From the NCBI GenBank assembly GCA_014377675.1, contig JACMPD010000096.1:1-34173 (forward strand): a stretch of DNA of 34,173 nucleotides, read 5' to 3'. The position numbers and the translations under genes were made by a program. The stretch comes from Taibaiella sp. (lineage in GTDB: Bacteria; Bacteroidota; Bacteroidia; Chitinophagales; Chitinophagaceae). The notes beneath the pieces were generated by a model. It was not told the DNA's origin. It saw only the letters and a program-made list of their open reading frames with translations, and made no database searches. Positions 1-34,173 of the stretch are shown piece by piece. Every line of letters starts with the position of its first letter. The first letter of the stretch is position 1.

Positions 1-587
1 CAGAGGAAGTAGCTGATGAGCGGCTGTCCTACCTCACTTTTTCAGGGCTTGACGGCGACCTGACTAATGCAGTGGCGGAGGCTTCCAGCAACACCTATAT
101 TAATACGACCTGCAATCATGATATTTGGGGGGCTCAGTTTGCCGCGGTACTCAAAAATATATACGCTATAGGAGCAGGTATAGCCCGCGCGCTGGACTAT
201 GGCGATAACTTCCTTAGTGTTTATATCACTAATTGCTACCGGGAGATGTATGGCTTTCTTGAAACGCATTTTGAGAAAGTACATCCGTCAAAAGAGCGAC
301 CTGATTTCCATACCAGTGCCTACCTTGGCGATTTGCTTGTGACCTGCTACTCGCTGCACAGCCGCAACAGAACTTTCGGCACTATGATTGGCAAGGGATA
401 CTCAGTGAAAGCAGCAATCCTTGAAATGAATATGGTGGCTGAAGGCTACTATGCCGCACGGGGAATGCAGGCAATATCAAAGGAATTTGCGATACCAATA
501 CCAATCGCGACTTTTATTTTTAAAATTCTTTGGGAAAACCACCACCCGTCTGATGGTTTTCTAAAAATGGAAAAACTATTTACCTGA
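1..587 (+). CDS. gpsA: Glycerol-3-phosphate dehydrogenase [NAD(P)+], 3' part only
   Basis: The protein reduces dihydroxyacetone phosphate to sn-glycerol 3-phosphate, the backbone precursor of phospholipids, in the cytoplasm. The gene enters from the left edge: codons are open from base 3 with no start, so only about 194 C-terminal residues are present. The substrate-binding domain is recognisable. It has the conserved helix around GAQFAAVLKNIYAIGAGI with the catalytic Lys of the LKN motif, then GDN, then LGDLLVTCYSLHSRNRTFG, which matches the family GLGDLxxTCxxxxSRNRxFG signature, and finally the VAEGYYAARG segment. A GTG at base 72 is only an internal codon, because homology continues upstream of it (YLTFSG...DLTNAVAEASSNTY). 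The gene ends in TGA, showing that TGA is a normal stop here. The N-terminal NAD-binding Rossmann domain lies outside the window. The assignment is firm. Confidence 0.9.
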   Translation, partial: EEVADERLSYLTFSGLDGDLTNAVAEASSNTYINTTCNHDIWGAQFAAVLKNIYAIGAGIARALDYGDNFLSVYITNCYREMYGFLETHFEKVHPSKERPDFHTSAYLGDLLVTCYSLHSRNRTFGTMIGKGYSVKAAILEMNMVAEGYYAARGMQAISKEFAIPIPIATFIFKILWENHHPSDGFLKMEKLFT

Positions 588-675
588 TTAACGGGGGTAT
601 TTTCGGGGTTAATTTAGGGCATTTTTGCTTTAACCTAGCTAATATTACAGAACTTTACGCTCAAGCAAGATTTTT

Positions 676-1308
676 ATGAGCCGGGATTTAGATATAATAG
701 TAGCTATAATAGAAGATGATGAGACAATAAGAGAAGGGTATGCTTTCCTGATTGGTAATACCCCGGGTTATAAAATAGCAGGTGCGTACAGTTCTTATGA
801 GGAGGCCGTAAAGAAAATAGCACACGACGACCCTGATGTGATATTGCTTGATGTGGAACTACCTGGTATATCGGGAATAGACGCACTGCCTAAATTAAAA
901 AAGCTTTTACCGGAAACACATATCCTTATTTTGACAGTTTATGAACAGGAAATGCTCATTTTCAGATCTTTAGGGAATGGCGCGGCGGGCTACCTTACAA
1001 AGAACACACCACCGGAAAAGATAGTGGCCGCTATAAAGGAAGTAACCGAGGGCGGAGGCCCGATGAGCGCAAACATTGCCCGCATGGTTATCTCCTCCTT
1101 TAAGCGGAATGCCTCCACCCCACTCACCCGCCGCGAAACGGAAATACTGGAGCAGATTGCTACCGGTAAAAGCCGCAAACGCATAGCCGACGAACTTTTC
1201 ATAGACTTAGAAACGGTAAAATCACATATAAAAAATATATACTATAAATTAGATGTGCATTCTAAAGCAGATGCAATAAAGGCGGCAAAGGACAATAAAT
1301 TTATCTGA
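676..1308 (+). CDS. LuxR/NarL-family response regulator
   Basis: This is a two-component transcription factor of 210 residues, the usual NarL/FixJ length. The receiver domain (about 8-125) has the acidic pocket E13-D14-D15, the phospho-acceptor D59 in the ILLDVELPG stretch, the switch residue T87 and K109 in GYLTK, so phosphorylation chemistry looks intact. The C-terminal helix-turn-helix (about 145-205) carries LTRRETEILEQIATGKSRKRIA and VKSHIKNIYYKL, typical of LuxR-type DNA-binding domains. No histidine kinase lies beside it, so it is an orphan in this window; its partner and targets cannot be read from the sequence. It stops 10 bases before the end of the convergent exported-protein gene. 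No clear TAnnTTTG box was seen in the 88 bases upstream. Confidence 0.9.
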   Translation: MSRDLDIIVAIIEDDETIREGYAFLIGNTPGYKIAGAYSSYEEAVKKIAHDDPDVILLDVELPGISGIDALPKLKKLLPETHILILTVYEQEMLIFRSLGNGAAGYLTKNTPPEKIVAAIKEVTEGGGPMSANIARMVISSFKRNASTPLTRRETEILEQIATGKSRKRIADELFIDLETVKSHIKNIYYKLDVHSKADAIKAAKDNKFI

Positions 1309-1318
1309 TTTACTTGGC

Positions 1319-2185
1319 TTATCGCTTAATGATGGGAATAGTTTTCTCATTGTTTCCAGCCTTCAGCACTAACTGGTATAGGCCCGGTGCCCAATCAGCT
1401 GTATTAATAACAGTTTTTTCGTGTGTATTAAAGTGTTTCTGAAGCAAACTTCTGCCTGCCATATCTATTATTTGTGCATAAAGATACTCTGCCCTCACCT
1501 GATCAATAGTAAGGTTTAGATTTCCGGTAACCGGGTTAGGCCATGCTATAACGCCGGAGAGTTTGCCTTCTGCCAACGGGACATCAGTGGTCTCTTCGTC
1601 GAAATACAGGGAAGACCTGTTCCAGTAGTCAGTTAAAGTATCTGCAGTTCCATTATTATCGACGAGACAGGCACCACCGTATACGGTTATTCTTCCTGTG
1701 CCGGCGGGTGGCGCTATCCACCCTGCGGTGGCTGTGTACGATGAACCATTTTCGCCGGTGCCTACAGATGGTGATAATTTATACCGCTGTTGCACAACTA
1801 CTGATGTTCCCAACGTATCTACACGCTCGCCTGCAGGCAATGAACTTGGCAAAAATTGACCGACATGCGTATTAGTGGCATTAGATACCACTGTAAACTG
1901 GAACCCAAATTTAGGCAGTGTAGCCCCGGTAGTGTTAGCGACAACCATTTTAACGATATAGTTGCGCCCGGGAGTGTAGTTGGCAACAGAGTTGCCGTTA
2001 GTGTCAATCAATAAAAAAGCAAGCAGAACTCCACTGTTAGGTTTTCCATGACAGTTGTTGGTTTTGCCGCAGCCGTCACTTGTAATGTTTCCTGTGAGAT
2101 TGCCCGGCATTCCCCCGCTGTTACTTGACAAGGTAAAATATAAAAATATTACCGCAAGCGGAAAAAGAAGAGCCAGTTTTTTCAT
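1319..2185 (-). CDS. Exported choice-of-anchor-V/Reeler-like protein with T9SS sorting domain (copy 1)
   Basis: This 288-residue secreted protein starts with a signal peptide (MKK plus a hydrophobic stretch to about residue 21). The mature N-terminus carries C39-x5-C45-H46-G, which resembles a c-type heme attachment motif but with wider spacing than CxxCH. A beta-sandwich follows (about 60-195) with YTPGRNYIV, LPKFGFQF and a W-IAPPAGTGRITVYG segment, reminiscent of Reeler or choice-of-anchor-V domains. The C-terminus (about 212-288) has WPNPVTGNLNL, DMAGR and PGLYQLVLKAG, which is a type A T9SS sorting domain. It would be exported by Sec and then moved across the outer membrane by T9SS. The next gene upstream is a clear paralogue with the same layout, so this is a tandem duplication. 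The function is unknown; electron transfer is only a possibility raised by the Cys-His motif. Confidence 0.75.
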   Translation of the reverse strand: MKKLALLFPLAVIFLYFTLSSNSGGMPGNLTGNITSDGCGKTNNCHGKPNSGVLLAFLLIDTNGNSVANYTPGRNYIVKMVVANTTGATLPKFGFQFTVVSNATNTHVGQFLPSSLPAGERVDTLGTSVVVQQRYKLSPSVGTGENGSSYTATAGWIAPPAGTGRITVYGGACLVDNNGTADTLTDYWNRSSLYFDEETTDVPLAEGKLSGVIAWPNPVTGNLNLTIDQVRAEYLYAQIIDMAGRSLLQKHFNTHEKTVINTADWAPGLYQLVLKAGNNEKTIPIIKR

Positions 2186-2332
2186 AACCTGAGAATTAAT
2201 TATTGTTTTACGAATGTAGCTGAAAATTTCATGCCATATTCATTTGCAATTTTCACTTTATGCATTTGGACAAGAAATTAGCTTATTGATAGCCGCTCAC
2301 CTTTAGCGGTATAGACCAGACTTAAAAATAAA

Positions 2333-2367
2333 AATCATCCTGCGGTAAAGGCAGGATGATTTTTTTT
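2333..2367 (-). terminator. Rho-independent terminator after exported-protein copy 2
   Basis: A perfect 11-bp stem, AATCATCCTGC (2333-2343) with GCAGGATGATT (2351-2361), encloses a 7-nt loop. Read on the minus strand, it lies just after the stop of the 2381-3250 gene and is followed by a T-rich run (the complement of AAAAATAAAAA before 2333). A T-run also follows on the plus strand, so it could act in both directions. Confidence 0.8.
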
Positions 2368-2380
2368 ATGGCAATATAAA

Positions 2381-3250
2381 TTATTGTTTGGTAACCGTGG
2401 CTATTTTTACTGTACCACCCTGCGAAACTGCTACATGGTATACACCACCTGCGAGTTGCGACATGTTTATGGCGGCAACTGTGGTTCCGTTTGCCTCAGT
2501 AACCTGGGACAAAACTACTTTGCCACTCATATCACTGACAGTAACATTGTAAGTACCAGATGCATTAATTAACTGCAAGTGCATATTTGAAACACAAGGA
2601 TTCGGGAACGCACTGATCTGCAAACCTGATTCCACATCGTTTACACTTGCCGGAGGTGTTGTAGTACGCTCGGTAATTGTCGCGCTTTTCGCATTCCACT
2701 TATCCTCAGGGCCTTCACTGCCATTGCCACTAACAGCGTTTATCACACCATATATTTTTACGCTGCCGGTTCCTGCGGCAGGCGCTACCCACGGTATGTC
2801 CACCCTGTAAGCAGTACCTATACCACCAGTTCCGAACAATGGAGCTAAAGGCGTAGTTTGGCCGATAAAATGTATTATGCCGGATGTGTTCAGTGAAGTA
2901 CTTGTAATTGCTGAAAGTGTACCTGCGTTGGCTGTACCTGCTGCATTTACTACAGAAAGCTGAAAACCAAATTTGGGTAAATTATTAGTAGTAGTATTAG
3001 CGGCACCGAAATGGATGATATAGCTTTTACCCGGAGTATATTTATTTACAAAAACACCCATACCTGCTGAATCAAGATAAACTGAATCGATAATACCGGT
3101 TGTTGCGCTTGTACCGTGGCACCCACTGCCACCGCAGCCTGTTGCAGAACCGCTGCCTGAAGCATTAGCAGTGTAACCGGAGCTGTAGCTCGTTAATGAG
3201 ATATATGCGATACCCGCAATAATAGGAAGTAAAAGGAAACCTTTTTTCAT
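2381..3250 (-). CDS. Exported choice-of-anchor-V/Reeler-like protein with T9SS sorting domain (copy 2)
   Basis: This 289-residue paralogue of the 1319-2185 gene keeps the same order of parts. It has a signal peptide (about 1-21), a Ser/Gly-rich start of the mature chain, C39-x4-C44-H45-G, a beta-sandwich (about 60-195) with YTPGKSYIIHFG, LPKFGFQLSVV and PWVAPAAGTGSVKIYG, and a T9SS type A tail (about 210-289) with AFPNPCVSNMHLQL, DMSGKVV and LAGGVYHVAVSQGG. The Cys spacing (x4) differs from its sister (x5), and both differ from the CxxCH usually found at this place. It is separated from the sister gene by 195 bases that hold its terminator, so the two are probably transcribed separately. The predicted location is the cell surface or extracellular. 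The biochemical role is unknown. Confidence 0.75.
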   Translation of the reverse strand: MKKGFLLLPIIAGIAYISLTSYSSGYTANASGSGSATGCGGSGCHGTSATTGIIDSVYLDSAGMGVFVNKYTPGKSYIIHFGAANTTTNNLPKFGFQLSVVNAAGTANAGTLSAITSTSLNTSGIIHFIGQTTPLAPLFGTGGIGTAYRVDIPWVAPAAGTGSVKIYGVINAVSGNGSEGPEDKWNAKSATITERTTTPPASVNDVESGLQISAFPNPCVSNMHLQLINASGTYNVTVSDMSGKVVLSQVTEANGTTVAAINMSQLAGGVYHVAVSQGGTVKIATVTKQ

Positions 3251-3369
3251 CTGCTATGATTTAGAATTTTTATAATCGAGAGCTAAATTAAACGATTTTT
3301 CCAGAAAAAACAATTTCATGACAATCTTTTTATGGAGTAATCTGGTAAATCCAAATCTGGTGCCCATCT

Positions 3370-3855
3370 TTACCGTATACGGAATAATTCTGTAGTGTCA
3401 CTGTAAAAGTCAGATTTAAGCAAGTTGCGACTTATTGTAGCCCTTATTTTTGCAGCATCTTTCACCTCCCGCATGGTGGTATCTCCCACTATCGCCAGTT
3501 TAAATCTGTCACCCGTTTTACTAACATACAATATCCGAAAAAACATATAGTCTTTTACGGTATCCTTTGCTGAACTAAAGTTAATAAAGTAATTATGGTC
3601 AATTTCGGAAATGTAAGCGTTGAAAAACTCGCTGCCTTTATTGCCACCCTGAGCATACTCCACCATATATTCATACGCTGATTTTCTGCTAATGATAATG
3701 CTGTTATTGCGCTCTGAAGTTTCATTTATTTTCCACGTACCCAACAAGGCAGGGTTAAGTTGCACACAAGGCACCTTGTCTATAGGATAGTGGGAGGAAA
3801 CGCAGCTACTGAATAAAAATAATACTGTAGCTGCGAGATAACATAATTGTCTCAT
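3370..3855 (-). CDS. Putative lipoprotein of unknown function
   Basis: This is a 161-residue protein with a lipoprotein signal peptide: MRQ, a hydrophobic core, then LFLFSSC with Cys18 as the likely lipidated residue. The mature part has ALLGTWKIN near its start, a pattern seen in lipocalin-like small lipoproteins that form a beta-barrel, followed by alternating beta-strand-like segments and no obvious catalytic residues. It starts 11 bases after the stop of the upstream YhcH-type gene on the same strand, so the two probably form an operon. I do not recognise a named family. The Gly-Thr-Trp start is only a weak hint of a lipocalin fold. Confidence 0.65.
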   Translation of the reverse strand: MRQLCYLAATVLFLFSSCVSSHYPIDKVPCVQLNPALLGTWKINETSERNNSIIISRKSAYEYMVEYAQGGNKGSEFFNAYISEIDHNYFINFSSAKDTVKDYMFFRILYVSKTGDRFKLAIVGDTTMREVKDAAKIRATISRNLLKSDFYSDTTELFRIR

Positions 3856-3866
3856 AATTAATAAAT

Positions 3867-4367
3867 TTATGTGTTTTGAATTTTTACTTTAACTACTATC
3901 TTTTTTACCATTGACGGACCACCTGCTTGAATGCAGGGCATGTGAAGGTCGCCTGGAAAGAACACCATGAAAGTACCTGCCTCAAACCTTGAAAAATAGT
4001 CAGGCTGGTCTGCATAGAGCGTGTAGTCCTCTTTATCATCATAGGGTTTAAATACTGCTTTATCTCCTCCGAACGCATGACCGACCAGCTCAACGCCTGA
4101 AATTACATACTGAACATCGATATGTTTACTGTGCGATTCCATTTTTTCTTCCGCCGGATCGAGCGTGGTATACTCCTGCACAATTGCAAAAAGATTGTCA
4201 CCATCAATTATGTGTTTACAAGGTTTTATGGAGAATAAATCAGTTGAAATAAGAAATTGGAGTGCGTCGCTGATTCCTTCGGAAATACCGGAGTACAGGT
4301 TTGAATTGCTTAGTTTATCAATGATCATATTGCAGTTATTGAAAGTATGCAAGATAGCGTTCTTCAT
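3867..4367 (-). CDS. YhcH/YjgK/YiaL family protein
   Basis: The family (DUF386) forms cupin-like beta-barrels found near sugar-catabolism genes; some members are proposed to act on sialic acid or other sugars as anomerases or isomerases. The signature here is EKMESHSKHIDVQYVISGVE, followed by a late FFPGDLHMPCIQ segment. The Glu and His residues in these two stretches are the expected metal-binding set. The frame gives 166 residues. The family normally begins with a hydrophobic MI-I-x-x-L segment, which matches MIIDKLSNSNLY at residue 14, so the true start may be the ATG at 4328, giving 153 residues. No sugar operon surrounds it, only the lipoprotein downstream, so the substrate is unknown. 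Confidence 0.8.
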   Translation of the reverse strand: MKNAILHTFNNCNMIIDKLSNSNLYSGISEGISDALQFLISTDLFSIKPCKHIIDGDNLFAIVQEYTTLDPAEEKMESHSKHIDVQYVISGVELVGHAFGGDKAVFKPYDDKEDYTLYADQPDYFSRFEAGTFMVFFPGDLHMPCIQAGGPSMVKKIVVKVKIQNT

Positions 4368-4521
4368 TTATACTTTTATTTGGGAAAGGTAACTATGGGG
4401 TGGGAAGAACTGAAGGATATTTAGCCCCCGAAACTTTAAATTGAGAATGACCCGCTGTAAGTTGCGGATTTCCTAGTTACAGACGGAGCACTAACCCTTT
4501 CACCACCAGCACCGCGATAAG

Positions 4522-4553
4522 TTTCCATAAGCAAATACTTTTTTATACCTTTC
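4522..4553 (+). promoter_or_regulatory. Possible Bacteroidota-type promoter of the SLC1 symporter gene
   Basis: TTTC (4522-4525), a 20-base spacer and TACCTTTC (4546-4553) resemble the TTTG-N(19-21)-TAnnTTTG promoter of this phylum, with one mismatch in each box. It would give a leader of about 25 bases before the ATG at 4584. Confidence 0.35.
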
Positions 4554-4583
4554 AAACTTTACGATAGTCAACTGAAAATAAAA

Positions 4584-5825
4584 ATGGCGGAACAAAACAA
4601 AAGCAACAAATTTACTTTATTCATTGTACTAGCTATGGTGGCGGGTGTTGTATTGGGGTTTATTCTAAATAAAAGCTTTGCTGGTACCGAAATGTCAGAT
4701 CATGAAAAAATGCTGGAACCCTTTTCCCTTGCCGCAGATGTATTTTTACGCCTGATAAAAATGATTGTAGCGCCATTGGTTTTTACCACTCTTGTGGTGG
4801 GTGTGGCCAAACAAGGTAATACAAAAGCCGTTGGCAGGATAGGTGGTAAAACGATGCTTTGGTTTTTATGCGGGTCATTCATCAGCCTGTTTCTGGGGAT
4901 GGTACTGGTTAATTTTTTCAGGCCTGGAGAAGGAATGAACCTTGCCATACCTGGCGCCGCAGCGGGTGTGCCCACTGCCACAGCCATTAACCTGAAAGAT
5001 TTTATCTACCATATATTCCCTACCAGCGTATTTGATGCTATGGCTAAAAATGAAATTCTTCAGGTGGTTGTCTTCTCATTATTTTTTGGCGTGGCCGCCG
5101 CGTCTATTGGCGAGAAAGCGGATATTATTATCAAAACGCTTGACTCCGCTGCACATATCATTCTTAAAATGACCAGTTTTATAATGAACCTGGCACCCAT
5201 AGCGGTTTTTGGCGCCATGACCAACGTTATTGCTCGACAAGGGCTAGGGATACTGGGCACATTTTCAAAGTTCATAGGGGAGTTTTACCTCGGCCTTTTT
5301 ATACTATTGGGCATATTAGTGCTGGCCGGTTTCCTCTTCATAGGGAAACGGATATTCACTATGTTGAAGCATATTAAAGAACCTGCACTCATTGCGTTTT
5401 CCACTAACAGCAGCGAAGCCGCATTCCCGAAACTGATGCTGGAATTGGAGCGTTTTGGGTGCGATGAAAAGATAGTGAGTTTTGTACTGCCGCTCGGGTA
5501 CTCCTTTAATCTAGATGGGTCAATGATGTATATGACATTTGCATCTCTTTTCATAGCTCAAACCTATGGCATACACCTTGACGGCAGCACACAAATGAGC
5601 ATGTTGCTGGTGCTGATGCTGACCAGCAAGGGAATAGCGGGGGTGCCAAGGGCTTCACTGGTGGTAATAGCCGGTACGCTGGCCACTTTTAAAATACCGG
5701 AGGCGGGGCTTGCGTTGTTGCTTGGTATTGATCCGTTGCTTGACATGGGCCGGGCAGCAATGAATGTAGTAGGAAACAGTGTTGCCACGGCCGTTATTTC
5801 AAAATTGGAGAAAGGATTAAAATAA
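4584..5825 (+). CDS. Dicarboxylate/amino acid:cation symporter (SLC1/DAACS family)
   Basis: This 413-residue inner-membrane transporter couples uptake of a dicarboxylate or acidic/neutral amino acid to Na+ or H+. The fold is visible as several long hydrophobic segments plus the two re-entrant hairpins: the serine-rich FSTNSSEAAFP (about 272-282) and the late GIAGVPRAS region. Substrate and cation sites are present: NLDGS (309-313, the NMDGT-equivalent) and DMGRAAMNVVGN (387-398). The Arg in this last motif, with NxxGNxVAT after it, resembles DctA-type dicarboxylate carriers more than glutamate carriers of the GltPh type. The length is normal and there are no breaks. It stands alone with its own likely promoter; no two-component DctBD system lies nearby. 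The exact substrate cannot be decided from sequence. Confidence 0.88.
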   Translation: MAEQNKSNKFTLFIVLAMVAGVVLGFILNKSFAGTEMSDHEKMLEPFSLAADVFLRLIKMIVAPLVFTTLVVGVAKQGNTKAVGRIGGKTMLWFLCGSFISLFLGMVLVNFFRPGEGMNLAIPGAAAGVPTATAINLKDFIYHIFPTSVFDAMAKNEILQVVVFSLFFGVAAASIGEKADIIIKTLDSAAHIILKMTSFIMNLAPIAVFGAMTNVIARQGLGILGTFSKFIGEFYLGLFILLGILVLAGFLFIGKRIFTMLKHIKEPALIAFSTNSSEAAFPKLMLELERFGCDEKIVSFVLPLGYSFNLDGSMMYMTFASLFIAQTYGIHLDGSTQMSMLLVLMLTSKGIAGVPRASLVVIAGTLATFKIPEAGLALLLGIDPLLDMGRAAMNVVGNSVATAVISKLEKGLK

Positions 5826-5914
5826 GGAATACGTATATATAAAGTTTTAATTTGTTAATGAAATTGAGCTAATTTAACCGTTAGTGAAGTATTTCGACCG
5901 ATGGTGAAGTTTAG

Positions 5915-5946
5915 TTGTATATAGCAGTCAGTTTAAGTTACCTTTA
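5915..5946 (+). promoter_or_regulatory. Possible promoter of the 6003 lipoprotein gene
   Basis: TTG (5915-5917) and TACCTTTA (5939-5946), 21 bases apart, resemble the phylum promoter with one mismatch in the -7 box. The predicted leader is about 50 bases. Confidence 0.3.
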
Positions 5947-6002
5947 CAACATAGTGAGAAACACTATTTCAATCGCTCATTAACAATTATAAAGATTTGG
6001 TT

Positions 6003-6578
6003 ATGAAAAATCTCGCAAAAATTTCGTCAGTAGTCGCATTCAGCTGTTTGGGTTTGGTGACTTTCAACTCCTGTAACAAACTTGGTAAAAAATTACAGTA
6101 TGACCTTGATATGCAAACCGCTTCTGTTGAACTGGTGATACCACCCTATTCCGGCACTACTCTAGCTTTATCGGGCAGCCAGACTGAAAATTTCAATGTA
6201 GATTCGTTTATAAAAGCGAACACCGCTAACCTGATGGGCGTGAGCAATATTACCAGCGCAAAAATAAAATCATGCGAACTTACTTTGCATGACGCAACAA
6301 CAGCATTGAACTTCGCTAATTTTCAATCTTGTGGCGGCTCGTTTTTCACTGATGGCAACCCCACTCCATTTGAAATATCCATACCCGACAATCCGGACGC
6401 GTTCGCAGACCGACTTACACTGCCGGTAGATACTTCCGCCGAACTGAGGGGCTACCTTACCAACAGCAGCCGCTTCACTTATACACTCAGTGGCAGACTG
6501 CGTCGTCCCGCTACTGACTCTATCCACTGCACCGCCACGTTTACTTTTAAAGTGCATGTACAAGCTGCAGGGGAATAA
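6003..6578 (+). CDS. Putative lipoprotein of unknown function
   Basis: This 191-residue protein begins at the ATG at 6003. A TTG six bases upstream keeps the frame open but is not needed. MKNLAKISS, a hydrophobic stretch and VTFNSC form a lipoprotein signal peptide with a lipobox Cys about 24 residues in. The mature part contains many short polar beta-strand-like segments and ends with a strand-rich FTFKVHVQA. No catalytic motif or named domain is recognised. It is a single-gene unit with a possible promoter upstream and a strong terminator just after it. Its likely location is the periplasmic side of a membrane or the cell surface. Confidence 0.65.
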   Translation: MKNLAKISSVVAFSCLGLVTFNSCNKLGKKLQYDLDMQTASVELVIPPYSGTTLALSGSQTENFNVDSFIKANTANLMGVSNITSAKIKSCELTLHDATTALNFANFQSCGGSFFTDGNPTPFEISIPDNPDAFADRLTLPVDTSAELRGYLTNSSRFTYTLSGRLRRPATDSIHCTATFTFKVHVQAAGE

Positions 6579-6604
6579 TAGACATAAATGCCTTCTCTTC
6601 TATT

Positions 6605-6630
6605 AAAAAGCCGCTATGTGCGGCTTTTTA
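6605..6630 (+). terminator. Rho-independent terminator
   Basis: AAAAAGCCGC (6605-6614) pairs with GCGGCTTTTT (6620-6629) around a 5-nt loop. T-runs on one side and A-runs on the other make it suitable for both the plus-strand lipoprotein gene and the convergent anmK gene. Confidence 0.85.
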
Positions 6631-6712
6631 TATTTTGTATCGGGATATCCTGGGATTTTCTTGCAAAAAAATTAGCAACAGGTGATATATGATTAAAATT
6701 ATTGTATATGGC

Positions 6713-7795
6713 TTAAATAACCCATAACGCTCCGCCTATACTATCTTTTGTGCTTCCGGTTACGCTGCTGAGTACATTTACTTCTTCGCGCCAGCGCAAG
6801 GTGCCAATTAACGCCATTACCAGCGCTTCTTTATATTGTATCACTTCAACCGAAGGAATAATAGTTTTGATTCCCAGCTGGCCGAGGGCGTAGCGGAGTT
6901 CTGTGATCAGGAATTGATTAAGTGCGCCACCACCGGTTACTAATATGGAACCTTCTTCTTTACCATGCGGAAATTTACTGATTGCGTCCGCTATCTGAAA
7001 GGCGATGCCCACTGAAGCAGTGTGCAGCATATCTTCAATGGAGTGGTCGCCCTCCAGCAACGCAGGAAAGGCAATATCTATTGCTTCTTCATTGCTCAGC
7101 GACTTGGGCGGGAGCTTGCTGTAATATGCCGCTTTGTTCCATTCGTCTAATACACCATGCAACAAATTACCGGCAGCGGCCATGTGACCATCTTCGTCCA
7201 TTTCTTTGCCGGCACGCTGTGCAAGGGTATTAAGTACCTGATTGGCCGGGCATATATCAAATGCGAGTGGCTCACTGCCCTGCCAAACGGTTACATTGGC
7301 TATGCCGCCGATATTGAGCTGGTAATCATATTCGCCAAACAACATTTTATCGCCTATGGGTACTATGGGGGCACCCTGCCCGCCCAAAGCCACATCAACG
7401 GCCCTGAGATCGTTTATGACCGGCAGTCCCGTTACGGCGGCTATGGCCGCACCTTCGCCCAACTGGAAGGTGGCCTGGTTACCCGGCTCATGAAACACGG
7501 TGTGACCATGGGAAGATATAAAATGTACCTGGTGGGCAATGCCTTTTTCTTCAATAAATTTATTTACCTGCCCGCCCAGGTAATGACCATAGCGGCTGTG
7601 CAACCTTAAAAAATCGGCAACGCTGGTTGTAGTAGCCCGCCGGAGCAGTTCGGTCCATTCCTTACTATAGGGCACACAGGCGCAGTTCAGTATCTGATAA
7701 CTCCATTTGCCACGCACTTCTTCCAACTGAACATGGGCAATGTCTAAACCATCGAGTGAGCTGCCTGACATTAGCCCTATCACTTTATAAACCAT
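6713..7795 (-). CDS. anmK: Anhydro-N-acetylmuramic acid kinase
   Basis: AnmK opens the 1,6-anhydro ring and phosphorylates 1,6-anhydro-MurNAc with ATP to give MurNAc-6-phosphate, recycling cell-wall sugar in the cytoplasm. The 360-residue length is normal. The N-terminal GLMSGSSLDGLDIA (7-20) is the family's phosphate-loop signature. Further landmarks are FISSHGHTVFHEPG, the FQLGEGAAIA and VINDLRAVDVALGGQGAPIVP stretch containing the catalytic Asp region, LNIGGIANVT and ILVTGGGALN near the C-terminus. No murQ or ampD lies beside it. The start is fixed by the conserved N-terminus. A TAnnTTTG box ends only 4 bases before this ATG, suggesting a leaderless transcript. Confidence 0.93.
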   Translation of the reverse strand: MVYKVIGLMSGSSLDGLDIAHVQLEEVRGKWSYQILNCACVPYSKEWTELLRRATTTSVADFLRLHSRYGHYLGGQVNKFIEEKGIAHQVHFISSHGHTVFHEPGNQATFQLGEGAAIAAVTGLPVINDLRAVDVALGGQGAPIVPIGDKMLFGEYDYQLNIGGIANVTVWQGSEPLAFDICPANQVLNTLAQRAGKEMDEDGHMAAAGNLLHGVLDEWNKAAYYSKLPPKSLSNEEAIDIAFPALLEGDHSIEDMLHTASVGIAFQIADAISKFPHGKEEGSILVTGGGALNQFLITELRYALGQLGIKTIIPSVEVIQYKEALVMALIGTLRWREEVNVLSSVTGSTKDSIGGALWVI

Positions 7796-7799
7796 GGCG

Positions 7800-7807
7800 C
7801 AAAAGTA
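7800..7807 (-). promoter_or_regulatory. -7 box of anmK (leaderless arrangement)
   Basis: On the minus strand this reads TACTTTTG, an exact match to TAnnTTTG. Only CGCC separates it from the anmK ATG, so transcription would begin at or next to the start codon. No good -33 TTTG is visible 19-21 bases further up. Confidence 0.45.
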
Positions 7808-7912
7808 GCATGATGCAGTAAAACAAGCTAATTTTCAACGGTATATCTGCGTGGGAGGAACCCGGCTTTTTACAATGCACTTCATTTTAGAAAGCTGATA
7901 AAACTAACAACG

Positions 7913-7920
7913 TATTTTTG
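7913..7920 (+). promoter_or_regulatory. -7 box upstream of aroB
   Basis: TATTTTTG matches TAnnTTTG exactly and lies 20 bases before the aroB ATG at 7941, allowing a leader of about 15 bases. The -33 region is weak (TTTTAG around 7885-7890). Confidence 0.45.
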
Positions 7921-7940
7921 CAGTAAATTTGTGGAATAGC

Positions 7941-8987
7941 ATGGAACAAACAGTTATATTTCCTTCTGGCTCTGTACAGTATTTCCACAGCGTGCAGTTA
8001 GAGGAGCTATTGGAAAATTACAAAGGCAGAGATATTATTTTCCTGACGGATTCAAATATAGCTGCTTTGTACCCTCAGTTTTTCGCAGGCAAAAAAACGG
8101 TAGTTATACTACCTGGCGAAACCAATAAAAACTTAAATACAATTGATGATGTTGGCCGGCAGATGCTGCAATATGAGGCAACCCGCAACACTTTACTATT
8201 AGGCATTGGTGGCGGTATGGTTACAGACATAACTGGTTTAGCGGCAGCAACATATATGCGGGGAATAGCGGCGGCATTTGTTCCTACTACCCTGCTGGGC
8301 ATGGCAGATGCCGCGATTGGCGGTAAAAATGGCGTAAACAGCGGCGTATACAAAAATATGATAGGCACCATAAGGCAGCCGGAATTTATCGCCTATGACA
8401 TCCGTTTCCTCAAGACTCTGCCTGATGATGAATGGAGCAATGGTTTCGCGGAAATAATAAAATACGCCTGCCTGTTTGATACAGAGCTTTTTGAAACACT
8501 CAGTGCTAAGAATATAAACTGGTTTAAAACCCATAGTGATGATCTGCAATCAGTTATTAATACCTGCGTGTACTGGAAAAACAAGACCGTTGCAGAGGAC
8601 GAGCATGAAAGCGGCATGCGAAAGCTGCTAAACTTCGGCCATACTGCGGCACATGCCATTGAGAACCTTTATGGTTTGCCACACGGCAAAGCGGTAAGCA
8701 TTGGCATGGTAATAGCAGCGACACTTTCAGAGCAGCTCACAGGGTTTGGCGCAGATGATACATTGCGGTTAAAAAAATTGCTGATGCAATACAACCTGCC
8801 GATATCTTATCCAATTGACAGTAAAAAAGCTGTTGATATATTAAAGATGGATAAGAAACGTAATAACAATACCATCAGTTACATATTATTAAATAATATT
8901 GGCATTGCAACCATTAAAGCATTACCGTTTGATATTCTTGAAAAAGCTATAGAAACATGCGCACTACAATACAGCCGGGAGCAATAA
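7941..8987 (+). CDS. aroB: 3-dehydroquinate synthase
   Basis: AroB cyclises DAHP to 3-dehydroquinate, the second step of the shikimate pathway, in the cytoplasm, using NAD and a divalent metal. The start is the ATG at 7941 (348 residues); the frame stays open 12 bases further up to a TTG. Seen motifs are the NAD-binding GIGGGMVTDITG (about 88-99), MRGIAAAFVPTTLLGMADAAIGGKNGVN, the KNMIGTIRQP segment, and the metal ligands in GFAEIIKYA (Glu), NFGHTAAHAIE (His) and LPHGKAVSIGM (His). It overlaps the start of aroA by 31 bases, so the two are co-transcribed and probably translationally coupled. No other aro gene lies in the window. Confidence 0.93.
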   Translation: MEQTVIFPSGSVQYFHSVQLEELLENYKGRDIIFLTDSNIAALYPQFFAGKKTVVILPGETNKNLNTIDDVGRQMLQYEATRNTLLLGIGGGMVTDITGLAAATYMRGIAAAFVPTTLLGMADAAIGGKNGVNSGVYKNMIGTIRQPEFIAYDIRFLKTLPDDEWSNGFAEIIKYACLFDTELFETLSAKNINWFKTHSDDLQSVINTCVYWKNKTVAEDEHESGMRKLLNFGHTAAHAIENLYGLPHGKAVSIGMVIAATLSEQLTGFGADDTLRLKKLLMQYNLPISYPIDSKKAVDILKMDKKRNNNTISYILLNNIGIATIKALPFDILEKAIETCALQYSREQ

Positions 8988-10234
8988 ACGGGACCATAAA
9001 GGTGCCCTCATCAAAAAGCATAACACAGAGAGTATTAGCAGCAGCACTGCTGCACCATGGTAAAACCGTCATACATAATGCAGGTATATCTGATGATGAA
9101 AACGCGGCGTTGAAACTGATATTGCAGCTCGGGGCAGAAATTATATCTGTGTCAGGCGATACAATCACGATAGAAAGTAATGGAATAAACCCCACAGCCA
9201 CAGAGATATCCTGCGGTGAGAGCGGACTTGCCGCCCGGTTGTTTACCCCGATAGCCTCACTGGCATCTACACCAATAACCATAACGGGCAACGGCACATT
9301 GATGCGCCGCCCTATGGAAGGCTTTAAACATGTTTTTAAAACGCTTGGTGTAAACCTTTCCGGAGAAGATGGTTTTTTGCCGGTTACTGTTCACGGGCCA
9401 CTTGAAAGCCTTTCTTTCCGGGTTGATGCCTCTTTTGGCTCGCAGTTGCTCAGCGGGCTTCTGTTCGCGTTGTGTTATAGCGCTAAAGAAAAGATAACCA
9501 TAGAGGCTTACGACCTAAAAAGCAAACCATATATTGCCCTCACCATTGACGTACTTAGAAAATCAGGGAAGCCTGTCAGTCACGACAATTATAAAACATT
9601 CACCATTGACCCGGCGCTGTTTGATATTCCACCAGTATTAGATTTAACTGTTGAGGGGGACTGGAGTTCGGCGGCGGGGTTACTGGTGGCGGCGGCTATT
9701 TCAGGCAGCGTAACAGTGAACAACCTACAGACTGACTCGGCCCAGGCCGACAAAGCCATTTTAGGAATTCTGAAAGATGCCGGGGCTTCTGTGAGTATCT
9801 CAGGAGACAGCGTGACCGTACAAAAAGCAAGACTCAAGACCTTTGAAACCGACGCTACTCATTGCCCGGATCTGTTCCCTGTGCTGGCGATATTGGCGGC
9901 ATCATGCCAGGGGGAAAGCTACATATATGGCGTCCACAGGCTGTTTCATAAAGAAAGCAACCGTGCAGAAAGCATAGCGGAAATGCTACAAAATTTTAAT
10001 GTGCCGTTCTCAATTGAAGATGACGCATTTTGTGTAACAGGGGTGGGCTCGCTACAGGGTACGGTTATCGATTCCTACCATGATCACCGCATAGCCATAG
10101 CCGCTGCTGTAGGCGCGCTTAACGCTAATGGCCAGGTAGATATCCTGAATTCAGAAGCGATAAAAAAATCATATACCTCTTTTTTTGATGATTTAAGTTC
10201 GTGCGGCATAAATATTTCAAATTATACTCATTAG
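8957..10234 (+). CDS. aroA: 3-phosphoshikimate 1-carboxyvinyltransferase (EPSP synthase)
   Basis: AroA transfers the enolpyruvyl group of PEP to shikimate-3-phosphate, the sixth step of the shikimate pathway. It has 425 residues, the normal length. The N-terminal VPSSKSITQR (16-25) carries the Lys, Ser and Arg that bind both substrates. GESGLAARLFTPIASL and GNGTLMRRPM correspond to the PEP-site region, HCPDLFPVLAILAA holds the catalytic Asp, KESNRAESIA follows, and YHDHRIAIAAAVGAL is the C-terminal signature. The start ATG is inside the end of aroB (31-base overlap in another frame), a tight operon arrangement. The enzyme looks complete. The broken TMEM175-type gene begins about 90 bases downstream. 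Confidence 0.93.
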   Translation: MRTTIQPGAINGTIKVPSSKSITQRVLAAALLHHGKTVIHNAGISDDENAALKLILQLGAEIISVSGDTITIESNGINPTATEISCGESGLAARLFTPIASLASTPITITGNGTLMRRPMEGFKHVFKTLGVNLSGEDGFLPVTVHGPLESLSFRVDASFGSQLLSGLLFALCYSAKEKITIEAYDLKSKPYIALTIDVLRKSGKPVSHDNYKTFTIDPALFDIPPVLDLTVEGDWSSAAGLLVAAAISGSVTVNNLQTDSAQADKAILGILKDAGASVSISGDSVTVQKARLKTFETDATHCPDLFPVLAILAASCQGESYIYGVHRLFHKESNRAESIAEMLQNFNVPFSIEDDAFCVTGVGSLQGTVIDSYHDHRIAIAAAVGALNANGQVDILNSEAIKKSYTSFFDDLSSCGINISNYTH

Positions 10235-10324
10235 CCGCAATAATCAATAAAAAAATACTTAAGGCAGGCAGCCGTTTTCCAAGGATTATTGTCGCATTAT
10301 GATATTTATTACCTTAGTGACCAC

Positions 10325-10857
10325 ATGAATAAAAACAGGTTAGAGGCATTCAGCGACGGCGTTATCGCGATTATTATTTACAATTATGATACTCGAAATA
10401 AAGACGCCGCATTCCGCCGAATGGAGCGCGCTAAAACCCATGCTGAGCGTTTTTGTGTGTTACGTTTTGAGTTTTGTTATCGTTGGTATTTACTGGGGCA
10501 AATATGCACCTGTTGTTTTGGCTTTCTTTAATACCACTCACTACCAAATGGATGGGAGAAACCAATTTCGAAAAAAATACTGTTATTGCTTATGCCATTT
10601 TATTGCTGCTCTGCGGTGTCTCCTATACCATTCTGCAAATCACCATTGAGAAAAGCAATGAGCTCAGTGAAGATTTAAAATGTGCATTCGGCGCTGTAAA
10701 GCGAAAAGGGCTTATATCAGTGATTTGCTATAGCAGCGCTATCCCACTCGCTTACGTACACACCGCCATTTCAGGAGCTCTATTTGCACTGGTAGCAGTA
10801 ATGTGGCTTGTACCAGACAAAAATATTGAAAAAGCACTCAAAAAGAGAGATGACTAA
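10325..10857 (+). pseudogene. Broken TMEM175-type (DUF1211) potassium channel gene
   Basis: Three overlapping frames together spell one TMEM175-family membrane protein. Frame one gives MNKNRLEAFSDGVIAIII, the family's selectivity-filter helix with the RxxxFSD motif. An extra T within 10377-10379 shifts the frame; removing it restores TIMILEIKTP and the following helix up to VGIYW. At about 10496 the family's NHH-containing loop (around 20 residues) is absent and the frame changes again, resuming as ANMHLLFWLSLIPLTTKWMGE to the end at 10857. So there is a single-base insertion plus an internal deletion of perhaps 60-70 bases that is not a multiple of three. The C-terminal helices are otherwise well preserved, pointing to recent loss. 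A working protein is unlikely from any one frame. Confidence 0.85.
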
Positions 10858-10864
10858 AACATAA

Positions 10865-10894
10865 CAGCCATCAGCCAGGAATAACTGATGGCTG
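10865..10894. terminator. Hairpin between converging genes
   Basis: CAGCCATCAG (10865-10874) pairs perfectly with CTGATGGCTG (10885-10894) around a 10-base loop, between the ends of the TMEM175 pseudogene and the convergent phoH gene. Neither side has a good T-run directly after the stem, so the terminator call is tentative. Confidence 0.5.
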
Positions 10895-10912
10895 CCGGAA
10901 GACCATATCAAA

Positions 10913-11920
10913 TTATTTTTTATTGTATTTTTGAGCTCGTTCAGCTTTTTCCTTTTCTTCTGCCTCATCTTCCTGCGCCTGGGCATTATCATACGCTCTA
11001 ATAATCAGTTTAACCAGTCGATGGCGCACAACATCCGCCTCATCTAACTGAATATAAGCGATACCGTCAATATTTCTTAATATCTTCGATGCCTTAATCA
11101 AGCCCGACTTCTGATTTTTAGGCAGGTCGATCTGTGTAATGTCACCTGTAATTACCGCTTTAGCCGATGGGCCAATACGGGTCAGGAACATTTTTATCTG
11201 TAAGTCGGTAGTGTTCTGGGCTTCGTCAAGGATAATAAACGCGTTATCAAGTGTGCGACCTCTCATGTAAGCCAGCGGCGCAATTTCGATGATGCGGTTT
11301 GTCATATAATAATTCAGCTTATCGCTGGGTATCATATCATCAAGCGCATCATACAAGGGTCTTAAGTACGGATCGATTTTTTCTTTCAGGTCACCTGGTA
11401 AAAAACCGAGGTTCTCCCCTGCCTCAACGGCGGGCCTGGTCAATATTATTTTTCTTACTGCCTTATTTTTCAACGCCCTTACCGCCAGCGCAACCGCAGT
11501 ATAGGTTTTACCGGTACCGGCAGGCCCAACCGCGAAAATAATATCATTCTTTTCGCAGGCAGCAGCCATCAGTTTCTGATTAGCCGTTTTGGCCCTTACC
11601 ACCTTACCATTAGGGCCAAAAACAAGTATATCATTGGTCGCAGGGTCTTCAGTAATCGTTTCGCCATCTTCTTCGCCGAGAATTTTAGAAAAGTAACTTT
11701 CTGACAAATGCCCGTTGCGCTCAAGGTATTGGATCACCTGATTTATACGTGACAAGGCATTGTCCACCTCTTCAGGCTGTCCTGTTATCTTTATTTGCGA
11801 GCCCCTGGAAAGCAATTTCAACAATGGAAATTTCTTTTTGAGAATATCGAATTTACTGTTATTGACCCCAAAAAATTCTATTGGGTTTACGGTTTCAAGG
11901 TTAATTATGGCTTCGGTCAA
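10913..11920 (-). CDS. PhoH family ATPase
   Basis: This 335-residue PhoH/YbeZ-type protein is a cytoplasmic P-loop ATPase; homologues are linked to ribosome and RNA metabolism, often with the YbeY endonuclease. The N-terminal part (about 1-90) is a KH-like region (LLSRGSQIKITG). Walker A is GPAGTGKT (132-139) and Walker B is ILDEAQN (about 230-236). RPAVEAGENLGFLPGDLKEK and RGRTLDNAFI are the family's hallmark segments. The C-terminal end is charged and Glu/Lys-rich. The start is a TTG: the next in-frame upstream codons reach a stop within five codons, and family proteins begin near this point. No ybeY is adjacent. The gene converges with the TMEM175 pseudogene. Confidence 0.9.
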   Translation of the reverse strand: MTEAIINLETVNPIEFFGVNNSKFDILKKKFPLLKLLSRGSQIKITGQPEEVDNALSRINQVIQYLERNGHLSESYFSKILGEEDGETITEDPATNDILVFGPNGKVVRAKTANQKLMAAACEKNDIIFAVGPAGTGKTYTAVALAVRALKNKAVRKIILTRPAVEAGENLGFLPGDLKEKIDPYLRPLYDALDDMIPSDKLNYYMTNRIIEIAPLAYMRGRTLDNAFIILDEAQNTTDLQIKMFLTRIGPSAKAVITGDITQIDLPKNQKSGLIKASKILRNIDGIAYIQLDEADVVRHRLVKLIIRAYDNAQAQEDEAEEKEKAERAQKYNKK

Positions 11921-12141
11921 GGTATGGAGATTTTAAATTTATGAATATAAGGCAATAGGTATAAAATATCATTCCCACAACGTTAGTGTGCACCTTTTAG
12001 TATGTCACTATAAATTTTAATGATTTACGGACTCACTTTCAAAAGCACAAAAGCGTGTGAACATTACATTTCGTATTCCTGTGCCTTAAACTTTTCCAGG
12101 CTTTCAGCAACAGCTTTATCGCTCAGCGCAAAAATACGGGC

Positions 12142-12519
12142 TCAAAGTACCGCGGCATTTCTAGCACCTGTTTCCCCTACGGCAAGCGTACCTACGGGCA
12201 GGCCTGCAGGCATCTGTACAATGCTGTATAAAGCATCTACGCCACCAGGGAGACCTCCTTTGAGGGGCACACACAGTACGGGTAATGAAGTATAGGCCGT
12301 GCAAACCCCAGGTAATGCCGCTGCCATGCCGACCGCTGCAACCACGGCGCCACGGCCATTATCTATTGCAGTAACCATTAGGTCCCTTACTTTATCGGGG
12401 GTGCGGTGAGCAGAAGCAACTACCATTTCATTTTCAATTTTAAACCAGTTAAGCCAGTTGCTGCATTGCTGCACTACAACTTCATCAGATTTGGAGCCAA
12501 TTATTATCATTACCTTCAC
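12142..12519 (-). CDS. purE: N5-carboxyaminoimidazole ribonucleotide mutase, truncated and probably decayed
   Basis: PurE converts N5-CAIR to CAIR in purine synthesis. The frame (GTG start at 12519, or ATG at 12510) shows GSKSD (8-12), SAHRTPD (36-42, with catalytic His38) and VDALYSIVQMPAGLPVGTLAVG, all typical. Two defects stand out. The active-site His of the family GGAAHLPG loop (E. coli His75) is Ala68 here (VGMAAALPG). A TGA at codon 126 (12142-12144) ends the frame, yet homology resumes directly after it: ARIFALSDKAVAESLEKF, running to a TAA at 12064-12066. The full-length frame would be about 151 residues. TGA is a true stop elsewhere here (gpsA, radC), so this is a nonsense mutation or sequence error. 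No purK is adjacent. A second, intact purE elsewhere is likely if the cell makes purines. Confidence 0.75.
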   Translation of the reverse strand: MKVMIIIGSKSDEVVVQQCSNWLNWFKIENEMVVASAHRTPDKVRDLMVTAIDNGRGAVVAAVGMAAALPGVCTAYTSLPVLCVPLKGGLPGGVDALYSIVQMPAGLPVGTLAVGETGARNAAVL

Positions 12520-12852
12520 AGTAGTAGATGTTTTTGCAGAACAAAAATAATCACCCTGCGCAAATAGGAGTGTAAAACTTATTAACCTAAGTGGAAAAGA
12601 AATTTTTACGAGGAAAATCTTATTATGAAAATAAAATAATTTATAAATAACAATAATAGTAGCTATGGATAATTAGCATAGCAGGGACAAAATTAAACCC
12701 AAGCCCTTTTGATACAATTTCTGCTGTAACTCCTGTACATTGTAGAGGAAAATTGAGACCTGTTTATCGTTTAATGTTAAAAAAAGTTAGGCGCGGGGCG
12801 ATAAAGCAAAAAGCTACCTGTTTTTTTATATTTTTGAGCATCAAGAGAACAC
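12520..12852. other. Intergenic region between purE and ftsX
   Basis: These 333 AT-rich bases hold no convincing gene. They separate the divergent purE and ftsX genes and should contain promoters for both. The only recognisable element is a TATTTTTG box near the ftsX end (12829-12836). Confidence 0.5.
12829..12836 (+). promoter_or_regulatory. Possible -7 box of ftsX
   Basis: TATTTTTG matches TAnnTTTG and lies 16 bases before the ftsX ATG. There is no visible -33 TTTG at the right distance, and the area is T-rich, so chance is possible. Confidence 0.3.
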
Positions 12853-13710
12853 ATGTCAACAGGAAAAAAAGCGAAACCTACCTATTTCAATGCCATACTT
12901 GGCGTTGCACTTGTACTTTTTTTGCTTGGGGTTCTGGGTTGGTTATTGATCAATGGCAGGGCGCTTTCCCGAGCTTTTAAAGAAGACCTTGAAGTAAGTG
13001 TTGATTTCCATGACAATACTACTGACGCCAATGTTACCAAGATGCAACAGATATTAGATAGACAGGGCTTTGTACGTCACTCTCATATAATAACAAAAGA
13101 TGAAGCGGTAAAAATGGAGAATGAGGTGGAAGGCACAAATGTAATGGACTTCTTGGGCTATAACCCTCTGTTTACATCAATAGCCCTGAAGATGCATGAA
13201 GAATATGTGAATAAAGACAGCCTGGACAAAATAAAAAAATTTTTATTGCAGAGCAATGTAGTACGTGACGTTACCTGGTCTAATGTAGTAGTGGATCAGA
13301 TGAACAATAACTTCAGGAAGATAGGGATAATATTGGGCGGTATATCTGTGATGCTACTTATAGTAGTTATTTTTCTTATTGATAACACAGTCAGGCTGGC
13401 CATGTTCAGTAACCGTTTTTTGATAAAAACGATGCAAATGGTGGGTGCTACGCGGTCATTTATCACACGGCCTTTTGATATCAGGGCATTATTGAATGGG
13501 CTAATAAGTGGCTTACTTGCTGTTGTGGCTCTTTGGATGGTAATATCATTCGCTACCAAGCAACTTCCTGTATTGTCATTGTTAAATGATCCCCTATTGC
13601 TGGGCTGCCTTATGTGCGGAATGATACTCTTAGGTATTGTTATTTCACTGGTAAGTACCCATCGGTCAGTGATCAAATATTTAAAGCTGCACGTAGACGA
13701 TCTGTATTAA
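12853..13710 (+). CDS. ftsX: Cell division permease-like protein FtsX
   Basis: FtsX is the membrane subunit of the FtsEX ABC-like complex that activates periplasmic cell-wall hydrolases at the septum. The protein has 285 residues with the FtsX layout: a cytoplasmic N-terminus, TM1 (about 14-34), a periplasmic domain (about 45-150, containing DVTWSNVVVDQMNN before TM2), then TM2 (157-177), TM3 (212-234) and TM4 (248-268). The cytoplasmic loop with KTMQMVGATRSFITRPF (about 192-208) is the conserved coupling segment. ftsE is not next to it; in Bacteroidota it usually lies elsewhere. DUF3098 follows after 23 bases on the same strand, the usual arrangement in this phylum. Confidence 0.9.
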   Translation: MSTGKKAKPTYFNAILGVALVLFLLGVLGWLLINGRALSRAFKEDLEVSVDFHDNTTDANVTKMQQILDRQGFVRHSHIITKDEAVKMENEVEGTNVMDFLGYNPLFTSIALKMHEEYVNKDSLDKIKKFLLQSNVVRDVTWSNVVVDQMNNNFRKIGIILGGISVMLLIVVIFLIDNTVRLAMFSNRFLIKTMQMVGATRSFITRPFDIRALLNGLISGLLAVVALWMVISFATKQLPVLSLLNDPLLLGCLMCGMILLGIVISLVSTHRSVIKYLKLHVDDLY

Positions 13711-13720
13711 CTTAAATTCT

Positions 13721-13728
13721 TAAATTTG
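13721..13728 (+). promoter_or_regulatory. -7 box in front of the DUF3098 gene (leaderless arrangement)
   Basis: TAAATTTG matches TAnnTTTG exactly and sits 5 bases before the ATG at 13734, inside the short ftsX-DUF3098 gap. It could drive a leaderless transcript in addition to read-through from ftsX. No -33 TTTG is visible. Confidence 0.35.
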
Positions 13729-13733
13729 TAATT

Positions 13734-14105
13734 ATGTCAACACTACCAAAAACTTCACAGCCGGTACGAACAAGCACTACACAGCCTTACGGAAGGCCGG
13801 TAGCGGAAAAAAAGGCTCAATTTAAAGCGGAATTTCTTTTTGATAGAGAAAATTATATGTGGATGCTGGGCGGATTGGCACTTATTCTGATTGGGTTTTT
13901 CCTGATGGCAGGTGGCAAAAGTCCTAATCCTCATGAATTTAACTATGCTGAAATCTACAGCTTTAGGCGCATTACTTTAGCCCCTATCGTCCTACTGTGC
14001 GGTTTTGCGGTTGAGGTATACGCTATAATGAAAATGCCTAAAAATACAGAGTTGACAGCATATACAAATGTGAATACTGAAAAAGTTGTAGTAGATAAAG
14101 CATAA
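13734..14105 (+). CDS. DUF3098 domain membrane protein
   Basis: This small 123-residue protein has two predicted membrane helices. The first 40 residues are polar and Thr/Lys-rich. The DUF3098 domain covers about 35-103: NYMWMLGGLALILIGFFLMA, then the short connecting GGKSPNPHEFNYAEIYSFRR, then the second helix around LAPIVLLCGFAVEVYAIM. The family is restricted largely to Bacteroidota and commonly follows ftsX, which is the case here, so a link with envelope or division functions is inferred; its activity is unknown. In many relatives an undecaprenyl-diphosphatase gene (uppP) comes next, but here a strong terminator and an unrelated minus-strand gene follow. Confidence 0.85.
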   Translation: MSTLPKTSQPVRTSTTQPYGRPVAEKKAQFKAEFLFDRENYMWMLGGLALILIGFFLMAGGKSPNPHEFNYAEIYSFRRITLAPIVLLCGFAVEVYAIMKMPKNTELTAYTNVNTEKVVVDKA

Positions 14106-14157
14106 GCCTATTAGCTGTTATTAAATTGGCTGTTTAAACGCTTACAGTAATAATATA

Positions 14158-14197
14158 AACTGAAATGCCCCCGGTAACAACCAGGGGCATTTCAGTT
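14158..14197. terminator. Bidirectional terminator
   Basis: A perfect 14-bp stem, AACTGAAATGCCCC (14158-14171) with GGGGCATTTCAGTT (14184-14197), lies between the converging DUF3098 and acyl-CoA-dehydrogenase-like genes. TTATTTT follows on the plus strand and TTATATTATT on the minus strand. Confidence 0.85.
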
Positions 14198-14213
14198 ATT
14201 TTAAAAATTAAGT

Positions 14214-15323
14214 TTAGAAAGTACCGTCACCTACCAACATGCTGTGCTGTCCTGCGGTGTGAATATCGCGCCATACCCTGTTTATTTCACTGTCTTTGTT
14301 AGCTGACTGCATACCGCAATATGGATAAAGTGTGTTAACACAGTTACGTATAGCATATGTACAAACAGATGCGGCAGCACTTACTTTATACAATACTGAC
14401 TGGCTGATGTCTTTGTTAGCCGCACATACCTGCCATGACATGTCAACAGCGTAATACAATTTCTGGCGGGCTGTCTGGAATTTATGCATCAACGTGTTAA
14501 ACGTATCCTGTAAAGAATTAAGATCTACGTGCGGTATTTTCTCAGCATTATTCTTGTCATTGATCATCTGCTGGCAAAGATCCATAAAATGGAAAGCCAT
14601 GCCTGAAAGATTAATAGCCAAGGTAGCTTCTGCCATTTGATGGAAAGGATAATAGTAAAGAGCTGATGTAACAGTAGCTTCTGCTGCCATATCAAAAACT
14701 CTTTCTTCACTTACAGAAAGATCTTTAACCTCAAATGAACCAGTACCTGCACCGGTCATTCCGAATGAGTTCCAGTCAGCGTTTGCTAAAACTTCACTCT
14801 TTAATAACACTATTGATATTACCTTTTGCTTTCCTTTATCGTCGTTAACGGGTTTACCGTTTTCAGTAAGCATACAATTAGCTGTGAACGCAGTAGCTTC
14901 AGTAGCACCGGTAGCGTAAGGCCACTTTCCATTAACTGTATAGTTGCCGTTTTTAAGGTTCGCTGTGCCTGTTACAGCGCCGCTGCCGGCTAAACATACC
15001 TTTTCAGTTCCAAATATTTTTTTTGCGAAATCAGCGTTCATTCTTCCACCAAACCAACCTGCACCGGAGCACAATGTAACAAACCAACCCAAACTACCAT
15101 CAGCGCATGCCAATGCTTCTTCAAGTTGAAGCACATCAGGCAACGACATCTGCTTGCCACCGTATGCCGACGGTGCCATAATCTTTAACCAATCCTGATC
15201 ATTCACCAGGCTTAAAACCTTCTTTGTTGGCTTACCATGTTTTTCGGCTTGTGCCGCTTCGGTACGAATTGTTTGTACCCACTCTGCCTTTAACAGAGTC
15301 AGTGGATTAGTTGTGTTGCTCAT
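14214..15323 (-). CDS. Acyl-CoA dehydrogenase-like flavoprotein
   Basis: This 369-residue protein has the acyl-CoA dehydrogenase fold. The N-terminal helical domain (MAPSAYGGKQMSLPDVLQLEEALACADGSLGW) is followed by the beta-barrel middle domain (CLAGSGAVTGTANLKNGNYTVNGKWPYATGA, then WNSFGMTGAGTGSFEVKDL) and a C-terminal helical bundle. The WPYATGA and GMTGAGTGSF segments match the flavin/substrate region of the DszC/HsaA-like group, which includes FMN-dependent monooxygenases as well as dehydrogenases. I see no clear catalytic Glu of classic fatty acyl dehydrogenases, so the reaction is open. The start is placed at 15323, because a TAACTTTG box ends 5 bases before it; the frame is open up to 15362, but those residues look untranslated. 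The gene stands alone with its own terminator. Confidence 0.75.
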   Translation of the reverse strand: MSNTTNPLTLLKAEWVQTIRTEAAQAEKHGKPTKKVLSLVNDQDWLKIMAPSAYGGKQMSLPDVLQLEEALACADGSLGWFVTLCSGAGWFGGRMNADFAKKIFGTEKVCLAGSGAVTGTANLKNGNYTVNGKWPYATGATEATAFTANCMLTENGKPVNDDKGKQKVISIVLLKSEVLANADWNSFGMTGAGTGSFEVKDLSVSEERVFDMAAEATVTSALYYYPFHQMAEATLAINLSGMAFHFMDLCQQMINDKNNAEKIPHVDLNSLQDTFNTLMHKFQTARQKLYYAVDMSWQVCAANKDISQSVLYKVSAAASVCTYAIRNCVNTLYPYCGMQSANKDSEINRVWRDIHTAGQHSMLVGDGTF

Positions 15324-15328
15324 GGGAG

Positions 15329-15359
15329 CAAAGTTAGTATAACTATAACAATTAAGAAA
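15329..15359 (-). promoter_or_regulatory. Promoter of the acyl-CoA dehydrogenase-like gene (leaderless arrangement)
   Basis: On the minus strand TTTC (15356-15359), a 19-base spacer and TAACTTTG (15329-15336) match the Bacteroidota promoter with one mismatch in the -33 box. The -7 box ends 5 bases before the ATG at 15323, so transcription should begin at the A of the ATG. Confidence 0.5.
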
Positions 15360-15856
15360 CAAATAGGCACTCTAATAAATTAGCTAATAACCTAATTTCG
15401 GACAACTTTCAGGAGTGAGAGAAAAAGATTGACTGAATGATGACCATATGAATAAAAAATTTTATGCAAATAAATAGCTACTGAATACTATGCATAATAC
15501 CAACTTCTTTAACACAGCACTGAATTTGAAGGTATTTATCCGATATTGTGCCCGCTTTTATCACTTTATTGCCTTTTAGTTAATTAACAGCCTAAAATTG
15601 TTGTTAATTAATTTAAAAAATGTAAATAGAATTTATACGTTATGAATTTGAAAATTTAAGAATGTATTCAAATTTTTTTTAACAAAATTTTATATTTTCT
15701 GAAAATGTTGGTGAAACAAACTATTTGGCAAAAGATCCGGAAATTTTGCAAACAATATTTAAATTTCTCCTCCAAAAAACTGAAATTAAAAACCATATAC
15801 ATTCATTTAATGCAAATGTTTAATTGTATGTTCATACAGCTACCACTGATTAAGGT
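15337..15856. other. AT-rich intergenic region
   Basis: This long AT-rich stretch lies between the end of the FG-GAP gene and the acyl-CoA-dehydrogenase-like gene. It carries no gene that I can support. Its only ordered feature is an inverted repeat at 15580-15611. Confidence 0.55.
15580..15611. repeat. 10-bp inverted repeat of PacI-like arms
   Basis: TTAATTAACA (15580-15589) and TGTTAATTAA (15602-15611) are exact reverse complements 12 bases apart, and each arm contains the palindrome TTAATTAA. It could be an operator or a weak hairpin; AT-richness makes chance partly plausible. Confidence 0.5.
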
Positions 15857-18142
15857 CTACCTTAAAACAGTAAATTTCTGATAATACCTGTTATTTCCAG
15901 CTTTTATTTCACATATATACAAGCCAACCGGCAATGAATTAACTGTCAGCTTCGCATTGCTTGCATTTGAAGGATAGTCTTTTGAAACCAAGAGGTGGCC
16001 CTGCATATTTGTGATCAGTACACTTACCGTTTTATCGTTCATGCCGCTCCAGTTAATGTTCAATTCATCGCAAACGGGATTAGGGAATAACGATACACTA
16101 CCCTGTTCAGGTATATCTGCGACATAACTATTGTCATATAGCTTCCTTTTATAGAACGTGACGCCCCCCCTTATATCGCCAACAACCATTTCAAATTCAC
16201 CGTCATTATCTATATCAGCAACCGCTGGTGCGCTTCTGAGCCCGCTATATACGCCGGCGGGGCTGCCAGGGTGGTTATAAATGAGGTATGATGAATCGAT
16301 ATAAGAATACTGGGCGGTAATGAGCGGATAAGTAAGCGTTGAATCTCCGCTGCCTATGCTATCATACTGGTAAATGTTGCCGGAATTGCTGCCCATGAGC
16401 AGGTAGTCCTTTCCGGAAGCGTCTATTTTCCCAATAAAGGGAGCACTGAAACAACCGATTACATTCAACGGGTCAACTTTTGCCTGACCCAAATCAGTAT
16501 TAATCAATTTCAAAGATATAGCGCCAGCTGTGGTGCTTACATTCTGAAAATATTGAAGTGATCCGAACGTATTTCCGATGAGCAAATCCTTCTTTCCGTC
16601 CTTGTCAATATCATAAATAATCGGGGCCGCCCTTGCAAAAACATTGATGTCAGTGCCTGTATTGTCTTTAAGCATCCGCTGAGCTATCTGCCACACTGGC
16701 TGTGCCGCGCTTGTAGCCGCAACGTTCTTGAAGTATGAAAGAGAACCATCAGTATGCCCAATAACCAGATCGGCTTTTCCATCATTATCAATATCGCCGA
16801 ACGAAGGAGCCGCACCAATGAATCCGAAGGTATCAATACTAAGAAAATCTCTTGTCTGGAGGGTAAAAGAAGGATTGCCGGTAGTACTGGAATTTTTATA
16901 ATAAGAAATTTTGCTCCGCATTATTCCACTTGCCTGCCTGTAGCCATCAGAACCAATAAACAAATCCACTTTTCCGTCTTTGTTATAATCAAACAATACC
17001 GGATATGAGCCGGACCCAGCATCAATTGTTCTTTCAGTGAGAAATGAATCCGATTTAAATTGCCAGCTGGGTACGCCGGGGGTAGAAAGGTTCTTGTAGA
17101 ACCATACGCACTTGTAGTTTTCTGATGCATTAGGTGCATTAGGTGAAACCACCAGATCTTTCTTCCCGTCTTGATCAATATCGATGTTAAAAGCGGCAGG
17201 CCATACCGGGATTTCAATTTTTTTACCGCCATTCTGCCATGTAGTATCCTGCAATATCATACTGTCATTGCCACCATGTTCGGTTCTGCCGTTTTTAAGA
17301 AAAGTCATTTCATTGTAGGATACACTTCCATCAAGGTAATCATAGTCATTATCCATATCCCAGTCAAAAAGGCATGGCGTGTTCCCCGAATGGGTCGTCT
17401 TAGCCGCTGTGTCATAAGTTGGTTTCAGTCCGGAATTATTACAACTATAGGCAAGTGAGTGTGTGCGGTAGAAACCCTGGTAAACTTTACCCCAGCACTT
17501 GTCTTTCAACGCTATATGTATACTGTCAGCGGGCAGGCCATTTTCAACCTGGAGGTTCTTGTAATAGTTTAATGTGCCCCCGATAATATTATAAGAAACA
17601 AAATCTATATCGCCATCATTATCTACATCGACAATTGCCGGTATATCTCCGGGATTACAAAAGGCATTTGCCGAACCACCCGCGGAAAGATCATTGTTAT
17701 AAAACAGATCCATATAAAACCGGAAACATAATTGATTGCTGCTGTTATAATACCCTTTATATGCTGAAAAACCAGTATAACCACCATGAAACAGATCTGG
17801 TATGTTATCCCGGTTATAGTCGGCCAGTACCAGGTAATTATATAGCGGGGGAAAATTTAAAGCGTATTGTGGTGCATAGCGGTAGTCGGGGTTTCCGGTT
17901 GTGCCTCTGTTTATAAATGTTTTCACGCCCTTGTTAGCCTCAAATACTACGAGATCTTGCAAACCGTCGCGATTCAGGTCGCCCATGGTGAATTGCGGGT
18001 TATCAAAACCACCGCACCAGGCTAGTGTTAGTTCGGTTGAGCCTTTATATACTTTTACACTGTTATCGGGGTAATACATATACTGCCCGCTGGCGTTTCC
18101 AAGTGCGAAACAGGAAAATAAAAAAAGAATGACAGGTCTCAT
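15857..18142 (-). CDS. Large secreted FG-GAP/VCBS-repeat protein with T9SS sorting domain
   Basis: This 761-residue extracellular protein starts at the ATG at 18142, where a typical signal peptide begins (MRPVILFLFSCFALGNASGQ); an ATG 30 bases upstream adds no signal-like residues. The body holds about nine FG-GAP/VCBS-type calcium-binding loops of the D-x-D/N-x-D-G-x-x-D form, for example DLNRDGLQDLVV, DVDNDGDIDFV, DIDQDGKKDLVV, DYNKDGKVDLFI, DIDNDGKADLVIG and DIDKDGKKDLLIG, which together should fold as a beta-propeller. The last ~75 residues (SLFPNPVCDELNINWSG, ITNMQGH, PVGLYICEIKAGN) are a T9SS type A sorting domain. The role may be adhesion or binding of surface material, but no specific ligand is evident. 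It starts 44 bases after recR on the same strand. Confidence 0.88.
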   Translation of the reverse strand: MRPVILFLFSCFALGNASGQYMYYPDNSVKVYKGSTELTLAWCGGFDNPQFTMGDLNRDGLQDLVVFEANKGVKTFINRGTTGNPDYRYAPQYALNFPPLYNYLVLADYNRDNIPDLFHGGYTGFSAYKGYYNSSNQLCFRFYMDLFYNNDLSAGGSANAFCNPGDIPAIVDVDNDGDIDFVSYNIIGGTLNYYKNLQVENGLPADSIHIALKDKCWGKVYQGFYRTHSLAYSCNNSGLKPTYDTAAKTTHSGNTPCLFDWDMDNDYDYLDGSVSYNEMTFLKNGRTEHGGNDSMILQDTTWQNGGKKIEIPVWPAAFNIDIDQDGKKDLVVSPNAPNASENYKCVWFYKNLSTPGVPSWQFKSDSFLTERTIDAGSGSYPVLFDYNKDGKVDLFIGSDGYRQASGIMRSKISYYKNSSTTGNPSFTLQTRDFLSIDTFGFIGAAPSFGDIDNDGKADLVIGHTDGSLSYFKNVAATSAAQPVWQIAQRMLKDNTGTDINVFARAAPIIYDIDKDGKKDLLIGNTFGSLQYFQNVSTTAGAISLKLINTDLGQAKVDPLNVIGCFSAPFIGKIDASGKDYLLMGSNSGNIYQYDSIGSGDSTLTYPLITAQYSYIDSSYLIYNHPGSPAGVYSGLRSAPAVADIDNDGEFEMVVGDIRGGVTFYKRKLYDNSYVADIPEQGSVSLFPNPVCDELNINWSGMNDKTVSVLITNMQGHLLVSKDYPSNASNAKLTVNSLPVGLYICEIKAGNNRYYQKFTVLR

Positions 18143-18186
18143 AGTTATAAATTGTGATGTAAATATAGGCAACCAAAAGACAGCTT

Positions 18187-18807
18187 TTACTTCATGCTTA
18201 CATAATTTTCAATTGGCTGGCGTCTTGCTATTGATTTCGCGAGGGTCATTTCATCAGCGTATTCCAGCTCACCACCAAACGCTATGCCTCTTGCAATTGT
18301 AGTTATGGAAACATCCAGGTCTTTCAGCTGCCGGGCTATATAGTAGACAGTTGTGTCGCCTTCAATAGTGGGGCTCAGCGCCATAATCAATTCTGTGATG
18401 CCATTGTTCCTGACCCTGTCATGCAGCGTAGCGATATTTAACTGTGAAGGGCCTATGCCATCAAGGGGTGATAATATACCACCCAACACATGGTAAAGAC
18501 CGCTGTACTGCTGAGTACTTTCAATAGCTATTACATCACGGATGCTTTCTACTATACATACCTGGTTACGGTTGCGGCCGGGGTTCACGCACAACACACA
18601 CACATCACTGTCCGAAACATTATAACACTGACTGCAAAATTTAATACCGTGCCTCATTCGTGATACTGCCCCTGTAAATTCATCCACTTCGCCTTTCTCC
18701 ATTTTCAGCAGCTGCAACACCATGCGCAACGCTGTTTTTTTACCTATACCGGGCAGCCGCGAAAATTCCTGCACCGCATCTTCTATTAGTTTTGATGAAA
18801 ATATCAT
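18187..18807 (-). CDS. recR: Recombination mediator RecR
   Basis: RecR acts with RecF and RecO to load RecA at single-stranded gaps. The start is the ATG at 18807 (206 residues); a TTG two codons earlier keeps the frame open. The helix-hairpin-helix is near the N-terminus (FSRLPGIGKKTALRM, about 15-29), followed by a C4 zinc finger with Cys58, Cys61, Cys70 and Cys73 (FCSQCYNVSDSDVCVLC), and then a Toprim domain (about 82-175) beginning VCIVESIRDVIAIE with YHVLGGILSPLDGIGP and ALSPTIEGDTTVYYIA. It is complete. The neighbours (AIM24 upstream, FG-GAP downstream) are not related to repair. Confidence 0.93.
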   Translation of the reverse strand: MIFSSKLIEDAVQEFSRLPGIGKKTALRMVLQLLKMEKGEVDEFTGAVSRMRHGIKFCSQCYNVSDSDVCVLCVNPGRNRNQVCIVESIRDVIAIESTQQYSGLYHVLGGILSPLDGIGPSQLNIATLHDRVRNNGITELIMALSPTIEGDTTVYYIARQLKDLDVSITTIARGIAFGGELEYADEMTLAKSIARRQPIENYVSMK

Positions 18808-18912
18808 AGTCAATTACTCCATTGCGAAGTTCCGATAATTTGGCAGGAATAACGCAAAAAATAAATACGGCTTTATGCTACTACTTAATATTCGTGGCAA
18901 AACAGGACCCGA

Positions 18913-19545
18913 TTACATTCGAATATTTACGGAACTGAGATAAATAGTGCCGGGACCGGTTACCCTGAGCATGGATAATCCTTCCCCGCCAAACAAATTA
19001 TTACCTGAAAAATGCGGTGTAGCCTGAGTGAGCATGTGGGCGTGCATACAAATAAAGCTTTTCTCGTCAATAAAAACCGTTTCACCAGGTTTCAGATCGA
19101 GAATCAGAGGTGTGCCAATAGCATCTAAAAACACAGTGCAGAAGCCTGTTATCTTCTGCATGATGAGTCCGGTACCACCGATAAACGAGGTGAGATTAAG
19201 CTTAAAATCAACATCAACTTTATCAGAAGAAGCTACATAGCTGCCAGCACGGCACACGATACCTCCACTAATCAGCTTTAAGTTTACCGGCAGCAAACCA
19301 GAATGACCCGCAAGCACTAATTTCTTCATGCTGAAATGGCTGTTCCGCAACTCTACAAGGAATATACTTTCACCAGACAGCTTGCGCTTTATCATTCCGC
19401 CTATACCGTTGTCCAATATTTTAAGATTAGACTGTATGCCTTCTTCATAATATATTAATGCCGCCTTTTCACTGTAGAAAAATTCGTTTTGCTCCAGCTC
19501 TACCTGCAGGCATTTCAGATCATTGCCTATCAACTTTACATTCAT
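18913..19545 (-). CDS. AIM24 family protein
   Basis: This 210-residue protein is of the AIM24/TIGR00266 family, named after a yeast mitochondrial protein; bacterial members are of unclear function. The fold is a beta-rich double-stranded helix made of repeated strands. Recognised segments are MIKRKLSGESIFLVEL in the first half, GLIMQKITGFCTVFLDAIG in the middle, and the closing GGEGLSMLRVTGPGTIYLSS, which is the family's best-conserved stretch. No signal peptide or membrane helix is seen. It begins 39 bases downstream of the VWA gene on the same strand, so the pair probably forms an operon. VWA proteins of the TerY type and AIM24 proteins may share stress-related contexts, but this is inference. 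Confidence 0.85.
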   Translation of the reverse strand: MNVKLIGNDLKCLQVELEQNEFFYSEKAALIYYEEGIQSNLKILDNGIGGMIKRKLSGESIFLVELRNSHFSMKKLVLAGHSGLLPVNLKLISGGIVCRAGSYVASSDKVDVDFKLNLTSFIGGTGLIMQKITGFCTVFLDAIGTPLILDLKPGETVFIDEKSFICMHAHMLTQATPHFSGNNLFGGEGLSMLRVTGPGTIYLSSVNIRM

Positions 19546-19584
19546 TGATGATAATTTAGAATAAATTTAATTATAACCGGGCTA

Positions 19585-20220
19585 TTAGATAACTATATGC
19601 ACCTCGGCCGGTGGTGGTGGCAAGGCTATAGTTTCGCCTGTCCCCTGGCTTTTATTACCCTGTTCTATGGTATCAGATACCCACTTAAAAAATTGCTTCA
19701 GCGTACTGCTATCGGCGGTATCAAGATGAACTACATTAGGAGTGAGTTCTTTCAAGTATTCGTCCTTTGCTTTTGCCCCTGCCGCACAGGCTACAATAGC
19801 GCCGAAATTTATAGCTTTCACTTTCGGAAGAGCGGTTTTAAAATCCGCTATATCTGATGGCGAGCCATCCGTCATGATAAATAATAAAGGTTTCCAGTCG
19901 CCCTTTTGTTGCAGCCCACCCTTCCGTACTTCGGTATTTACCTTATCACACAGCATAAGTAAGGCGGCGCCCATATTGGTGGGGCCACTTTGCGGACATG
20001 TAATTTCTGGCAGTTGAAAACTCACCAGCTCAGTAAGCGGCACCAGTTCTTTTATTTCCCTGTCGAAAGTAATGACACACAGCCAGAGCGAATCTAACGC
20101 CTGTGGGTCAGTACGGAGGGTATTGACCATGCCACTGAGGGCATTATTCAATGCCTGGATAGGCTCCCCATACATGGAACCCGAGGTATCTAATAAAAAA
20201 TAAACAGGAAGTCTTCTCAT
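19585..20220 (-). CDS. TerY-like von Willebrand factor A domain protein
   Basis: This 211-residue single VWA domain is of the TerY type, associated in other bacteria with tellurite/stress-response clusters. The start is the ATG at 20220, giving MRRLPVYFLLDTSGSM; the frame runs further up to 20265 without homology. The metal-ion-dependent adhesion site is complete: D11-x-S13-x-S15, the Thr in SGPTNMG and the Asp in IMTDGSPSD. The last residues are Pro-rich (ALPPPPAEVHIVI), unlike the core domain. No terC, terD or terB genes lie nearby, so a Ter system is not shown here; only an AIM24 gene follows after 39 bases. It is predicted to be cytoplasmic because no signal peptide is present. Confidence 0.85.
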   Translation of the reverse strand: MRRLPVYFLLDTSGSMYGEPIQALNNALSGMVNTLRTDPQALDSLWLCVITFDREIKELVPLTELVSFQLPEITCPQSGPTNMGAALLMLCDKVNTEVRKGGLQQKGDWKPLLFIMTDGSPSDIADFKTALPKVKAINFGAIVACAAGAKAKDEYLKELTPNVVHLDTADSSTLKQFFKWVSDTIEQGNKSQGTGETIALPPPPAEVHIVI

Positions 20221-20331
20221 GAGTTTTATTTGGGTGAAGCGAGCATTAACGGCCAGTGATAGCAAAGCCAGTATTCACTTGCAATTTACATAGGGCGGCG
20301 AACATTTATAGCAGTTAAATTATTAAATATT

Positions 20332-21765
20332 TTAGGCTTTACCACGGCCTCCAGTATAACATATTTCATAGTACAACATGGACAATATAATAACCGTCAT
20401 TGATGCCGCACCCATGCCTAAACTTAGCCACCAAGGGTACTCTGAACAAGCATAATGTACTATCCATATTATGATGCCGGTAACCGTAAATTTTATAAGC
20501 CAGTTTTTAAGCGGCAATATTGCCCAGACGGGTACATGCAACAGGCTGGCAGTTTTAACAATGTAGTAAGCTGCCTGTAAATAAGTAGAGATGACAAAAC
20601 TAAGCGCAACGCCGGGTAAGCCAGCTAACCGATATAACGGATACATGAGCAGTAAAGCCAGTACTATTTCGCCTATGGCACCCGCAGTGATAACAGCCCC
20701 CTTGTGCATACGTTGCAAAACAGTAGTAAAGCTGTAAGCGCGCACCGGCAACACCAGCAGCGATACCATGAAAACAGGGACAGCAGCAACGTACTTAACA
20801 GAAAATAAGCCAATAATAACCTCCTGCCGGTAAAAAAACAGGCAGAAAAATACAGGGAACACAATGCAGGATAAAACCTTGCCTGTTTTATTCATTAACG
20901 CCCGTATATTTTCGCTTTCCTGATGCTGCACACCTGCCATCTGCATGAGTGCGGCACTTGCGGCAGCACTTAAAATAAGGGGCAGAAATGGAACATTTTG
21001 GGCGCCGTTATAATAAATGGCCGACATGCCCGACGATAAAACAAGGGAAATGATGAACTTATCTATCCATACGGACGCGTTTTGCACCACATCGTATAAA
21101 GCGAGATGCAGCCAGAGTGTTTTTATGTTTAATTTTTCCACGGTTTCCCTGTTGCCTGCAACAGGGAAGCTGCTGTGGCTGCGAAAAGCAACAAATAAAT
21201 AAACAAGCATCCTTACTATGACTACCACCAAGAGATAAGCAAATAGTGCAACCAGGGAAAATGAATTTTTCAATACATATAAATGTACCAGCCAGTAAGC
21301 TGCTGAATAGATGACATTTGTGACAATAAGAGTTTTAAAACTACTATATACAATTAGGAACGATTCCAATATAAATGTGAAGGCGTAACAAATGATAAAA
21401 CAAAAAGGGATAATAAACGGAATGCCTGTTTTAAGCCACTGCAGGGCCGCAAAAGCTGAACCTATTGCTACGGCCCAAATGCCGAACAAAACAAAATGAC
21501 GCTTTAGCAACGCGTTTACAAGCCTTGACAGCAAAGCTGGTGGATAAGTAATGGCCAACATATGGATGCCAAAACAAATAAGCGGGTAAAATACGCTGAG
21601 TTGGATCCAGAAATGGCTGTAATCTCCATAAACGCTTTGGGGCAACATTTTGGCGTACCAGGAAATAACCAGCAAATTCGCCAGCGAGGGGAAAAACCTT
21701 ATAATGAATATAAGAAAAGAATTACTGTAGAAGGCGCTACTTCCTGCTTTGAGCATAGGCATCAC
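20332..21765 (-). CDS. Polysaccharide flippase-like integral membrane protein
   Basis: This is a 477-residue very hydrophobic protein with roughly twelve or more membrane segments and a pattern typical of MATE/Wzx-like polysaccharide translocases. An early segment resembles the family's N-terminal helix (FLIFIIRFFPSLANLLVISWYA), followed by GDYSHFWIQLSVFYPLICFG. Later come an aromatic-rich middle part and the polar loop QMAGVQHQESENIRALMNKTGK before the second half. It probably moves lipid-linked glycan intermediates across the inner membrane. Its start lies inside the 3' end of the acyltransferase gene (29-base overlap), so the two are co-transcribed. The assignment to flippase rests on topology and neighbours rather than on a diagnostic motif. 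Confidence 0.7.
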   Translation of the reverse strand: MMPMLKAGSSAFYSNSFLIFIIRFFPSLANLLVISWYAKMLPQSVYGDYSHFWIQLSVFYPLICFGIHMLAITYPPALLSRLVNALLKRHFVLFGIWAVAIGSAFAALQWLKTGIPFIIPFCFIICYAFTFILESFLIVYSSFKTLIVTNVIYSAAYWLVHLYVLKNSFSLVALFAYLLVVVIVRMLVYLFVAFRSHSSFPVAGNRETVEKLNIKTLWLHLALYDVVQNASVWIDKFIISLVLSSGMSAIYYNGAQNVPFLPLILSAAASAALMQMAGVQHQESENIRALMNKTGKVLSCIVFPVFFCLFFYRQEVIIGLFSVKYVAAVPVFMVSLLVLPVRAYSFTTVLQRMHKGAVITAGAIGEIVLALLLMYPLYRLAGLPGVALSFVISTYLQAAYYIVKTASLLHVPVWAILPLKNWLIKFTVTGIIIWIVHYACSEYPWWLSLGMGAASMTVIILSMLYYEICYTGGRGKA

Positions 21766-22273
21766 ATTCCTCCCGGTTTAGATTTTTGATTACCCTTGCC
21801 GGGTTGCCGCCCAACACACAATAGCCGCCGGGAAAACTTTTAGTGACTACAGCGCCTGCACCAACAATAGTAAAATCAGCTATAAATACACCAGGCAATA
21901 CCACTGCGCCCATACCCAGCCAGCAGAAGCGGCCTATTATTATCGGGGCGGCTTTTACATGCTTATCATTATTAACCAAGTCATGATTTGTAGAAATAAT
22001 CCCTACATTCGGCCCTATGTTAGTATAATCGCCTATTGTGATACCATTATAAGCGTTAATATATACGCCGGGTGAATCGCCGGGATAGACATCTCTGCCT
22101 TTTACTATATTATCAGGACAATGTACTGTGCTGGTGTGGTGCACTGCCCACTTTACAGCGGCGTTTTGCCTGAATAATTTCCTGAATACAAAGTCAATCA
22201 CATAAAAACTCACGCTCATCCCCTTCCCTACGGCAAAAAGATTCCTGACTGTATATGGTTGCTTCTCATTCAT
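21737..22273 (-). CDS. Hexapeptide-repeat acyltransferase
   Basis: This 178-residue acetyltransferase has a left-handed beta-helix. The hexapeptide repeats are visible from about residue 80 (VYINAYNGITIGDYTNIGPNVGIIST), with the catalytic His in TNHD. GRFCWLGMGAVVLPGVFIADFTIVGAGAVV and the C-terminal GGNPARVIK turn are typical of sugar/nucleotide-sugar O- or N-acetyltransferases such as WcaF- or CysE-like enzymes. It likely modifies a surface glycan. It sits between a YfhO-like gene and a flippase gene on the same strand and overlaps the flippase start by 29 bases. The exact acceptor is unknown. Confidence 0.85.
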   Translation of the reverse strand: MNEKQPYTVRNLFAVGKGMSVSFYVIDFVFRKLFRQNAAVKWAVHHTSTVHCPDNIVKGRDVYPGDSPGVYINAYNGITIGDYTNIGPNVGIISTNHDLVNNDKHVKAAPIIIGRFCWLGMGAVVLPGVFIADFTIVGAGAVVTKSFPGGYCVLGGNPARVIKNLNREECDAYAQSRK

Positions 22274-22301
22274 GGTTTATGCTATCCAAAATGTATATAG
22301 C

Positions 22302-22338
22302 TGAGTCATCCGTACTAAAACAAAGTCCGGATGACTCA
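22302..22338 (-). other. Strong stem-loop directly after the yfhO-like stop
   Basis: TGAGTCATCCG (22302-22312) pairs perfectly over 11 bases with CGGATGACTCA (22328-22338), with a 15-base loop. On the minus strand it begins about 6 bases after the yfhO-like stop and precedes the acyltransferase gene. It has no T-run right after it, so it may be a weak terminator, an mRNA-stabilising hairpin or a processing site. Confidence 0.5.
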
Positions 22339-22343
22339 CTAAA

Positions 22344-24779
22344 TTATGCTTCTTTAATTTCCTTCTTTTTCATGAAAAGCGGCACCAGAGCACTCAGGCC
22401 CAGTAATATCAGGAAGATACTGCTTGCCATAGCAATGGTTTTCCCTTTGTAGAAGCTTTCAGGATGAAAATGAAATTCTATTTTATGGTTTCCGGCAGGC
22501 ACTTTTATGCTACGCAGCACATAATCAGCTTTCATAATAGGCGTTTCGTTGCCATCCACAAAAGCTTTCCAGCCTTTTTCGTAATAAATATCAGAAAATA
22601 CTGCCAGGCCTGGTTTACTGTTATTGGATATGAAAGAAATATCATTCAGGCCATATTTATCCAGCTTTACATATGCAGCGCTGTCTTTCCCAAAAGTGTA
22701 ATTGCCCATAACTGACTGAAAAGTACCCCTGATAACAGCCGTCTTTTTGGGCTGGAACGCACCGGGTGCTGTCACGGTATCGCCAAGTTTACGGGCATTC
22801 AGGCTGTTGATTTCTTCATCAGCCGTTGCCGCCCATTTCACCTCATCAACAAACCATGCGTTGCCGCAAGCCTCGGTATTAGGCATTACCTGCGGGGCAC
22901 TCTTCTGCCCTCCCACTATTATATACTTTGTATTGAGCATATTTAAGACCTCAGCATTAAATCCTTTGCTGAGATGACGGTCAATAAGATCCTGGTATAT
23001 TTCCATTTTAGCAGGTGAGTATCCGCCCACGCATTTATGAAAATAGGCCTGAACCGCATCATTATAGGTATCTTTGGAAAGGTCAAGCACCCGGTAATAG
23101 GGGTCTTTATCCTGCATGATAGCCTTATCTACATCACGTGGCTGAAATACTGCTTCATAGTCAGCAGCATCTTCAAAATTGTTTTCATTAAGATAGGTAT
23201 GGGCTACCGGGTAAAGGTCAAAAACCATTATTGCCGCCAGACCACCAATCAGCATTCCCGGCTTCAGCTTATCTTTAATGAAACCATATAACAGCGCAGC
23301 AGCAAGGAGGATAAAAACGGCGCTGCGGAGGCCGCTTTTCATAGCAAGCGACGCTCTGTCATCTCGCAGCGCAGCCATTATTTCGGCAGGCATCTGTGCG
23401 TCTTCAGCACCTTTAAAGTCAAAAAACATTCCGCCTGCTACTCCTAACAATAGACACAGACCTGCCGTAATACCAGTAGCAATTTTCAATTTTTTCCATA
23501 TCTCAGCAGGGTTATCTTTCTTTGTGAGTATATCATTTACCGCCCACATGCCTAATAAAGGAAACAAAAACTGTGGCACCACCATAGCCATGGAGGGCGT
23601 CCTGAATTTATTGAGCATTGGCAGGTGATCAAAAAGGAAGTAGTTAACGCCCGCAAAATTTTTACCCCATGATAGAACTATACCAATAATGCTTGCCGCC
23701 ACTATCCACCATTTGTGGGGCGATTTTACAACCATTAAACCCAACACAAACAAAAAGCACACTATAGCGCCAAAATAAACAGGCCCGCTTAAGAACGGCT
23801 GGGGACCCCAGTAAAGCGGTAATTTCTCATATCTGCCACCTGTCATTTCATATGTTTTTGGTGCCTTATCTGATGACTCTCCTGAAGATCCGCCATACAA
23901 ATAAGGGATCATAATACAAAAAGTCTCACCTATACCATTACTCCAGCGGAAAGCATAGTCTTTATCCAAGCCGCCGTTTTCCTTCTTGTCATGGCCTGAA
24001 AGCTCACTTGCCCCACCACGCATTGTCGCTTTTGTGTACTCCTGTGCCGGCAATATGGAGGTCATGTTAGGGCCGGTGCCAACTAGCCCAACCACCACAG
24101 CAATGACAGAAGAAATAAGGAATTCTTTAATTTTTCCTTCCTTTAGTGCTATATAAAACATAACCAGGCCGAAACAAACGAATATAAATAAATAGTAATA
24201 GATAACCTGGTAGTGACCGTTTATAGCAATAAGCGCAATTGCAAACCCCCACAAAGCAGCTCCCGTGAGCCACTTTTCTTTATAAATAAGATAGAGCCCT
24301 GCAATAGCCGCTGGCAGGTAGGCGATAGTCATCATTTTAGTATCATGGCCCACACCTATAATAATAGCGTTATAGGATGAGAACGCGTAAGCGAACGCGC
24401 CCACCATACCCAGCCATTTATTAACCCCCAGCACCCGCATGAGCAGGTAAAAGCAAAGCATTGCGATAAAGAAAAAATACGCAGGCTTCCCTACCGCCTC
24501 CAGAATATCCTGTACAAAACCAACATAGTTAGACTGCCCGGAAACCGCATAGGTGGTGTATGACGGCATACCGCCAAACATGCTGTTAGACCACATTACA
24601 TCTTTGCCTGTGGAGTCATGGAATGCCATGGCTTCGTGAGACATGCCCTGCCATGAAATATTATCATGCGCATTAAGTTTTTTACCTTGTATCTGCGGCA
24701 GGCAATAGAGTAATGATATGACCACAAATGCCACAATGGCGAGCAGGTCTATCTTTAGTTTGTTAAAATCAAATTTCAT
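22344..24779 (-). CDS. YfhO family membrane protein
   Basis: This is an 811-residue inner-membrane protein of the YfhO family (GT-C-like fold), thought to glycosylate cell-surface polymers such as lipoteichoic acid in Firmicutes; the role in Bacteroidota is not settled. The start at 24779 gives MKFDFNKLKIDLLAIVAF, a short polar start then TM1, and a TATTTTTG box lies 17 bases before it. The first luminal loop has NAHDNISWQGMSHEAMAFHDSTGKD, the family's conserved acidic/His region. About a dozen helices fill residues 10-510, followed by a large non-membrane domain and a last helix (SSIFLILLGLSALVPLFMKKK) near the C-terminus. It is followed by the acyltransferase and flippase genes, which supports a part in glycan modification. 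Confidence 0.85.
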   Translation of the reverse strand: MKFDFNKLKIDLLAIVAFVVISLLYCLPQIQGKKLNAHDNISWQGMSHEAMAFHDSTGKDVMWSNSMFGGMPSYTTYAVSGQSNYVGFVQDILEAVGKPAYFFFIAMLCFYLLMRVLGVNKWLGMVGAFAYAFSSYNAIIIGVGHDTKMMTIAYLPAAIAGLYLIYKEKWLTGAALWGFAIALIAINGHYQVIYYYLFIFVCFGLVMFYIALKEGKIKEFLISSVIAVVVGLVGTGPNMTSILPAQEYTKATMRGGASELSGHDKKENGGLDKDYAFRWSNGIGETFCIMIPYLYGGSSGESSDKAPKTYEMTGGRYEKLPLYWGPQPFLSGPVYFGAIVCFLFVLGLMVVKSPHKWWIVAASIIGIVLSWGKNFAGVNYFLFDHLPMLNKFRTPSMAMVVPQFLFPLLGMWAVNDILTKKDNPAEIWKKLKIATGITAGLCLLLGVAGGMFFDFKGAEDAQMPAEIMAALRDDRASLAMKSGLRSAVFILLAAALLYGFIKDKLKPGMLIGGLAAIMVFDLYPVAHTYLNENNFEDAADYEAVFQPRDVDKAIMQDKDPYYRVLDLSKDTYNDAVQAYFHKCVGGYSPAKMEIYQDLIDRHLSKGFNAEVLNMLNTKYIIVGGQKSAPQVMPNTEACGNAWFVDEVKWAATADEEINSLNARKLGDTVTAPGAFQPKKTAVIRGTFQSVMGNYTFGKDSAAYVKLDKYGLNDISFISNNSKPGLAVFSDIYYEKGWKAFVDGNETPIMKADYVLRSIKVPAGNHKIEFHFHPESFYKGKTIAMASSIFLILLGLSALVPLFMKKKEIKEA

Positions 24780-24796
24780 ATCGTGCAATTGACGAA

Positions 24797-24804
24797 CAAA
24801 AATA
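24797..24804 (-). promoter_or_regulatory. -7 box of the yfhO-like gene
   Basis: On the minus strand this reads TATTTTTG, an exact TAnnTTTG match 17 bases before the ATG at 24779. No good -33 TTTG is visible at 19-21 bases. Confidence 0.4.
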
Positions 24805-24875
24805 ATCGTTCTTATCACTTACAACTATTAAAAATGAAAAAAGTTGCGCCATTAGCGGTTAATTTGAGTTAATGG

Positions 24876-25559
24876 GTGAATAATAATGGATTTAGCGGAA
24901 AAAGCGAGAAAAATTTAGGGCAAATTTCAGGATTTATCTATTATTGCATAAAAAAAGCAAAGTCAGGTTACAAAGAACTTTTTGAAAACAACAAGGAGTG
25001 GGTTTCAGTAATGAAGGGCCGCGAAGTTGATTTTTTTGAAAAGCGTTCACAAGGTCAAAGACCCGATTATCGATACATTGGCTCTGACGGCCGGGTGCTG
25101 GCTAATGAAATAGTAGGAATGCAGCCAGAAGACGTATTTGTCCACCGCAATATTGCTAACATGGTGAATAATACTGACATGAATGTAATGTCCGTAATTA
25201 ACTATGCTACAGTTCACCTTAATGTGAAGCATATCATTGTTTGCGGCCATTATAACTGTAGTGGAGTAAAGGCAGCGATGCAGGCGAAAGAAATGGGTAT
25301 AATCAACTTGTGGCTCAGAGGCATTAGGGATGTATACCAGTTGCATATGGCCGAGCTTGACGCCATTAAACATGAGTACGAAAGATATACCAGGCTGGTG
25401 GAACTAAATGTAAGAGAGCAGGCTATAAACGTAATTAAAACAGCTAATGTGCAGAAACTGTACTTGAAACAGGGCTTCCCTGTGGTACATGGCTGGGTTT
25501 TTGATCTGAAGACTGGCCTGCTGAAAGTCCTTGAGATTGGTTTCGCTTCAATACTTTAA
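24876..25559 (+). CDS. Beta-class carbonic anhydrase, probably inactivated
   Basis: The frame encodes a 227-residue beta-carbonic anhydrase (CO2 hydration) in recognisable shape: YKELFENNKEW, FVHRNIANMVNNTDMNVMSVI, the zinc-site segment VCGHYNCSGVKAAM (His125, Cys128), GWVFDLKTGLLKVLE. Three defects are visible. The signature IGCSDSRV reads IGSDGRV (68-74): the Cys zinc ligand is missing as exactly one codon between 25082 and 25083, and the second Ser is Gly. No ATG exists where homology begins; the only upstream start is a GTG giving about 30 unlike residues, while an ATA at 24948 sits where ATG would be expected. After the TAA at 25557-25559 the frame continues with KIQKIYDLTGM, resembling the family's C-terminus. 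It is most likely a decaying gene; otherwise a non-catalytic homologue. Confidence 0.8.
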   Translation: MNNNGFSGKSEKNLGQISGFIYYCIKKAKSGYKELFENNKEWVSVMKGREVDFFEKRSQGQRPDYRYIGSDGRVLANEIVGMQPEDVFVHRNIANMVNNTDMNVMSVINYATVHLNVKHIIVCGHYNCSGVKAAMQAKEMGIINLWLRGIRDVYQLHMAELDAIKHEYERYTRLVELNVREQAINVIKTANVQKLYLKQGFPVVHGWVFDLKTGLLKVLEIGFASIL

Positions 25560-25673
25560 AAAATACAGAAAATCTATGACCTCACCGGGATGGTATCAGC
25601 TACAAGTGAAGATGGCGATTTTTAAAGAGTATACCGATGAAATTTATTCAACTACCCATTTTCCCCAATAGAT

Positions 25674-26363
25674 ATGAGCGACTTTAACAGCATTAAAAAC
25701 TGGCTTGAAGATGACCGGCCGCGCGAGAAGATGATGCAAAAGGGCGCGGCAGCGCTTACTGACGCTGAGTTGCTCGCCATACTTTTATCAACCGGGAGTA
25801 GGAATAAATCAGCTGTTGACCTGGCAAAAGAAGCACTTGAAATGGCACATAATAATCTCAGGGAACTTGGGCGGCTGAATATTGATGAACTGCAAAAGAT
25901 AAATGGCATCGGGGAAGCCAAGGCCATAATTATATCCGCATCAATGGAACTGGGCCGGCGAAGGCAACTGGCTGCCGGCCTTGAACGCAAGGCAGTGCGC
26001 ACAAGCGCTGACGCGGTGGAGATATTTATGCCAATATTACAAGATTTAAATCATGAGGCGTTTTGCGTGGTATATATGAACCAGGCCTGCAAGGTGATAA
26101 AGACAGAACTGGTAAGTAATGGCGGACTTACGGCGACTGTGGCGGATATACGTATTATTTTAAAAAACGCATTGCTTTGCAATGCAAATACGCTACTGCT
26201 GGGGCATAACCATCCATCGGGGAATAAAACGCCAAGTGAGCAGGATAAGATTCTCACTCGTAAAATAAAGGAAGCGGCAGCACTGATGGATATAAAATTA
26301 CTGGACCATATAATAATAGCCGGCAATGACTACCTCAGCCTTTCTGATGAAGGCTATTGTTGA
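25674..26363 (+). CDS. radC: RadC family JAB-domain protein
   Basis: This 229-residue protein is of the RadC type. Despite the name, a DNA-repair role is doubtful. The N-terminal half carries a helix-hairpin-helix (LGRLNIDELQKINGIGEAKA, about 65-84). The C-terminal half is a JAB/MPN metalloprotease-like domain with the JAMM motif complete: His178 and His180 in GHNHPSG and Asp191 downstream, plus a conserved Glu in TELVSNGG. The start ATG at 25674 gives MSDFNSIKNWLEDDRPREKM, the usual RadC N-terminus. The gene follows the defective carbonic anhydrase by about 114 bases and is followed by a convergent START-like gene. Confidence 0.9.
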   Translation: MSDFNSIKNWLEDDRPREKMMQKGAAALTDAELLAILLSTGSRNKSAVDLAKEALEMAHNNLRELGRLNIDELQKINGIGEAKAIIISASMELGRRRQLAAGLERKAVRTSADAVEIFMPILQDLNHEAFCVVYMNQACKVIKTELVSNGGLTATVADIRIILKNALLCNANTLLLGHNHPSGNKTPSEQDKILTRKIKEAAALMDIKLLDHIIIAGNDYLSLSDEGYC

Positions 26364-26444
26364 GCTGATAAGCAACCAATAATGGTTCCGGATGGAAGCA
26401 TAAGGAAGCCTGCCGGAGCTGCCCGGAAATCTGTTGCAGCGTTA

Positions 26445-26828
26445 TCAGGCGCCGATGCGATGTTTTAAATCATTGACCTGAGAGTGCCATAGTTGTTCCT
26501 GGTCTTTGAGATCGGCTTTTTCAGCGAAGTCGGTAATTCTTAAAATTGTCTCACTTGTAACCGGACTTTGCTCAATGCTGAATTCAAAAAACTCATCGGT
26601 GGCGTAATATTCCCAGCGATAGCGAATAAATTCATTTTCAATATGCTCCAGAATTTCAGCACTTTCCGTAGCTCCATTCCATGTAAAAAAAAATTTATGA
26701 TCCCGTTGATCAACCTTATCAGCGAACCATTCCTGCAAACCCACAGGCGTAGATAAAAACTCATATAAAATCGCCGGGGAACAACGAATTGGAAATTCTA
26801 CCGAATACATTATTTTTTTCTTACTCAT
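26445..26828 (-). CDS. START-like domain (SRPBCC superfamily) protein
   Basis: This 127-residue protein is of the START-like family common in Bacteroidota. The helix-grip fold is suggested by the first strand (KKIMYSVEFPIRCSPAILYEFLSTP), the Trp-containing GLQEWFADKVDQRDHKFFFTWNG, the mid-strand WEYYATDEFFEFSI and the long C-terminal helix LKDQEQLWHSQVNDLKHRI. Members have a hydrophobic cavity for lipids or other ligands, but no ligand is known for this group. It is divergent from rpoD, with about 250 bases between the starts, a placement that may be conserved. No enzyme motif is seen. Confidence 0.8.
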   Translation of the reverse strand: MSKKKIMYSVEFPIRCSPAILYEFLSTPVGLQEWFADKVDQRDHKFFFTWNGATESAEILEHIENEFIRYRWEYYATDEFFEFSIEQSPVTSETILRITDFAEKADLKDQEQLWHSQVNDLKHRIGA

Positions 26829-26969
26829 TGCTTGAGATTCACTTGTTTCTGAGAGTGCAATAATAAAAAATTGATGCTACAAACAAAATTTTATTCCCTA
26901 ATTTAATGAATATTTTTAAACTATATCTCAGCAATTTCAGAAATGCAAGTTAAGACAATCATAATTTTT

Positions 26970-27001
26970 TTTGGGTTGGATTGTTAAGACCCTTAGATTT
27001 G
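26970..27001 (+). promoter_or_regulatory. Bacteroidota promoter of the sigma-factor gene
   Basis: TTTG (26970-26973), a 20-base spacer and TAGATTTG (26994-27001) match TTTG-N(19-21)-TAnnTTTG perfectly. Transcription should start near 27006, giving a leader of about 75 bases. This is the clearest promoter in the window. Confidence 0.75.
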
Positions 27002-27081
27002 CCAAATAAAATGCCCGGTTTGGTTTTTTTAATTATCGTGAATTTCAATTTACTAACCACTAACTTACTTTACCAATGTCA

Positions 27082-27951
27082 ATGCGCCAGTTAAAGATAA
27101 CGAAATCAATTACCAATCGCGAGAGCCAGTCACTGGAAAAATATCTACAGGAGATAGGTAAAGTAGATTTAATAACCCCTGAGGAGGAAGTACAATTAGC
27201 GATAAGGATAAAACAGGGCGATCAGCGCGCGTTAGAGAAATTAACAAAAGCAAATCTCCGCTTCGTGGTATCTGTTGCTAAGCAGTATCAGAATCAGGGC
27301 CTCTCTCTAAGTGATTTAATTAATGAGGGCAATCTTGGTTTAATTAAGGCAGCTCAGCGTTTTGATGAAACACGTGGATTTAAATTCATTTCTTACGCAG
27401 TGTGGTGGATCCGCCAGTCTATATTACAGGCACTTGCGGAACAGTCACGTATTGTTAGGCTGCCACTGAATAAAGTTGGGCTTTCTAACAAGATAAGCAA
27501 GGCATACTCACAACTAGAGCAGGAATTTGAGCGGGAGCCATCAACCGAGGAACTGGCCGAGTTGCTCGACATAGGTACTGAAGAAGTGGAAACGACACTC
27601 GGGGTTGCTGCTAGACACGTGTCAGTTGATGCGCCTTTCGTGGACAGTGAAGATAATTCTCTTCTTGATATACTTGAAAACCCCAATTCGGTTGCGGCTG
27701 ATGCGGATCTTTATCATCGCGAATCGCTGAGTTGCGAAATTGAGCGTTCTTTAAGTACATTAACTGACCGACAGAAGGATGTAATCATGCTTTATTTTGG
27801 CATAGGTGTTTCTAACCCAATGAGCCTCGAAGATATCGGGGAAAAATTCTCCCTGACCCGTGAGCGCGTAAGACAAATAAAAGACAAGGCAATAACGAAG
27901 CTGAGAACACCCGGCCGTTGCCAGTTGCTGAAGACCTATCTTGGAAACTAA
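27082..27951 (+). CDS. rpoD: RpoD/SigA-family sigma factor
   Basis: This is a primary-type sigma-70 factor of 289 residues, the short form typical of Bacteroidota, which lack the long region 1.1. [20 protein letters not shown] is the standard N-terminus, so the ATG at 27082 is preferred over the one at 27076. Region 1.2 is [16 protein letters not shown] (21-36). Region 2 is the near-invariant [22 protein letters not shown] (58-79) with [20 protein letters not shown] (95-114), which holds the -10 recognition helix. Region 3 covers about 130-185. Region 4 with the -35 helix-turn-helix is [20 protein letters not shown] (248-267). Regions 3 and 4 differ at several usually constant places (LSNKIS, RTPGRCQ), so a paralogue of the main factor cannot be excluded. 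It has its own promoter and terminator. Confidence 0.88.
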
Positions 27952-27974
27952 ATAAAAAATACAGTATAAATAGA

Positions 27975-28014
27975 AATAACCCGCGATTTTAATAGATCGC
28001 GGGTTATTTTTTTT
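27975..28014 (+). terminator. Rho-independent terminator of the sigma-factor gene
   Basis: AATAACCCGCGAT (27975-27987) pairs with ATCGCGGGTTATT (27996-28008) over 13 bases, and is followed by a run of T up to about 28014. Confidence 0.9.
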
Positions 28015-28133
28015 GTTTCCTAACGAATATATGCGGCGTTGCGTCATTATTGTATTGCCTGCAATTTTTGCGCCTGCCCCTTTTACACTATCACCAGTTT
28101 TTATCACCCCTCTGAGCAGCGGTAATAATCCCA

Positions 28134-29843
28134 CTACTCAGAGGGCACAGGCGGTGGTGCTGACGCGCCAGCGTCTTCTTTGTTATTTCCTCCTGACCTG
28201 TTTCTTTGCGGCCTGTTCCTTTGCGGCCTTGGAGGGCGGCTTTGCTGCTCACCATTGGCAGGTTTGTCGTTGTTATTGGCTTTATCTCCTTGTGTCGCTT
28301 GCGCCTGATCACCGGCAGAGATATCTCCCTGTTGCGGGCGTGCAGGCTGATCAGCTCTTTTGTTTTGCTGATTGTTTTGGGGTCTTGGCTGTTGGTTTGG
28401 CCTGGGCTCTCTTTGCTCCCTCGGTGGCCTGGGCTGTGGCGGGTTATCACCCTGTGCCTGCTGATCCTGGTCCCTTGGTTGTCTTGGTGGCCTGGGGGCT
28501 CCCTGCGCCGGTTGATCGGGCTTCCTGTTCTGGTTAGGGTTAGGTCTGTTCTGCGGTGGCATTACCTGCTGCGGGTTGTTAGTACCCGCCTCACGGGGTT
28601 GTTTTTGCGGACGTGGCCCACGGTCTGGCCTATCAGTACGCATGGTTTGTTCCCCGCCTTTAGGTTGTTCCGTCTTCGGCCTGTTACCCTGTATATTCGG
28701 CTTGCCGCCACCACCTGATTTTTTCTTATTTTTGTTATTATTTTTCTCGAGGTTTTTAAGTGTTATCTGCCCCACGTCATTTACGAAACCGACATCAATA
28801 CTCAGTCCCGCTTTTTCAGCCTTGGTTTCAATCTCGACCGGGTGTAACTCATCAGCTTTCTGCCCGAGCTTGTTCATTTTAATAATTTCCTTTACCCGGT
28901 CTATGGAGAGTGGATACTGTTTATTATGATCTGAGAAGCTATACCACATCAGATTTTTAAAAATATCTCTTTTCTGCAGGTGAGCAATGCCTTTTACGGT
29001 CTCCAGAGAATCGGCATGATGAGGAAAGACTGAAAGCGCGTCCATATAGGTGTCCAATTCATAATTGAGACAGCATTTAAGCCTGCCGCACTGTCCTGAT
29101 AGCTTTGTCTGATTGATGGAGAGGTTTTGATACCTTGCCGCGGTGGTGTTCACTGATTTAAAATCAGACAGCCATGTGCTGCAGCAAAGTTCCCTGCCAC
29201 AGGAACCTATACCCCCTACTTTACCACTCTCCTGCCGTGCGCCTATCTGGCGCATCTCTACCTTCATTTTAAAGTCATTGGCGAAAAACTTTATTAATTC
29301 CCTGAAATCAACCCGCTGATCAGCAGTGTAGAAAAAAGTTCCCTTTTTACTGTCAGCCTGAATTTCCACTTCGCACAGTTTCATGTTCAGGTTAAGTGTT
29401 CTCGCAATTGCCCTTGAGCGTATCAGTACCTCTGGTTCGCGGTCTTTTTGTGCAGCGCACAAAGCCACTTCTTCATCAGTAGCCGGATGAAGTACACGCT
29501 TGGTAACGCCATTCTCTGTTACCGAATATTTCTTCATCTGCAGTTTCACCAGCTCTCCCGTTAGGCTTACCTGCCCTACATCATACCCACCTACACCCTC
29601 TACCGCTATCCAGTCGTTCTTTTCTAAAATACTATGAGTGTTGTTCCTGAAAAACTCTTTGCGGCTGCCTTTATTGAATGAAACTTCAATAACAGGGTAT
29701 GGTTTTGCGCCGTCATGCAGCGGCAGACTGCTCAGCCAGTCATGCACATTTAGCCGGTTGCAGCCACCTGTGCTGCACCCTCCATTACTTTTGCAACCAG
29801 ACGGCTTTCCACCGGCAGCTGATCCGCAACTGTCACATCCCAT
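28134..29843 (-). CDS. PSP1/RicT-family protein with long disordered C-terminal tail
   Basis: This 569-residue protein has three parts. Residues 1-30 are Cys/Gly-rich (Cys3, 6, 17, 23, 28). Residues 50-300 form the PSP1 domain related to RicT (YaaT), which in Bacillus forms an Fe-S complex affecting RNA processing and competence; here RSRAIARTLNLNMKLCEVEIQ, YTADQRVDFRELIKFFAND and the Cys clusters GSCGRELCC (Cys215, 220, 221) and QCGRLKCC (Cys252, 257, 258) are intact. Residues about 369-569 are low-complexity, rich in Pro, Gln, Arg and Asn with many RPQ, RPP and PRP repeats, and should be disordered. Family members normally end soon after the core, so the 200-residue tail is unusual. The gene converges with the sigma-factor gene. 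No ricA or ricF neighbour is visible. Confidence 0.85.
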   Translation of the reverse strand: MGCDSCGSAAGGKPSGCKSNGGCSTGGCNRLNVHDWLSSLPLHDGAKPYPVIEVSFNKGSRKEFFRNNTHSILEKNDWIAVEGVGGYDVGQVSLTGELVKLQMKKYSVTENGVTKRVLHPATDEEVALCAAQKDREPEVLIRSRAIARTLNLNMKLCEVEIQADSKKGTFFYTADQRVDFRELIKFFANDFKMKVEMRQIGARQESGKVGGIGSCGRELCCSTWLSDFKSVNTTAARYQNLSINQTKLSGQCGRLKCCLNYELDTYMDALSVFPHHADSLETVKGIAHLQKRDIFKNLMWYSFSDHNKQYPLSIDRVKEIIKMNKLGQKADELHPVEIETKAEKAGLSIDVGFVNDVGQITLKNLEKNNNKNKKKSGGGGKPNIQGNRPKTEQPKGGEQTMRTDRPDRGPRPQKQPREAGTNNPQQVMPPQNRPNPNQNRKPDQPAQGAPRPPRQPRDQDQQAQGDNPPQPRPPREQREPRPNQQPRPQNNQQNKRADQPARPQQGDISAGDQAQATQGDKANNNDKPANGEQQSRPPRPQRNRPQRNRSGGNNKEDAGASAPPPVPSE

Positions 29844-30158
29844 TTATTAAAAAATTTATATAGAACTAATCAACTGACAATGAAATTAATACATGGCAAA
29901 AGCAAACACCACTTATTAGGTTGCAAAACTGCATCTGTCAATTAATCGCTTATTGTTATAAAAAATGTTGAAATATCTTTTTCCAACTTACCTTAACCTA
30001 CAAACTTACAAAAATATTAACCTCAAACGGAAAAAAAATGCAGTGCTACCGTCAGCAAAATAAATATAATATTTTTTAAAAATAGAATATTTATATAAAA
30101 AAAATAACGCACCGGAACATCCGCATGCGTCATATAAATTAAATATTGATTAGGGAAA
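29844..30158. other. AT-rich intergenic region
   Basis: About 315 very AT-rich bases between the PSP1 gene and the small membrane-protein gene. It contains the terminator at 30094-30130 and no gene that I can support. Confidence 0.5.
30094..30130 (-). terminator. Probable terminator of the small membrane-protein gene
   Basis: On the minus strand ACGCA and TGCGT (30126-30130 and 30107-30111) plus an inner CGG/CCG pair form a hairpin, followed by a T-rich run (the complement of the A-run before 30105). The internal loop weakens it. Confidence 0.55.
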
Positions 30159-30377
30159 CTATGCTATTCCAGGATCAGTTTTGCCGTTAGTATCGTGGCG
30201 GTGGTGAGGTTTATGTTTACCCCTGTATGCCGGCAGAAATTGCTTTACTATATGTTTTTCCTCTTCTTCATTTTCTTTTCCCTTTTCTGAAATGTACTTA
30301 TATAACTTCATCACAGGGTAATAAAGTACCGCGGCCGCAACTGCGGAAATTCCTATCATTTTCCAATAACTTTTCAT
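30159..30377 (-). CDS. Small single-helix membrane protein of unknown function
   Basis: The 72-residue product begins MKSYWKMIGISAVAAAVLYYPVMKLY, a membrane helix (about 8-24). A very acidic/basic stretch follows (EKGKENEEEEK), then a His/Lys-rich end (GKHKPHHRHD). No named family is recognised. Support for being real comes from a normal start, a hydrophobic helix, a terminator directly downstream and AT-rich flanks typical of an intergenic setting. The His-rich tail could bind metal, but that is speculation. Confidence 0.5.
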   Translation of the reverse strand: MKSYWKMIGISAVAAAVLYYPVMKLYKYISEKGKENEEEEKHIVKQFLPAYRGKHKPHHRHDTNGKTDPGIA

Positions 30378-30819
30378 GACAATTGTTTTTAGTTTGATTC
30401 AATATTTCTAAGTGAAATGAAAAAATTATGCCAGCAGGCTTGGTCACCTTGCATTATAATAGCTTTTCACCTACTTCCCGGTGTCCATAAAAAGCTAATC
30501 ACTAATTAATTTTAGCATGTTCCACAACGGCAAAAAGTTCAATTTCTTATTAAAGAAGATACCGTTTGTAAAATTTTAAAAAAAAATAATTACACAAAAA
30601 AAAAATAAAAAGCTATTGACATCCTCGGCTTTGGCTATATACCCACCGCAGTGCCGGTGATCTGATTTTTTTAAAGGCAAGTAATCAATATTTCGTCGGG
30701 TAGTTTTCAAAACAAATTCAACAGATCCAAATGATTTTTTTAACTAGCATTTCATAAATCGTCATTCTTCTAACAAACTAAAAAACAGTAATTACGTAAC
30801 CATTAAAACCAAAATTACA
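30378..30819. other. Intergenic region with a composite hairpin
   Basis: These 442 bases hold no gene that I can support. There is a composite hairpin: TAGCTTTT (30460-30467) with AAAAGCTA (30490-30497), enclosing CACC (30468-30471) with GGTG (30480-30483). A small CACCG/CGGTG stem (30644-30648, 30655-30659) with a T-run at 30666-30672 looks like a weak plus-strand terminator. Confidence 0.4.
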
Positions 30820-31584
30820 ATGAGAAAAAGTCTATCTTGGTCATTATTTGTCGTCTTACTAATTACCTTCGCCACCACTGGTGAGGCGCAAGTAATTAGT
30901 ACATTTGCCGGTATGGGCACTGCCGGCTACACCGGTAACGGCGGCTCCGCGAGTGTGGCACAACTATCGCGACCCACAAGTATTGTCGCTGATGACTCAG
31001 GAAATGTGTACATAGCCGACTATGATAATAATGTAATACGCAAGGTAACGACAGACGGCCTTATTAATACGCTTGCAGGAAACGGCACCCCAGGGTACAG
31101 TGGCGATGGCGGTTCTTCAACAGCTGCACAACTTTCCGCACCATCAGGCATAGCGGTAGACGTGGCAGGGAATCTGTATATACTTTTGCAGGAACTGGCA
31201 CAGTTGGGTCATCAGGCAATGGCGGCCTGGCTGTTTTGGCCAGATTAAACTTCCCTTACGGCGTAGCTGCTGACCGTGCAGGCAATATATATATATCGCA
31301 GATGCAGGGAATAGCGTGATACGCAGGGTGAACAGCGCCGGCATCATTAGTCGTTTCGCAGGTACAACAGCTACTATAGGCAATAGTGGCGATGGTGGCG
31401 CGGCCACAACGGCAGAGTTGAATTTTCCAACAGGGGTATCGGCTGACAGCTCAGGAAATGTGTTTGTAGCTGATAACGGTAACCATATAGTTAGAAAAAT
31501 TTCAACAACAGGCATTATTTCAACTTTAGCAGGAAATGATACTGCGGGATAGGCAGGAGACGGCGGCGCAGTTGTTTTTCCCAT
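30820..31584 (+). pseudogene. Degenerate NHL-repeat exported protein (5' part of broken gene)
   Basis: The ATG at 30820 begins a signal peptide (MRKSLSWSLFVVLLITFATTGEAQ), followed by NHL-type beta-propeller repeats of the form AGNGTPGYSGDGG, AQLSAPSGIAVD, GNLYIAD, VIRKV. The frame then breaks repeatedly. At about 31182-31185, GNLYI is joined directly to FAGTG, so about 20 residues of a repeat are missing. Around 31284-31294 a TA dinucleotide is added to a TA run. A TAG at 31550-31552 replaces a Tyr-type codon in GYAGDGG. A further shift occurs before the next ORF. Read piecewise in three frames, the repeats remain clear, so loss looks recent. It is the front of the same gene whose PKD/T9SS rear is at 31585-32688. 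Confidence 0.85.
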
Positions 31585-32688
31585 ATGGAGTATCAGCTGA
31601 CAGAAGAGGCTACCAATACCCAGGAAATAGTGGTAAGGGTAAACCCTACTCCAATACTTACAAGCGACACCCATGATACCGTGTGCAGCGGCGTACAGTT
31701 TACCTATGTACCAACGAGCTCAACAAGCGGAGCAACCTACACATGGAACCGCAGTGCTGTTTCCGGCATAACACCTGCTACAGGTTCGGGGTCAGGTAAT
31801 CTTGTGGAAACACTTATCAATACTACTGCATCACCGGTAATAGCTATATATGTTTTCACTGTAACAGCTAATGGTTGTTCAAGTACAGCTACTGTTGTAA
31901 AAACAGTAAACGCTCCGGTGCCTGTTCCTGTAATAGTTACCAATACACCTGTTAACGTATGTTCTAATACAAAATTCCAAAACTTTGGTGCGGCAACATT
32001 ACCTGCATCAGGTCTGAATTACAACTGGTCAGCTTCCAACGCTGCGATATGGTCGCAGGGCGCTAACCACCAGTACGCACTTGTCAATTTCCCTAATCCG
32101 GGTACGGCTGTCGTTTATCTTAAGACAAATATAATAGGAGCAGCGTGCAGCAACACAGATTCATTTATAGTAAATGTTAGCAGCAGCGTATCAGACAATG
32201 TAACTGTAATTTATTATAACAGCCGCTTTGTAGCGTCACCAGGTAATGAGGATAGCTACCAGTGGGGTTATGACGATAAAACTACTCTTGACTCAACTAT
32301 GTTGCATGGTGAAGTAAACCAGGATTATTATAATGCAACTCCTGACTTTGGTAACAAGTCTTATTGGGTGATCAATACTCATAATGGGTGTATGCAGAAA
32401 ACCTATTTCAATTCACCTTTAGGTGTTACTGAGACTAATGAACCTGCTATTGCTTCTATTAATGTTTTCCCTAACCCAACTGACGGCAATATAAATATTG
32501 AAGTAAGTGCAAATGTGAAAGGTGATATTAAATACGAAATAGCTAATATGATAGGTCAGCAGTACAAGGTGACAACAGCAGGCAACAGCGTTAGCATGAA
32601 TGTAACTGACTTACCGGCAGGTGTTTATATAATAACATGTACACAGGAAGGTACAAAAATCGCCTCAACAAGGTTTATTAAAAACTAA
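31585..32688 (+). CDS. PKD-like and T9SS-domain remnant of the broken NHL-repeat gene
   Basis: The open frame gives 367 residues. The first ATG is probably not a native start because there is no signal peptide and the preceding bases belong to the NHL region in another frame. From EEATNTQEIVVRVNPTPI on, it carries PKD-like immunoglobulin-fold segments (VCSGVQFTYVPTSS, ATYTWNRSAVSGITPA, ASPVIAIYVFTVTANGCSSTA), a second domain around NYNWSASNAAIWSQG, and a T9SS type A tail (INVFPNPTDGNINIEV, NMIGQQYKV, LPAGVYIITCTQEGTKIASTRFIKN). The whole 30820-32688 locus was most likely one secreted adhesin-like protein. Without a signal peptide this remnant should not be exported, so I regard it as non-functional in its present form. 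The next gene starts 30 bases later. Confidence 0.7.
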   Translation: MEYQLTEEATNTQEIVVRVNPTPILTSDTHDTVCSGVQFTYVPTSSTSGATYTWNRSAVSGITPATGSGSGNLVETLINTTASPVIAIYVFTVTANGCSSTATVVKTVNAPVPVPVIVTNTPVNVCSNTKFQNFGAATLPASGLNYNWSASNAAIWSQGANHQYALVNFPNPGTAVVYLKTNIIGAACSNTDSFIVNVSSSVSDNVTVIYYNSRFVASPGNEDSYQWGYDDKTTLDSTMLHGEVNQDYYNATPDFGNKSYWVINTHNGCMQKTYFNSPLGVTETNEPAIASINVFPNPTDGNINIEVSANVKGDIKYEIANMIGQQYKVTTAGNSVSMNVTDLPAGVYIITCTQEGTKIASTRFIKN

Positions 32689-32717
32689 TCAGCTAACACA
32701 CATAAAACTTCATAGAA

Positions 32718-34173
32718 ATGAAAAAAATATTATTAACAGCAGTAGCCGGTCTATTAGTACTTCCGGCAATATCGCAGGTAAGAACAAAAAAGTTTAAAAG
32801 GGACAGTTTATTGTCCCGCTGGGCAATAGATGTAAATTTGCTGGGAGGCATGAATACGCAGTACCTTACCACCGGAAACTCGGCGGGCAACTACCCTAAC
32901 GCCTTAAACGTGAACACAGGTAACCTTGAATACACAAGGGGTATTACTTACGGAACTGACGCCCAGCTGGGCTTCTTCTGGGGCCGCAAGCGCCACTTTG
33001 GTATAGGTACCGGTTTTATGTACCTGATGCAGGAGGGCGATGCAAGCCTGGATAAATTCCGTGTTGAATATCGGGCAACCGACTATCTTGGCAACCCCTA
33101 CAGGCAGGTAGAAAGTGCGAACAGCGATGTGAGAGAAACCCAAAAGACGACCAACATGAATATTCCGGTCGTGCTGAAGTACAAGAACCGCTTTTCCAAA
33201 AGATGGGGTTTCACTGCCGACGCAGGTATATTAATAAATGTAAAAACCAAGACGGACTACACAAACAATGGCAGTCTGAACTACGAAGCTATCTATCAGT
33301 TTACCAAATCATCAGACGGTGGTGTTACGTGGTATTATGATAACGCTGCTACCCCATCAGTTAACTACTGGTTTATTACAAAAGAACAGTTCTTTAAAAA
33401 TAATAAGGATGGTGATGTTCAGGCCTACTTTAACTCCCTGCGCAGCCAGGGATACAATGTAGGACTGGGAGTAGCGCCGAATGCTAAAACCGGGACCGTT
33501 ACTTACAAAACCGGATCAATAGGATTCATTGTGCAGCCATCAGTTAACTTCTTTCTGTCTGACAAGGTAGCCTTAAATCTTGGTGCTTTCTACCTGTATC
33601 AGCCAATGACCCGTACTGAGACCAACAACTATAGGCTGACCGATGGCGTGGGTAGCTATAACTCGGTAGTTAGCAACGTTACCGCTAACAACAACCAGTC
33701 TTATGGTGTAAATCTGGGGGCTCGCTTCTTTGTGTTTCAGGCTAAAGACAGAGACGGTGATGGCATACGTGACAAAAAAGACAAGTGCCCTGATGTGGCC
33801 GGCCTTGCCAAATTTGAAGGATACCCTGATACTGATGGTGATGGTATACCAGATAAAGATGACTTATGCCCTACAGTTGCCGGCTTGGTTCGGTTCCATG
33901 GTTGCCCTGACACTGATGGCGATGGTATTCCTGACAAAGACAATCTTTGCCCTACAATTGCAGGTCCGGTACAGCTACGTGGCTGCCCAGACAGGGACGG
34001 AGATGGCATTGCGGATAAAGATGATAAATGCCCTGACCAGCCTGGTTTAGCACAGTTTAGCGGATGCCCTGATACCGATGGTGATGGCATACCTGACAAC
34101 GAAGACAAGTGCCCTACAGTAGCAGGACCTGTTTCAAACCAGGGATGTCCTGATACAACAAAGGTGGTACCTG
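32718..34173 (+). CDS. Outer-membrane protein with TSP3 repeats, probably OmpA-like (3' end outside window)
   Basis: An open frame from the ATG at 32718 runs to the window edge without a stop (485 complete codons). The signal peptide is [20 protein letters not shown]. Residues about 40-340 look like an outer-membrane beta-barrel: repeated amphipathic strands such as [55 protein letters not shown]. From 33747 five calcium-binding thrombospondin type 3 repeats of 27 residues follow, each with DxDGDGIxDxxDxCP. In this phylum such repeats usually link a barrel to a C-terminal OmpA peptidoglycan-binding domain, which should lie just beyond the window. The role would be outer-membrane anchoring and stability. 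It lies 30 bases after the broken NHL/PKD locus. Confidence 0.85.
33747..34151 (+). repeat. Five tandem 81-bp TSP3 repeats
   Basis: Five in-frame 81-base units start at 33747, 33828, 33909, 33990 and 34071. Each codes for 27 residues with a DxDGDG core and CP near the middle. Unit one ends in GYP instead of the usual GCP, so one Cys of the pattern is lost. Coding repeats like these are prone to unit gain and loss. Confidence 0.85.

Follow-up and report, generated by a model that had tools for sequence, protein, structure and literature searches.

Is the carbonic anhydrase gene of a Taibaiella sp. that lacks a zinc-binding Cys a dying gene, or does it encode a homologue that has given up zinc catalysis? 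These two possibilities were left by an earlier note on a contig of the draft genome (GCA_014377675.1, JACMPD010000096.1), of which a stretch of 34,173 nucleotides, here called the window, was analysed. In the 750 bases from 24876 to 25625, the note had described a beta-carbonic anhydrase lacking its start codon, a zinc-ligand Cys and part of the C-terminus, and all three losses are visible in the sequence. We consider that this gene is very probably a recently inactivated beta-carbonic anhydrase, i.e. a recent pseudogene.

Identity and extent of the gene

The gene is assigned to the beta-carbonic anhydrases by its match to Pfam Pro_CA (PF00484; E 3.1e-42, 144.9 bits, with a cut-off of 25.7). 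Its best NCBIfam match is NF007756, the Can/YadF equivalog, with 176 bits, under the curated cut-off of 251, a value that may also fail intact Bacteroidota relatives. The gene aligns across nearly its full length with a set of solved enzymes including 1ddz and the E. coli 1i6o. It is alike over nearly the whole length to the type II beta-carbonic anhydrases (Can/YadF; NF007756, PF00484), but it lacks the start codon, the first zinc-ligand Cys and some 22 residues at the C-terminus.

Taken from the commonest Met site of the relatives to the second stop, the full homology of the putative pseudogene extends from 24960 to 25625 on the forward strand, as delimited by PF00484 and by the alignment with 105 distinct relatives. 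The open frame itself runs from a GTG (24876) to a premature TAA (24876-25559, forward strand; 227 aa), its first 28 codons being 5' of the relatives' commonest Met. A chance reading frame was also considered and is ruled out by the Pro_CA score of 144.9 bits and by the 21 and 24 stops that the other forward frames contain across the same stretch.

Zinc-binding motifs

The zinc of the type II enzymes has four ligands, a Cys, an Asp, a His and a second Cys, which are Cys46, Asp48, His102 and Cys105 in the B. pseudomallei enzyme (PMC7287614). The first Cys is gone from the window gene while the Asp, the His and the second Cys are present, and each of these ligands is found in all 105 distinct relatives. 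The loss lies at 25077-25097 (forward strand), where close relatives have IGCSDSRV and the window has IGSDGRV. As the earlier note had seen, exactly one codon is missing, that of the zinc-ligand Cys, and the frame is kept. The second Ser of CSDSR is also changed to Gly, with the Asp and the Arg preserved (C, D and R occur in 105/105 distinct relatives). The other two ligands were likewise found where they had been placed, within CGHYNCSG (25242-25265, forward strand), with the His at 25248 (residue 125) and the Cys at 25257 (residue 128); the Ser next to them (25260) occupies the position of a Gly that is invariant in the 105 relatives. The putative product, if made, would probably neither hold zinc normally nor hydrate CO2. 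In the open-access literature searched (titles and abstract openings), no natural beta-carbonic anhydrase missing the first zinc-ligand Cys was found.

Start codon and C-terminal tail

The starts of the 105 distinct relatives were set by a script rule, as the nearest ATG at or before the homology. Counted from a conserved Tyr, the initiator Met is three codons 5' in 66 relatives, two codons in 19, four codons in 18 and at a greater distance in the remaining two. The window codons at these three commonest places are AAG (24960-24962, forward strand), TCA (24963) and GCA (24957), respectively, and the AAG at the commonest one is no start codon. The start is thus lost as claimed, but not at the place claimed: the ATA at 24948 is seven codons 5' of the Tyr and four codons 5' of the AAG, so it is upstream of the homology and not where this begins. 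The stretch from the GTG to 24959 is 5' of the start, or overlaps the protein by at most one codon, in 103 of the 105 relatives. One relative with an intact motif, L044, has an apparent TTG start instead of ATG (3998-4000 of that locus). ATG is therefore not obligatory in the family, and AAG is still no known start.

The premature TAA (25557-25559, forward strand) stands in a column that is mostly occupied by a residue in the relatives (K in 25, H in 25, R in 9, E in 9 and others, of 105). After it, the frame continues with KIQKIYDLTGMVSATSEDGDF and closes with a second stop ending at 25625 (25560-25625, forward strand). Compared with the same-genus homologues, this tail has 12 of 20 residues identical to L004, 15 of 20 to L005 and 12 of 21 to L006, so the family-like residues that had been noticed beyond the TAA are indeed there. 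Since the family sequence can still be read past the stop, the truncation looks recent.

Relatives and conserved sites

Relatives were searched in 59 genomes, own genome included, with matches in 53 of them, and in a GTDB contig collection, from which 80 of 84 relatives were kept. We read 109 relative loci (L004 to L112), search matches listed without a locus being left out. They comprise 105 distinct aligned proteins, two identical ones that were collapsed, and L044 and L109, which were read separately, outside the alignment, because the script chose a wrong start for them; L001 and L003 are the window itself and were dropped. The zinc-ligand Cys is kept in all 109 loci, L044 and L109 included. 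Orthologues with the same Cys loss, which the earlier note had proposed as the mark of a real non-canonical family, thus number 0 of the 109 loci read, and no conserved zinc-free family is seen.

The damage was also counted over 57 near-invariant columns, defined as those in which 97% or more of the other sequences agree. The window copy is altered at 8 of them, the most among 106 sequences, the next highest having 5. The altered sites are the lost Cys, the Ser of CSDSR, the Gly after the last ligand, L to R twice, G to E, V to T and R to Q; because of these last changes, the damage is not limited to the active-site motifs. The same-genus homologues L004 (from genome G001), L005 (G003) and L006 (G008) have 66-71% identity to the window gene (tblastn) but differ from it in having an ATG start, keeping CSDSR and reading through to the tail.

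Two types of this carbonic anhydrase are carried by the same-genus genomes, a PANEI-type in G001, G003 and G008 (the three loci above) and a TAEE/TAED-type in the other seven genomes (L010 to L013, L015, L018 and L019). Their location on different tree branches suggests carbonic anhydrase replacement or differential loss within the genus.

A second beta-carbonic anhydrase in the genome

Another beta-carbonic anhydrase gene is present in the same genome, on contig C297, just downstream of a transporter gene, presumably of the SulP type, and its CMDSR and HTNC motifs are intact. The protein belongs to the same Pfam family as the window gene but to a distant subfamily (NF011765-like, 214.7 bits, with a cut-off of 221), and it has 28% identity to the window gene product over part of its length. 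The intact paralogue that the earlier note advised looking for therefore exists as regards its ligands, but it is only a distant one, and no close copy is found in the assembly. No match to the alpha class was obtained in this genome (the gamma class was outside the search). The assembly is a draft of 306 contigs with an estimated completeness of 84.55%, so further carbonic anhydrase copies are possible.

Selection and neutral decay

In the protein tree, the window gene has an end branch of 0.50, whereas those of the same-genus homologues sharing its type, three in number, measure 0.10, 0.16 and 0.21. The exact place of the window gene is unsure, however, and several Cys-bearing relatives (L020, L026, L031, L032, L099 and L060) have longer end branches. 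A purpose-written branch codon model (15 sequences, 199 codons, branch lengths near saturation) gave an omega of 0.17 for the window branch and 0.08 for the background, about twice as high (2dlnL 6.5). The corresponding single-test p is about 0.011 (chi-square, one df), which, with 15 tips tested, would fail correction but for the prior choice of the window gene. Since one of the intact relatives, L040, slightly exceeds the window gene in omega (0.173 and 0.172, respectively) and branch lengths are near saturation, the raised value is modest evidence. On the other hand, omega = 1 on the window branch is rejected (worse by 2dlnL 32), which implies constraint over most of the branch and leaves room for a functional protein. 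The dN/dS check suggested earlier thus shows relaxation, at a level still far below 1.

Three other genes served as controls for the same lineage. Their omega values, window lineage against background, are 0.047 and 0.073 for YfhO, 0.025 and 0.022 for PhoH, and 0.027 and 0.040 for RadC, with no significant rise found in any of them. The relaxation is specific to the carbonic anhydrase gene, as far as tested with these three. The identity of the window carbonic anhydrase to that of G001 is 0.689, against 0.814 between G001 and G003; the YfhO values for these pairs are 0.776 and 0.794. The carbonic anhydrase identity to G001 is hence below the YfhO-based expectation.

Neutral decay was simulated from three intact relatives with substitutions alone, no deletions or insertions. 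On average, 40 neutral substitutions changed 7.1-7.4 conserved sites and produced 1.25-1.53 stops. The window gene carries substitutions at seven conserved sites, the loss of one codon and one internal stop, with no frameshift. The two being comparable, its damage fits a gene that was under constraint for long and was released from it recently.

Genomic neighbourhood

To the left, the gene has a divergent YfhO-like membrane protein gene (22344-24818, reverse strand; PF09586, E 5.7e-17), and to the right, a gene for a RadC family protein (25674-26363, forward strand; PF04002, E 5e-40). None of the 8 relatives examined has a carbonic anhydrase gene adjoining radC, and in 7 of them a different gene, beginning MI[YFW]HIVTGD, stands divergently beside it. 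The YfhO gene of genome G007 retains the two left neighbours found in the window, and radC of G003 retains the two right ones; both sides are therefore old, with a junction that is not shared. Around the carbonic anhydrase of 11 relatives, no gene matching the window's carbonic anhydrase neighbours was found in the stretches compared, some of which end at contig ends (the shortest having 3.5 kb), and the two weak matches obtained are both to window genes far from the carbonic anhydrase. We infer that the window lineage is the rearranged one.

Other genes of the window were inspected as well. The purE gene beside phoH (12076-12516, reverse strand) contains one in-frame stop with homology continuing past it. 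In 9 of 10 other same-genus genomes purE is next to phoH without stops, and a second, stop-free AIRC gene is found in the own genome on contig C238. A TMEM175-like potassium channel gene (10280-10857, forward strand), with PF06736 in one of its three pieces, has these pieces, by eye, in different frames, and is either a frameshifted gene or a sequence error. An NHL-propeller gene (30818-31600, forward strand), located before a secretion-tail protein, reads on in several frames by eye and is probably broken by frameshifts.

Dying gene or altered protein

The window gene might be a retained homologue without zinc, translated from the GTG at 24876 or from an internal ATG (the first Met of a 182-residue reading), whose fold is kept for a structural or binding role. 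We regard this as very improbable. The 227-codon frame free of frameshifts, where the other forward frames have 21 and 24 stops, agrees with such a protein, and so do the branch dN/dS of 0.17 with omega = 1 rejected and the preservation of the Asp, the Arg, the His and the second Cys. However, the Cys loss is common to 0 of the 109 relative loci read, conserved sites beyond the active-site motifs are altered (two L to R changes and a G to E among them), the still family-like tail makes the truncation look recent, and what would be the new N-terminal stretch, from the GTG to 24959, is 5' of the start or within one codon of it in 103 of the 105 relatives. We find it highly improbable that the gene encodes a carbonic anhydrase-related protein with an incomplete zinc site, a GTG start, a new N-terminus and a short C-terminus, put to a non-enzymatic role after the yfhO/radC rearrangement. 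The vertebrate CARPs and the plant gamma-CAL are carbonic anhydrase homologues without metal ligands. The window gene resembles them in its ligand loss, but those proteins are conserved across species, whereas this loss is seen in a single genome.

An error of sequencing or assembly could make an intact gene appear broken, and the draft state of the genome (306 contigs, 84.55% complete) together with the broken look of other window genes (purE with one stop, the TMEM175-like and NHL genes in several frames) leaves some room for it. We nevertheless hold it to be very unlikely, since multiple lesions of different kinds with an excess of conserved-site changes are untypical of isolated errors. 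Long neighbours are also open (YfhO, with 824 aa, and a 771-aa ORF at 15857-18172), and the dN/dS of YfhO, PhoH and RadC is ordinary. Overlapping with the pseudogene reading, a duplicate may have landed without a start and been dead on arrival, its parent lying in a part of the genome that is missing from the assembly. The estimated completeness of 84.55% and the absence from the relatives examined of the junction around the window gene are in favor of this origin, which we judge unlikely: no close homologue is present elsewhere in the assembly, the other beta-carbonic anhydrase being distant (28% identity, partial length), and the low dN/dS of the whole branch suggests that the gene was functional for long before it decayed.

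Between the two possibilities of the earlier note, the evidence thus sides with the dying gene, given the loss of the start and of a ligand, the nonsense codon with homology beyond it, the relaxation and the unshared nature of the loss. The zinc-free branch has against it the absence of any locus without the Cys among the 109 and the altered sites outside the motifs. The lesions and the second, intact carbonic anhydrase of the genome point to an ordinary dying gene rather than to a new kind of enzyme. We suggest that the rearrangement, redundancy with the second enzyme, or both may have lifted selection on the gene, and that about 40 neutral substitutions would then have built up. Read as a recent pseudogene, the window gene would be a clear case of recent carbonic anhydrase decay, otherwise ordinary, in a genome where another beta-carbonic anhydrase remains. 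It also calls for caution, as a lone degenerate copy in a draft genome should not be named a new non-catalytic family.
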